A stretch of DNA of 51,343 nt from Bacteroidota bacterium (lineage in GTDB: Bacteria > Bacteroidota > Bacteroidia > 2-12-FULL-35-15). The notes beneath the pieces are model-generated. The model saw only the letters and a list, made by a program, of their open reading frames with translations, did not search any database and was not told where the DNA came from. The translations under genes were made by a program, and so were the position numbers. Positions 1 through 51,343 of this stretch are shown here, piece after piece; the first letter of the stretch is position 1; each line of letters starts with the position of its first letter. The DNA lies in the NCBI GenBank assembly GCA_025363555.1, contig JANYDQ010000151.1:1-51343 (forward strand). Direction: 5' to 3'.

Positions 1-138
1 TACTAAACGACTAATAAATGACTTATGGGCTAAAGCCCTTATCTGGTGAGGTTTCATTAACCCCAGCCTTAAGGCTGGGGTTACAAAACAGAACTACTTG
101 TATTTAGGGACTTTAGTCCCATTAGTCGGTTTGTAGTG
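1..138. mobile_element. MITE-like element, copy 1 (left tip outside window)
   Basis: This stretch matches 36644-36781 at 137 of 138 positions; the only difference is G at 48 against C at 36691. Three perfect hairpins lie inside: GGGCTAAAGCCC (27-38), a 26-bp palindrome centred on AGCCTTAAGGCT (58-83) and GGGACTTTAGTCCC (107-120). The right end reads ATTAGTCGGTTTGTAGTG. By comparison with the complete copy, the first three bases (CAC) and the left target duplication lie before the window. No ORF is present, so any movement would need a transposase encoded elsewhere. Confidence 0.85.
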
Positions 139-169
139 ATAAAATATATTTAAAAGAATGTTTTGCCAT

Positions 170-553
170 CTACTCCCCAACGGCAATCACACTAATCTCC
201 ACATTTACCCCCAGCGGAAGTTTAGATACCTGAACTGTTTCGCGGGCAGGATAGCCCCCGCCAGAAAGGTAAGAAGCATACACTTCGTTCACCTTGGCAA
301 ACGAATCTAAATCGGTGAGAAAAATAGTGGTTTTTACCACCTGGGCAAAAGTAAATCCTGCTTCGGACAATATGCCCCTTATGTTTTTCATAACCTGGTG
401 CGTTTCGGTGGCAATGTCGGCAAGCATCAGTTCGCCTGTTTCGGGGTGTTTGCCTACCTGTCCGCTCACAAATAGCATATTGCCTGCCATTACACCATGG
501 CTGTATGGTCCGATGGGTGCTGGGGCGTGTTTGGTGGTGATTATCTTTTTCAT
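170..553 (-). CDS. ridA: RidA family reactive imine/enamine deaminase
   Basis: The 127-residue product has full family length. RidA proteins hydrolyse reactive 2-aminoacrylate-type imines released by PLP enzymes and act as cytosolic trimers. Recognisable features are the N-terminal APIGPYSHG, the FVSGQVG segment and the C-terminal PARETVQVSKLP, which contains the conserved substrate-binding Arg, followed by VNVEISVIAV. It is transcribed away from the MITE copy and towards the window start. A TACTTTTG -7 element on the minus strand lies 55 bp upstream. Its leader carries tandem ATGGTTAT octamers, which is unusual. The family call is secure; the physiological substrate is not shown by the sequence. 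Confidence 0.95.
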   Translation of the reverse strand: MKKIITTKHAPAPIGPYSHGVMAGNMLFVSGQVGKHPETGELMLADIATETHQVMKNIRGILSEAGFTFAQVVKTTIFLTDLDSFAKVNEVYASYLSGGGYPARETVQVSKLPLGVNVEISVIAVGE

Positions 554-560
554 CTATTAT

Positions 561-606
561 ATGGTTATATGGTTATATGGTTAAATGGTTATATGGTTTA
601 TGGTTG
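561..606. repeat. Octamer tandem repeat in the ridA leader
   Basis: Six head-to-tail units derive from ATGGTTAT: ATGGTTAT twice, ATGGTTAA, ATGGTTAT, ATGGTTT and ATGGTTG. They lie between the ridA start codon and its predicted -7 element, so they would be transcribed as the 5' untranslated region. Short repeats of this kind can change copy number by slippage. Confidence 0.8.
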
Positions 607-607
607 A

Positions 608-615
608 CAAAAGTA
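608..615 (-). promoter_or_regulatory. Predicted -7 element (TACTTTTG) for ridA
   Basis: The plus strand reads CAAAAGTA, so the minus strand matches the Bacteroidota TAnnTTTG consensus exactly. A TTG (plus-strand CAA at 634-636) stands 18 bp further upstream, close to the expected -33 spacing. The site sits between two different tandem repeats. Confidence 0.55.
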
Positions 616-622
616 GTAATTT

Positions 623-721
623 AACAATAAAAACAATTCAACAATAAAAACAATTCAACAATAAAGCAATTCAACAATAAAGCAATTCAGACAATTCAAC
701 AATTTAACAATAAAGCAATTT
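623..721. repeat. AT-rich 16/17-bp tandem repeat between lptD and ridA
   Basis: Units of the form AACAATAAAAACAATTC (17 bp, twice) and AACAATAAAGCAATTC (16 bp, twice) are followed by degenerate pieces that run up to the lptD stop codon. No gene is seen in it. It lies downstream of lptD and upstream of ridA on the same strand. Confidence 0.75.
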
Positions 722-3247
722 TTAATAGTCATACCAATCCTTCCTCCGGCTTAGTTTCAAATCCTTCAGCACAGCCGATTTAATGGAAATATCAACCGAA
801 TACGACTGCCGGAAACCAAAAGGCACCCAGTTGAACCGCATTTCCCAGCAATGCAAATCGCGGTAAACATTGATGGACGTAAGAGTAAGTTTTTTAGAAG
901 TAAAATCGTAGCCGGAAGTCATGCTTATTTTCCATTTTTTGGTAACACTCAAGTCACCACTAAAAGTAGCAGATTGGGTAATTGTTTTGGTGATGCCAGG
1001 TTTGGAATAATTGAGGTTATAATAAATATTCAAACTCCAGGGCACCGAAAAATCCACATAATAATCCTTGTGCGAGTTGATATAGTCCAGCTCATCAGGA
1101 GTAGCCTGTTTGGTAGCTTTGGGGTCTGCCTTTTTTTCTTTGCTGCGCAAAGAGGTGCTCAACGAAATGGAAGAAGCCGTTAATCGTCCCAGCCGGTTAT
1201 TAGTCCATTCAAACCGTTGTACGTGATTTCCTGCCGAATCTATGCGGTAAGGGTCCAATGTAGCACCTGCATTCAAATCCAGTTTTTTAAATAATTTGGT
1301 TCGCCCTGTAAAATTAATATTCGACCAGTTATAGTCGCTCACGGCAGCATTGTAAGAAAACGAAACCCCGAAGTTATCAATCAGGTTTACCTTTTTATAC
1401 ACCGCACCCGAATCGCTCTGGTGTTTTGTTTTTGCTTCCAGCGTGTTGTTTAAATTAAATGCCACCAGTCCCGACCTGCCCGAAGCCGGACTGCCGTAAA
1501 TGCCGTATTGATACACAGAATATTGTTTGAGTTTATGAGTAGTATCCCCTTCCACATTTTGGTAATATCCATACTGCCCTTCACTGAAATCAGGACGATA
1601 AGAAGCAGTGATGGTGGGCGTTGCCACATGCCGTATTTGTTTCAAATGTTTTGTTTTGAAAAAATAATCACCGTATAAGTGGGTGCTTATGGCAGTAGAA
1701 ATGCTATAATCATTTGCCATATAAGTACCCCTCAAAGTATCCTGCAAAATATGCGAATGGTTCAGGGTGTCTGCATCATAGCGTTCGCGGGTGCTTTGAA
1801 AATAAATACTGCTTCCCATATTAATGGCGGGAGTAACGGTAAATATTTTAAGCAAATTAAAAGAAGTACTGATAGGCACCGCCACATGTATCCCGTTTTT
1901 CATTTGCCTGATGGTTTGATTGGTAAACAGGGTAGAGTCGCCCGCACTGATGTCGTTTCGGGCATTGGCACTTGCTGATATTCCTATTTTATCATACCAT
2001 TTATTGCCAACAGCATCTTTCTTTTTGAAAGGATAAATACGGTTCATGGACAATGCCAGTTCGGGCAGACTGGCGGTAACCAATTTGGTGAGGGTGTTTT
2101 GAGAATGCCGCAGGTTAGCCGAAAAATTAAAAGGCGTTCCGGTAAATGTTTTTGCATAGGCAATATTGGAAGTAAATGTGTTTTGCAAATAAGCTCCCGT
2201 TACATTTCCGTTATATTTGTTATACTTGCTGCTTCCGGCATTCACATCGGCAGTAAACCGACTAGTAGGATGAGTTCGCGGGTCTTGTGAATGATTCCAT
2301 CTTACAAAATAATCGTTCCTGGTTTGGGTGGTGGGCAGTACCCTGTCGCCATCACTTATTTGCGAAAAACTAATGCTATATGCACCAGAATAATGATAAA
2401 TACTTTTATAACTGCTCAATGCCTTTACCCCAAAACTGCCATTTCCATAGATGTCTGCCCGCAATGCCAAATCCATTTTTTCGCTACCGCCAAAATAAAA
2501 ACCACCATCTTTTAAAAAGAACCCCAGGTTGTTCGATTCGCCATACGAAGGCAACAATATCCCGCTTCGCCTTCCTTTTTTATTGGGGAAATAACCAAAC
2601 GGCAACACCAGCGGGGTAGGAATATCAGCAATATACAAGCAGGCAGGACCGGTAATAATTTTATCGTCCGGAATAACTTTAATCTTTTTAGCACCTATAT
2701 AATAGTGGGGATGCTCCAAATCGCAGGTAGTGTATTTGCCATGTGCTACATAATACACATTGTTGGTATCCTTTTTTATATCCCGCCCATGAATAAAACC
2801 TTCATTTTGCTGGGTAATCACTTCGTTTATTTTTCCTTTTTTTGTCTTAATGTTATACATCATTTTTCCAGCCGTAAATTTATCCGCACCCTGTTCAAAC
2901 ACCGGCAACTGGCTGTCTCTGCCTGCACTGTCTTTAATACTGGTCGCATATAACAAATTCTTTCCGAAATCAATTTCAATGTAACCTGCATTCAGTTTAA
3001 TATCCTGGTATAACACACGAGCATGATTATAGAGGTAAGCTTTCTGGTTAACCATATCCACACGCATAGAATCATCGGCATAGTAATTCACTTTATCTTT
3101 AAAGTCGTCATCACCTGTTTTTGTGGTATCCATTTTGGTTTTAATGGAATCCAAAGGAACCGTTTTAGCTACAGCCTGGGCAAAGCTTGTTATAGTTATT
3201 AACAAACAGAATTGAATAAAAATAAATTTAACAGGAAGCAGACGCAA
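722..3247 (-). CDS. lptD: LPS assembly outer-membrane protein LptD (Bacteroidota type)
   Basis: The 841-residue product starts with a signal peptide (MRLLPVKFIFIQFCLLITI, cleaved near SFAQA). An OstA/LptA-like region at roughly 60-200 carries the ADDSMRVDM strand and a KTKKGKINEV repeat. After that comes a long strand-rich segment resembling the LptD beta-barrel, with YFPNKKGRRSGILLPSYG and a C-terminus ending in Tyr. LptD with LptE inserts lipopolysaccharide into the outer leaflet of the outer membrane. It is divergent from the amidase gene. A TAGTTTTG -7 element lies 43 bp upstream. lpxD, another LPS gene, is elsewhere in this window. Bacteroidota LptD proteins are very divergent, but the N-terminal signature makes the call safe. 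Confidence 0.92.
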   Translation of the reverse strand: MRLLPVKFIFIQFCLLITITSFAQAVAKTVPLDSIKTKMDTTKTGDDDFKDKVNYYADDSMRVDMVNQKAYLYNHARVLYQDIKLNAGYIEIDFGKNLLYATSIKDSAGRDSQLPVFEQGADKFTAGKMMYNIKTKKGKINEVITQQNEGFIHGRDIKKDTNNVYYVAHGKYTTCDLEHPHYYIGAKKIKVIPDDKIITGPACLYIADIPTPLVLPFGYFPNKKGRRSGILLPSYGESNNLGFFLKDGGFYFGGSEKMDLALRADIYGNGSFGVKALSSYKSIYHYSGAYSISFSQISDGDRVLPTTQTRNDYFVRWNHSQDPRTHPTSRFTADVNAGSSKYNKYNGNVTGAYLQNTFTSNIAYAKTFTGTPFNFSANLRHSQNTLTKLVTASLPELALSMNRIYPFKKKDAVGNKWYDKIGISASANARNDISAGDSTLFTNQTIRQMKNGIHVAVPISTSFNLLKIFTVTPAINMGSSIYFQSTRERYDADTLNHSHILQDTLRGTYMANDYSISTAISTHLYGDYFFKTKHLKQIRHVATPTITASYRPDFSEGQYGYYQNVEGDTTHKLKQYSVYQYGIYGSPASGRSGLVAFNLNNTLEAKTKHQSDSGAVYKKVNLIDNFGVSFSYNAAVSDYNWSNINFTGRTKLFKKLDLNAGATLDPYRIDSAGNHVQRFEWTNNRLGRLTASSISLSTSLRSKEKKADPKATKQATPDELDYINSHKDYYVDFSVPWSLNIYYNLNYSKPGITKTITQSATFSGDLSVTKKWKISMTSGYDFTSKKLTLTSINVYRDLHCWEMRFNWVPFGFRQSYSVDISIKSAVLKDLKLSRRKDWYDY

Positions 3248-3289
3248 GTTTTAAAACTATTTTTGTGATATTAAATAAATTTGAGAGTT

Positions 3290-3297
3290 CAAAACTA
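3290..3297 (-). promoter_or_regulatory. Predicted -7 element (TAGTTTTG) for lptD
   Basis: The plus strand reads CAAAACTA, an exact TAnnTTTG match on the minus strand 43 bp before the lptD start. No convincing -33 box was found. Confidence 0.45.
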
Positions 3298-3440
3298 ACC
3301 AAAAAAAATAACATTCATTTGTTTGCCAATCACAGGTTGCGAACAATTAAATGTTGTTAAATAAAATAAGTACTACCTCTGCCAGGGTTTTAAATGCTTG
3401 CAGGGTAAAGTTAAATACACGAATAGAGTTATAAAATAAA

Positions 3441-5096
3441 ATGTTTAAAAAAACAGTTTGCTTCCTACTTATTGTATTCTTTATTTTTACAGCGACTTCG
3501 TTCACTCCAAAAGTCAAGCCAGCATTTGCTATCAAAACCGTTGTTATTGATGCCGGGCATGGGGGCAAAGACCCCGGATGTCACGGTAGTTTGTACAAGG
3601 AAAAAGATATTGCCCTGGCAGTCGCCTTAAAATTAGGAAAGTATATTGAAGATAATATGAAGGATGTAAAAGTAATTTACACCCGGAAAACAGATGTGTT
3701 TGTGGAATTGCAGGAACGGGCAATGATTGCCAACCGCGCCAAAGCCGATTTGTTTATTTGTGTGCATTGCAACTCTGCCTGTGTAAGAGATAAAGTAAAG
3801 AAAAAAGATATTTGCCGGGACCAGGTGCACGGTGCAGAAACCTATGTAATGGGTATTAAAAACGAAAAAGGGAAACTGGATGTGGCAAAGCGGGAAAATG
3901 CTTCTATATTGCTGGAAGATGATTATGTAAAAAAATACGATGGCTTCGACCCCAATTCCGATGAGTCGTATATTATAATGAGCATGTTCAACGATACGTA
4001 TCTGAATCAAAGTTTAAGTTTTGCGGCCAAGGCACAAAAACAATATGCCACCAAAGCAGGAAGAGATGACCACGGGGTGAAACGCGCCAGTTTGTGGGTA
4101 CTTTGGAGAACTTATATGCCATCGGTATTAACAGAGATTGGTTATTTAACCAACAAAAGAGAGGAGCTTTTTCTCGGTTCGGAAAAAGGGCAGGATTATA
4201 TAGCGGCAGGCTTGTTCAGGGCTTTTCGGGAATATAAAGATGATTTGGAGGGCACCACAAAAAAGTACAACGATGATATAGAAAACCGGGAACCATATCA
4301 TCTTACCAAAGAAGATAGCCTGGACATGATAGCTGCCGCGGTACAGCTTCCGGCAGAGGATACAGCCACTGCCGAAACAGAAACAATAAGTAATAAGAAA
4401 GAAGATGCCAAAGAGGAAATCATTATTACACCTAAAGCAGAAGAAAAGCCTAAACCGGTAACTGAGAAAATGAAAGAAACCAAAACACTGCCGTTAACTG
4501 ACAAAAACAAAGATGACAGAAAAGAAATTGCCGTTGACAGGAAAAAAGAAAGTAAAGCACAACCTAAAACAACTACCAAAGAAACTAAAACAGTATCAGT
4601 TTCGAACAGAAAAGAAAATAAAACAATGCCAATAGTAGATAAACAGCAGGACGAGGAAAAAGAAACTACTGCTGTTCAAAAACCGGAAATAGATAAGACC
4701 AATAAAATTACCGAGCCGAAAAAAGAAATGGCAGCCGAAAACAAAAAACCGGAAACGGGTAAAATCAATAAAATAACTGAACCCAAAAAAGAAGAAGAAC
4801 CGGTAAAAAAAGAAACCCCTGCCGTAAAAAAAGAAACTGAACCCATTTCTGATGCCCCGGTTATCTATAAGGTTCAGTTTTTATCGTCCGACAAAAAATT
4901 ATCGCTGACTTCGGATAAATTTAAAGGAGTAGAAAAGCCATCAGAGTATATGGATAAAGGAACGTATAAATACACGGCAGGAGAATTTAACACTAAAAAA
5001 GAAGCCGCTGCGTTGCAAAATGAAATGCGCAACAATGGTTTTAAAGATGCGTTTGTCATTTCTATGCAGGATGGAAAAAGAATTCCTTTTAAATAA
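3441..5096 (+). CDS. N-acetylmuramoyl-L-alanine amidase (Amidase_3) with long Lys/Glu linker and SPOR-like C-terminus
   Basis: The 551-residue product has an N-terminal signal segment, then a zinc amidase domain at about 30-280: VVIDAGHGGKDPG supplies the first zinc His, YKEKDIAL the Glu, FICVHCNS the second His and LTEIGYLTN the catalytic Glu. It cleaves the amide between N-acetylmuramic acid and the stem peptide during cell separation. Residues about 300-470 are a low-complexity K/E/T-rich spacer with repeated KITEPKKE blocks. The last 75 residues (IYKVQFLSSDKKL to the AFVISMQDGKRIPF end) look like a SPOR-type peptidoglycan-binding domain, which would target it to denuded septal glycan. mlaD follows after 45 bp on the same strand, so the two are probably co-transcribed. 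Confidence 0.93.
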   Translation: MFKKTVCFLLIVFFIFTATSFTPKVKPAFAIKTVVIDAGHGGKDPGCHGSLYKEKDIALAVALKLGKYIEDNMKDVKVIYTRKTDVFVELQERAMIANRAKADLFICVHCNSACVRDKVKKKDICRDQVHGAETYVMGIKNEKGKLDVAKRENASILLEDDYVKKYDGFDPNSDESYIIMSMFNDTYLNQSLSFAAKAQKQYATKAGRDDHGVKRASLWVLWRTYMPSVLTEIGYLTNKREELFLGSEKGQDYIAAGLFRAFREYKDDLEGTTKKYNDDIENREPYHLTKEDSLDMIAAAVQLPAEDTATAETETISNKKEDAKEEIIITPKAEEKPKPVTEKMKETKTLPLTDKNKDDRKEIAVDRKKESKAQPKTTTKETKTVSVSNRKENKTMPIVDKQQDEEKETTAVQKPEIDKTNKITEPKKEMAAENKKPETGKINKITEPKKEEEPVKKETPAVKKETEPISDAPVIYKVQFLSSDKKLSLTSDKFKGVEKPSEYMDKGTYKYTAGEFNTKKEAAALQNEMRNNGFKDAFVISMQDGKRIPFK

Positions 5097-5141
5097 GTCC
5101 AATAAATCATTAAATTTGCCGAGCAAACAAGTATAAAAAAA

Positions 5142-6116
5142 GTGAAACTAAAAAAAGAAGTTAAAATAGGAATTGTTACCACCGTTGCCATTGCATGTTT
5201 TATCTATGGTTTTAATTTCCTGAAAGGCAAAAATTTCTTTTCTTCCCGGCGCGAATTTTATGCCGTATATAACGACATTGATGGTTTGGTGGAAGCTAAC
5301 CCAATCCTGGTGAATGGTAACAGAGTGGGTATGGTGGGTAAAATAAAATTTATGCCCAATACCAAAGGTCAGGTGGTGGTAACCATAGTTATGGATGATG
5401 ATATTCCAATCCCTTTTAATTCTGTAGCTAAATTATCCTCTTCCGGTCTTCTTGAAACAAAAGCAGTTACTATTTTATTGGGCAACTCTGCTGCTATAGC
5501 TAAAAAAGGAGATACCTTAATTTCTTCGCAGGAAGATAACCTGAAACAAGCCGTAAATAAAACCATTGCACCTTTGCAGATAAAAGCACAGGCATTGCTT
5601 GGTTCACTGGATTCGCTGATGATTGCCTTCAAGCAGGTGTTTAACGACCAAACCCAGAAAAATCTTTCCAAAAGTTTTGAAAGTATTAAAGATGCCATCA
5701 CCTCTTTGGAAACTACTTCGTTTCGACTGGACACAATGGTAATAACCGAAAAAGTAAAAATTTCGAGCATACTTACCAAGATTAATAAAATAGCCACTAC
5801 CCTGGCAGACAACAGCGATAAATTAGGAAATGTAATCAGTAATTTTTCAAACATCAGCGATTCCATTGCCAAATCAAACCTCACCTCTGCTATCAACCAT
5901 GCGGATATTGCTTTAACACAGGCATCCGATATTTTTACCAAAATAAACAAGGGAGAAGGCACTATGGGTATGCTGGTGAACAATGACAGCTTGTATAAAA
6001 AACTGGACAAGACAGCCGAAGATTTGGATAAATTGATATTAGACTTAAATGAAAATCCTAATCATTTCTTAGCACCATTTGGTAAAAAAAATCATAATAA
6101 AAAACCGAAAGGGTAA
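5142..6116 (+). CDS. mlaD: MlaD/MCE family lipid-transport substrate-binding protein
   Basis: The 324-residue product begins at a GTG with no better ATG nearby. One N-terminal membrane helix (GIVTTVAIACFIYGFNFL) is followed by a single MCE domain at about 38-115 (DIDGLVEANPILVNGNRVGMVGKI is its core, interrupted here after 20 residues in family alignments) and by a long helical tail with repeated S/N/T-rich segments. MCE proteins form hexameric rings that move phospholipids between inner and outer membranes with an MlaFE ABC transporter, which is not in this window. The amidase-mlaD order is familiar in Bacteroidota. The gene ends 55 bp before the Fe-S module. Confidence 0.9.
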   Translation: MKLKKEVKIGIVTTVAIACFIYGFNFLKGKNFFSSRREFYAVYNDIDGLVEANPILVNGNRVGMVGKIKFMPNTKGQVVVTIVMDDDIPIPFNSVAKLSSSGLLETKAVTILLGNSAAIAKKGDTLISSQEDNLKQAVNKTIAPLQIKAQALLGSLDSLMIAFKQVFNDQTQKNLSKSFESIKDAITSLETTSFRLDTMVITEKVKISSILTKINKIATTLADNSDKLGNVISNFSNISDSIAKSNLTSAINHADIALTQASDIFTKINKGEGTMGMLVNNDSLYKKLDKTAEDLDKLILDLNENPNHFLAPFGKKNHNKKPKG

Positions 6117-6171
6117 CTAAAAGTTATTGATTGTTTTTAGAATTTAGTGATTAGTTTTTAGAATTTCCAAC

Positions 6172-7494
6172 ATGATTTCATCCATTATTTTCATTACTAT
6201 ATTTTTTTTCGGAGCCATTTGGTTTACTATCAATGTTCGTAAAATAAGGCGAAACATACTTTTGGGAAAAGAGATTGACCGGAAAGACCATCCTGCACAA
6301 CGCTGGAAAATAATGACACTGGTAGCTTTGGGACAAAAGAAAATGTTTGCACGCCCCATTCCGGCTATTCTGCATTTATTTCTTTACACCGCATTTGTGA
6401 TTACTCAAATTGAGCTGATTGAAATTATCTACGATGGTGCTGTCGGTTCACATCGTATGTTTCGCCCTGCATTGGGCGGGTTTTACACTTTTCTTGTCAG
6501 TTTTATTGAAATACTTTCTGTGTTAGCTTTTATTGGAACTATTGCTTTCCTTGCCAGGAGAAATTTATTAAAAGTTCCCCGCCTAGTAAAAAGTGAACTG
6601 AATGGCTGGCCCAAACTGGATGCAAACTTTATTTTGTTAGGCGAGCTTACTTTAATCTGTTTTATTTTTATGATGAACGGAGCGGATGAAGTGCTTTACA
6701 GGCAAGGATTATCTCATGCACAAAATCTTAATGATGGTTCACTGGGTTTAGCCATCAGCAGTCATTTAGGACCTATGTTGTTTGGAAGCATGTCTCAGGA
6801 ATCGTTACACATTGTGGAGCGTATCGGCTGGTGGGGACATATTATGATGGTTTTAGGATTCCTTAATTATCTTCCTTATTCCAAACATTTTCATATTCTA
6901 TTGGCTTTTCCAAATGTTTACTTTTCCAATCTTTTGGCAAAAGGAAAATTTACCAATCTGGAATCGGTTACCAATGAAGTAAAATTAATGTTCGACCCGA
7001 ATGCCGCGGTTCCTATAAGTGATGGAACTCCTTCCCGTTTCGGGGCAAAAGATGTAATGGATTTAAGCTGGAAACAATTACTGGATTCTTATACTTGTAC
7101 AGAATGCGGACGTTGCACGGCTGCCTGTCCGGCTAATATTACCGGCAAGCTTTTATCTCCACGAAAAATAATGATGGACACCCGTGATAGATTGACCGAA
7201 GTAGGAAAAAATATGGATGCCAACAAAGGAGTATTTAAAGATGATGGAAAAAGTTTATTGACCGATTACATTACTCCCGAAGAACTTTGGGCATGTACTT
7301 CGTGCAATGCCTGTGTGCAGGAATGCCCTGTCAACATTGACCCGTTGAGCATCATCATTGATTTAAGAAGATTCCTTGTGATGGAACAAAGCGCAGCACC
7401 AACGGAATTAAATATGATGTTTACCAATATAGAAAATAACGGTGCACCCTGGCAGTTTGCGCAAGCGGATAGGTTGAAATGGAGCAACGAATAA
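6172..7494 (+). CDS. Membrane-anchored 4Fe-4S dicluster electron-transfer protein
   Basis: The 440-residue product has an N-terminal half of about six hydrophobic helices with several histidines (AILHLFLYTAF, HIVERIGWWGHIM), which may hold heme or interact with quinone. A cytosolic ferredoxin domain follows at about 305-400, with CTECGRCTAACPANI and CTSCNACVQECPVNIDP as two 4Fe-4S cluster motifs. It is paired with the CCG-domain protein 66 bp downstream, as in HdrDE/Tmc-like or LutA/GlpC-type systems. The pair probably passes electrons between the quinone pool and an unknown soluble partner. No dehydrogenase partner is encoded next to it, so the donor is not known. Confidence 0.88.
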   Translation: MISSIIFITIFFFGAIWFTINVRKIRRNILLGKEIDRKDHPAQRWKIMTLVALGQKKMFARPIPAILHLFLYTAFVITQIELIEIIYDGAVGSHRMFRPALGGFYTFLVSFIEILSVLAFIGTIAFLARRNLLKVPRLVKSELNGWPKLDANFILLGELTLICFIFMMNGADEVLYRQGLSHAQNLNDGSLGLAISSHLGPMLFGSMSQESLHIVERIGWWGHIMMVLGFLNYLPYSKHFHILLAFPNVYFSNLLAKGKFTNLESVTNEVKLMFDPNAAVPISDGTPSRFGAKDVMDLSWKQLLDSYTCTECGRCTAACPANITGKLLSPRKIMMDTRDRLTEVGKNMDANKGVFKDDGKSLLTDYITPEELWACTSCNACVQECPVNIDPLSIIIDLRRFLVMEQSAAPTELNMMFTNIENNGAPWQFAQADRLKWSNE

Positions 7495-7560
7495 CGAATT
7501 TTCACGAATAATGAATCTGTGTAAATCTGTATAATCTGTGGTGAAATAATAAAAACAAAA

Positions 7561-8352
7561 ATGAGTGAAGCATTAAAAGTAACTACAATGGCAGATTACC
7601 TTGCAAAAGGGGAAGTGCCCGAAATATTATTCTGGGTGGGCTGTGCAGGTAGTTTTGACGACAGGGCAAAGAAAATTACAAAGGCAATTGTTAAGATTTT
7701 GAACCATGCCAATGTAAAATTTGCAGTGCTTGGCACAGAAGAAAGCTGCACGGGAGACCCCGCAAAACGGGCAGGAAACGAATTCCTGTTCCAGATGCAG
7801 GCTATGACTAACATAACGGTGCTTAACGGATATGAAATAAAAAAAATTGTTACCGGTTGCCCTCATTGTTTCAATACCTTGAAAAACGAATATCCTTCCC
7901 TTGGCGGAAACTATGAAGTGATACATCATACCCAATTATTGCAGGAATTATTAGACAGTAAAAGAATAACAATAGAAGGTGGAAGTTTTAAAGGAAAAAA
8001 AATAACATTTCACGACCCTTGTTATTTGGGCAGAGGAAACGATGTCTATGAAGCTCCCCGCCAGGTGATGATTAACCTTGATGCCGAACTAATGGAAATG
8101 AAACGAAGCCGTGCCAATGGTTTATGTTGCGGTGCAGGTGGTGCACAAATGTTTAAAGAAGCCGAAAAAGGAAACAAAGAAGTAAATATAGAGCGCACCG
8201 AAGAAGCCCTTTCCCTTAACCCTGATATAATAGCCGTTGGTTGCCCTTTCTGCAATACTATGATGACTGATGGTGTGAAAAATTTCAATAAAGAACAAAC
8301 TGTGAAAGTGCTGGATGTCGCAGAATTGATTGCCCAGGCGAAGGATTTGTAG
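7561..8352 (+). CDS. CCG-domain (HdrB-like) Fe-S binding protein
   Basis: The 263-residue product has two cysteine-rich CCG domains. The first includes VGCAGSFD, SCTGDPAKR and TGCPHCFNTLKNEYP; the second has HDPCYLGRGND, GLCCGAGGAQM and VGCPFCNTMMTDG. In this family (heterodisulfide reductase subunit B, GlpC/LutA C-terminal parts) such motifs bind a non-cubane or 4Fe-4S cluster used in thiol or quinone chemistry. It lacks the ferredoxin domain, which the upstream gene provides, so the two proteins together make one functional unit. No further gene on this strand follows until 8763. Confidence 0.9.
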   Translation: MSEALKVTTMADYLAKGEVPEILFWVGCAGSFDDRAKKITKAIVKILNHANVKFAVLGTEESCTGDPAKRAGNEFLFQMQAMTNITVLNGYEIKKIVTGCPHCFNTLKNEYPSLGGNYEVIHHTQLLQELLDSKRITIEGGSFKGKKITFHDPCYLGRGNDVYEAPRQVMINLDAELMEMKRSRANGLCCGAGGAQMFKEAEKGNKEVNIERTEEALSLNPDIIAVGCPFCNTMMTDGVKNFNKEQTVKVLDVAELIAQAKDL

Positions 8353-8392
8353 TTTATTCGTTGCGTTCAATTTTTATGAATCGAATGCTTTT

Positions 8393-8617
8393 TTAAATTG
8401 GCACTTTCTTTTTCCTGTGCTTTATAATATAAACAATTGGCAAGATGCCAATGGTATTGATGAGGGCGATGCAGATGAACCATGCTAAATGATTGTTTCG
8501 GGCAGATTGCCAGAGGGCAATGATTTTCCATACGGCTTCCCACAGGCAGAGAAATAGGAGGAGGGGTAGTAGCCATGATAAGGTTTGGAATACCTGGGTG
8601 TTTGGAAAATTTTGCAT
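8393..8617 (-). CDS. Small membrane protein, DUF5652-like
   Basis: The 74-residue product has two predicted membrane helices (LSWLLPLLLFLCLWEAVW and LAWFICIALINTIGILPI) joined by a short loop, ALWQSARNNH, and a basic tail ending in HRKKKVPI. The W-ALW-AxxNxxxWF-xxxxNTxGILPIxY pattern is the one I associate with DUF5652, whose function is unknown. It is convergent with the Fe-S module, 40 bp away, and its promoter region is shared back to back with the PepSY-like gene. The sequence is too conserved-looking to be a chance ORF. Confidence 0.75.
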   Translation of the reverse strand: MQNFPNTQVFQTLSWLLPLLLFLCLWEAVWKIIALWQSARNNHLAWFICIALINTIGILPIVYIIKHRKKKVPI

Positions 8618-8715
8618 AGTGTGTTGGTTTTAATTTCAGGGTTGAGATTTTTGTTTTTACGATGTAAACGTAAGGATTTATTTTATAAGAACAGAATTGA
8701 AACAGATTTATAGTT

Positions 8716-8723
8716 TACTTTTG
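8716..8723 (+). promoter_or_regulatory. Predicted -7 element (TACTTTTG) for the PepSY-like gene
   Basis: This is an exact TAnnTTTG match 39 bp before the ATG at 8763. A TTG at 8697-8699 is 16 bp upstream, somewhat close for a -33 element. Confidence 0.45.
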
Positions 8724-8762
8724 AGGAGTAAATAATTTAATAAACTTAAAAAAAATCTAAAA

Positions 8763-9197
8763 ATGAAAAAAACAATTTTATTATTAGCTATCGGGTTCGC
8801 AGCAATCACGGCTAATGCACAAAAAGTAAAAGAGGCAGATGTTCCTGCTGATGTAAAAAAAGCGTTTTCAACCAAGTATCCAACCGCAAAATTGAAAGGA
8901 TGGGAAAAAGAAAATGGTAATTTTGAAGCGGAGTTTAATTTAGACAAAGCGGAAATGTCGGTGTTGATAGATGCCAAAGCAAACATTGTGGAAACAGAAA
9001 CGGAGATTAAAGTGAGTGAGTTGCCAAAAGCAGTTACAGATTATTGCGCTAAACAATATGCAGGTAAAAAAATTAAGGAAGCTTCTAAAATTGTGGATGC
9101 AAAAGGTGCGACTACCTACGAGGCGGAGATTGAGAAAATGGATGTTCTGTTCGATTCGACAGGAAAATTTATTAAAGAATCGAAAGATAACGATTAA
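8763..9197 (+). CDS. Secreted PepSY-like domain protein
   Basis: The 144-residue product has a clear signal peptide (MKKTILLLAIGFAAITANAQ). Two tandem PepSY-like (beta-lactamase-inhibitor-like, PF11396 type) half-repeats follow: VPADVKKAFSTKYPTAKLKGWEK and then LPKAVTDYCAKQYAGKKI, each ending in a strand pair such as FEAEFNLDKAEMSVLIDAK. Proteins of this kind are periplasmic or cell-surface and their role is not established. The gene is monocistronic, with its own -7 element and an intrinsic terminator directly after it. Confidence 0.85.
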   Translation: MKKTILLLAIGFAAITANAQKVKEADVPADVKKAFSTKYPTAKLKGWEKENGNFEAEFNLDKAEMSVLIDAKANIVETETEIKVSELPKAVTDYCAKQYAGKKIKEASKIVDAKGATTYEAEIEKMDVLFDSTGKFIKESKDND

Positions 9198-9221
9198 AAA
9201 AATTATTGTTCTAAAAGAAAG

Positions 9222-9247
9222 GCAACCCTAAAAGGTTGCTTTTTTTT
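9222..9247 (+). terminator. Intrinsic terminator after the PepSY-like gene
   Basis: A GCAACC/GGTTGC stem with a 6-nt loop is followed by a run of eight T. It stands 25 bp after the stop codon and also separates the gene from the convergent response-regulator gene. Confidence 0.85.
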
Positions 9248-9261
9248 GCAAAAATAACTGC

Positions 9262-9954
9262 TTACTCCCTGATTAATTTATAAACCTCCTCTTCGTACAA
9301 ATTGCCGATTGGAATTTCTTTTCCTCCTACTGTCATTGTTTTTCCTTTTATATTCTCTATTCTTTTTATAGGAACAATAAAGGAGCGATGTACACGAATA
9401 AAATCTTTGGGCGCTAGTTTTTCAAACACTGTTTTCATGGTCATGCGGGTAGTTACGCGCTTGTTGTTTTCGAGATAGATACAAATGTAATCTCCGAGGG
9501 ATTCGATATAGAGAATTTCGGGAAAGGCAATTTTGATGAGGCTGTAATCGGCACGAACGTATATATACTGTGCTGTTGATGACGTTTTTTGATTCTGAAA
9601 ATTGTAAAATTCGTTTGCTTTATGAATGGCAACTTGAAACCGTTCGAAGGAAAAAGGTTTTAATAAAAAGTCGATAGCATGTAGGTTGAAACCATCGAGT
9701 GCGTATTTACTATGTGCAGTAGTAAAAATAACCATGGTGGTTTGTTCAATTGATTTATAAAAATCAATCCCCGACATTTTGGGCATGTTAATATCCAGGA
9801 ACAACAAATCTACAGGAAATTTGCGAAGGTATTTTTGTGCTTCTATTACTTTAGTAAACGTGCGTTCTAAACTTACAAGTTCAGATTTTCCGCAATACGA
9901 TTCAAGTATTTCGAGCGGCAAAGGTTCGTCATCAATTGCTATGGCTTTTATCAT
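9262..9954 (-). CDS. LytTR-family response regulator
   Basis: The 230-residue product has an N-terminal receiver domain (acidic IDDEP, phospho-acceptor Asp in LLFLDINMPKMSG, conserved Lys in FLLKPF). A LytTR DNA-binding domain follows at about 130-228, with ILYIESLGDYICIYLE and FIRVHRSFIVPIKRI. LytTR regulators bind paired direct repeats upstream of target operons, often for surface or secreted functions. The start overlaps the kinase stop by 4 bp (ATGA), so translation is coupled. The targets cannot be read from the sequence. Confidence 0.95.
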   Translation of the reverse strand: MIKAIAIDDEPLPLEILESYCGKSELVSLERTFTKVIEAQKYLRKFPVDLLFLDINMPKMSGIDFYKSIEQTTMVIFTTAHSKYALDGFNLHAIDFLLKPFSFERFQVAIHKANEFYNFQNQKTSSTAQYIYVRADYSLIKIAFPEILYIESLGDYICIYLENNKRVTTRMTMKTVFEKLAPKDFIRVHRSFIVPIKRIENIKGKTMTVGGKEIPIGNLYEEEVYKLIRE

Positions 9955-11003
9955 TTCCAGAAAATTATTAAGTGTACCTTGTAATAATGGTCGTCCTGTG
10001 TTATTTTTAATTTGTGTTTATTAGGATAAAGCAAATTTAAACGGCTTTTGGTAATTTCTATTCCAAATCCTGATTTTTCATTTATAACCTGGCTTAGTGT
10101 TACTTTATGGTTTTCTACAATCATTTGCAAACTGCCCTGGTTTATTTCAATACTGATTTGAATGTTGGAATTTTCATCGGGATTAACTCCGTATTTAAAA
10201 GCATTTTCGATAAAAGGAATTAAAATAATAGGAGCTATCTTTTCATCTCTTGTTCTTCCTTTTACCGTGTATTCCAATTTTATGCTTTTGTCTAACCTTA
10301 ATTTTTGAAGTTGAACATAGTTATTGATGTAAGTAATTTCTTTTTCCAAAGGCACAAATTTATTGGCAGATTCGGTAACAACATATCTCATCATGCCCGA
10401 TAATTTAAGCATGGCATCGGCTGTATTATCCGCATTTTCTTTTACCGCCAAGGCATAAATACTATTTAATGTATTGAACAAAAAATGAGGTTTTATTTGC
10501 GATTTCAGATATGATAATTCCACGTTGTGTTTTTCCTTTTCTGTTACCCTTAAATGATAATTGGTTCGGATGAACAAACTTATAAAAAATACCAGTAAAA
10601 ACAAAAATATATTTTCAGTATATATTATATGTGTATCAATGGGATAATTGTTTAGGGTATTTCCAGAATTGAGTGATTGAGTTAAAAAAAGTTGCTGGTG
10701 AATTTGAAAGTAGTAAGTTAAATAAATGAAAGCAGAGAAGAAAACGAGGGTTAAAAAAACGTAAATCCAATATTTCTTTTTAAAATAGATATAAGGCAAA
10801 AAGAGATAAATATTTAAAAAGAAATAAGCCAATAGCAAAAGGTAAATTACGAACTCCGACCTGTCGTGAGGATTATGCAGAAGGTCGGGCAGTACCACCA
10901 AATTTCCTGAAATGAATACATAAGGCAATGATAAAAAAGCGAGAATCCCTAGAAAACGCAGTAAATAGAATAAAAACTTGTTATCTATGAGCAATAAATT
11001 CAT
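9951..11003 (-). CDS. LytS-type sensor histidine kinase
   Basis: The 350-residue product begins with roughly four membrane helices grouped in the first 170 residues without a large extracytoplasmic domain. A His_kinase (PF06580) region follows, with the phospho-accepting His in SQIKPHFLFNTLNSIYAL, then an HATPase domain with PFIENAFKYGVN (N box) and the SGFGIEITKSRLNLLYP segment. It phosphorylates the downstream LytTR regulator, with which it overlaps by 4 bp. The short loops between helices suggest it senses something in or near the membrane. Confidence 0.93.
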   Translation of the reverse strand: MNLLLIDNKFLFYLLRFLGILAFLSLPYVFISGNLVVLPDLLHNPHDRSEFVIYLLLLAYFFLNIYLFLPYIYFKKKYWIYVFLTLVFFSAFIYLTYYFQIHQQLFLTQSLNSGNTLNNYPIDTHIIYTENIFLFLLVFFISLFIRTNYHLRVTEKEKHNVELSYLKSQIKPHFLFNTLNSIYALAVKENADNTADAMLKLSGMMRYVVTESANKFVPLEKEITYINNYVQLQKLRLDKSIKLEYTVKGRTRDEKIAPIILIPFIENAFKYGVNPDENSNIQISIEINQGSLQMIVENHKVTLSQVINEKSGFGIEITKSRLNLLYPNKHKLKITQDDHYYKVHLIIFWK

Positions 11004-11083
11004 GTGGTAAATATAAAAACTTACCCCATGTTTGAAAAAACAATGAGATGAGGGACCCGATAATTGCGATGATTTTTAAAAGC

Positions 11084-11117
11084 AAAAAAAAGAACATTGA
11101 AAACAATGTTCTTTTTT
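11084..11117 (-). terminator. Intrinsic terminator after the lipoprotein gene
   Basis: AAAGAACATTG and CAATGTTCTTT form an 11-bp stem around an AAAA loop, with A runs on the left and T runs on the right. On the minus strand it ends the lipoprotein transcript 24 bp after its stop, before the kinase promoter. It would also work in the opposite direction. Confidence 0.8.
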
Positions 11118-11140
11118 ATAGTGAATTTGTAATTTCAGTA

Positions 11141-12151
11141 TTAATTCTTAATGGGTATCATTCCGCGAACACCCATATCAACAACATAATCTCCACGTAG
11201 AGGTTGATAATATCCATCAGCAACAGTTTCGTGCCATTCAAAACTGTGATTAATGGAAAGGGATACAGTTATTATAATATCTTGAGTTTCGGAGCCGGTT
11301 ATCACCAAAGGTGAATTAGTTTGAGACAAATCCACAAACTGACCTGTTACTAAACAACTTCCTGCGGGAATAGGGGAGTTGGTAAAATTAGGATTAGGAA
11401 CTGTTGTAGCCCCTGCAGGGCATTGCCCATCAGCAAAATAATTGGTTCCTAACACGTTTGTTTCAAATCCCCAATATCCTTGTAAATGATTACCTGGTCC
11501 GCCTGCTGCGGAACCGGGAGCATGGTCATGCCCATTTATTTTATATCCTGTAATGTATGTCTTATACCCAATGAAAGAGGCTAAAGTACCAGTTCCTAAT
11601 TGGTTTCCGGGTATTTGTTGTGATTTGTAAGTAATGTTATAATTCTGTTCAGCAAGTGAAACCCGGAGCCATTTATACGTTCCGGGCGTAATCGTACTTA
11701 ATTTTTTTGCAAAAAACACAACACCGTCTCCGGTAACAGTAGAGGCGCAATAATCTATTGCAGCAGAAGTGTCGGTGGTGGTTGATCCGGCATGAGTAGT
11801 AGGTCCAACATATAATACTTGTCCATGACCTACCGGGTCAAAATCTCCTGCCAATTCAATATAATGCTGGCTGATGGTAAAATTACGTGGGTTTTGTGCA
11901 GCATTGCCAGTACCTATCGGTGCATTGCCACCTATGTTGTTTAATCTTTGTTGTGTACTGTCGAATTTGAATTTAAAAATTAAATTCGGACCTGTTCCCG
12001 GGGTAAAAGAATTAGCGGGTGTGCATGTGCTGCTTGATATTGGTGGTGTGGTGGTTGCAGGGGTGTCTTCCTGGGGCTTTTTACAAGAGTTGAATGCCAA
12101 AACAACTCCTATTGTAAGTGTTAAAGTAGAAATGATTTTAAAGTTTTTCAT
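11141..12151 (-). CDS. Putative outer-surface lipoprotein of unknown function
   Basis: The 336-residue product has a lipoprotein signal peptide with lipobox LAFNSC, followed by KKPQEDTPATTTPP, a flexible acidic/proline tether typical of surface lipoproteins. The rest is rich in G, T, N and aromatic residues with many predicted strands. Two HDHAP/GHDHAP-like histidine patches and several cysteines (CTPAN, DYCAS, GQCPAG, SCLVTG) suggest a folded extracellular beta domain, possibly disulfide-bonded. I do not recognise the family. It is monocistronic, with its own -7 element and terminator, and is divergent from a T9SS cargo gene. Confidence 0.8.
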   Translation of the reverse strand: MKNFKIISTLTLTIGVVLAFNSCKKPQEDTPATTTPPISSSTCTPANSFTPGTGPNLIFKFKFDSTQQRLNNIGGNAPIGTGNAAQNPRNFTISQHYIELAGDFDPVGHGQVLYVGPTTHAGSTTTDTSAAIDYCASTVTGDGVVFFAKKLSTITPGTYKWLRVSLAEQNYNITYKSQQIPGNQLGTGTLASFIGYKTYITGYKINGHDHAPGSAAGGPGNHLQGYWGFETNVLGTNYFADGQCPAGATTVPNPNFTNSPIPAGSCLVTGQFVDLSQTNSPLVITGSETQDIIITVSLSINHSFEWHETVADGYYQPLRGDYVVDMGVRGMIPIKN

Positions 12152-12182
12152 CGGGCGATTATTGTTTTGTTAATTATTTATG

Positions 12183-12190
12183 CAAAAGTA
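12183..12190 (-). promoter_or_regulatory. Predicted -7 element (TACTTTTG) for the lipoprotein gene
   Basis: The plus strand reads CAAAAGTA, an exact minus-strand TAnnTTTG match 31 bp before the start codon, in the divergent intergenic region with the T9SS cargo gene. Confidence 0.5.
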
Positions 12191-12235
12191 TGAATTTTAA
12201 TTCAGATATTTACAATCGAAAAAATCTATCTACCT

Positions 12236-13321
12236 ATGAAAAAAATTACGCTCATTGCCTTTGGTTTATTAACTTTCACAACTATAAAGGCTCAAATTAC
12301 CATAACACATAATGATATGCCAAATGCAGGAGATTCTGTATTAGTGAGTATTACCAATACTATTGGCAGCATTGACCAAACTTTAACTGGTGCCAATTAC
12401 ACTTGGGATTATTCTACATTAACTTATAATAGTCAGCAGCAAGTGAAGTTTGACAGTCCTTTTTCTTTCCCTTCCGTTTTTGCTCTCCTGTTCAGTGTTC
12501 TAAATACTTCTTATGGTAGAGAGAACAGAAACCTTACCAGCATTCCGGGAGGTACAGTAACAGCAGCCTACGATTTTCTGAAAGAATCAAATACTGCTTT
12601 AAAACAAGTGGGGTCGGGGCTTACCATTAACGGTGCCCCCATTCCTTTTTATTACACACCAAACGATTACATTTATAGATTTCCTATGAATTATATGAAT
12701 ACCGATTCGTGCAATTATCAATATTCATTAACCATTCCAACTATTGGAGATTATGGAGAAACAGGACACAGGGTTAATTTAGTAGATGGTTGGGGAACTT
12801 TAATTACACCCCTTTCCACTTATCAAACTTTGCGGGTTAAGTCTGTTATTACCAGTACCGATACACTTTACAATTCGACCTTTATGTTTGGTTTAACTAT
12901 TCCCCGCCCTAATCGCGTTGAATATAAATGGTTGGCAACAGCAAAACAAATTCCTGTTTTGGAAATTGATGCCAATGTTTTAGGAGGCAATGAAACAATA
13001 ACTAATGTTCAATACCAGGATGTGGCGCAAACTGTAGGAATTGCAGAAAACACTTCTCCTGATTTCAATTTTGGGATTTTCCCAAATCCATGCGAAGATA
13101 TAGCTATATTGAAATACAATTTATCATCCGCTTCAAATGTAAAAATTACAATCACAGATGTTTTGGGAAAAATAGTTTCTATAATTGCTGATGAAAACGA
13201 AACAGCAAGTACTTATTTTAAAACAATAAACAGTAAAGAATTACACTTGAACAAAGGTATTTATTTTGTGACAATTAAATCGAATAATGCAAGCGGAGTT
13301 CAGAAATTAATTGTTCAGTAA
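12236..13321 (+). CDS. T9SS type A sorting-domain secreted protein
   Basis: The 361-residue product has a signal peptide (MKKITLIAFGLLTFTTIKAQ). A middle region of about 250 residues is strand-rich and has no family I recognise. The last 80 residues form a type IX sorting domain: FGIFPNPCEDIAILKYNL, then VKITITDVLGKIV, then NKGIYFVTIKSNN and the KLIVQ end. T9SS cargo crosses the outer membrane and the sorting domain is cleaved off, often with attachment to the surface. The gene is divergent from the lipoprotein gene and ends at a strong bidirectional terminator. Confidence 0.9.
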   Translation: MKKITLIAFGLLTFTTIKAQITITHNDMPNAGDSVLVSITNTIGSIDQTLTGANYTWDYSTLTYNSQQQVKFDSPFSFPSVFALLFSVLNTSYGRENRNLTSIPGGTVTAAYDFLKESNTALKQVGSGLTINGAPIPFYYTPNDYIYRFPMNYMNTDSCNYQYSLTIPTIGDYGETGHRVNLVDGWGTLITPLSTYQTLRVKSVITSTDTLYNSTFMFGLTIPRPNRVEYKWLATAKQIPVLEIDANVLGGNETITNVQYQDVAQTVGIAENTSPDFNFGIFPNPCEDIAILKYNLSSASNVKITITDVLGKIVSIIADENETASTYFKTINSKELHLNKGIYFVTIKSNNASGVQKLIVQ

Positions 13322-13325
13322 ATTA

Positions 13326-13358
13326 AAGGGTTCCACCTTTAAAAAAGGTGGAACCCTT
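13326..13358. terminator. Bidirectional terminator between the T9SS cargo and acyltransferase genes
   Basis: AAGGGTTCCACCTTT and AAAGGTGGAACCCTT make a perfect 15-bp stem around a 3-nt loop. It serves two convergent genes, and its right arm overlaps the acyltransferase stop codon by 2 bp. Confidence 0.85.
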
Positions 13359-14511
13359 ATGCCTTTCCACCAAACCTTTCTTTCATCCTTAAAAAGAACA
13401 TTTCAAAATAATTATAACTCCACATGGCAACCAGGCAAGTTGCAAAAAAAGAAGTTATGGTTATACTTATAAACCCGAATTTATTTATTCGTGAAATATC
13501 GAACTTAATTAAATGGAGTGAAAACAGGATAACAAAGAAAACAACCATGTGGTAGCAATACATTCCATACGTATATTTTCCAATGGATGAAATAAATCGG
13601 AACCTGCTTATTTTATAAAAAGAATGTTCCGCAAAGTTTTGCTCTATAATAATGAAAGCAAAAAAGGCAGCAATAATCACCGGAACAAACGAAGCAACCA
13701 ACACATAATGAACTCCGAATTTCCAGGTGTATAAACGAAGAGGAATTATTGCGAAACCGATGATGTACATTAACAGTATAGCATATTTTGGAATTGTTTT
13801 TACCCGGTTAATAAATTTTTCTTTCGCTGACATAAATGCAATTACTGCACCCATAGCCAGGTAAGTAACACAGGATAAAGAATTAAAATGTATTTTCATT
13901 GCATTGCCTCCAGTAAAAAAATACCGAAAACCGATGGAACCAACTATGATAAGCATAAACGAGAGAAGTAGATATTTTTTGGGAACGAAAGCAATTACAA
14001 GAGGCCAGAAAATGTAGAATTGCTCTTCAACCGAAACAGACCACAACACGCCTACAATAACATTCGTTATTCCATTTCTTAAATAATCTATATTGCCGGT
14101 GAAGGTAAAGTAATACCATTTATTAAGCATTGAGGTAGAAATATCAACAGGAAAACTCACCGGAATTTGATTCTTAGCTAACGGAATGACATATAAACCC
14201 AACAGTACAATTAAATAATAAAGCGGAAATATTCGCAGTACGCGCCTGATGTAAAAGTTTTTTATATTTATCTTCCCGTTTGCCGCTTTTTCTTTCAGCA
14301 ATAAATAAGTAATCAAAAAACCACTTAATACAAAAAAAAAACTTACTCCCATATCTCCATTCTTTAAAAAATTTTCACTCATAAAAACGAAATGTTTTTC
14401 AGAATTATAATATCCCAAACATACCATTGCATGATTAATAAATACAGCAAAGAATGCAAAAAACCTCAATCCATCCAGGTTAGGGAAAAATGTAGTTGTT
14501 AATTCTTTCAT
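13357..14511 (-). CDS. Acyltransferase family 3 membrane protein (OafA/Nod-type)
   Basis: The product is about 384 residues from the ATG at 14511; the ORF-track start at 14535 is a TTG and adds only eight residues. It has about ten membrane helices. The family signature FPNLDGLRFFAFFAVFINH contains the conserved catalytic-site His. GDMGVSFFFVLSGFLITY and FYIRRVLRIFPLYYLIVL supply the Arg-rich loop. These enzymes transfer acetyl or other acyl groups onto surface sugars such as O-antigen or exopolysaccharide. It stands alone, convergent with the T9SS cargo gene; the acceptor is unknown. Confidence 0.93.
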   Translation of the reverse strand: MKELTTTFFPNLDGLRFFAFFAVFINHAMVCLGYYNSEKHFVFMSENFLKNGDMGVSFFFVLSGFLITYLLLKEKAANGKINIKNFYIRRVLRIFPLYYLIVLLGLYVIPLAKNQIPVSFPVDISTSMLNKWYYFTFTGNIDYLRNGITNVIVGVLWSVSVEEQFYIFWPLVIAFVPKKYLLLSFMLIIVGSIGFRYFFTGGNAMKIHFNSLSCVTYLAMGAVIAFMSAKEKFINRVKTIPKYAILLMYIIGFAIIPLRLYTWKFGVHYVLVASFVPVIIAAFFAFIIIEQNFAEHSFYKISRFRFISSIGKYTYGMYCYHMVVFFVILFSLHLIKFDISRINKFGFISITITSFFATCLVAMWSYNYFEMFFLRMKERFGGKA

Positions 14512-14625
14512 TGACGGAAAAAAAATTGTCCGCAATTTATTACTTTTTCTGATTGATAACGAAATTACTTCACTTGTGCATTTCTATATTAATCGTAAAT
14601 TCGCACCTCCAAAAAATAAATATAT

Positions 14626-15696
14626 ATGGCAAAATTTCATTCGTTAAAGATTAGTGATATAGTTAAAGAAACTGCCGATGCTGTTTCTGTGGGTTTCGAA
14701 GTTCCTGAAAATTTAAAACAGGAATATCAGCACAAACACGGGCAATACCTTACTCTTAAAATGTCTATAAATGGAGAAGAGTTGAGGCGTTCATATTCTA
14801 TATGCAGCAGTCCGGTGGCGGAAAACCAACTTCGGGTTGCCATTAAAAAAGTGAAAGACGGGAGAGTATCTACCTATATAAACACTTCGCTTAAAGTGGG
14901 GGATATGATAGAAGTGATGACTCCAATGGGTACTTTTTTTACAGAAATGAATCCCTCCAATAAAAAGAAATACATATTGTTTGCAGGCGGTAGTGGCATT
15001 ACTCCTATGTTTTCCATTTTAAAAACAGTATTGAAAGCAGAACCGATGAGCTCCATTATTTTGTTTTATGGTAACAACGATGAGTCGTCCATCATTTTTC
15101 AGAAACAAATAGAAGTGCTTGCACTTGCTAATTCGGACCGGTTGAATGTAGTTCATATTTTAAATTCAGCCCCTGCCAACCACCCTCCGTTGTTGCAGGG
15201 AATGATGAGTAAAGAAAAGAACATTTCATTGGTTCAAAATTATGTAAACGTTAACGATTCAAACGAATATTTTATTTGCGGACCGGGACCAATGATGGAA
15301 AATGTGGTGGCGGCTTTAAAAGAATTAAAAATTAATGAAAACCAAATTCACATCGAATATTTTACTGCTCCCGTAAATGCGGATGAAATAAAACCAATAG
15401 TAAACGAAGTTGCAGGTGCTTCCGCTACCATTATTATAGATGGTGACGAACATGAAGTGGTGATGGAAAAAGGAGAATCTGTTCTGGAAGCTGCCTTGCG
15501 AATAGGCTTGGATGCCCCTTATGCGTGCCAGGGTGGTTCTTGCTGCACCTGCCGTGCCCTGCTTGAAAACGGCAAAGTAGAAATGACCGTGAATTACGCT
15601 CTTTCCGCTTCCGAAGTAAAACAGGGATATATACTTACCTGCCAAAGCCATCCTACCACCCCCATCGTTAGGGTAAATTACGACAAAGGTCTGTAA
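14626..15696 (+). CDS. PaaE-like NAD(P)H:2Fe-2S ferredoxin reductase
   Basis: The 356-residue product has an FAD-binding domain with LRRSYSICSSP, an NAD(P)-binding domain with FAGGSGITPMFSIL and FICGPGPMM, and a C-terminal plant-type 2Fe-2S ferredoxin domain with CQGGSCCTC and a last Cys in ILTCQSHP. This is the arrangement of PaaE, the reductase of phenylacetyl-CoA epoxidase. No paaABCD genes are in the window, and Bacteroidota often carry such a reductase alone, probably feeding electrons to a desaturase or hydroxylase. The domain call is secure; the physiological partner is not. Confidence 0.9.
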   Translation: MAKFHSLKISDIVKETADAVSVGFEVPENLKQEYQHKHGQYLTLKMSINGEELRRSYSICSSPVAENQLRVAIKKVKDGRVSTYINTSLKVGDMIEVMTPMGTFFTEMNPSNKKKYILFAGGSGITPMFSILKTVLKAEPMSSIILFYGNNDESSIIFQKQIEVLALANSDRLNVVHILNSAPANHPPLLQGMMSKEKNISLVQNYVNVNDSNEYFICGPGPMMENVVAALKELKINENQIHIEYFTAPVNADEIKPIVNEVAGASATIIIDGDEHEVVMEKGESVLEAALRIGLDAPYACQGGSCCTCRALLENGKVEMTVNYALSASEVKQGYILTCQSHPTTPIVRVNYDKGL

Positions 15697-15814
15697 CATT
15701 TAAAGTTAAAAAGTAAAGGTATATGTATTGAGCGATAACAAAATGATATGTTCGAAATTTTAAAGGTTTGTTTCCTGTAAAAAAAATAAAATAACGCTTC
15801 CCCAACTTTTTATC

Positions 15815-15822
15815 TATCTTTG
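15815..15822 (+). promoter_or_regulatory. Predicted -7 element (TATCTTTG) for pyrR
   Basis: This is an exact TAnnTTTG match 10 bp before the pyrR start, implying a very short leader. I saw no PyrR-type attenuator between it and the gene. Confidence 0.5.
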
Positions 15823-15832
15823 TCTCCTGAAT

Positions 15833-16369
15833 ATGATGAAGCCACGAATCATTTTAGACAGCAAGCACTTTGAAATCACGGTTACCCGGCTTTGCTATCA
15901 ATTAATTGAAGTTCACAACGACTTTTCGAATACCGTTATCATTGGTCTTCAACCCCGCGGAATATTCCTCGCAAAAAGAATTCAAAAAAAACTTTCTGAA
16001 ATTTTAAAGAAAAAAGACATCAAGTGCGGAAGTCTTGATATTACCTTTTATCGCGATGATTTTAGAAAAAGAGAATTGGTGCCAACTGCAACAGATATAA
16101 ATTTTATTATTGAAGATAAAAATGTGGTAATGGTGGACGATGTACTATTTACCGGCAGAACGATCAGGGCGGGATTAGATGCCATGCTTGCTTTTGGAAG
16201 ACCGAATGATGTTGAATTATTAGTTTTGATAGACAGAAGATTGAGCAGGCATTTGCCCATACAAGCCAAATACATAGGCAAAACCATAGATTCTATTGCT
16301 TCTGAAAAAGTGAAAGTGGAATGGAAAGAAAGCGATGGAGAGGATAAGGTAACGTTAATGAATTTTTGA
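15833..16369 (+). CDS. pyrR: PyrR bifunctional regulator / uracil phosphoribosyltransferase
   Basis: The 178-residue product has the type I phosphoribosyltransferase fold. NVVMVDDVLFTGRTIRAG is the PRPP-binding loop, IIGLQPRGIFLAKRI the N-terminal part and VLIDRRLSRHLPIQAKYIG the PyrR-specific segment. In Bacillus PyrR binds pyr mRNA and causes attenuation when UMP is high. Here the leader looks too short for that, so control, if any, may act at the 161-bp gap before pyrB. Two adjacent ATGs (15833 and 15836) both fit. Confidence 0.95.
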   Translation: MMKPRIILDSKHFEITVTRLCYQLIEVHNDFSNTVIIGLQPRGIFLAKRIQKKLSEILKKKDIKCGSLDITFYRDDFRKRELVPTATDINFIIEDKNVVMVDDVLFTGRTIRAGLDAMLAFGRPNDVELLVLIDRRLSRHLPIQAKYIGKTIDSIASEKVKVEWKESDGEDKVTLMNF

Positions 16370-16530
16370 TTGATAGAAATAGAGAATGATAAAAATTGAA
16401 GATGTAAGGAATTAGGTTAAATGGAGAATTTGAAAAGTAATATAAAAGAAGTAAATAACTTTAATTCCCCATTTCTCAAAATCACCAACTCTGCAATTCT
16501 CAAAATCACAAAATCACTAATAATAAAAAG

Positions 16531-17454
16531 ATGAGTAACCTAAGTACAAAACATTTACTTGGAATAAAAGAACTTACTGCTGCTGACATTAATTTAATAT
16601 TAAACACAGCAGATAGTTTCAAAGAAGTCATCAATCGCCCTATTAAAAAAGTTCCTTCATTAAGAGATATTACCATTGCCAATTTGTTTTTTGAAAATTC
16701 TACCAGGACCAAACTTTCTTTTGAATTAGCCGAAAAAAGATTAAGTGCTGATGTAATCAATTTTTCCTCTTCCTCTTCCTCTGTAAAAAAAGGTGAAACC
16801 TTAATTGATACAGTAAATAATATTCTTGCTATGAAAGTGGATATGGTGGTAATGCGCCACCCCAACCCGGGAGCAGCAGTTTTTCTTTCCAAACATGTAG
16901 ATGCTAAAATTGTGAATGCCGGTGACGGTGCTCATGAACACCCTACCCAAGCGCTTTTAGATGCATTTTCCATAAATGAAAAATTAGGAAACATTAAAGG
17001 AAAAAAGATAGTGATTGTTGGTGATATACTTCATTCCAGGGTGGCGCTTTCCAATATATTTTGTTTGCAAAAACTAGGCGCAGAAGTAATGGTTTGCGGA
17101 CCAACCACCTTAATTCCTAAATACATTGCTTCTTTGGGTGTAAAAGTAGGGCACAATTTACGCGAAGCACTCGAATGGTGTGATGTGGCAAATATGTTGA
17201 GAATACAATTGGAAAGGCAGGAAATAAAATACTTTCCTTCTTTAAGGGAATACACTATGTTATACGGATTAAACAAAGAATTACTGAATTCATTGTCTAA
17301 AAAAATAATAGTAATGCACCCCGGACCAATAAACAGGGGAGTGGAAATAACTTCTGATGTGGCAGACAGCGACCAGAGCATTATCCTGGAACAGGTGGAA
17401 AATGGCGTGGCCGTGAGAATGGCTGTATTGTTTTTACTGGCAGGAAGAGTTTAG
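16531..17454 (+). CDS. pyrB: Aspartate carbamoyltransferase catalytic subunit
   Basis: The 307-residue product condenses carbamoyl phosphate with aspartate in de novo pyrimidine synthesis. Family motifs are intact: NSTRTKLSFELAEKRL, VMRHPNPGAA, HEHPTQALLDAFSI and VMHPGPINRGVEI. It follows pyrR by 161 bp on the same strand. That gap holds a repeated TTCTCAAAATCAC but no clear hairpin. No pyrI regulatory subunit is nearby, so the enzyme is probably an unregulated trimer. Confidence 0.97.
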   Translation: MSNLSTKHLLGIKELTAADINLILNTADSFKEVINRPIKKVPSLRDITIANLFFENSTRTKLSFELAEKRLSADVINFSSSSSSVKKGETLIDTVNNILAMKVDMVVMRHPNPGAAVFLSKHVDAKIVNAGDGAHEHPTQALLDAFSINEKLGNIKGKKIVIVGDILHSRVALSNIFCLQKLGAEVMVCGPTTLIPKYIASLGVKVGHNLREALEWCDVANMLRIQLERQEIKYFPSLREYTMLYGLNKELLNSLSKKIIVMHPGPINRGVEITSDVADSDQSIILEQVENGVAVRMAVLFLLAGRV

Positions 17455-17515
17455 TTTTACATTCTCTTTTTACAATCAGGAAATATTTTTTTTAGTTTTA
17501 TAACGAAAGTTTGCC

Positions 17516-17523
17516 TACATTTG
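17516..17523 (+). promoter_or_regulatory. Predicted -7 element (TACATTTG) for the STAS gene
   Basis: This is an exact TAnnTTTG match 18 bp before the ATG at 17542, suggesting that the STAS-rnz-lpxD run has its own start. Confidence 0.45.
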
Positions 17524-17541
17524 CTCAAACATTTTAAAATC

Positions 17542-17889
17542 ATGAACTTCCAAATAGAAAAAACCGATAAGTACGCAGTGATAAAAGTGCAGGTAGAAAA
17601 GCTTGACAGTAACATTGCTCCTTCGTTAAAATCAGAGTTAGTAGTGTTAAACACAGATGGTATAAAAAACATTATCATTGATTTAACGTTAACCCGTTAT
17701 TGCGATTCTTCAGGGCTGTCTGCCATTCTTGTTGCAAACAGATTGTGCAGAAACAGCCAGGGAACCTTTGTACTGACAGGTTTGCAGGATGCTGTAAAAA
17801 AACTAATCTCCATCTCGCAATTAGATACAATTTTAACTATTACCAATAGTTTAACTGAAGCCGACACTGTATTTGTATCCCAAGTTTGA
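17542..17889 (+). CDS. STAS-domain anti-sigma factor antagonist
   Basis: The product is 115 residues from the ATG at 17542; the ORF-track start at 17521 is a TTG seven codons earlier. It has the SpoIIAA fold throughout: KYAVIKVQVEKLD, NIIIDLTLTRYCDSSGLSAIL with the phosphorylatable Ser in the DSSG loop, then VLTGLQDAVKKLISI. Such proteins free sigma factors or output modules by binding partner kinases. No kinase or phosphatase partner lies nearby. It precedes rnz by 19 bp, an arrangement I recall from other Bacteroidota. Confidence 0.9.
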   Translation: MNFQIEKTDKYAVIKVQVEKLDSNIAPSLKSELVVLNTDGIKNIIIDLTLTRYCDSSGLSAILVANRLCRNSQGTFVLTGLQDAVKKLISISQLDTILTITNSLTEADTVFVSQV

Positions 17890-17908
17890 TAGCATCTCCA
17901 TTTAGCGA

Positions 17909-18832
17909 ATGCAAAATTTTGAATTAACTATTCTGGGTTGCAGCAGCGCAACACCAACATCTAAACGTAATCCTACCGCTCAGCTTTTAAATATTGCTGA
18001 GCGTTTTTTTTTAATTGATTGCGGAGAAGCCACCCAAATTCAGTTAAGGAAATTCAAAATAAAATTTCAGCGCATCAGTCATATTTTTATCAGTCATCTG
18101 CATGGCGACCATTATCTTGGATTGCCGGGATTACTTTCCAGTATGCACCTGCTGGGGCGCACCAATGAAATAGATATTTATTGTCCGGCAGAGTTGCAGG
18201 AAATAATGGAGGTGCAATTCAGGCATTCTCAAACCTATTTGAATTTTAAAATTATTTATCATCCGCATCAATACATTAATAATGATTTGATTTTTGAAGA
18301 TGATAAGGTGGAAGTAAGAACAATTGTGCTGAACCACCGCATTCCCTGTTGCGGTTTTGTGTTTTCTGAAAAGCCTTTGCCGGCAAACATTTCCAGGGAG
18401 GTAATAAAAAAATATGCACTTCCTGTTGCCCAAATTATGGCAATAAAAAATGGCGAAGATTATACTACATCAACAGGAGAAATTATTCCCAATGAAAAAT
18501 TAATTACAAGGAAATTATTACCCCGTAAATATGCATATTGCTCGGATACTATTTACGATGAGCGAATTATTGAATACATAAAACACGCTGATTTGCTATA
18601 TCACGAAGCCACATTTTTGAACGAAATGCTGGCAAGAGCCAAAGAAACATTTCATACAACCGCATTGCAGGCGGGTGAAATTGCAAAAAAAGCAGAAGTA
18701 AGAAAACTAATCATAGGGCATTATTCCGCTCGTTACAAAGACTTGCAACCGCTGCTGGATGAAGCGCAATCGGTTTTTAAAAACACTATACTTGCTGTAG
18801 AAGGTGAAAGCACTTTTGTGGATTTCAACTAA
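17909..18832 (+). CDS. rnz: Ribonuclease Z
   Basis: The 307-residue product is a metallo-beta-lactamase-fold endonuclease that trims tRNA 3' ends. SHLHGDHYLGLPGLL is the zinc motif, preceded by DCGEATQIQLRKF. Further ligands lie in LNHRIPCCGFVF, YCSDTIYDERI, YHEATF and LIIGHYSARY. Length and motif order match tRNase Z short forms. It lies 19 bp after the STAS gene and 33 bp before lpxD on the same strand. Confidence 0.96.
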   Translation: MQNFELTILGCSSATPTSKRNPTAQLLNIAERFFLIDCGEATQIQLRKFKIKFQRISHIFISHLHGDHYLGLPGLLSSMHLLGRTNEIDIYCPAELQEIMEVQFRHSQTYLNFKIIYHPHQYINNDLIFEDDKVEVRTIVLNHRIPCCGFVFSEKPLPANISREVIKKYALPVAQIMAIKNGEDYTTSTGEIIPNEKLITRKLLPRKYAYCSDTIYDERIIEYIKHADLLYHEATFLNEMLARAKETFHTTALQAGEIAKKAEVRKLIIGHYSARYKDLQPLLDEAQSVFKNTILAVEGESTFVDFN

Positions 18833-18865
18833 AAATAATATCTTTATCACAGAAAAAAAAACATA

Positions 18866-19885
18866 ATGAGTATGGAATTTACTGCACAACAAATAGCCGG
18901 TTTGTTAAACGGGCAAACAGAAGGAGACGCAACCGTTCAAATTACTAAATTATCTAAAATAGAGGAGGGAGAAGAGGGTTCCATTTCTTTTTTAGCAAAT
19001 CCTAAATACACCCATTATTTATACACTACTAAAGCTTCGCTGGTGATTGTGAATAATGACTTAGTTTTGACTGCTCCCGTTACAGCTACCTTAATAAGGG
19101 TGGAGAGTGCAGAAACAGCATTTGCAAAATTGCTGGAAATGTATAACCAGGTTAAACTAAACAAAACAGGAATTTCAAAACTGGCTTTTATTTCAGAAAG
19201 TGCAAAAGTAGGCGATAATATATATGCAGGTGAGTTTGTAGTGGTGGGTGATAATGTAAAAATAGGAAACAATGTGAAAATATACCCGCAGGTTTTTATT
19301 GGCGACAATGCGGTGATTGGAGATAATACCACTTTGTTTGCAGGAGTTAAAATTTATTCGGAAACACAAATTGGAAAGAATTGTATTATTCATTCCGGTA
19401 CGGTAATAGGCAGTGATGGATTCCGGTTTAATCCTCAAAATGATAATCAGAAAATTCCGCAAATTGGAAATGTGGTTATTGAAGATGATGTGGAAATAGG
19501 TGCTAATTGTGCTATTGACAGGGCAACTTTAGGTTCAACCATTCTTCGCAAAGGAGTGAAGTTTGATAACCTCGTTCATATTGCACATAATGTAGAAATA
19601 GGGGAGAACTCCTACCTGGCGGCAGGTAACGTAATAGCGGGTTCCACCAAGATTGGGAGAAACTGTATGTTTAGCGGACAAGTGGGTATTGTTGGACATG
19701 TGGAAATTGCTGATAACACTATTATTACAGCACAATCGGGTATTTCAAAAAGCAGTACCAAAAAAGGAGAAGTGCTGATGGGCTCACCTGCTTTTGAAGC
19801 AAGCAAATACAGAAAAATCTATGTTCACTTCCGAAATTTAGATTCCCTTGTTCAGCGCGTAAATAAATTGGAAAAAGAAAAATAA
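18866..19885 (+). CDS. lpxD: UDP-3-O-(3-hydroxyacyl)glucosamine N-acyltransferase
   Basis: The 339-residue product catalyses the third step of lipid A synthesis, N-acylating UDP-3-O-acyl-glucosamine from acyl-ACP. The N-terminal uridine-binding domain includes [19 protein letters not shown] left-handed beta-helix of hexapeptide repeats follows (for example [18 protein letters not shown]). The catalytic His lies in [15 protein letters not shown], and a C-terminal helix closes the trimer. It matches the LPS theme of lptD at the other end of the block. Confidence 0.97.
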
Positions 19886-19960
19886 AATTGGGTAGGGTTG
19901 AAGAGAGAGGGTTGTTGAAACCAAAATTGTGTTACCGGATTTTATGTAAAAATACTCCTG

Positions 19961-20575
19961 TTAGTTTGCCTTTCTTTTAAAGCTGCAAAATAAAAAATTC
20001 TGTGTAGTGTTGAATGGTGTTGTATGGTCTTCTGTTATGCACTTTATTTTCTCAAATCCTTTGTTAAGTTGTTGTTGTAACTGCTCTTCGGTGTATTGAT
20101 GAACGTCAAGCATAGAACATTTTGCAGGTCCTTTGTCGGAGAACGTTCCGATTGCCATAAATCCTTTTACTGCTTTTCTTGCTGTGGTCAGGTAGGTGTT
20201 AATGTCGTCTGCACTTGTAAGGAAGTGAAAGGTTGCTCTGTCGTGCCAACAGTCATAAGTATTTGTTGGATGAAACTCTGTAACATCACAAACTATCCAA
20301 TTCACTTTGTTTGCTTTGTCGCCAAGTCGGTGTTTTGCACGTTCTATTGCTTTCTCACTGATGTCAAGTACCGAAATGTTTTCGTAACCTTCATCAAGTA
20401 AATAGTCAACTAACCTGCTGTCGCCACCGCCAATGTCTATAATGTTTGCTGACTTCTGCAAATTAAAACTGTGCACAAAGTCTAAGGATGTTTTCGGGAG
20501 TGCCTGTGTCCAGCTCACTTCATGAGGTTGTTTGGTTTGGTAAACTTTCTCCCAATGCTGTTTTCTTGTTTCCAT
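19961..20575 (-). CDS. Class I SAM-dependent methyltransferase
   Basis: The 204-residue product has a Rossmann methyltransferase core: NIIDIGGGDSRLVDYLL is the SAM-binding motif I, ISVLDISEKAIERAK motif II and WHDRATFHFL a later motif. The N-terminal METRKQHWEKVYQTKQPHEVSW is a common opening in small-molecule methyltransferases. The substrate is not identifiable. It is convergent with lpxD and begins the accessory stretch, with long AT-rich flanks on its upstream side, so it may be acquired cargo. Confidence 0.88.
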   Translation of the reverse strand: METRKQHWEKVYQTKQPHEVSWTQALPKTSLDFVHSFNLQKSANIIDIGGGDSRLVDYLLDEGYENISVLDISEKAIERAKHRLGDKANKVNWIVCDVTEFHPTNTYDCWHDRATFHFLTSADDINTYLTTARKAVKGFMAIGTFSDKGPAKCSMLDVHQYTEEQLQQQLNKGFEKIKCITEDHTTPFNTTQNFLFCSFKRKAN

Positions 20576-20829
20576 ATGATTCGTTTCTATTTAGTTCTGT
20601 CGCTTAAAGTTATCCCGGTCTTATGCTTGCAGATAAGCCCTGTAAATGTTAAGCTGAAGTAAAAGCAAAGACGTGAGGGCTTAGTGTTAATATAATGCTG
20701 TAAGCTATGCTTACATTTAATTAATTTCATTTTATTTTTTAAAAAAGTAAGTGAAACTTATACTGTATTAATTTCACCCTAAGCCCCAACACACATAAAC
20801 CTGCCGTCAGGTTAGCGCGCACTGGGTTC

Positions 20830-21042
20830 TCATGTTTTCAATTTTTTTAAGGTGAATTCTCCGTTTTCTAATTTGCAATTGTATTCTTGTCTACTGTTAA
20901 TTGTTCTCCAACTCGTTAATGTTTTAGTTTTTGCAGGTTTCCAATTCGGCATTTTGCTAAAAGTTTCCATTACTGCTTTTACGAAGTCAAGTTCATTTGA
21001 TTGAAGATAATCCTTAGGTCTAACTATTGCAAATATCACCAT
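20830..21042 (-). CDS. Short hypothetical protein
   Basis: The 70-residue product MVIFAIVRPKDYLQSNELDF... has no family I recognise with confidence. Its middle, MPNWKPAKTKT, loosely recalls the C-terminal part of TonB-like proteins, where a KMPxWxPAK phrase is common, but the remainder does not match. It follows a frameshifted fragment on the same strand and may itself be the relic of a larger gene. The 20576-20829 gap next to it holds no gene; it contains GGGCTTAG and its inverse CTAAGCCC about 110 bp apart. Confidence 0.35.
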   Translation of the reverse strand: MVIFAIVRPKDYLQSNELDFVKAVMETFSKMPNWKPAKTKTLTSWRTINSRQEYNCKLENGEFTLKKLKT

Positions 21043-21060
21043 AAACAGTTAATTTCTATT

Positions 21061-21361
21061 TTAAAATTCATTAGAGAAACTTTGTTGCTTTTGGTATTCT
21101 TTGAATACAAAATTATTTGCAAAGTAAACAATAAGTGCTGAGTCTGATTCTCCAAATTTTGCGTCTTCCGAAGGATTCAATGTCGCCATTACCACACAAA
21201 TCGGGTAGATTTATATTTTTATAACCAATGCGTTTAAATTCCAATTCCTTATCTGTTAAGGTCATAAATTCATACATAGAACAAAAATCATCTAAATTGG
21301 GCCATTTGGGCATATACAATTTTTCGTTTTTTATTGTCCAACGATAAGATGATTTTTTTAA
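21061..21361 (-). pseudogene. Frameshifted, 5'-truncated gene remnant
   Basis: On the minus strand one frame reads SYRWTIKNEKLYMPKWPNLD and then FMTLTDKELEFKRIGYKNIN before running into non-protein-like residues. About 50-55 codons in, the next frame continues smoothly as DAKFGESDSALIVYFANNF to a stop at 21061. The two halves joined by a 1-nt shift near 21170-21200 give a plausible C-terminal domain of about 95 residues. The upstream frame is cut off by a stop (TAG at 21365-21367) with no start codon. It may be the tail of a lipocalin-like secreted protein, a guess from the YRWTIKNxKLY strand. Confidence 0.4.
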
Positions 21362-21381
21362 TTGCTATGGGCGTTCGGGAA

Positions 21382-21466
21382 ATGCGTTTGTAACGCATCT
21401 TCATTTACTTTCCCCCGTTGGAGCGTAGCCTCTGGCTACGTTTTATTTAACAAGGCTTCCAGCCTT
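21382..21466. repeat. Cluster of three REP-like hairpins
   Basis: Three perfect stems follow each other: ATGCGTT-TGT-AACGCAT (21382-21398), CGTAGCC-TCT-GGCTACG (21424-21440) and AAGGCT-TCC-AGCCTT (21452-21466). Their small 3-nt loops and spacing recall REP sequences tied to RAYT-type transposases in Bacteroidota, which is an inference. The surrounding 21320-21596 has no gene. Confidence 0.65.
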
Positions 21467-21596
21467 ACTTACTATTTCTCCCTCTACACGAATTGTCAAC
21501 CGCCAGACAAATATATATTTATTTTCCTTTACTTCCTTTTTTTGTTTGAAAACAACAAGTTTTAGTTTATAAACTTACTTATTTTAAGTTTTTCAA

Positions 21597-21848
21597 GGTA
21601 ATTTTCCACCGAATTGTGAAAGGTTTGGACCGGAAACAGAAAGGGTGGAGCCAAAAACACAAAGGTTTGGACCAAACAGTGATGTTTTCCGCCCGGAAAA
21701 ACAAAGGTTGCAGCCAAAAACAAATAGGTTTGGACCAAACATATATGTTTTCCATCCGAAAACAGAAAGGTTTGGACCAAAAACAGAAAGGTTTAGACCA
21801 AACAGTGATGTTTCCGAACGGAAAAACAGGAAAATTTGAACGGAGCCC
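21597..21848. repeat. 21-bp tandem array A (12 units)
   Basis: The exact 21-bp period runs over 12 units without gaps. The consensus GAAAGGTTTGGACCAAAAACA is seen best at 21618, 21660, 21765 and 21786. Each unit has a dyad at the same place, but its sequence alternates: TTTGG-A-CCAAA in some units, TTTTCCG-CC-CGGAAAA at 21681, TTTCCG-AA-CGGAAA at 21807 and GGTTGCAGCC at 21702. The units carry no unique spacers, so this is not a CRISPR array. On the minus strand one frame encodes FGPNLSV-type heptads. Confidence 0.85.
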
Positions 21849-21910
21849 ACGCATAAAGTTTCCCCGGCTTTGTGTAAAGGATATAAAATAACATTGTGTT
21901 TCTTTTCAAG

Positions 21911-22120
21911 AAACATGTGTTGGAGTAAAAATAAGATATGTTGGAGTAAAACAAACATGTGTGGAAGTAAAACAAACATGTGTGGAAGTAAAACAAACAT
22001 GTGTGGAAGTAAAAGAAACATGTGTGGAAGTAAAAGAAACATGTGTGGAAGTAAAAGAAACATGTGTGGAAGTAAAACAAACATGTGTGGAAGTAAAAGA
22101 AACATGTGTTTATTTTGAAA
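21911..22120. repeat. 21-bp tandem array B (about 10 units)
   Basis: Nearly identical units AAACATGTGTGGAAGTAAAA(C/G) repeat every 21 bp from 21911, with slightly diverged first two and last units. It begins 62 bp after array A. Each unit contains the palindrome ACATGT. Because 21 is divisible by three, several frames stay open (TCVEVKQ heptads on plus, FLLLPHM on minus). I treat these ORFs as by-products. The preceding GTTTCTT-TTC-AAGAAAC forms a hairpin at the left edge. Confidence 0.85.
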
Positions 22121-22229
22121 AAATAGGTGTTCCATTAAAAATTCGGGTTCCCCGTTTATACCTAAAAAAGGGAGCAAAGAGCAGTATATACAATTGGTTT
22201 TATTGTAAAACTGTTTATTGGCAGGCATT

Positions 22230-22257
22230 ACAAAGGTTTTTGTTCCTTTGTGTTTTT
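22230..22257 (+). terminator. Terminator-like hairpin 1 after array B
   Basis: ACAAAGG and CCTTTGT pair around TTTTTGTT and are followed by GTTTTT. No annotated plus-strand gene ends here, so it suggests a transcript coming through the 21-bp arrays. Confidence 0.5.
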
Positions 22258-22273
22258 CACGGTTTTTTTATAA

Positions 22274-22307
22274 CCCTTTGCTGGTAAGGTTTTGCAAAGG
22301 GATTTTT
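22274..22307 (+). terminator. Terminator-like hairpin 2 after array B
   Basis: CCCTTTGC and GCAAAGGG form a perfect 8-bp stem around 12 nt, then ATTTTTG. It is the second in a row before the next gene at 22432. Confidence 0.5.
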
Positions 22308-22431
22308 GATTTTTAAAGTAAGGTTTTTGTAAGGAAGTGAAATAATTGCCTGTTTTGTTTGCCAACTGGCGCAGCATATATTTTATTTACTTTTCTTTGT
22401 GCCATATAAATCAATTAATCTAAAAAAAACA

Positions 22432-23340
22432 ATGAAAAAAACAAATGCAAAATCCGAACTGCTTCCTGAAACAGGCAGCACAAACGGTAAGTGGTACTCG
22501 CGTATTGCTTCAAATGAAAACGGTTTGACAGAAGCTGTTAAAAAACAACTGTTGTCTTTCTTTATCGGCAACCTGATTCTCTTTTCGATGTTAAAGGGAG
22601 AGAATGAAAAGCCGAAAAAGGAGGTGGTGAAAGTAAAAAAACTGACAAAGCAGCAGCAGGCTGCTATTAAGTCGGAAACAAAGACAGGGCTAAGGGAAAT
22701 GTTAACCTTGCCTCTTCCTCCCTTTACTAACATTATATTAGCAGCAGGGCTTATTAAACTAAACCCTGCCGCTTTGTGCAATTATGTATCCGACAGGCTG
22801 GTTCGTATTGCCGCCATCCCTGCGTTTGCTTCCTGCAGCCCTACTGTACTATTTTTGCAAGGCATCCTGGATGAGCTGACCCCGCTTGCCAATATGGGCA
22901 GAAACATACCGCATACCGACAGGGTTACCCTGGAAACGCTTACCAAACAGTTGAGAGAAAATTTTACTACCTGCCTGCTTAGCTGCGTTGTACTGGCTAA
23001 CGGAAACCTGCGGCTGTTTTCGTTGCTGAATGTAAAAACAAAAGCGAAGGGTACGCGAAACAACAGGAGGCTGGCTGCACCTGTAATGAAACTGAACACC
23101 AAGAAGGGAGAAAACACTGTAGGGGTCAGCTGCAAACCCGTTAGGTATGCTACTTCGTACTCTATCGCATATGGAGTTGGGGAGGATGTAACCAAGTACC
23201 AGCTAAAAACGGGCTCATCGAACCAACTGGTAACCGACCTGGTGGGCGGGGAACTGGTCAATTTTATAATGTGGGCAAATACGGGCAAGCAGGCGGGCTT
23301 TCCGTGCGCTGCCCAGCCCATACGAGTTCCGTTTAACTAA
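22432..23340 (+). CDS. Hypothetical protein with FnIII-like C-terminal domain
   Basis: The product is 302 residues from the ATG at 22432; the ORF track uses a GTG 33 bp earlier, which seems less likely. It has no signal peptide. A lysine-rich stretch (KPKKEVVKVKKLTKQQQ) is followed by a mostly helical middle with several cysteines and a proline/alanine-rich core. The last 90 residues (APVMKLNTKKGENTVGVSC, then RYATSYSIAYGVG) resemble a fibronectin type III domain as seen in a common Bacteroidota helical-FnIII family of unknown role. It sits directly after the 21-bp arrays and ends at a strong terminator. Confidence 0.6.
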   Translation: MKKTNAKSELLPETGSTNGKWYSRIASNENGLTEAVKKQLLSFFIGNLILFSMLKGENEKPKKEVVKVKKLTKQQQAAIKSETKTGLREMLTLPLPPFTNIILAAGLIKLNPAALCNYVSDRLVRIAAIPAFASCSPTVLFLQGILDELTPLANMGRNIPHTDRVTLETLTKQLRENFTTCLLSCVVLANGNLRLFSLLNVKTKAKGTRNNRRLAAPVMKLNTKKGENTVGVSCKPVRYATSYSIAYGVGEDVTKYQLKTGSSNQLVTDLVGGELVNFIMWANTGKQAGFPCAAQPIRVPFN

Positions 23341-23348
23341 GGCATACC

Positions 23349-23384
23349 AATCAGCTAATCACAAAAAGATTAGCTGATTTTTTT
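23349..23384 (+). terminator. Intrinsic terminator after the FnIII-like gene
   Basis: AATCAGCTAATC and GATTAGCTGATT form a perfect 12-bp stem with a 7-nt loop, followed by T runs. It lies 8 bp after the stop codon. Confidence 0.9.
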
Positions 23385-23402
23385 CTGCTTTCTCTCCGCT
23401 TC

Positions 23403-23804
23403 ATGCTTAGCATAAACGTTTCCAACAAATACCGCCAGGTTCCGATCCTGTGCAGCGATATTAAGCTGTTAAAAGGATTGGGTAAGCATCAGCTTTTATT
23501 TATTGATAAAAATAATTTCGAATATACCTGTACCGGCTCTGTAAACAAGTTTCTGCAAACAAAGTATGGCAAAAACCTTGCTTGGGTAAACAAAGGTGTG
23601 GCTATCAATCCCTCTTACCTTGACACCAGCCAGCCTTTTGATGAGTTTTATATTTGCCTTCATGAATATGAAAAAATAAGAGTGGCTGAAAAGCTGGCAC
23701 GGGAAATAAAAAAGATTGCCAAAAAAAAGAAAAACCTTACCTGGAGACAATTGTTTTTTAGGAAAGGGAGAATGGTTAGTGAATTAGGGATTGGGGATTA
23801 CTAA
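23403..23804 (+). CDS. LytTR-like domain protein (tentative)
   Basis: The 133-residue product has a strand pattern that fits a LytTR DNA-binding domain: VSNKYRQVPILCSDIKLLKG, a QLLFIDKNNFEYTC pair, and LAWVNKGVAINPSYLD where LytTR has the RVHRSFIVN strand. A very basic helix follows (REIKKIAKKKKNLTWRQLF). It has no receiver domain. The final codons lie inside a 24-bp direct repeat, so the C-terminus may have been altered. It starts 18 bp after the terminator of the FnIII-like gene. Similarity to LytTR is by eye, not by search. Confidence 0.5.
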   Translation: MLSINVSNKYRQVPILCSDIKLLKGLGKHQLLFIDKNNFEYTCTGSVNKFLQTKYGKNLAWVNKGVAINPSYLDTSQPFDEFYICLHEYEKIRVAEKLAREIKKIAKKKKNLTWRQLFFRKGRMVSELGIGDY

Positions 23805-23967
23805 TTTCAGATTTCAGATTAGGGATTGGGGATTACTAATTACGAATGAATACGAATTTACAAATTGGGGTACGAAACACAAAGGGGAATTAGGGATTAG
23901 GAATTAAGAATTAGGAATTGGTCCTTCGACAAGCTCAGGATGACGATTTGGAATTTATAATTTGAAA
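23783..23967. repeat. AT-rich repeat region with a 24-bp direct repeat and a short dispersed repeat
   Basis: ATTAGGGATTGGGGATTACTAATT in two copies (23783-23806 and 23818-23841, both perfect) is followed by degenerate GGGATTAGGAATTA pieces. TCCTTCGACAAGCTCAGGA at 23922-23940 is a short sequence I recall as widely dispersed in Bacteroidota chromosomes. No gene is seen here. Confidence 0.7.
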
Positions 23968-24186
23968 TTATTTTTTCTTTAACGGTGTAAGCAGGTACTC
24001 CAACCCATTCAGCTTTATTTCATACATCGTTTGCAACAGCATTCCTAATTTACCTTCTGGAAAACCCTTTCGGTTAAACCATTCCAGGTAAGAAACAGGC
24101 AAGTCGCACAGCAGTCGCCCTTTGTATTTCCCAAAAGGCATTTGCATTTCTACCAATTGCAACAATAGGTTGGAGTCGGGCAGCAT
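23968..24186 (-). CDS. DUF3820 family protein
   Basis: The 72-residue product carries the complete small-domain signature MPFGKYKGRLLCDLPVSYL followed by EWFNRKGFPEGKLGMLLQ. DUF3820 proteins are short, soluble and common in Gammaproteobacteria and Bacteroidota; some resemble pieces of exonuclease-associated proteins, but the role is unknown. It lies 16 bp downstream of the next gene on the same strand and is probably co-transcribed with it. Confidence 0.85.
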   Translation of the reverse strand: MLPDSNLLLQLVEMQMPFGKYKGRLLCDLPVSYLEWFNRKGFPEGKLGMLLQTMYEIKLNGLEYLLTPLKKK

Positions 24187-24202
24187 TTGTTTTTTGTGGT
24201 GT

Positions 24203-24610
24203 TTATTTTGCTCTCATTTTATTTCCTTTTGCATCGTGGGTTACTTCTGCCAGTCCCAGAGCTTCCATTAAGGGCGGAACATACATTCCGAACCTGCCGC
24301 GAAGTCCTTTTTTTAAGCCATACCAGCCACCCACCGGATTTTTCTCCGAACGCCCCCATGCTTCCACAGTACCTTCTTTTGCAGGTTTCTGTTCGTCTGC
24401 ACTTCCCAGTTCCATCCAGTCTCCATGCTTTTTCAGCATGGCATGCAGGTCGGCAAGGCATCGGTAGTCGTAATGCAAAACTGTTTTACCTACTGTACAC
24501 ACCAAAATTTCTTTACCCTCTTTTTCATCCATGTGCATTGTAAATTCTGACGACAAGGGAGGTGTTTTTAAAACCAACGGTTTTTCTTTTGTTCCTATTT
24601 TGTTTTTCAT
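24203..24610 (-). CDS. Conserved hypothetical protein, 135 residues
   Basis: The product reads MKNKIGTKEKPLVLKTPPLS..., with VCTVGKTVLHYDYRCLADLH and a glycine-rich GGWYGLKKGLRGRFGMYVPP segment. I recognise the pattern as a conserved small family in Bacteroidota and environmental bacteria, possibly DUF6855, but I am not sure of the number. It has no signal or membrane helix. The aromatic and basic centre suggests nucleic acid or ligand binding. DUF3820 follows 16 bp downstream. Its upstream region (24611-24781) holds no gene. Confidence 0.7.
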   Translation of the reverse strand: MKNKIGTKEKPLVLKTPPLSSEFTMHMDEKEGKEILVCTVGKTVLHYDYRCLADLHAMLKKHGDWMELGSADEQKPAKEGTVEAWGRSEKNPVGGWYGLKKGLRGRFGMYVPPLMEALGLAEVTHDAKGNKMRAK

Positions 24611-24781
24611 TTTATTTGTTTTAAAATCTGTTTAAATTTTATTCGGATTATTTAATTACATATTTCTTTCTGTGGTTTTGAGATTCTTAGCGAGAAGAAT
24701 ATGTTATTGTTATGTTGGTTAATACCATTTTATTTCATTTCGATAAATTAAACAGTCTCTCTTTGTATTCGAAACTATAAA

Positions 24782-26677
24782 CTATGTATTTACAAAATAC
24801 ATATCCACTTCTCCCTTGTTTTTCGCTTGTATTTTACCCCTGTACAAACACTTAAAATCATTTTTAATCAATTCGTAAGTGCTGCCTGAAATATTTATTT
24901 TTCCGTTCTCGCTGTTTTGTTCCATCCGAGCCGCAGTGTTCACGGTATCTCCCCATATATCGTAGGCAAACTTTTTGACCCCAACAATGCCCGCTACTAC
25001 AGGACCAGAATTAATCCCGATTCGCATTTTAAAATGTCCTCCTTCTATTTCGCGTTTACTGATAAAGCTGATTATTTCAATGGCTGCTTCAATCGTTTTC
25101 TGTGCGTGGCGTTCTTCTTCCATAGGCATACCGCACACGGCAAGGTATGCATCGCCAATGGTCTTTATTTTTTCCAAACCATGGCGTTCTATTATTTCAT
25201 CAAAAGCAGTAAAACAATGATGAATTTCGGCAACCAGCTCTTCGGGTGTAAGTTTTTCGCTGATACGAGTAAAACCTACAAAATCGGTAAATAACACCGT
25301 AACGTGGTTATAGAGTTTTGCCTTGCTTTCCCCGGTTTCTTTTAATTCATCTGCTACCTCCTGCGGAAGAATGTTGAGCAGCAGCAATTCTGATTTTTGT
25401 TTTTCGGAAGTAATCTCTATGTTCGATTTTTTTTGATTGGACAAATTTTTCAAAATAAAAAACACAAGCAATAAAAGCATTGCCAAACCAAGTAACAAAC
25501 TATTGCGGTATATTTTCTGGTGCTTCAGTTCGGCTTCTTTATTTTGTAATTCAGCTACATGTTTTTCCATGTCAATTTTATGATGCACTCCCGAAAGAAA
25601 CACTAAATTCTTTTCTTTATCCACAATCTCTTTTGCATCCACTGCCGAATCTAAATAAGCATACGCAAGTGTCCAATTTCCATTTGCTGCATACGCTGCT
25701 GCCACATTTGGATATACTCTTGATATAACTGCATAATTTCGATACATGTTTTTCATTTTAACTATCTCCAATACTTCCAATTGCAGTTCCATATCCTTTT
25801 TTAATTCATGTTGTAAAAGTAATACGGCACCGTATTCGCTTAGCGAAAACACAAGATCATCCATTGCGTTATGTTTCCTGCTAAGTTCTATGTTTTTTTT
25901 CAGAAGCGGAACTGCTTTATCCAGTTTGTTTTGTTTTATGTAAATATTGCCCAGGTTGCCGCTGATGATGCCTACCCATAACTCGTTATGGTTTTTAAGT
26001 GCGCATTCTTCTGCTTTATGAAAATAAAAAGTAGCCGAATCGTATTCTTCCTGGTTGCCATAACACAGGGCAAGGGTATTTAATTTTGAAATATTATTAT
26101 TTAACATTTCTTCAGGTATGTTTTGGCATGCTTCCAGGAAATATTTTTTTGCGGTCTTAAAGTCTCTGAAATAAAAATACTTTCCTCCCAGCTGACATAA
26201 AAATTCGGCTTTGTGAGGAAATTCTTTTAACGAAAGCCCGGAGTAATATTCATAGGCATTTATATAATGTTCTAAGGCAGCAGCAAAGTTTTTTTGCTTC
26301 CAGTAATATTCGGCTAACAATTCCACCCCTTCTGTTTTCAGGTACTTAAATTGTTTTTCGTCCACCTCTTTTACAAACTCCTGTATGTTTTTTTCAAGAG
26401 CGGTATCGGCTTCCCTGTGTGTTAATGTATAGATGTATTGATATAATTTGAATCCGTATTTCAACTGTATATCTCCTTTGCTGTCGGCAATGTTTTCCAG
26501 TTCAGCAAACCTGGAAACTGCCGAAGGATAATCGCCCGGAAGTGTATTGATGATGGAATCTAATGCAAGACATTGCACATTGAATTTTTTAAATAAAATG
26601 GAGGATGGAAAGTTAGCCGACATAAGACTATTACTTATGACCATCAGTAAAAAAATAAGAATGTTTTTAAACTTCAT
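24782..26677 (-). CDS. TPR-domain class III adenylate cyclase
   Basis: The 631-residue product has an N-terminal signal or anchor, then about six or seven TPR-like helical pairs at roughly 60-370 (for example ALCYGNQEEYDSATFYFHKAEE). A membrane helix follows (LLLGLAMLLLLVFFIL, about 390-410), then a coiled linker and a class III cyclase domain at about 440-630. Both metal-binding Asp are present (LFTDFVGF, TIGDAYLAV). The base-specifying pair is Lys in EKIKTIGD and Asp in YDIWGDTVN, and the transition-state Asn/Arg are in VNTAARM, so the cyclase should make cAMP from ATP. The TPR part lies outside the cytosol and may sense a partner protein. Confidence 0.92.
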   Translation of the reverse strand: MKFKNILIFLLMVISNSLMSANFPSSILFKKFNVQCLALDSIINTLPGDYPSAVSRFAELENIADSKGDIQLKYGFKLYQYIYTLTHREADTALEKNIQEFVKEVDEKQFKYLKTEGVELLAEYYWKQKNFAAALEHYINAYEYYSGLSLKEFPHKAEFLCQLGGKYFYFRDFKTAKKYFLEACQNIPEEMLNNNISKLNTLALCYGNQEEYDSATFYFHKAEECALKNHNELWVGIISGNLGNIYIKQNKLDKAVPLLKKNIELSRKHNAMDDLVFSLSEYGAVLLLQHELKKDMELQLEVLEIVKMKNMYRNYAVISRVYPNVAAAYAANGNWTLAYAYLDSAVDAKEIVDKEKNLVFLSGVHHKIDMEKHVAELQNKEAELKHQKIYRNSLLLGLAMLLLLVFFILKNLSNQKKSNIEITSEKQKSELLLLNILPQEVADELKETGESKAKLYNHVTVLFTDFVGFTRISEKLTPEELVAEIHHCFTAFDEIIERHGLEKIKTIGDAYLAVCGMPMEEERHAQKTIEAAIEIISFISKREIEGGHFKMRIGINSGPVVAGIVGVKKFAYDIWGDTVNTAARMEQNSENGKINISGSTYELIKNDFKCLYRGKIQAKNKGEVDMYFVNT

Positions 26678-26816
26678 CGTTTTGCAGTTGCCCTTATGAT
26701 GCTATTTTCAAAAGCAATAATAAGCAAAAAAAATTTAATGGTATTTAATTTTGAATAAAAAAGAAACCCCATTCAAATAAAATCCCCCAATGCAATTATA
26801 AAACAGGGGCGTTTTT

Positions 26817-28973
26817 TTATAAAGTAATTTTAAGGCATAAATTAATGACTCTGCCGTCTAAAGAACTCCAAACGGGTTTAAAAACCGGGTTTTGTTTTGT
26901 ACCGTCCACCAGTGTTTCGTATTTCGACTGTCGCTGGTCCAATATGTTTTTGAAGTTTAAAACAATACTTCCGTAATTAAATTTTTTTTCCACCATTGCG
27001 CCCACCATCCAAAAATCATTCACCAAATTATTATTATAAGTGTATTGATTTGCCGTAAACGAGGTCTCCACAGCAAACTTCCACTCGTTTTCAATAGTGT
27101 AACTTAATCGTGATACAAATTTATCCTTAGGATTGAATGGAGTATTTACAGTCATGGTATCATACCGGAGCACAGATTCGGAATGGTTGTATGCCAGCAT
27201 AAGTTCCACATCATGCAATTTAAGCCGGATACTGGTGTTGGTTCCGTAACTGTTAGTTATATAATTTCCGTTTGCTGCATAGCTGTTTTTAGTTGAATCT
27301 GTTGTTAAGATAACGGGATTAGTGATGCTGACATAAAATAGCGATTGCTCCAACTGAACATTGAGGTCGTGAAACAACATAGTATGGTAGTTAATATCTG
27401 CATTGGCACCGTTCGCATTTTCAGGTTTTAGGTCAGCAATAATAGGATGGATATAGGGCGAAGGTTCTGTTAGGTCAAACATATCAGGAGTTTTGTATCC
27501 GCTTCCTCCCGCCAGGCGAATCAAAATTTTTGTTTTTGGTTTATACAAAACAGATAAGCGGGGTAAAATAAACGAGTGGAAAGTAAAATTATAATTGTAT
27601 CGAATACCTGCTTCAATGGAAAATTTTTTATTGATGTACCAGTCGTCCTGCATAAATAGTCCTGCTGTATAATCGTCCCGGTTACCAAAATATTTTGCAT
27701 CATTTTGAAATAGCTTTAAGTTGGCAGAAACAAAATTAACCCCTGCAACCAAAGTGTTTTTCTTCCATTTCATTACATCATTCAATTCGGAATAGGTGGC
27801 ATATTGGGTTCCGTTGAAAACAAATCCTGAATAGTTAACATCCCGTTCAAAAGCGCTTCCGGTGGACTTTAGGGTAAACGTATGCTTTTGCGAATGTTTA
27901 TTTATCATCGAAACATCGAGGGTATTTCTGTATGTGTTTTCTTCTTGTACAAAAGGGTGAGGAACTGTAGTACCAAAATCTATTGCCTGGATGTCTCCGC
28001 CCACCCTGTTATCGAAAGTAGTGGAAAAACCAAGTATAATTTTTGTTTTAGGATTTGCATCATAGAACAAAGTGGGATGAATAATAAAACTCCTGCATTT
28101 GGGCACTTCTGCAAATCCGTCTCCGTTTATATCTACCGCCTGTTTTGAATTAAAACTTCCAAATAAAGTATATCCCGTTTTGTTATTTTTGCCGGAAGTA
28201 AAAGCATTCACATTTCCTTCTCCACGACTCGTAACGTTTGCAGTAAGGGTGGCTTCGGGAATGGTGGTTGGCGTTTTTGAAATAAAATTAATGACCCCGC
28301 CAATTGCCCCGTTGCCATATAAAGCCGAAACTGGTCCGTTTATTATTTCAACCTGTTTTACATCCAGGGGAGGAACGGACAGTAGTCCCAAACTTCCCGA
28401 ATAGCCATCATATACGGGCATCCCGTCCCGCATGATGCTTGTGTATCTCGAATCCAATCCCTGCATCCGGACAACCTCATTTCCGTTAAGTTGATTGGTG
28501 CGCTGAACCCTGATAGCAGATAAATTGGCAAGAATATCCGAAACAGTGGCAGGAGACAAAGTGGTTGCTTCGTCCATTTTTTCTCCGCTTATTACTTTTA
28601 TCCTCGTTGGCGAATCTTCAATTGGCGAATTAATACGGGTAGTATTTACAACGATTACATCCAGGTCGGTTTCTGATACTGCAAGTAAAATGGTAATTGT
28701 TTTTTTTGAACTTAATGGAAAGTCATACGTTAAAGTCGTTTTTCTATTTCGGGACGAGGAAAAAACAATCTCCTGCCTTCCGTCAGGAATTTTATGGATT
28801 ATAACCATTCCTTTTTCGTTGGTCGTTCCTTTAAGTGCAGTATTGGAAACTGAAACCATCACACCCGATAAGGGTTCTTTTGTAGCGCTGTCTTTCACCA
28901 CAGCCCTGAAATTGTTTTGTGCGCCTGCATTGATAAAAAGGAAGAAGCAAATGCAAAGAAATTGTATTTTCAT
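26817..28973 (-). CDS. TonB-dependent receptor
   Basis: The 718-residue product has a signal peptide ending near NAGAQ and a carboxypeptidase-like regulatory domain at about 20-105 (ATKEPLSGVMVSVSNTALKG). A TonB-box-like DLDVIVVNTTRI comes before the plug domain (IKVISGEKMDE to GGVINFISKTP). A 22-strand-type barrel follows. It imports a substrate across the outer membrane using TonB energy. Length and the ISGEKMDEATTLSPATVSDIL plug resemble siderophore, cobalamin or metal receptors. The substrate is unknown, but the divergent neighbour is a cation-efflux-family protein. The start is 9 bp from a TACATTTG -7 element. Confidence 0.93.
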   Translation of the reverse strand: MKIQFLCICFFLFINAGAQNNFRAVVKDSATKEPLSGVMVSVSNTALKGTTNEKGMVIIHKIPDGRQEIVFSSSRNRKTTLTYDFPLSSKKTITILLAVSETDLDVIVVNTTRINSPIEDSPTRIKVISGEKMDEATTLSPATVSDILANLSAIRVQRTNQLNGNEVVRMQGLDSRYTSIMRDGMPVYDGYSGSLGLLSVPPLDVKQVEIINGPVSALYGNGAIGGVINFISKTPTTIPEATLTANVTSRGEGNVNAFTSGKNNKTGYTLFGSFNSKQAVDINGDGFAEVPKCRSFIIHPTLFYDANPKTKIILGFSTTFDNRVGGDIQAIDFGTTVPHPFVQEENTYRNTLDVSMINKHSQKHTFTLKSTGSAFERDVNYSGFVFNGTQYATYSELNDVMKWKKNTLVAGVNFVSANLKLFQNDAKYFGNRDDYTAGLFMQDDWYINKKFSIEAGIRYNYNFTFHSFILPRLSVLYKPKTKILIRLAGGSGYKTPDMFDLTEPSPYIHPIIADLKPENANGANADINYHTMLFHDLNVQLEQSLFYVSITNPVILTTDSTKNSYAANGNYITNSYGTNTSIRLKLHDVELMLAYNHSESVLRYDTMTVNTPFNPKDKFVSRLSYTIENEWKFAVETSFTANQYTYNNNLVNDFWMVGAMVEKKFNYGSIVLNFKNILDQRQSKYETLVDGTKQNPVFKPVWSSLDGRVINLCLKITL

Positions 28974-28981
28974 AGATTCAG

Positions 28982-28989
28982 CAAATGTA
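28982..28989 (-). promoter_or_regulatory. Predicted -7 element (TACATTTG) for the TonB receptor
   Basis: The plus strand reads CAAATGTA, an exact minus-strand TAnnTTTG match only 8 bp before the start, implying an almost leaderless message. The rest of the 28974-29248 divergent region shows no clear operator. Confidence 0.45.
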
Positions 28990-29248
28990 ATATTATTATT
29001 TAGAGCTGTTCTGAAAATTAGCGTTTCGTCAGCAAGATGAGTTATATATATAAATGAGAAGGATAAATTGATAATTAAAAAATAATCAGCACTTTTGTTC
29101 TGTTATTTAGGTCCATGTTAATTTACAGAATAGTAGTATACATCGTTGACGTAAAGTGAAATCTACAGAAAGCTTAATTTCGTAAATTTATAAGGAGGAT
29201 TTGCATACATAAAAACAATCGTTTTAATTAATTTATTCAATAAAAAGA

Positions 29249-30154
29249 ATGGTTGCAGCAAATCATAAAGAATCTTTTGCAATAAAATTTTCCATCGGGG
29301 GAGCAGTTGTAATGGCAATTATGGGTCTATTAGCTGCTATATTCGGCAACTCCATGTCATTGCTATTTGATAGCTTGAACACCATACTGGGTATTGCCAT
29401 TTCTACAGCCGGATTGCGCATTTCGCACTTGCTGAAAATAAAATACAGCAAACGGTTTAATTTCGGATACTATTCATTTGAACCATTATTTGTATTAGCG
29501 AACGGCTTGTTAATGCTGGTGCTGGCAGTGTCTTTATTTATTACTTCGGTTCAAACAATTTTAGATGGAGGAAGAAAAGTAGAACTGCCAATTGTAACTT
29601 CTTACCTTGTATTTTCGATTACCGTGTGCTGTGTGGAAGCAATTGTGTTAAGGCGGCTATCTAAAAAAGTAAAATCAGAATTAGTTCATACGGAATCAAT
29701 TAATTGGTTGTTCGATACTCTAACCAGTTTAGTTGTATTAGGTGCATTTTTATTGTCCATACCGCTCAAACATACTTCTTATCGTTACCTGGTTCCGTAT
29801 TTAGACCCCGGAATAACCATTGTCCTCATTATTTGTATCATCTATCAGCCCATCAAATTAATAAAATCAGGGTCATTTGATTTGCTTCGCATGGCTCCCT
29901 CTTCAAAAAGAATGGGCGAGATAAAAGAAAAACTGATGGACCAAAGAGAAAAATATGGTTACTCGGATATTAAAATTCTTGCTGCAAAAGCAGGACGGAC
30001 TACTTGTGTTGAAGTTATTTGTCTTTACCACAAAAATTTTGAAATCACCACTATTGACAAATTGGATACATTAAGAAAAAAGATTAAAGAAGAAGTAGAA
30101 AACGAATTTGAAAATCTGGAAGTAACCGTAACATTTAATACACTTAAAAAATAG
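29249..30154 (+). CDS. Cation diffusion facilitator family protein with altered metal site
   Basis: The 301-residue product has six membrane helices followed by a C-terminal cytosolic ferredoxin-like domain (ILAAKAGRTTCVEVICLYH). In canonical CDF proteins helix 2 has DxxxD and helix 5 has HxxxD (YiiP numbering D45/D49 and H153/D157). Here helix 2 reads LLFDSLNTILG, with Thr at the second Asp position, and helix 5 reads INWLFDTLTSL, with Asn in place of His. Two of four zinc ligands are therefore changed, so substrate or function may differ. It is divergent from the TonB receptor. Confidence 0.88.
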   Translation: MVAANHKESFAIKFSIGGAVVMAIMGLLAAIFGNSMSLLFDSLNTILGIAISTAGLRISHLLKIKYSKRFNFGYYSFEPLFVLANGLLMLVLAVSLFITSVQTILDGGRKVELPIVTSYLVFSITVCCVEAIVLRRLSKKVKSELVHTESINWLFDTLTSLVVLGAFLLSIPLKHTSYRYLVPYLDPGITIVLIICIIYQPIKLIKSGSFDLLRMAPSSKRMGEIKEKLMDQREKYGYSDIKILAAKAGRTTCVEVICLYHKNFEITTIDKLDTLRKKIKEEVENEFENLEVTVTFNTLKK

Positions 30155-30216
30155 CAGGTAATTGTACGGCTACTCTTTTACTAATTAGATAATTCATTAT
30201 TAAACAGAAAATTTCT

Positions 30217-30224
30217 TAACTTTG
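30217..30224 (+). promoter_or_regulatory. Predicted -7 element (TAACTTTG) for the STAS-like gene
   Basis: This is an exact TAnnTTTG match 62 bp before the TTG start at 30287. The region is very AT-rich and no -33 box is obvious. Confidence 0.4.
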
Positions 30225-30286
30225 TATAGTATAAATTTCTTTAAAATTACATATAGTTTCCTTAATAAAATAATAACGAAAAAAAA

Positions 30287-30700
30287 TTGAAAACCACAAA
30301 CGAAAATACGGAAGTCGAAATAATAACTACTCGCGTTGTAGAGGTATGTTATGTTGAGTTGCGCAGCGATGGTATTGTACATTCTCATACTTCTGCTCAT
30401 GTTGATTTTAACATCGAATCTCTTAAAAAATTTACAGCGGTGATGGGTGAAATAACCAACCATAAGCAGGCTCCCCTGTTACTTACTCTTGATGAGTTTG
30501 CAATCCCCCCGGGCGATACAAGGGAATATTGGGCAAAAAAAGATTCGTGTCCTTATGCTTCTGCCGAAGCATACATTACTTCCAGCCTTGGGCATAAGCT
30601 AATAGGAAATTTTTATCTCAAATTAAATAAACCCCACCGTCCTACCCAATTATTTACTGATATTAATGAAGCTGTAAAATGGCTGAAAACTTTTTTATGA
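30287..30700 (+). CDS. Small STAS/SpoIIAA-like protein (DUF7793-like, tentative)
   Basis: The 137-residue product opens with the TTG at 30287; no ATG occurs until residue 53, and the conserved-looking sequence starts before that. The pattern of strands and helices (ARSDG/ELRSDGIVHSHTSAHV, then LKKFTAVMGEITNHKQAPLLL, then FNIES and LFTDINEAVKWLKTFL) is that of a SpoIIAA-like fold used in Bacteroidota proteins of unknown role, which I recall as DUF7793. It has no signal or membrane helix. The gene stands alone between the CDF gene and a lipoprotein hydrolase. Confidence 0.65.
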   Translation: MKTTNENTEVEIITTRVVEVCYVELRSDGIVHSHTSAHVDFNIESLKKFTAVMGEITNHKQAPLLLTLDEFAIPPGDTREYWAKKDSCPYASAEAYITSSLGHKLIGNFYLKLNKPHRPTQLFTDINEAVKWLKTFL

Positions 30701-30886
30701 TTATTTCCTGAAGAAAACTCTTTGATAAAGTCGGATGATTGCGAGGTGTATAAACGCGATTTTTTATCAGGTAATTAAAATAAAGTGATATTAAATTAAG
30801 CTATTGATTGTTTAAAACAATTCAAGTTGCCCCTACTTGTTTTACCGGGTGGATGGATATTAAACTCAATTACTGATTTCCTTTAT

Positions 30887-30894
30887 TATATTTG
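30887..30894 (+). promoter_or_regulatory. Predicted -7 element (TATATTTG) for the proline iminopeptidase-like gene
   Basis: This is an exact TAnnTTTG match 34 bp before the ATG at 30929. It also argues that the TTG start at 30827 in the ORF track is wrong, because that would lie upstream of the promoter. Confidence 0.5.
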
Positions 30895-30928
30895 TCAATT
30901 AATTAATCTTCCTAAAATGACACTAACT

Positions 30929-31951
30929 ATGAAAAACACTCTCTTGTTTTTAACGACACTATCAATAGCCTTTATATTAGTAGGCGGTTGTACCACCTCA
31001 CCTGGCGAAAACAAATCCACTTCTGCTTATTTTGATAATTCAGAAGAAGGCATTCAGACCGGAGGTGTGAAAATGATTTGGATACAAACTCCAAAAGGAA
31101 AATATAAAGTATGGACCAAACAGGTTGGCAACAATGCAAAAACAAAAGTGCTGCTGCTAAACGGTGGTCCGGGCTGTACGCATGAATACTTTGAATGTTT
31201 CGAAAGTTTTTTACCAAAAGAAGGTATTGAATTTATTTATTACGACCAGTTGGCTTGTGGAAATTCGGATAATCCCAATGATACTTCTTTATACGATTTG
31301 CCCCGATATGTGGAAGAGGTGGAGCAACTGCGCACTGCTTTGCACCTGGATAAAAATAACTTTTACCTGCTGGGGCATTCGTGGGGAGGAATCCTGGCTA
31401 TGCAGTATGCACTTAAATACCAAAACAACCTGAAAGGATTAATTATTTCGAATATGATGGCGAGTTGTCCTGAATATGGAAAATATGCGGATGAAGTATT
31501 GGCAAAACAGATGAATAGTGCAGTGCTGGACTCGACTAGAAACATTGAAAAAAGAGGTGATTTTAATAATCCTGAATATATGGCGCTATTAAAGGCTAAT
31601 TATTACGCAAAGCATATTTGTCGTTTGCCCGAATATCCCGAGCCGGTTAACCGTTCGTTTAATAAAACAAACCGAACACTTTACACCATTATGCAGGGTC
31701 CGAGTGAGTTTGGCATTTCAGGAAAACTGACTAACTGGGATGTGAGCAAGGAATTAAAAACTATTCATGTACCCACCTTAGTAATTGGTGCTGCAAACGA
31801 TACCATGGATCCTAAATACATGGAGTGGATGAGCAGGGAAATTCCCGGGGGGCAATTTTTATTGTGTGCCAACGGTAGCCACATGTGCATGTATGACGAC
31901 CAGCAAACTTATATGCACGGGTTAATAAAGTTTCTTAATACAATGAATTGA
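30929..31951 (+). CDS. Proline iminopeptidase-like alpha/beta hydrolase lipoprotein
   Basis: The product is 340 residues from the ATG at 30929; an alternative ATG lies four codons earlier. The signal peptide ends in the lipobox ILVGGC, so it is membrane-anchored. The hydrolase core has LLNGGPGCTHEYF (oxyanion hole HGGPG-type), the nucleophile in LLGHSWGGILAMQY, the acid in GAANDTMD and the His in GSHMCMYDD. This is the order of S33-family proline iminopeptidases, which remove N-terminal proline from peptides. The gene is convergent with the glycosylase gene 14 bp away. Confidence 0.88.
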   Translation: MKNTLLFLTTLSIAFILVGGCTTSPGENKSTSAYFDNSEEGIQTGGVKMIWIQTPKGKYKVWTKQVGNNAKTKVLLLNGGPGCTHEYFECFESFLPKEGIEFIYYDQLACGNSDNPNDTSLYDLPRYVEEVEQLRTALHLDKNNFYLLGHSWGGILAMQYALKYQNNLKGLIISNMMASCPEYGKYADEVLAKQMNSAVLDSTRNIEKRGDFNNPEYMALLKANYYAKHICRLPEYPEPVNRSFNKTNRTLYTIMQGPSEFGISGKLTNWDVSKELKTIHVPTLVIGAANDTMDPKYMEWMSREIPGGQFLLCANGSHMCMYDDQQTYMHGLIKFLNTMN

Positions 31952-31964
31952 ATAGTTAATTGTA

Positions 31965-32699
31965 TTACTGGTACAATACCTGGCAATTGGTGCAAAAAAA
32001 TGTTCTTCGGTTAAACTTTCCCAAATGTTTTCGGGTAAATGGCAATTCGCACCTCATACAATACTTTTTGTTATGAGCCAGCCAATGTTGTTTCAAGGTA
32101 TATTCCTTTTTCCATTTCAAAAACTCAAAACTATACGTTACAGCTTCTTTCACCATTTCGTTCCTTTTCTTTACGGGTAAGTGTCCAACCCTTGTTTCGG
32201 GGTGAACTTTAATCCGGTAAAGCACTTCATTTTTAATAATGTTGCCTACCCCTGCAAAAATATCCTGGCTAAGTAAGGCATCGCACACCAGCATATCGGG
32301 GTGTTGTTTCAATTTCTCTTTAGCTTTCTTTGCATCCCATCCCGCATTCATCACATCTCCTGTCCAATCATATACTTTATCCAGGTTATCAGTAATTTCT
32401 TTTATAGAACAGGCATAAAAATTAAGTTCTCCTTTCTTAAATTTCATAGATAATCTTGGAACAGCATCTTTACCTTCATTAATACGGTAGCTTCCAAACA
32501 TGAGGAAATGGATGCGCAAAGCAAACGAGTCGAAACAAATTAAAAAATGTTTTCCCCAACTTTTAAAATTGCGAATCGTTTTTCCTTTTATTTTTTCTAT
32601 TTCAATTTTCTTTGTATTGCCACTGGCAGCAATAACTTTTTTGCCGACAAACGATTCGGTTAACTCTTTTAATATTACTATGGAAGGACCTTCCGGCAT
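31965..32699 (-). CDS. Fpg/Nei-family DNA glycosylase (endonuclease VIII-like)
   Basis: The 244-residue product starts MPEGPSIVILKE, where Pro2 is the Schiff-base nucleophile and Glu3 the catalytic acid. SWGKHFLICF holds the conserved Lys. The helix-two-turn-helix reads LSQDIFAGVGNIIKNEVLYRI. A C-terminal zinc finger has CMRC and CTNC pairs, with FNRRTFFC carrying the expected Arg. It removes oxidised bases and nicks the abasic site. The PEGPSI opening places it nearer to Nei than to Fpg. It lies 185 bp from the divergent Ku operon, which fits a repair neighbourhood. Confidence 0.92.
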   Translation of the reverse strand: MPEGPSIVILKELTESFVGKKVIAASGNTKKIEIEKIKGKTIRNFKSWGKHFLICFDSFALRIHFLMFGSYRINEGKDAVPRLSMKFKKGELNFYACSIKEITDNLDKVYDWTGDVMNAGWDAKKAKEKLKQHPDMLVCDALLSQDIFAGVGNIIKNEVLYRIKVHPETRVGHLPVKKRNEMVKEAVTYSFEFLKWKKEYTLKQHWLAHNKKYCMRCELPFTRKHLGKFNRRTFFCTNCQVLYQ

Positions 32700-32828
32700 A
32701 TTTTTTTTAATTGATTGGAACTATTTCCAATTTCAAATTCAATGCCATTCATCAATAAAATTAGGCTTTTCGGTAAATATTATAATGTATTCCTATATTA
32801 CTGTAAGTCGCCATTTACTTCTACTACC

Positions 32829-32836
32829 TACTTTTG
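32829..32836 (+). promoter_or_regulatory. Predicted -7 element (TACTTTTG) for the DUF6496-SDR-Ku operon
   Basis: This is an exact TAnnTTTG match 47 bp before the first gene of the operon, in the divergent region with the glycosylase gene. Confidence 0.5.
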
Positions 32837-32883
32837 CAGAAATGAAAACTTAAACTAAAATAACATGAAAAATAAGTTCAAAG

Positions 32884-33057
32884 ATGATGAGTGATAAAGT
32901 AGAAAAAGTAATGCACGAATATAAAGAAGGCACCTTTAAATCGGGAAAAGAAGGCAAAGGAGGAAAAGTAAAAAACCGCAAACAGGCAATAGCTATAGGC
33001 TTAAGCGAAGCACGAAAAGAAGGAACAAAAACACGCACTGCAAAATCAAAAAAGTAA
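32884..33057 (+). CDS. DUF6496-like small basic protein
   Basis: The 57-residue product is absent from the ORF track because of its length. It contains [16 protein letters not shown] and [20 protein letters not shown], the phrase I associate with DUF6496 and similar stress-linked proteins; the rest is Lys/Arg-rich. It may bind nucleic acid, but that is inference. It is the first gene of a tight run, 7 bp before the SDR remnant. The start is either ATG at 32884 or the next ATG 3 bp later. Confidence 0.8.
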
Positions 33058-33064
33058 AGACGCA

Positions 33065-33598
33065 ATGCAAAAAACAAATCCTAAAAAGGCTGTATATAAA
33101 AAGCAGTCGCAACACCGCCCGGGTTTGGAATCGAAAATGGATCCCTTGCCTGAATTTACCTACGCTTCTCCCGGTGGCAACCGGCTGTTGAACAAAAAAT
33201 GTATAGTAACTGGTGGCGACAGTGGCATAGGACGGGCAGTGGCGGTTACCTTTGCCAAACAAGGTGCGGATGTGGCAATACTATATCTTAAACAGGAAGA
33301 AAAGGACGCACAGGAAACTGCTGATATTATTGAAACAGTGTTTAAGCGGCAATGCCTGCTGTTGCCTACCGATGTTTCGGTAGCTGCTGTGCATTATCCA
33401 AAGGCGGAAATTACAATGATTACCACTAAAACAATTGACAGAAACTTTTTAGCAGTGTACGGAACGCAAACACCCATGAAACGGGCAGGACAACCTGCCG
33501 AAGTGGCATCTGCTTATCTTTTTCTGGCAAGTGATGATGCTAGCTACATTACGGGGCAGGTAATACACGTAAACGGGGGAGAAATTATAAACGGTTAA
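33065..33598 (+). pseudogene. SDR oxidoreductase with internal deletions (YghA-like remnant)
   Basis: The open frame encodes 177 residues where this SDR group has about 280-290. The cofactor end is intact ([20 protein letters not shown]) and so is the C-terminus ([31 protein letters not shown]). The middle is collapsed. CLLLPTDVS is joined straight to [10 protein letters not shown], losing about 30 residues before the NNAA motif. RNFLAVYG is joined to TQTPMKR, losing about 80-110 residues including the Ser and YxxxK catalytic motif. The deletions keep the frame, so a protein could be made, but it cannot be an active SDR. Confidence 0.75.
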
Positions 33599-33609
33599 AA
33601 GTAATTAAT

Positions 33610-34380
33610 ATGAAAGCAATCTGGAAAGGGTCTATAAGTTTTGGCTTGGTAAATATTCCTGTAAAGCTATACAGCGCTACGCAAAGCAGTTCGCTTGATT
33701 TGGATATGATAGACAAACGGGATATGGGCAAAATTCACTTTCAGAGAGTGAACGAAAATACAGGCAAAGAAGTGAAATGGGAAAACATTGCCAAGGCATA
33801 TAAACTGAATGATGAATACATAGAACTTGATGCGGCTGACTTTGATGAAGTATTGCCCGAAAAAACTAAGGTGATAGAAGTAAATAATTTTGTGAAAGAA
33901 AGTGAAATAGACACCATCTTTTTCGAAAATTCATATTACGTAGAGCCCGAAAAATCGGGTGAAAAAGCGTATGCCTTATTGCGAGAAGCATTGGAAAAGT
34001 CAGGAAAAGTAGGTATTGCGCAGTTTGTAATGCGAAGTTCAGAAACATTAACAGTACTGAAACCAAAGGGAAACGTACTGGTATTAAGTAAAATCAGGTT
34101 TGCTGAAGAAGTAAGAAGTACAGAGGAATTTGCGTTGCCGCCAAAGTCGGAAGTGAAACCTGCTGAACTGAAAATGGCAATGACACTCATTAACCAGTTC
34201 AGTACTCCATTTAAAATAGAAAAGTTTAAAGACGAATATGCAGCCGGTTTGCTAAAACTGATAAAAGCAAAAGCAGCCGGCAAACGCCCCAAAATAAGGA
34301 AACTGAAAGTAGTTCACAGCAAGTCGCAAGATTTGATGGAACAATTAAAAGCAAGTTTATCTAAACAGAAAGCTTCGTGA
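33610..34380 (+). CDS. ku: Ku protein (non-homologous end joining)
   Basis: The 256-residue product is a typical bacterial Ku homodimer subunit: MKAIWKGSISFGLVNIPVKLY at the start, KIHFQRVNENTGKEVKW, the VEPEKSGEKAYALLREAL segment and a Lys-rich C-terminal tail. It binds DNA ends and recruits ligase LigD. The LigD gene is not in this window. The gene is last in the operon with DUF6496 and the SDR remnant, 11 bp after the latter. Bacterial Ku is often expressed in stationary phase and clusters with stress genes, as here. Confidence 0.97.
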   Translation: MKAIWKGSISFGLVNIPVKLYSATQSSSLDLDMIDKRDMGKIHFQRVNENTGKEVKWENIAKAYKLNDEYIELDAADFDEVLPEKTKVIEVNNFVKESEIDTIFFENSYYVEPEKSGEKAYALLREALEKSGKVGIAQFVMRSSETLTVLKPKGNVLVLSKIRFAEEVRSTEEFALPPKSEVKPAELKMAMTLINQFSTPFKIEKFKDEYAAGLLKLIKAKAAGKRPKIRKLKVVHSKSQDLMEQLKASLSKQKAS

Positions 34381-34392
34381 GGGTTCCTGATT

Positions 34393-34890
34393 TCACCTTG
34401 GTTTTATCTTTTTCACCATCAAAAAATCGTTCATATAAAATTCTTCGCCAATATGTAAATCAAAAGAATGGTCGATGGTGAAGCCCTGTTTGAAATAAAA
34501 ATTGATGGCGGTATAATTAATCCTGTTTACCGCCAGTTCAAATGTCTCCGCATCGGGCAATTGCTGTATGATGTATTCAAATAATTTAGAACCAATTCCT
34601 TTTCGGTGTTGGTTTACTTCAACATAAAACTTGTGAATAAAATAAGTCTTCTCGTCTTTGGTACTCAATGAAATATAACCTGACGGATTTTCGTCCACAT
34701 AAGCCAAAGTGAACTGCTGCCCTTCTTTCATTTGTGTCAGCAACGCTTTTTGCGAATACATTTGGTGAAGCATAAAATTGATTTGTTCCATAGTTATGAT
34801 GGAAGGATAATGTTTTTTCCAAATCACCTGGGCTAAATGAGCAATGACGGGAATGTCTTTTTCTGTTGCTTTTATAAATGAAAGAGTCAT
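34393..34890 (-). CDS. GNAT family N-acetyltransferase
   Basis: The 165-residue product has the GNAT fold: FIKATEKDIPVIAHLAQVIW at the N-terminus, the FTLAYVDENPSGYISL strands, the acetyl-CoA loop in VNQHRKGIGSKLFEYII, and LAVNRINYTAINFYFKQGF as motif B. The substrate is unknown. It starts 9 bp after the pabA/trpG stop codon on the same strand, so the two are probably co-transcribed. It is convergent with ku, 12 bp away. Confidence 0.92.
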   Translation of the reverse strand: MTLSFIKATEKDIPVIAHLAQVIWKKHYPSIITMEQINFMLHQMYSQKALLTQMKEGQQFTLAYVDENPSGYISLSTKDEKTYFIHKFYVEVNQHRKGIGSKLFEYIIQQLPDAETFELAVNRINYTAINFYFKQGFTIDHSFDLHIGEEFYMNDFLMVKKIKPR

Positions 34891-34899
34891 AATTAAATT

Positions 34900-35514
34900 T
34901 TAAACACCTGCCACATCCACCTGCCCTTCGGAGAGAGGATAAAGGGGGGAGGAGGTTATCCAGTTTCTTATTATTTCCAACCCATATTCAGATAAGATAC
35001 TTTCCGGGTGAAACTGAACTGCTCTTACATCGTATTTTTTATGGCGCAATGCCATGCAGTTTCCTGTTTCATCTACAGCCGTTATTTCTAATTGGTCGGG
35101 AAAATTATTTGTATTTACCACCCACGAATGATACCGCCCGGCATTAAATGGTGAAGGAATGTTTTTAAAAAGATAGTCGTCAGCTATAATATTTACAGGA
35201 GTAGCTACTCCATGAAATACCTGGTCCAGGTTTATTAATGAGCCCCCAAAAGCTTCTGCAATTGCCTGTTGCCCGAGGCAAATGCCCAGGATGCTTTTTG
35301 TTTTAAAAAATGTTTTAATCAGTTCGGGCATTATGCCTGCATCCTTGGGAAGTCCGGGACCGGGGGAAAGCATTATTTTATCGTAGGCTTGTATTTGTTC
35401 TAATTTAATTTCATCATTTCTAAAAACATCTACTGTTTCCTCTGTTACCTGTTCTATATAATGAACAAGATTATAAGTGAAGCTGTCGTAGTTATCTAAG
35501 AGTAAAATTTTCAT
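34900..35514 (-). CDS. pabA: Anthranilate/aminodeoxychorismate synthase glutamine amidotransferase
   Basis: The 204-residue class I glutamine amidotransferase releases ammonia for a chorismate-using partner in folate or tryptophan synthesis. LLLDNYDSFTYNLVHY starts it. The catalytic Cys is in LGICLGQQAIAEAFGG, with His/Glu in VQFHPESILSEYG. No partner (pabB, trpE) is nearby, so pabA versus trpG cannot be settled. The last 17 residues (SSPLYPLSEGQVDVAGV) go beyond the usual end near RNWI. They are encoded by a GA-rich sequence like that at 51021, suggesting a repeat inserted into the 3' end. Confidence 0.93.
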   Translation of the reverse strand: MKILLLDNYDSFTYNLVHYIEQVTEETVDVFRNDEIKLEQIQAYDKIMLSPGPGLPKDAGIMPELIKTFFKTKSILGICLGQQAIAEAFGGSLINLDQVFHGVATPVNIIADDYLFKNIPSPFNAGRYHSWVVNTNNFPDQLEITAVDETGNCMALRHKKYDVRAVQFHPESILSEYGLEIIRNWITSSPLYPLSEGQVDVAGV

Positions 35515-35666
35515 ATTTGTTCCTAAAAGTCAATTGAGGGCGTAAAGCTAAAAAAACAAATTTGTTTGGGTGCGAGGATGGCTATAAAAAAAAATCGGTG
35601 ACGTAGAAATCCAAAATTATTTTTATTTCGTAAATACGTCTATAAACAATTTAAAAACAAAATAAA

Positions 35667-36080
35667 ATGAAAAAATTAATTTTAGTAGCAAGTATTGTTT
35701 GCTCTGCATTTATTGCAAATGCAACAATCAGTAAAGTAAAAATCTCAAAAGTTGTTGTAGCAGCAGCTGATTGGGCAAAATCTAAAGACGGCACATGGCA
35801 GGCAATGAAAAACGGCAAAACAGTTTGGTACAAGCTGAATGCTAAAGATGCAAGCGTATGGATGTCGATGGACGGAAAAAAGTGGGATGCCCAAAAAGAT
35901 GGCATGTGGCAGGACAAAGACGGAAAATGGTTGAAAATTGACATGAAAATGTTAAAATGGTCAGCTGATGGCGGAAAAACATGGGTAGAAGTTCCGGAAG
36001 GGAAATGGCAAGGTTCTGACGGTGTTTGGAACAAGTTTGACAAAGACTGGACCTTATGGACCATGGGAAGTAAAATGTAA
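35667..36080 (+). CDS. Secreted tryptophan-rich repeat protein
   Basis: The 137-residue product has a signal peptide (MKKLILVASIVCSAFIANAT). About seven short W-x-(9-13) repeats follow, such as DGTWQAMKNGKTVWYKL, KKWDAQKDGMWQDKDGKW and EGKWQGSDGVWNKFDKDW, each with a Gly/Asp turn between strands. The repeats resemble small beta-hairpin or choline/glycan-binding-type modules, but I do not recognise a family. It is likely a periplasmic or surface carbohydrate-contacting protein, an inference from aromatic spacing only. An intrinsic terminator lies 13 bp after it. Confidence 0.75.
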   Translation: MKKLILVASIVCSAFIANATISKVKISKVVVAAADWAKSKDGTWQAMKNGKTVWYKLNAKDASVWMSMDGKKWDAQKDGMWQDKDGKWLKIDMKMLKWSADGGKTWVEVPEGKWQGSDGVWNKFDKDWTLWTMGSKM

Positions 36081-36093
36081 ATTTACTGAAAAT

Positions 36094-36131
36094 AAAGAGG
36101 CTGTCTCAAAAGTAGAGACAGCCTCTTTTTT
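36094..36131 (+). terminator. Intrinsic terminator after the Trp-rich protein gene
   Basis: AAAGAGGCTGTCTC and GAGACAGCCTCTTT form a perfect 14-bp stem with a 7-nt loop and T-rich 3' side. Confidence 0.9.
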
Positions 36132-36243
36132 ATTCGTACTTCTCTCGGAGAAAAATATTGTTTAAGCGATTCTCTATATTCTTCACCCAATTTTCTTCTT
36201 TCACGAACATCCCATACCCAAAAAACATCTATAATTCCAACAT

Positions 36244-36516
36244 AAAATGTTTTGAAGCCAAAGATTGAATGTTTCACAGCAAAGGTTGGAACTTTCACAC
36301 CAAAGGTGGAGTCTTTCACGTCAAAGGTTGAATGTTTGACGTGAAAGGTTGAGTCTTTCACGCCAAAGGTTGAATGTTTGACACCAAAGGTTGGAGCTTT
36401 CACTCCAAAGGTGGAGTCTTTGACGTGAAAGGTTGAACCTTTGAAGCGAAAGGCTGAACCTTTGAAGCCAAAGGTTGAACCTTTGAAGCGAAAGACTGAA
36501 CCTTTAGCTTCAAAAG
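36244..36516. repeat. 21-bp tandem array C (13 units)
   Basis: The exact 21-bp period runs over 13 units. Typical units are TTGAATGTTTGACGTGAAAGG and TTGAACCTTTGAAGCGAAAGG. Nearly every unit fits AAAG-N7-CTTT-N6 (with some GTTT for CTTT), so inverted AAAG/CTTT tetramers alternate every 10-11 bp. Units such as AAAGGTTGAACCTTT are perfect dyads. It shares the AAAGGTT head with array A. One minus-strand frame encodes FGVKHST/FGVKDST heptads, which I regard as a by-product of the period. Confidence 0.85.
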
Positions 36517-36640
36517 TATTTATGAGGAAATCAACGGAATTTTTGCTTAAAATCAGCGTGTTAGCTTTTCATTATTTTCAAGTTTTGCCGGTTTTGGTGG
36601 GTAAAGCCTGTAAAATTATGCCTTAATTGTTAAATACTAT

Positions 36641-36781
36641 CACTACTAAACGACTAATAAATGACTTATGGGCTAAAGCCCTTATCTGGTCAGGTTTCAT
36701 TAACCCCAGCCTTAAGGCTGGGGTTACAAAACAGAACTACTTGTATTTAGGGACTTTAGTCCCATTAGTCGGTTTGTAGTG
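36641..36781. mobile_element. Complete 141-bp MITE-like element with 9-bp target duplication
   Basis: Terminal inverted repeats CACTACTAAACGACTAAT (left) and, as reverse complement of the right end, CACTACAAACCGACTAAT match at 16 of 18 positions. The element is flanked on both sides by the identical 9-mer AAATACTAT (36632-36640 and 36782-36790), the mark of a transposition event. The interior holds three hairpins as in copy 1 and no ORF. It lies between the array C region and a glycosyltransferase gene. Confidence 0.95.
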
Positions 36782-36836
36782 AAATACTATACATTTTTTG
36801 ATGAGATTTTTCCCTTCCGTGGTAACCAAAAGTTCT

Positions 36837-36862
36837 GTCATTCTGAACGAAGTGAAGAATCT
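36837..36862. repeat. Short dispersed repeat, GTCATTCTGAACGAAGTGAAG type
   Basis: GTCATTCTGAACGAAGTGAA and its continuation match, at 17 of 23 positions, the reverse complement of the 23922-23944 sequence. I recall both as scattered widely in Bacteroidota genomes. It lies 55 bp after the MITE. The remainder of 36791-36970 has no gene; a weak hairpin near 36962 may end the glycosyltransferase transcript. Confidence 0.55.
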
Positions 36863-36970
36863 AAAATTTAGTAGTTTACTTTTTTATTTATTGTGAAGGC
36901 AAGATACAAAGGTACGGATGAGGGGAAGTTGTCCGCATTGTTCCCGTTCCTCGAAAAAAAAGGACTGCCC

Positions 36971-38152
36971 TTAAGAAACAGCCTCTTTATTTTTAAAAAA
37001 TAATTTTTCCAACTGTGCTGTAGTACTTTTCCAGTTAAAATTATTGACCACAAACCTGTACCCGTTCATAGCTATTTGTTTTGCCTTGGCTTCGTTTTGC
37101 AATAATTCAATGACGGCACCTGCAAATTGTTCGGGAGTATCAGCCACCATTACCTGGTTATTGTGCTTTGCGCCAATCGCGTTGTTGGCGAGCGAAGAAG
37201 TAACGCAAGGCAGTTGCATTGCCATTGCTTCCAGCAATTTATTCTGCAACCCGATGCTGATTTGCATAGGTGCAACCAACACTTTGGAGATGGCAAAATT
37301 ATACCTGATGTCGTCCACCCAACCACTTACTTCCACCTTTTCTGATTTTAAAGCTAATACCTTTTTACTTGGCGAAGCCCCGGAAATGAGCAACCTGACA
37401 CCCGGTAATTTACCCCATACCAAGGGCATTATTTTATTAACGAGATATTCAACACTTTCCACATTGGGCGGGTAATTCATATTGCCGTTAAAAAGCAATT
37501 CATATTCTTTATCAAACGGAATGGCTTTAAAATAATCAGTATCTACCCCGTTTGGAATAACAACTATTTTATTTTTTTCAGGATGAGGAATTAAGTTTTT
37601 GTCCTGTTCAGAAATAATTGTTTTGTTAGTAAAAAAAGCAAATATATCGTGTTCGTATTTTATTAATCTTCTATATTCCATTGCCAAAAAAGGTTTCATG
37701 TAAAACGAATCCGTTGTTTTTCTGCGCTCAATTCCTTTAGAAAAAACATCCATATAATCCAGCGTTTTAGGGATGCCGGGATATTTCTTTACATATTCTG
37801 CAGTTCGAATCAACTGACAGTAAATGTGGTCAGGTTTGTGTTTTTTGATTAGTTCATCCACTTTCCGTTGTGCTTTACTGAAATAAAAATATCCTACCTG
37901 GAGAGGTTTGGTACTAAATAATGCGCGAAGAAGATTGAAGAAAATGGTATATTTAGAAAACGGAACCACGGAAATAGCTACACAATATTTTTTCAATTCA
38001 TCCATTGCCTGTGCATCTAATTTGGAATCGTTCAGTGCCAGTAAAACAATCTGATGTTTTTTTGAAAGTTCCTTTATTTGATTAAACGCACGGAGTTTAT
38101 CTCCTTTCTCTAAAGGATAGGGTACGCGGGATAATATGACAAAGATTTTCAT
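36971..38152 (-). CDS. GT4-type glycosyltransferase
   Basis: The 393-residue product has the GT-B fold: N-terminal MKIFVILSRVPYPLEKGDKL, a middle YCQLIRTAEYVKKYPGIPK, the NMNYPPNVESVEYL donor-domain start, a GWVDDIRYNFAISKVLVAP segment and LQNKLLEAMAMQLPCVTSS, the E-x7-E-like nucleotide-sugar motif. The opening resembles the group sometimes annotated as XrtA/PEP-CTERM-associated sugar transferases. It would add a sugar to a surface polysaccharide. It follows the next GT4 gene by 60 bp on the same strand. Confidence 0.9.
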   Translation of the reverse strand: MKIFVILSRVPYPLEKGDKLRAFNQIKELSKKHQIVLLALNDSKLDAQAMDELKKYCVAISVVPFSKYTIFFNLLRALFSTKPLQVGYFYFSKAQRKVDELIKKHKPDHIYCQLIRTAEYVKKYPGIPKTLDYMDVFSKGIERRKTTDSFYMKPFLAMEYRRLIKYEHDIFAFFTNKTIISEQDKNLIPHPEKNKIVVIPNGVDTDYFKAIPFDKEYELLFNGNMNYPPNVESVEYLVNKIMPLVWGKLPGVRLLISGASPSKKVLALKSEKVEVSGWVDDIRYNFAISKVLVAPMQISIGLQNKLLEAMAMQLPCVTSSLANNAIGAKHNNQVMVADTPEQFAGAVIELLQNEAKAKQIAMNGYRFVVNNFNWKSTTAQLEKLFFKNKEAVS

Positions 38153-38212
38153 TTTGCTTAATTCGCTGTGGTTTTACACCTGTCAGGGTTTGAATATTGA
38201 CAGGGGTAGTGC

Positions 38213-39409
38213 TTAAATTAATTGTTCATAAAACCCAGTTAGTTTTTTGCAGATGATTAAATTATCATACTTGGTTTCGGCTAATATTCTGGCGTTATGT
38301 GCCACCGCATCCGAATACGATTTGTTACTTAAACATTTTTCCAATGCCTCAACAAATTCAGTAGCAGTATTGGCAATTAATATATCTTTTCCATTTTCAT
38401 ATTCAATACCTTCGGCACCAATGGAAGTAGAAATAATAGTTTTGCCCAATGCCATTCCTTCAATTATTTTTACTCTCATACCGCCTCCCGAAGAAAGGGG
38501 AACTATCATTATGGATTTTGAATTAATAAATTGATGCGAATCTTCCACTTCACCCACCACTGAAACATTCTGCATTTTCAATTGGGTTAACCAGTCGGGC
38601 ATATTTCTGCCGGCAAGGTACAAATTGTCATTAGGATAGTTAGTTTGAATTTGTTTCCACACATTTTCAAGGAACCACTTTATTCCGTCTGCATTGGGCA
38701 TCCAGTCCATGGCACCAATATGAAACACAGATGAAAATTCCATGTTCGATTTATCTTCATTATATTTGGAAATATCAATTCCGAAAGGGATAGTAATGAT
38801 GGGCAGTGTGCAGCCGATTTTTTGAAATGCCAAAGCATCAATATCTGTTATGGTGGCAATTCCATCATATTTATTAAGCATCATTAGTTCGTATTTTTTT
38901 AACCGCTTTGCCAATAATTTCAAATACCATTTTTTTGCCGGATTACTTGCTGCTTCTGCCAGGCGTTCCCAAATAGCATACTCCACGTTTTGCGAACGCA
39001 ATACTATTATAGCTTTCGAATGTTTTCTAATGGCATGCACATAAGGTGCCACCCAAAGTGTTTCCAGATGCACAATATCAAATACTTCAGTGTTCATTAT
39101 TTTAATCAGTTCTTCTTCAAATTCTTTAGAATAAAAACGAATAATATTATACGATTTGTTCGAAAACAGATTTAGCAAAGCATCAACCGGTTTGACAGAA
39201 GTATTAATGAACACTGATTTAAAACCTGTTTTTTTTCTGTAATCCCTGTCTATATTTTCTTCTTTTATAAAATGTTTTGGGGTATTAATTGCCAGCACTT
39301 TCACTTCATTTCCGCATTTAAGCAAACCATCCGTTAATATATTCATAGCAATGCTGCCACCATCTTTAGGCGGAAAAGGCATTTTACTGCATATTTGCAA
39401 AATCTTCAT
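38213..39409 (-). CDS. GT4-family glycosyltransferase
   Basis: The 398-residue product has the GT-B fold with MKILQICSKMPFPPKDGGSIAM at the start (glycine-rich acceptor loop), IPFGIDISKYNED, FHIGAMDWMPNADGIKWFLE, the sugar-donor segment VGEVEDSHQFINSKSIMIVP and GMRVKIIEGMALGKTIIST. It belongs to the same functional set as the neighbouring GT4 and the divergent sugar epimerase/reductase, so a shared polysaccharide pathway is likely. Expression probably starts from the TATATTTG element at 39444-39451. Confidence 0.93.
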   Translation of the reverse strand: MKILQICSKMPFPPKDGGSIAMNILTDGLLKCGNEVKVLAINTPKHFIKEENIDRDYRKKTGFKSVFINTSVKPVDALLNLFSNKSYNIIRFYSKEFEEELIKIMNTEVFDIVHLETLWVAPYVHAIRKHSKAIIVLRSQNVEYAIWERLAEAASNPAKKWYLKLLAKRLKKYELMMLNKYDGIATITDIDALAFQKIGCTLPIITIPFGIDISKYNEDKSNMEFSSVFHIGAMDWMPNADGIKWFLENVWKQIQTNYPNDNLYLAGRNMPDWLTQLKMQNVSVVGEVEDSHQFINSKSIMIVPLSSGGGMRVKIIEGMALGKTIISTSIGAEGIEYENGKDILIANTATEFVEALEKCLSNKSYSDAVAHNARILAETKYDNLIICKKLTGFYEQLI

Positions 39410-39443
39410 AAACTAAATCATCAAACTAAAAATGCAATGATGG

Positions 39444-39451
39444 CAAATATA
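39444..39451 (-). promoter_or_regulatory. Predicted -7 element (TATATTTG) for the GT4 genes
   Basis: The plus strand reads CAAATATA, an exact minus-strand TAnnTTTG match 34 bp before the start. A TTG (plus CAA at 39473-39475) lies 21 bp further upstream, at -33 spacing. Confidence 0.55.
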
Positions 39452-39558
39452 GCAATATTAGCCATGTTGTTTCAAGCTATTTGGTTTTACTTTTTCACTT
39501 TCTGTCTCCAACAAATCAAGCTGTTTGTACTATCTGGTTCAACTTTCAAAATATTGTT

Positions 39559-39566
39559 TACTTTTG
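39559..39566 (+). promoter_or_regulatory. Predicted -7 element (TACTTTTG) for the epimerase gene
   Basis: This is an exact TAnnTTTG match 16 bp before the ATG at 39583. It supports that start over the TTG at 39481 in the ORF track. Confidence 0.5.
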
Positions 39567-39582
39567 CCACCCATTTAATTTA

Positions 39583-40557
39583 ATGAAAAAAGAAAAATTT
39601 TTAATTACTGGTTTCTCCGGCTTTGTTAGCAGACATTTTTTAAATTACCTGGAAACAAATGAAATTGTTTCGGAAGTAATAGGCATTGACATTGCCGAAA
39701 CTGATTTGAATTTAGCTCCTTTTAAATTTATCACCTGTAGTTTTCAAAAAATAAACTTATTAAATAAAGAAGAGGTAGAAAAAGTTATTGCTGAATTTAA
39801 ACCCGATTATGTATTGCACCTGGCATCGAACAGCAGTGTGGCAATGAGTTGGAAAAAACCGGTGGAAAGTTTTACAAACAACACTAACATTTTTCTGAAC
39901 TTAATCGAAACCATTCGTTTGCTCAATATTAAATGTCGAATACTTTCTATCGGTTCGTCAGAAGAATATGGAAATGTGAGTTCAAACGATTTACCATTGA
40001 AAGAAGAGCACACTTTGCAGCCGGTTAGCCCATACGGAGTGGCGCGCGTATCCCAGGAAATGCTTTCTAAAGTTTATGTGGATAGTTATGGAATGGACAT
40101 AGTTATGACACGCTCTTTTAATCATATCGGCAGTTACCAAAAAGATATATTTGTTATTCCTTCCTTTGTCAAACAATTGATTGCTTTGAGCAAGAACAAT
40201 TCTGAAGTAAAAGAATTGACCACCGGAGACACCTCCATTATCCGCGATTTTGTGGATGTGCGCGATGTTGTTCGTGCATATTACCTGCTTTTCAAACAAG
40301 GTGTAAAAGGGCACTTATATAATATATGCACCAGCAAAGGAACGTCATTAGACGAAGCGATACAAATTATAGCATCGCAATTAAAAATTAAAGTAACCCA
40401 CCGAATAGATACCAGTTTGGTTCGCCCAAACGACAATAGAGTTATTATTGGCAGTAACGAAAAAATAAAACAAGACACAAGCTGGGAACCAACTATTTCT
40501 TTTGAAGAAAGTTTGAGAGAAGTAGTAGAGTATTATAAAAAAGAACCTGTTGGTTGA
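39583..40557 (+). CDS. SDR-family nucleotide-sugar epimerase/reductase (GDP-mannose pathway-like)
   Basis: The product is 324 residues from the ATG at 39583. The extended-SDR NAD(P) site is LITGFSGFVSRHFLNYL. HLASNSSVAMSWKKP and the Ser of IGSSEEYGNVS follow. The catalytic Tyr is in SPYGVARVSQEM, where the usual YxxxK has Arg at the Lys position. RSFNHIGSYQKDIFVIPSF is the substrate-side signature seen in GDP-6-deoxy-mannose reductases and GDP-mannose 4,6-dehydratases. It most likely acts on a GDP sugar for the surface glycan made with the adjacent glycosyltransferases. The exact reaction is not fixed by the sequence. Confidence 0.85.
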   Translation: MKKEKFLITGFSGFVSRHFLNYLETNEIVSEVIGIDIAETDLNLAPFKFITCSFQKINLLNKEEVEKVIAEFKPDYVLHLASNSSVAMSWKKPVESFTNNTNIFLNLIETIRLLNIKCRILSIGSSEEYGNVSSNDLPLKEEHTLQPVSPYGVARVSQEMLSKVYVDSYGMDIVMTRSFNHIGSYQKDIFVIPSFVKQLIALSKNNSEVKELTTGDTSIIRDFVDVRDVVRAYYLLFKQGVKGHLYNICTSKGTSLDEAIQIIASQLKIKVTHRIDTSLVRPNDNRVIIGSNEKIKQDTSWEPTISFEESLREVVEYYKKEPVG

Positions 40558-40588
40558 ATCCTTTTACCAACATCCTGAAAAAACATCT

Positions 40589-42103
40589 TTACGCTTTATT
40601 TATTTTCCGTAACAAATAATTTTGACCTAAAAAAACACCGCAGGTGCGGATGGCGCCCACTGTAACGCCAAGTACTCCGTGCATATTCAAATTTTGTCCG
40701 GTAAAAAAGAGATTTGGAATTTTGGTAGTGGGAGAAATAAACGTTTTCAATGGGTCGCGGTAATCTTTAGCAATACCATACACACCTCCGTCTTTTGCCC
40801 CAATGTAATCGCGATAAGTAAGTGGAGTGGAAGTGGTATATGATTTTATAAGACTTCGGATAGCAGGAATCTTTTGTTCTACCAAATCGAGGATTTTTTC
40901 AGTTTGTTTTTGTTTGAAATCTTCGTATAGTTCTCCCCTGGAATCTTTATGTTTTGGAACGGTAACATAGGTGTTTTCCCATTGTTTAACTTCTTCGAAT
41001 TTCATATAGGTTAAAATGGTCATGCTGTCAGCATATTCTCCTCCTTTGGTTGATTTAGGAATAAAGGCACAAAACATATCAGGAGATTGTTCACCGGTGT
41101 AATTAATGCCTGTCCACACATCATTTCTCCTGTAATGATAATAATTCTGGTTAATATATTTAAAGGAATTTGGCTTTAAAACAATATCAACAATGAATGC
41201 AGATGCACAGTTTTCTAAACCCAGTAAACGGTTTCGGTAGGCATTTTTTATGGTTGTTGTTTCCAGCATTTCCATGGTAGTAGCAGGGTGAATATTAGAA
41301 ATAAAATTCTTCCCTTCAATATGTTCACCATCTTTTAATTCGATGTGGGTAACAACTCCGTTTTTTTCCACAATTTTTGTTACTTCTGCATAGTTACGAA
41401 TTTCACCTCCGTTTTCTTTTATCTGTTTGGTAAGAAGGCGCTCTATTTGTGCTCCTCCATCCACACATTTATAAGCACTTTCTATGTAGGTATTTACAAC
41501 CAGGGCATGCACATATAAAGGTGTTTTTATTCCATCACCTGCATAAAGAGGATTAGAACCACCTAATACGCTTTGCAAACGCTTATCCGAAGTAACGGAA
41601 GCAATAAAATCTCTGGCGTTTACATCCAGGTATTTTGTTCCGAGAATCGGTGCATCGTCTTCTCTAAGTTGATACAAAGGAAAATAATTACACACTTCCT
41701 GTATTAGTTTAGTATAGTTTTTTAATTCTTCGCGCTGGTGAGGAAAGTCCTTTGCTAATTGTTCCACAAAATTATCATACCCTTGCGCGTGGCTGTATTC
41801 GTGTTCATCATCGCTAAAGGAAATGATGTCGAATCCGTTCATATCCATTTTGATTAAATGGAGTTTATCCATGATACCAAAATATTTGAAACATTGATTC
41901 AGGTTTTGTCCTTCGTCCAAACCACCTATGTAATGAATGCCAGTATCAAATATGGCTTTGTCGCGAACAAAGATTTGCAGACTGCCGCCCAACTGTCGGT
42001 TTTTTTCCAGTATCAGTACTTTATAACCTTCTTTACTTAAAATGTATGCACACTCCAACCCTCCAAGTCCGCTACCAATAATTACAATATCGTATTTCGC
42101 CAT
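40589..42103 (-). CDS. FAD-dependent oxidoreductase of the phytoene desaturase/retinol saturase type
   Basis: The 504-residue product has the dinucleotide-binding GSGLGGLECAYIL near the N-terminus, KNRQLGGSLQIF, a central GGAQIERLLTKQIKENGGEI and a C-terminal second FAD contact at FTGQNLNMHGVLGVTVG. Carotene desaturase-like and all-trans-retinol saturase-like proteins share this layout. In flexirubin/aryl-polyene loci similar enzymes sit next to the MMPL fusion, as here, where the gene starts 4 bp after that gene's stop. A role in reducing or isomerising a polyene chain is plausible but not shown. Confidence 0.88.
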   Translation of the reverse strand: MAKYDIVIIGSGLGGLECAYILSKEGYKVLILEKNRQLGGSLQIFVRDKAIFDTGIHYIGGLDEGQNLNQCFKYFGIMDKLHLIKMDMNGFDIISFSDDEHEYSHAQGYDNFVEQLAKDFPHQREELKNYTKLIQEVCNYFPLYQLREDDAPILGTKYLDVNARDFIASVTSDKRLQSVLGGSNPLYAGDGIKTPLYVHALVVNTYIESAYKCVDGGAQIERLLTKQIKENGGEIRNYAEVTKIVEKNGVVTHIELKDGEHIEGKNFISNIHPATTMEMLETTTIKNAYRNRLLGLENCASAFIVDIVLKPNSFKYINQNYYHYRRNDVWTGINYTGEQSPDMFCAFIPKSTKGGEYADSMTILTYMKFEEVKQWENTYVTVPKHKDSRGELYEDFKQKQTEKILDLVEQKIPAIRSLIKSYTTSTPLTYRDYIGAKDGGVYGIAKDYRDPLKTFISPTTKIPNLFFTGQNLNMHGVLGVTVGAIRTCGVFLGQNYLLRKINKA

Positions 42104-42107
42104 TTTC

Positions 42108-45100
42108 TTATTTCCTTACAATATAAATAACATTTGAAGTTAATCGTGTATTGTCAATTTTTTGAATGTCCAGGTTATGCTTTTTAACCAGGTCCGTAAT
42201 AAAACTTGCAGGAACAAATTCCAGTTTGTTTTTTGTTTTATTAAAACCGAAAGTGGTAGAAATAAATTCGGTGTAACGTGTGCCTCTGTGACGTTTTTCT
42301 AAACTTTTGTCGGCATCACGTATCAATAACATACCATTTGGATTAAGATGGTTTATGCATTTTACAATTAGTTTTTCCTGTTCGGCAACCGGCAGGTAAT
42401 GCAATATATCGCTCAAAATAAACGCATCGCTTTTTGGTAATTCACATTCGGTAGCATCGGCTGCAAAAAAAGAAATGTTGCTGGTCTTGGAGAAACAATT
42501 AGTTGCTGTGGCAATTTTTTCTTCATCGTAATCCATACCGGTTATAATTCTGTCTTCACTCATGAGGCTTAACATGTAAGGCAGAAAACCATAACCACAA
42601 CCCACATCTGTAATGGTTCCTTTCTTTGGCAGCAACGATTCAAATAAACGGTATTTATCTTCCATTTTAACTTTTATGCGCATATACCATTCCAGCAATG
42701 GTCCTTTATAAATATAATTTTTTGTCAGGCGATTATAAAAGTAATCTACCGTTTCAATTTCCTTCCGCATCTTATTATATTCTTCTTTAAAATACCTGCT
42801 TATGCGTTTTGTTCGTTCCGAATAATTTTCACCGTACGATGTATTATCGGGAGTAATTCGTGGAAGATATTGAATGGTTAATTTTCCAGGCTTCAAAATA
42901 AAACTGTCGTCTTTTCCTTGTGCAAATGCAGTTCCGTGAACAAGTATGGGAACAATATCTACTTTTAACCGTTCGGCAATAAAAAAAGCTCCTTTGTGAA
43001 AACGCCCTAATTTAGCAGTTTCTGAACGTGCTCCTTCAGGAAATAAAACTAAAGAATATCCTTCATCAAACAAATTTTTTATTTTCTCCAGGTTATCTTC
43101 ATATCCTGCTGCTTTCGGAATAAAACCACCAAGGCGCACTATGGGTCCCATAAAGGGGGAATTCCACACCCAGTCGTTTACCATTAAAATTAATTTCGGA
43201 TTTAACGATTGCATCAGCAGGGCATCTATTACTGAATGATGATTAGCGATAACGATTGCGGGTTTTTCAAACTTTTCTTTAGAAAGGTTACTAATTTTTT
43301 TGGGTACGTGAGGATGCACATGTATCATCGAATAAGCAAAATAATGTCTTAGCAGGTGAAATAGTTTTAACCTTGTTTTCTTCGGCAATGGTAATAATTT
43401 AACTACTATAAAGCCCAGGATAATTAACAAAAAGCAACCAACCGTAAACCATGTAAAAGCAAAAACAGATTGTGCTAAACTTAGAAAAGTATAAGGAACC
43501 CTTTTCTTGTTCGTTCTGTTGGTAATAAAGAATTTGAAAAGTGCGGGCTGTATGGTATTTGAAATTATTAATACCGAAAACATACCGATTATGGTTATTA
43601 ATCCTATAGATTTTAAAGCAGGGTGAGAAGCAAAAACCAACACTCCTATTCCAATCATGGTAGTAGTGGCAGATATAAATATCCCTGTTTTATACGATAC
43701 CAGGTTTTTTTGCCCTGTTTTATATTCATTCATCAGGGCATCGGTAATAAAGATGCTATAATCGTCTCCCAAACCAAAAATGAAAGTAGAAACGATAATA
43801 TTAATGATGTTAAATTTTATTCCGAAAGCTCCCATTACTCCCAGTATGCAAAGCCAGCTCAATAGCATGGGTATATAGGTTATAATAGCAAGTTCGAACC
43901 TGCCGTAAGAAATAATGAGCATTATTAACACCAGCATGGAGGATATGCCAAGAATTAAATTAAAGTTAGATTTAATAATAGCAATAAACCGGTTGGTCAG
44001 AAATTTTTTATCAAACACTACCAGGTCTTTGTTTTCAATAAAGGCATTATATACCTTGTCTTCGTTTTCCGCAGTGGCTTTTATAATAGTTACTACAGTG
44101 GTTTCATTTTTGTTTTCGCTGATGTAATTATCAAGCATCGTTGATTTTAGTCCGCTAAAAGCTGATGCTGCTATGGGAGTAAACGGTTTGTTCAGCAACT
44201 CATAAAACCCTGCAAATGCACTTTCCTTAAACTTGTACTTTGCCGATTTTTCTATTAACTCTTTTTTTAGTTTCTCTTTCTTCTTCACTGTCCAGAAGGC
44301 ATTCCAGCGGGCTATTCGTTTTTCCTGTTCTGATTTAGACAGCAGGATTGTAGAAATAGACGAATACTTTTTCAGCACCTTCTCTTTCTCCAGTTTTTCC
44401 AATGCAGGCAAACTCTTTTCGCTGTTGGCAAGTGCTTCGTCCAGGGTTTTTCCGCTTGCCACCAGGTAAATGCTTTTTAACGACACATTGCTGATGGCAT
44501 TCAGGTTTTGTTCGGCTTTCGCCAAATGGGAGTTCACATAATTCATCTTCATCATATCGGTTTCAAAACCCACGTTTTGAGAAGTAAAAACAGAAATGGT
44601 ACAACAAATTAATATAAACCCAATAAGGTACTTGTTTTTTTCAAACTGGTAAGCAGCTATTTTTTCGACCAGGTTCAGCTTATGTTCTTTGTGTTCGGTA
44701 TGCTCTATGGTTTTTCTTTTCCGCATAAAATGTGGAAAAATGATAAGTGTAAACAGTGCCGCTCCCAGCAAACTGAACGCAGCAAACATTCCAAAATCCT
44801 GCAATGCTTCCGATTTAATAAATGTTAAACCCAAAAATGCTCCTATAGTAGTTGTGCTTCCCAATGTTAATGGAAATGCTAAATCCTTTACCGTTTCCTC
44901 TCCCGAATTTACATGTTTAAAATGGGTATAAAAATGAATGGTGTAATCCATCGCTATTCCCAATACCATGGAGCCTGCTCCAATGGCTATTCCCGAAATA
45001 GTTCCTTTGTACAAATACAACAGCGCCAGCGAAAATGCCCCGCCAAACAAAACAGGAATAAAGATGAGAAAAAATACTTCTATTCGTTTAAAGAAAAAAC

Positions 45101-45962
45101 TGATAAATAAAAACAAGCCAATTAAAGTGATGCTTACCGTAAGGGTTACATCTTTTTTTATCTGCACAGCATTGCCTACCGCCACAGCCGCTGTGCCAAA
45201 ATACTCGGCAGCTATTTTGTTTTTCGAAAAACTACTGTTTTTATTAATCGCGTCATCCAGCAAACCAAGCAGTTCTTTGTTCTTTGCCGTTTCCGATGGT
45301 TTTACTTTTGGAGTAATAAAAAACAGCAAATGCTTTTTGTCTTTTGTAAATATATAACCGTTTTCCAACTCAAAATTATCATCAAACTGCAAACTCTGCA
45401 TCCGCTTTAGTGCATAAGGAGTAATACCAATGGGGTCGCGGAGAATGTTTTTTTTCAATACTAAACTTGCAGGAGAAAGCAACGTTTTATATTCCTTTTC
45501 AAGCGTGGTATCCAGTCGTTCGGGAGTAATTAATCGGGCAAGAGTGGCATAATCTTTTTCCTCCAAAAACACTGGCAGGTTATCCACAAAGGTGGTATAT
45601 ACGTCATATATCACATTGTCGTTTACCTTATACGTTATGTCTTTTACCAGCGAAGTATCAAATTTCTGAACCGAGGAAACAAGGCTATCGGTAAAAGTCA
45701 TTAATGCTTCCGGCTGGGCTTTGGCTGTAGAATCGGTAAGCGAAACGGTTACCACCAGTTTGTCCAGGAACTTCGAGTTTTTAAAAATAGTATTCAGCCT
45801 TTCCACCTTTGCATCCGAAGGCATCATTTTGGTAATATCCTCTTCCAGTTTTATTTTGGAAGCAAAAACACCTGCAAACACCACCGCACCCAAAAACAAA
45901 AGAAAGAATACCACCCTTCTCTTTTTCAGAAACCTGTAAATAAATGTAAATAATATACTCAT
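42108..45962 (-). CDS. Trifunctional MMPL exporter / lysophospholipid acyltransferase / SAM methyltransferase
   Basis: The 1284-residue fusion has three parts. Residues 1 to about 830 are an RND/MMPL exporter with about 12 helices and two periplasmic domains; its paired helix motifs are IAMDYTIHFYTHF and GLGDDYSIFITDA. Residues about 890-1065 are a PlsC-type acyltransferase with the HxxxxD motif in ANHHSVIDALL and LVLFPEGARSETAKLG. Residues about 1100-1284 are a class I methyltransferase with ITDVGCGYGFLPYML and LSDILHYLP. The same fusion is known in flexirubin and aryl-polyene clusters, where it is thought to build and export an acylated pigment lipid. Spacings of 12 bp upstream and 4 bp downstream indicate one operon. 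Confidence 0.93.
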   Translation of the reverse strand: MSILFTFIYRFLKKRRVVFFLLFLGAVVFAGVFASKIKLEEDITKMMPSDAKVERLNTIFKNSKFLDKLVVTVSLTDSTAKAQPEALMTFTDSLVSSVQKFDTSLVKDITYKVNDNVIYDVYTTFVDNLPVFLEEKDYATLARLITPERLDTTLEKEYKTLLSPASLVLKKNILRDPIGITPYALKRMQSLQFDDNFELENGYIFTKDKKHLLFFITPKVKPSETAKNKELLGLLDDAINKNSSFSKNKIAAEYFGTAAVAVGNAVQIKKDVTLTVSITLIGLFLFISFFFKRIEVFFLIFIPVLFGGAFSLALLYLYKGTISGIAIGAGSMVLGIAMDYTIHFYTHFKHVNSGEETVKDLAFPLTLGSTTTIGAFLGLTFIKSEALQDFGMFAAFSLLGAALFTLIIFPHFMRKRKTIEHTEHKEHKLNLVEKIAAYQFEKNKYLIGFILICCTISVFTSQNVGFETDMMKMNYVNSHLAKAEQNLNAISNVSLKSIYLVASGKTLDEALANSEKSLPALEKLEKEKVLKKYSSISTILLSKSEQEKRIARWNAFWTVKKKEKLKKELIEKSAKYKFKESAFAGFYELLNKPFTPIAASAFSGLKSTMLDNYISENKNETTVVTIIKATAENEDKVYNAFIENKDLVVFDKKFLTNRFIAIIKSNFNLILGISSMLVLIMLIISYGRFELAIITYIPMLLSWLCILGVMGAFGIKFNIINIIVSTFIFGLGDDYSIFITDALMNEYKTGQKNLVSYKTGIFISATTTMIGIGVLVFASHPALKSIGLITIIGMFSVLIISNTIQPALFKFFITNRTNKKRVPYTFLSLAQSVFAFTWFTVGCFLLIILGFIVVKLLPLPKKTRLKLFHLLRHYFAYSMIHVHPHVPKKISNLSKEKFEKPAIVIANHHSVIDALLMQSLNPKLILMVNDWVWNSPFMGPIVRLGGFIPKAAGYEDNLEKIKNLFDEGYSLVLFPEGARSETAKLGRFHKGAFFIAERLKVDIVPILVHGTAFAQGKDDSFILKPGKLTIQYLPRITPDNTSYGENYSERTKRISRYFKEEYNKMRKEIETVDYFYNRLTKNYIYKGPLLEWYMRIKVKMEDKYRLFESLLPKKGTITDVGCGYGFLPYMLSLMSEDRIITGMDYDEEKIATATNCFSKTSNISFFAADATECELPKSDAFILSDILHYLPVAEQEKLIVKCINHLNPNGMLLIRDADKSLEKRHRGTRYTEFISTTFGFNKTKNKLEFVPASFITDLVKKHNLDIQKIDNTRLTSNVIYIVRK

Positions 45963-45974
45963 CCTTTTACCTCA

Positions 45975-47135
45975 TCATCTTTTTAACAACCTGCGTTCGG
46001 CAATTTTAAAAAACACATAAGCCGCTGCACCCAGCACCACAGCCATAATAACCGCAAACACCACACTGCCCACCAGGTATTCCACCAGGTGCTGTTTCAA
46101 CACTTCAAAAGTTAAACTGCTGTTAAAAATACTACCATGTACATCTTTGCCCAACACCAGTTGCCCGGTTTTTAAACTTCCGTAAAGCAAAAAAGGAATC
46201 ATGGGCGGAACACTAATATTAGCCGCCAAGCCCACTATTGCCTTATTCATTTTCATAAAATGAGCCAGCACCAGTGCCGCCACAAACTGGTAGCCCCAAA
46301 TAGGAATAATACCCATAAAAACTCCAAAACCTACCGCCACCGCTTTCTTTACCACCGGTTCCTTTGTATCCAAAAAATGGCGGTGCATAAACCGCTTTGC
46401 ATTTTGCCTGGTTAAACTTTTAAAAAACCGAACCGGCTTATACCACAGCAAAGCCGGAAAAAATAATACGGTATTTAAAACCGTTATCCTTGCAAAATCT
46501 GCAAAGGGCCTGAAATGCGACACCCTTTTTCCTTCTTCAGCATAAAAAACCTTTACCGCCACCGCCTCCACAGGTATTCCCCGCCAGGCAGCCCTCACCA
46601 TTACCTCCAGTTCCCACTCATACCCGCTCGTAAACCATCGCATTCCCTTTAGCTGGTTCAGCGGATATAACCTATAGCCACTCTGCGTATCGGGCAAGTT
46701 GATGCCTGTTTGAAATTTAAACCAGAAATTAGAAATCCGGTTGCCCATCGTATTTTTCTTCGGCATATTTTCCTGCAGCAGGTTTCGCGCCCCTATAAGC
46801 AGGGTATCCGGAACCAATTCTATCCGCTTAACAAACTCCCCAATATCGGCAGCAAAATGCTGCCCGTCACTATCCATCGTTATGGCATACCTAAACCCCC
46901 TTTTCATTGCCCTTTTCAAACCCAATCTTAGTGCCCAGCCCTTTCCCCTGTTTTTGCCATATTCCACCACCTCTATACCCTTCACCCCGGCAAGCAATGA
47001 AGCGGTTTCGTCCGTGCTGCCGTCATTCACCACTATCACATCTGCACACAAGTTCCTAACCTGGTTTACCACCGCCAACAACGTTCCCCCATTATTATAA
47101 GTAGGAATAACCACGCAGCAGCCCAGGTTAGCCAT
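45975..47135 (-). CDS. GT2 glycosyltransferase fused to DUF2062
   Basis: The product is 386 residues from the ATG at 47135; the ORF-track start (TTG at 47186) adds 17 residues and lies in AT-rich leader. A GT2 domain at about 1-220 has VVIPTYNNGGTLLAV, VIVVNDGSTDETASLL and TMDSDGQHFAADIGEFVKR. A DUF2062 membrane domain follows at about 245-380 (VAVGFGVFMGIIPIWGYQFV and AALVLAHFMKMNKAIVGLAA). DUF2062-GT2 proteins sit beside MMPL fusions in aryl-polyene/flexirubin loci and probably add a sugar to the lipid product. It is first in the operon, and a TATTTTTG -7 element lies about 98 bp upstream. Confidence 0.9.
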   Translation of the reverse strand: MANLGCCVVIPTYNNGGTLLAVVNQVRNLCADVIVVNDGSTDETASLLAGVKGIEVVEYGKNRGKGWALRLGLKRAMKRGFRYAITMDSDGQHFAADIGEFVKRIELVPDTLLIGARNLLQENMPKKNTMGNRISNFWFKFQTGINLPDTQSGYRLYPLNQLKGMRWFTSGYEWELEVMVRAAWRGIPVEAVAVKVFYAEEGKRVSHFRPFADFARITVLNTVLFFPALLWYKPVRFFKSLTRQNAKRFMHRHFLDTKEPVVKKAVAVGFGVFMGIIPIWGYQFVAALVLAHFMKMNKAIVGLAANISVPPMIPFLLYGSLKTGQLVLGKDVHGSIFNSSLTFEVLKQHLVEYLVGSVVFAVIMAVVLGAAAYVFFKIAERRLLKR

Positions 47136-47232
47136 TTTAACACGATAAAATTCTACATCTCTAACCACCTTATATTTTAATAACAACTAATTAACCCCTC
47201 AATTACCCCCCGTACCCTTTTAAAAAAGGCTG

Positions 47233-47240
47233 CAAAAATA
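47233..47240 (-). promoter_or_regulatory. Predicted -7 element (TATTTTTG) for the GT2/MMPL/FAD operon
   Basis: The plus strand reads CAAAAATA, an exact minus-strand TAnnTTTG match. The roughly 90-nt leader could hold regulatory sequence, but I see no clear structure in it. Confidence 0.45.
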
Positions 47241-47397
47241 GTATTTTTATTCGTTCACCGCCCCCAAACCTTTACTTTAACTTAACGCCTTCGCTTGTCC
47301 CATCGCATCTCTCACAAAACCTATATATCAAATAACGTTTCCCATTCCAAAACCAACTTCCCCTGCAAATTCATTTCCCGATTTTAAAAATTAAACC

Positions 47398-47405
47398 TAC
47401 ATTTG
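47398..47405 (+). promoter_or_regulatory. Predicted -7 element (TACATTTG) for the 49-residue gene
   Basis: This is an exact TAnnTTTG match ending 4 bp before the ATG at 47410, implying a leaderless or nearly leaderless mRNA. Confidence 0.4.
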
Positions 47406-47409
47406 CAAC

Positions 47410-47559
47410 ATGAAAAAAGCACTCTTCAAAATTCTTGCAAAGTTCAACAAATCCGTATTGCCCAAATACCATTACCGCGACCTCACAAAACTCAAAAAAT
47501 GGGAAAAAGCAATGGTCGCTTATAAATATTGGGTCACCACCAATTCTTTAGATGATTAA
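47410..47559 (+). CDS. Conserved 49-residue basic protein
   Basis: The ORF is too short for the supplied track. The product begins MKKALFKILAKFNKSVLPKY, has LTKLKKWEKAMVAYKYWVT in the second half and ends TTNSLDD. I recall nearly identical short proteins (MKKxxFKxLAKxNKxxLPxY...WRYWVTxNALD) across Bacteroidota, sometimes given the doubtful name SsrA-binding protein. The amphipathic N-terminal helix and basic centre suggest membrane or RNA binding, but the function is not known. It stands alone; the divergent operon starts 274 bp to the left. Confidence 0.75.
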   Translation: MKKALFKILAKFNKSVLPKYHYRDLTKLKKWEKAMVAYKYWVTTNSLDD

Positions 47560-47723
47560 ACACTTCTCCCTTGGAGAGGGAAGTAACCCATAATTCAACT
47601 TAAAATTACCACGCATCCTATTATTTTTTCTATCTCGATAATTATAAGGTATTTAGTACCCTCAATTAATTAAGCAATAAAACAATTTATCAATTATAAA
47701 AAACAATCCATCAATTATAAAAT

Positions 47724-50700
47724 ATGAAATCAAAACTACTCATCACCCTATCCCTCATCGCAACCATTTCTTTTGCCCAAAAAGCAAAAGACAAAAGCAA
47801 CCAAAAAGAAAAAGACAAAAAATGGGACGTTGCCAATCCCAAAGGAACCTCCAAAGAAGTAGATTTTACCACCTCCGAAGGCACCTGGATGAACCTCGAT
47901 GTGAGTCCCGATGAACAAACCATCGTCTTCGATATGTTGGGAGACATCTATTCCATGCCCGTTTCCGGTGGCGTAGCCAAAGTATTGCGCAGCGGTTTCC
48001 CCTTCGAAGTGCAACCCCGCTTTTCCCCTGACGGCAAAAAGATTTCTTTTACTTCTGATGCAGGGGGCGGAAACAACATCTGGACAATGAACCCGGACGG
48101 AACAGATGCCAAACAAATAACCAAAGAAAGTTTCCGCTTACTCAACAATGCAGTCTGGACACCCGATGGGCAATACCTCATTGCCCGAAAACATTTTACC
48201 TCCACCCGTTCCTTAGGCGCTGGCGAAATGTGGATATATCACATCAGCGGTGGCGAAGGCTTGCAGTTAACCGTAAAAAAGAATGCACAGCAGGATGCAG
48301 GCGAACCTTGTGTTTCCCCTGATGGGCGATATGTGTATTACAGCGAAGACATGTATCCTGGCGGAATGTTTTTGTATAACAAAGACCCCAACAAACAAAT
48401 ATATGTCATCAAAAGATACGACCGCCAAACAGGCGAAACCGATGACATTACCGGTGGTCCGGGCGGTGCCTTCCGACCACAAATTTCTAAAGACGGCAAA
48501 ACACTTGCCTTTGTAAAACGCGTGCACGAAGCGTCTGTTCTGTATTTACGAAACATGGAAACTGGTGAAGAATATCCCATCTATGATAAATTGAGCAAAG
48601 ACCAGCAGGAAGCCTGGGCGATATTCGGAGTATATACCAATTTTGCCTGGCTAAACGACAAGCACATTATCATCTGGGCAAACGGTAAAATAATGAACGT
48701 GGACATTGATAAATCTTCCGCCAGCGAAATTCCTTTCACCGTCAATGCAAAACACAAAGTAATAGATGCCCTTCATTTCCGCCAGGAAGTAGCTCCCGAT
48801 AAATTTACAGTCAAAGTAATTCGCAACCTCACCGTTAGTGCCAACGAAAAAACAGTTGTTTTTAATTCCGTTGGTTATTTATGGAAAAAAGACTTGCCCG
48901 ATGGAACTCCAACCCGGTTAACCTCTTCCAAAGATTTTGAATTCGAACCTTCCTTTTCTTCAACTGAAGACGAAATAATATACACCACCTGGAACGATGA
49001 AAACATGGGCTCCATAATGAAAATGAGTTTAACCGACAAAACCCCCATGAAAATGACACAGGAAAAAGGGATATATCGTTCTCCACATATCTCTCCTGAC
49101 GGAACAAAAGTAGTATATGTAAAAGAAGACGGAAACGACCACATGGGCTATACCTTTTCTGTCCATCCGGGCATTTATGTAATGGATAACATACCCAATA
49201 GGGCTCCCAAATTACTAAGCAAAGAGGGCAATAATCCGCAGTTTCTGGGCAATGACAAAGTAATGTTTCAAACCGAAGATGGCGACAATAAAGTATTTAA
49301 AACCATCGACCTGACCACCAACGAAACCAAAACCTGTTTCACTTCCAAATACGCCACCTCGGTCGTTCCAAGTCCCGATGGAAACTGGGTTGCTTTCATC
49401 GAATTGTTTAAAGCATACATTGCCGCATTTCCCCAGACAGGCAAACCCATTGATTTATCAGCCAATATGGGAGCAATGCCCGTGGCACAAATTGCAAAAG
49501 ACGCAGGGCTCAATTTAGTGTGGAGCAAAGACAGCAAACGCATTCACTGGACCTACAGCGATGAATATTACACCAACAACCTCAAAGAACGATTTGCTTT
49601 CCTGCAAGGCGCACCCGACAAACTCCCACCCATGGACAGCATTGGTGTAAAAATAGGATTAACCCTCCCAACAGATAAACCAAAAGGATACATTGCCTTA
49701 AAAGGAGCAAGAATTATTTCCATGAAAGGAGACGAAGTAATAGAAAACGGAACCATTATTATCAACGAAAATAAAATAGAAGCCATCGGCAAAGCAGACG
49801 AAATAAAAATACCCACCGATGCCAAAGTAATAGACTGCACAGGTAAAACCATTATGCCCGGCATGGTGGATGTCCACTCCCATTTAAGCACCTGGCGATT
49901 AGGTCCCAGTCCTCAAAAACAATGGAGCTATTATGCCAACCTTGCTTTTGGCGTAACCACCACCCACGACCCTTCTTCCAATTCCGAAATGGTTTTTTCT
50001 CAATCCGAAATGGTCAAAGCCGGCTATATGGTGGGTCCCCGCATCTATTCCACCGGAACCATACTTTACGGTGCCGAAGGCGATTTCAAAGCAGTAATCA
50101 ATAACTATAACGATGCCCGCTCCGCCATAGCCCGCACCAAAGCCTTTGGCGCATTTTCCGTAAAAAGCTATAACCAGCCCCGCAGAGAGCAACGCCAGCA
50201 GGTCATTGCTGCCGCCCGCGAATTGCAAATAAACGTGGTGCCCGAAGGCGGCTCCACCTATTTTGACAACATGAGCGAAATACTGGACGGGCACACAGGC
50301 ATAGAACATAACATTCCCATTGCCGATTTGAGCAACGATGTTATAAAACTCTGGAGCGCCAGCAAAACCGGCTACACCCCCACACTCATTGTAGCTTACG
50401 GAGCCATAAACGGAGAAGTATATTGGTACCAGAAAACAAACGTATGGGAAAACAAACGACTCCTTAATTTCATCCCAAGAAACATCATCGATGCTAAATC
50501 CCGCGAACGAACCATCATTCCGGACGAAGAATACCAATGGGGATGGATGCAGGTTTCCCGCTCGTGCAAAAAACTAACCGATGCCGGGGTGAAAGTAAAC
50601 ATGGGTTCTCACGGACAAATACAAGGCATTGGAGCACACTGGGAACTCTGGATGTTGCAGATGGGCGGACTTACCGCGTTACAGGCAATTCGCTGTGCCA

Positions 50701-50969
50701 CCCAAAACGGGGCAGATTACATTGGCATGGGCGACCAGCTCGGCTCCCTCGAAAAAGGAAAACTCGCTGATTTAATAGTCATGGACAAAAACCCCCTCGA
50801 AAACATCCGCAACACCGAAAGCATTAAATTCGTTATGGTAAACGGCCGCCTCTACGATGCCGAAACCATGAACCAAATAGGAAATTACGACATCAAACGA
50901 AGCAAATTCTATTGGGAAACCTCAAAAGGAAGCGGCAATTTCGGCTGGCACGAACAAACGGAAGATTAG
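47724..50969 (+). CDS. TolB-propeller amidohydrolase (secreted)
   Basis: The 1081-residue product has a signal peptide (MKSKLLITLSLIATISFAQ). A TolB/WD40-like beta-propeller follows at about 45-600, with repeated FSPDGKKISFTSDAGG, SPDGRYVYYSED and HISPDGTKVVYVKE blades. An amidohydrolase domain at about 650-1060 has metal-binding MVDVHSHLSTW and GHTGIEHNIP; the usual GTDS metal Asp region reads NMGSHGQIQGIGAHWEL, as seen in this fusion family. The C-terminal GSLEKGKLADLIVMDKNPLE closes the TIM barrel. Known relatives act on peptides or cyclic amides in the periplasm; the substrate is unknown. It is the last gene in the window. Confidence 0.93.
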   Translation: MKSKLLITLSLIATISFAQKAKDKSNQKEKDKKWDVANPKGTSKEVDFTTSEGTWMNLDVSPDEQTIVFDMLGDIYSMPVSGGVAKVLRSGFPFEVQPRFSPDGKKISFTSDAGGGNNIWTMNPDGTDAKQITKESFRLLNNAVWTPDGQYLIARKHFTSTRSLGAGEMWIYHISGGEGLQLTVKKNAQQDAGEPCVSPDGRYVYYSEDMYPGGMFLYNKDPNKQIYVIKRYDRQTGETDDITGGPGGAFRPQISKDGKTLAFVKRVHEASVLYLRNMETGEEYPIYDKLSKDQQEAWAIFGVYTNFAWLNDKHIIIWANGKIMNVDIDKSSASEIPFTVNAKHKVIDALHFRQEVAPDKFTVKVIRNLTVSANEKTVVFNSVGYLWKKDLPDGTPTRLTSSKDFEFEPSFSSTEDEIIYTTWNDENMGSIMKMSLTDKTPMKMTQEKGIYRSPHISPDGTKVVYVKEDGNDHMGYTFSVHPGIYVMDNIPNRAPKLLSKEGNNPQFLGNDKVMFQTEDGDNKVFKTIDLTTNETKTCFTSKYATSVVPSPDGNWVAFIELFKAYIAAFPQTGKPIDLSANMGAMPVAQIAKDAGLNLVWSKDSKRIHWTYSDEYYTNNLKERFAFLQGAPDKLPPMDSIGVKIGLTLPTDKPKGYIALKGARIISMKGDEVIENGTIIINENKIEAIGKADEIKIPTDAKVIDCTGKTIMPGMVDVHSHLSTWRLGPSPQKQWSYYANLAFGVTTTHDPSSNSEMVFSQSEMVKAGYMVGPRIYSTGTILYGAEGDFKAVINNYNDARSAIARTKAFGAFSVKSYNQPRREQRQQVIAAARELQINVVPEGGSTYFDNMSEILDGHTGIEHNIPIADLSNDVIKLWSASKTGYTPTLIVAYGAINGEVYWYQKTNVWENKRLLNFIPRNIIDAKSRERTIIPDEEYQWGWMQVSRSCKKLTDAGVKVNMGSHGQIQGIGAHWELWMLQMGGLTALQAIRCATQNGADYIGMGDQLGSLEKGKLADLIVMDKNPLENIRNTESIKFVMVNGRLYDAETMNQIGNYDIKRSKFYWETSKGSGNFGWHEQTED

Positions 50970-51020
50970 TTAAAATTAATTGAAGAGCGGGAAAGCTGGT
51001 TTTTAAATTTCTCACCTACC

Positions 51021-51043
51021 TCCCCCTCTCCTTTGGGGAGGGG
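51021..51043. repeat. GA-rich imperfect hairpin repeat
   Basis: The core CCCTCTCCTTTGGGGAGGGG resembles a short palindrome scattered in Bacteroidota. Similar GA-rich sequence appears at 34921-34953, inside the pabA 3' end, and weakly at 47563-47583. Confidence 0.55.
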
Positions 51044-51061
51044 ATAAAGGGGAGGGGTGGT

Positions 51062-51185
51062 TATTTTTTGGGCGTGCCCCCCGATGAAGAATCGGGGGTC
51101 GGGCTTTTCGCTTCAATCTTTTTTGTCCCCCGCCTCTTGCAACGCAACAAAAAAGGATTTCCGCTACAATCCCTCACGCTACGCC
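51062..51185. repeat. Structured dispersed-repeat-like element
   Basis: A perfect CCCCCGAT-GAAGA-ATCGGGGG hairpin (51078-51098) is followed by a longer-range pairing between AATCTTTTTTGT (51115-51126) and ACAAAAAAGGATT (51147-51159), with one extra base in the right arm. I recall similar text in other Bacteroidota genomes but cannot confirm it here. The ORF 51068-51250 in it does not look like protein. The rest of 50970-51343 has no gene. Confidence 0.55.
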
Positions 51186-51306
51186 TCCTGAAGTTAGCTC
51201 CCAATGTCATTAAGTTAAGGATTAGAAAAATTGGTCAAAGTCGCATCTAATAAAGGGCTTGATTTGGTTTTGATACTAAGTTAAAAGCACCCCTATCACT
51301 TCATTG

Positions 51307-51326
51307 CCGTCCCATTTATGGGACGG
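51307..51326. repeat. Perfect 20-bp hairpin at the window end
   Basis: CCGTCCCAT-TT-ATGGGACGG has a 9-bp stem and 2-nt loop, the same design as the hairpins inside the MITE. The element may continue beyond the window. Confidence 0.6.
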
Positions 51327-51343
51327 TAATAAATGGAAAAATA

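Follow-up and report, generated by a model that had tools for sequence, protein, structure and literature searches.

The 141-bp MITE identified in the 51,343-bp contig analysed here (the window) is very probably an IS4 MITE moved in trans, whose passenger would be a REP/BIME-like unit of hairpins belonging to a Y1 single-strand transposase. This reading builds on features seen directly in the sequences, namely ends shared with an IS4-family element, 9-bp target duplications, ends of the partner element in the same genome, and an association of the hairpins with Y1 genes. The preliminary description of the window missed the nature of the interior, which is a conserved REP-like cassette tied to Y1 (HUH) transposases and not random filler.

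Structure, copies and target duplications of the MITE

The window is contig 303 of the genome G000 (400 contigs, 4.32 Mb), a bin with an estimated contamination of 3.3%; the members of the genus tied to named records are metagenome assemblies. The structure first described for the element was recovered on re-examination (Table 1): a length of 141 bp with AAATACTAT on both flanks, the same 16 of 18 pairing positions in the 18-bp inverted ends, and all three interior hairpins. No ORF of at least 90 aa overlaps it in the window. The near-identical second copy, also reported earlier, showed a single mismatch in 138 positions (G/C, position 48) and lacks the first three bases because the contig begins there. 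H1 and H3 are reverse complements of each other in type, so that the whole MITE can be folded as one long hairpin, and its fold was more stable than those of all 200 shuffled sequences (RNA z = -6.5; DNA z = -6.7; 0/200 as stable).

Table 1. Positions of the MITE copies and their components in the window.
Feature	Position	Strand	Remarks
Complete MITE copy	36641..36781	+	141 bp; ends 16/18, perfect 9-bp target-site duplication, about 18-29 near-identical genomic insertions
Left target-site duplication AAATACTAT	36632..36640		
Right target-site duplication AAATACTAT	36782..36790		
Left terminal inverted repeat CACTACTAAACGACTAAT	36641..36658	+	17/18 match to left end CACTACTAACCGACTAAT of IS4 element L110
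Right terminal inverted repeat	36764..36781	-	reads CACTACAAACCGACTAAT on the - strand
Hairpin H1 GGGCTAAAGCCC	36670..36681	+	conserved in Bacteroidota and Planctomycetota; also flanks Y1 transposase genes
Hairpin H2 TAACCCCAGCCTTAAGGCTGGGGTTA	36701..36726	+	perfect palindrome
Hairpin H3 GGGACTTTAGTCCC	36750..36763	+	
Second MITE copy	1..138	+	element positions 4-141; right flank ATAAAATAT at 139-147

Searching the MITE against its own genome returned more than 20 near-identical matches, many of them stopping at contig ends, which is the usual sign of repeat collapse in assembly; the number of distinct insertions is estimated at about 18-29. All four uninterrupted full-length copies possessed perfect AT-rich 9-bp duplications (AAATACTAT, ATATATAAT, AAATATTAA and ATTTTAAAT) at unrelated sites. 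Contigs carrying left and right ends had three further exact 9-mers in common (TTACTTTTT, TAAAACAAT and ATAAAATAT), compared with a mean of 0.46 when the right-flank columns were shuffled (P(≥3) = 0.002), while one internally deleted internal copy (L025) showed no clear duplication. The copies of this genome are nearly all 97-99% identical, indicating recent amplification there, as the preliminary description had proposed. The congeneric genomes G026 and G027 contained diverged copies (~72-85% identical) with 9-bp duplications either intact or decayed.

The search of whole and related genomes with extraction of flanks, suggested earlier as a check, thus found 9-bp duplications and differing flanks. 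Copies without duplications, or with flanks in common, had been named as the mark of a conserved locus; the copies recovered have perfect duplications and lie in unrelated flanks. A conserved chromosomal locus or structured RNA resembling a MITE, which the strong structure and the covariation described below would favour, is therefore hardly credible: it is already refuted by the 9-bp duplications of some 18-29 insertions at unrelated sites, and Rfam holds no family for the element, the scores for MIR856 and K10 being far under their gathering cut-offs.

Some smaller units were also observed. Positions 1501-1537 of L031 (G000:C24) form a 37-bp unit of two facing ends (CACTACTAACCGACTAATTTTTTGTCGGTTAGTAGTG) with no 9-bp duplication, and the 9-bp duplication around a 59-bp mini-element in G027 (L121) contains one mismatch. 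One MITE copy (L007, G000:C118:1-500) adjoins a broken Y1 transposase gene with GCTCCTACGGAGC hairpins. Elsewhere in the window, tandem arrays with a period of 21 bp (or 63 = 3 x 21) are located at 21618-21828, 21911-22109, 36251-36505 and 47679-47722, the third of which stops ~130 bp before the MITE, and a Flavo-1 RNA (RF01705; 51093-51184, - strand, 62.6 bits) is the sole Rfam match.

An IS4-family partner element

A DDE enzyme with CACTAC-type ends and 9-bp duplications had been predicted to exist elsewhere, and an IS4-family IS corresponding to it was found, intact in the congeneric genome G029 and as ends in G000 itself. The intact element, obtained through a terminal-repeat search of the genus (L110; G029:C165), is 1415 bp long, has the ends CACTACTAACCGACTAAT ... 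TTAGTCGGTTTATAGTG, and contains a single ORF of 406 aa with profile matches to NF033592 (IS4; 211.5 bits, cut-off 115) and to the Pfam families DDE_Tnp_1 and DUF4372. Residues 305-319 (YKKRWGIELLFKKMK) form the YREK motif, the defining feature of IS4-family members (PMC2266710). It begins 1 bp from the contig end, and the duplication there is unreadable. Beyond the 18-bp ends, the only part common to both, no subterminal identity was detected between the MITE and the IS.

In G000, 13 contig ends carry a common IS4 right end of ~138 bp (CACTATTAACCGACTAAA...), the opposite strand of which encodes the C-terminus of the transposase (...NLRSWGNSAKQATPDLFST, followed by the stop). A left end was located at the end of contig C166, with an ORF 64% identical to the transposase N-terminus; this left end and the right end on C109 are both flanked by the 9-mer AAAATTTAT, the sole such match in the genome. 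Based on the 13 right ends, the left end and the shared AAAATTTAT, an autonomous IS4 is present in this genome, probably in many copies that collapsed in the assembly, where it is represented by ends, one decayed copy (C288) and one fragment (C127), none of them intact. Seven related IS4 insertions elsewhere in the class (L290, L294, L296, L298, L297, L127 and L130) also possessed perfect AT-rich 9-bp duplications.

Transposition of the MITE by the IS4 transposase is strongly supported by these sequence comparisons. The IS4-family DDE transposase would recognise ends of the CACTACTAA(A/C)CGACTAAT type, duplicate 9 bp of AT-rich target on insertion, and mobilise the non-autonomous MITE; that the IS4 protein acts in trans is inferred.

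Other candidate partners were discarded. For IS1, which also makes 9-bp duplications, a search of the genome with PF03400 found nothing, and the IS5 element at C127/C400 has different ends of its own (GAGAGTTTTGCAA). A set of ends initially treated as a separate MITE family ('Family C') proved to belong to the autonomous IS4, as its right ends. In L047 and L055 (G000:C147 and C287), an IS4 right end is joined inside an IS5-family transposase gene at an identical point, representing either an assembly chimera or a real composite.

The same CACTAC-type ends enclose a second, unrelated passenger in this genome (GATTCCTCACTTCGTTCGGAATGAC), with the duplication ATTCTATTT in L061; it was not found beside the own-genome Y1 genes inspected. 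Sequence of this type also lies between CACTAC ends in L032, L036 and L058-L062, and the stretch 36837-36862 of the window (GTCATTCTGAACGAAGTGAAGAATCT), 46 bp from the right duplication of the MITE, resembles it.

The hairpin cassette and its link to Y1 transposases

The interior cassette consists of H1 (GGGCTAAAGCCC), H2 (AACCCCAGCCTTAAGGCTGGGGTT) and H3 (GGGCTTTAGCCC or GGGACTTTAGTCCC), with mostly 88-92 bp (about 89 bp) from H1 to H3. Across Bacteroidota and Planctomycetota, no fewer than four kinds of terminal inverted repeat were found to enclose it. Within one genus, at least three end types surround it: CACTACTAACCGACTAAT (G000, G026, G027), TGGTTCGGTACTTTTTTAGC (G029, G002, G027) and ACCTATCCCTAAGATTATTTTAAT (G013, G011). 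Scanning named genomes for the exact pattern returned at least 101 stretches, a figure showing breadth rather than degree of conservation, as exact H1 and H2 were selected and the conservation is partly due to this selection. Among the matches listed were Bacteroidales, Chitinophagales, Prolixibacteraceae and Cyclobacteriaceae within the Bacteroidota, as well as Planctomycetota (Ca. Brocadiaceae and others) and one MAG each from Patescibacteria and Nitrospinota. IS4-type ends (CATTGGTGTCCGAT, CATTGTTGTCCGGG and similar) surround the cassette in other Bacteroidota, in elements mostly 138-144 bp long with perfect 9-bp duplications; when their flanks were mispaired, 9-bp duplications appeared in none. 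In Planctomycetota, the elements have yet another type of end (GGGATTGACAATAAATAA), measure ~200-300 bp, and show duplications that by eye look like 3 bp.

Hairpins of the genus, which were found by BLAST and not via the exact pattern, paired better than column shuffles (H1, 157 compared to at most 155; H2, 410 compared to 397; H3, 172 compared to 164), and the genus alignment of H2 contained clear two-sided (compensatory) changes. Arrays with repeated H2 are present in L166, L167 and L169. The long array of L167 (G030:C121) alternates palindromes (AACCYYAGCC... and CTCCGTCCTTTAGGGCGGAG) at a regular spacing of ~41 bp.

On contig C265 of G000 (L169), a Y1 gene lies exactly between two arrays of the same hairpins. 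The gene (L169:290-721, - strand) encodes 143 aa, its stop codon falling inside GGGCTAAAGCCC, and the protein matches PF01797, the IS200/IS605 transposase profile NF033573 (67.5 bits, cut-off 55) and the IS608 TnpA in the PDB (E = 3.8e-7). It carries YINNQEEHH, an instance of the Y---Q--HH signature of TnpA_Y1 subclass 1.2 (PMC6006769), and this signature is present in every homolog listed. The terminal secondary structures typical of IS200 are described as generally absent from subclass 1.2 (PMC6006769), whereas 29 of the 32 Y---Q--HH homologs found across the class were flanked by GC-rich hairpins within 330 bp. Because of that description, the association between these hairpins and subclass 1.2 appears to be new within the open-access literature searched. 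Hairpin density at the 32 homologs was 3.82/kb near the gene compared to 0.46/kb far from it. Of the GGGCTNNAGCCC occurrences, 35 were near and 6 far; 22 further Y1 loci from the genus had none. The H1-H2 centre-to-centre spacing is 37-43 bp at Y1 genes and in MITEs alike. Moreover, Y---Q--HH Y1 genes directly adjoin exact cores in L218 and L244, another shares a contig with an exact core (L269), and a Brocadiaceae contig bearing a core (L183) encodes a Y1 C-terminal fragment with 68% identity. In G026 and G029, core MITEs are present and no close Y1 homolog was found, indicating that a Y1 gene is not required for the MITE to spread.

Another Y1 gene of G000 (L365; C109:7500-9200), with the signature MNQKEHH and one internal TGA, follows arrays built from other hairpins (CGACTCCGAAGGAGTCG and GATACCTTCGGCATC), suggesting that hairpin families are specific to individual Y1 genes.

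The element could instead be a plain IS4-derived MITE in which the hairpins are generic filler limiting read-through transcription or stabilising RNA, their likeness to the Y1 hairpins being convergence. Hairpins are indeed common in MITEs, shuffled sequences fold far less well than the whole element, and a close Y1 gene is missing from some genomes with cores, but the sequence, order, orientation and ~89-bp length of the cassette recur between unrelated ends in two phyla, and GGGCTNNAGCCC is specific to the flanks of Y---Q--HH Y1 genes; this explanation is considered improbable.

In the favoured explanation, an IS4 end pair would have captured an H1-H2-H3 unit of the type bracketing subclass 1.2 Y1 genes, and double-strand transposition by IS4 would now spread the captured unit. 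From the shared hairpins, the Y1 protein is predicted to recognise the MITE interior and could still bind or nick it. Other DDE transposons with other ends may have captured the same kind of cassette. As a wider and more tentative proposal, given somewhat less than an even chance, the cassette would be the REP-like substrate of a little-characterised Y1 clade (subclass 1.2), acquired on repeated occasions by DDE transposons of unrelated kinds (the IS4 type with its 9-bp duplications, the Planctomycetota element with different ends and ~3-bp duplications, and transposons with two other types of ends). The resulting miniature elements would be doubly mobile, using both single- and double-strand transposition, and would have passed from one phylum to another.

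The origin step may also have run the other way, with a Y1 enzyme placing the hairpin unit into the IS4 frame. In its general form, this alternative holds that the cassette itself is mobile and that Y1 inserted it either into IS4, type II, III and IV elements already in place or between a pair of IS ends. IS200/IS605-type and REP systems do mobilise single strands bounded by hairpins (PMC2817692, PMC6006769), the cassette occurs in several frames, and repeated-H2 arrays exist. Yet no cassette insertion was seen against an empty-frame counterpart, and the CACTAC-ended copies of the own genome are complete composites bearing 9-bp duplications, which leaves a mobile cassette a serious but unlikely option.

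Comparison with known systems and significance

The partner element resembles the IS4 family in its length (1415 bp), CA ends, YREK motif, DDE_Tnp_1 domain and duplications of ~9 bp; duplications in the family are ~8-13 bp (PMC2266710, Table 1), with 8-10 bp for IS4Sa and 9 bp for IS10 (PMC2266710). It differs in its N-terminal DUF4372 domain, and the MITE retains no more of it than the 18-bp ends. Like other bacterial MITEs (Correia/NEMIS, RUP, ERIC, Nezha; PMC3733652, PMC2817692), which are 70-300 bp long, the element has inverted ends, duplications and hairpins and no gene. However, most of those studied derive from IS630, whereas the partner here is an IS4, and the interior is a cassette common to other transposon frames.

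As in REPs, BIMEs and RAYTs (PMC2817692, PMC6006769), the hairpins bracket a Y1 gene, occur elsewhere in the genome, and show compensatory substitutions and regular spacing. In contrast to these systems, the hairpins are found here between DDE transposon ends, the Y1 genes belong to subclass 1.2, and no GTAG or CGTC tag was seen by inspection at the foot of H1 or H2. In REP-targeting IS elements (cited in PMC2817692), a DDE element is likewise joined to REP-type palindromes; there the IS inserts into the REP, while here the REP-like unit lies inside the element and travels along. No prior description of the cassette or of DUF4372 elements was found in the open-access literature searched.

Overall, a MITE family is paired with its IS4 transposase in one genome, and subclass 1.2 Y1 transposases, described as without typical terminal structures, gain a candidate hairpin substrate. 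One hairpin cassette is common to miniature elements moved by different transposases, and it can now be tested whether hairpins internal to MITEs serve a second transposase and thereby aid spread between phyla.
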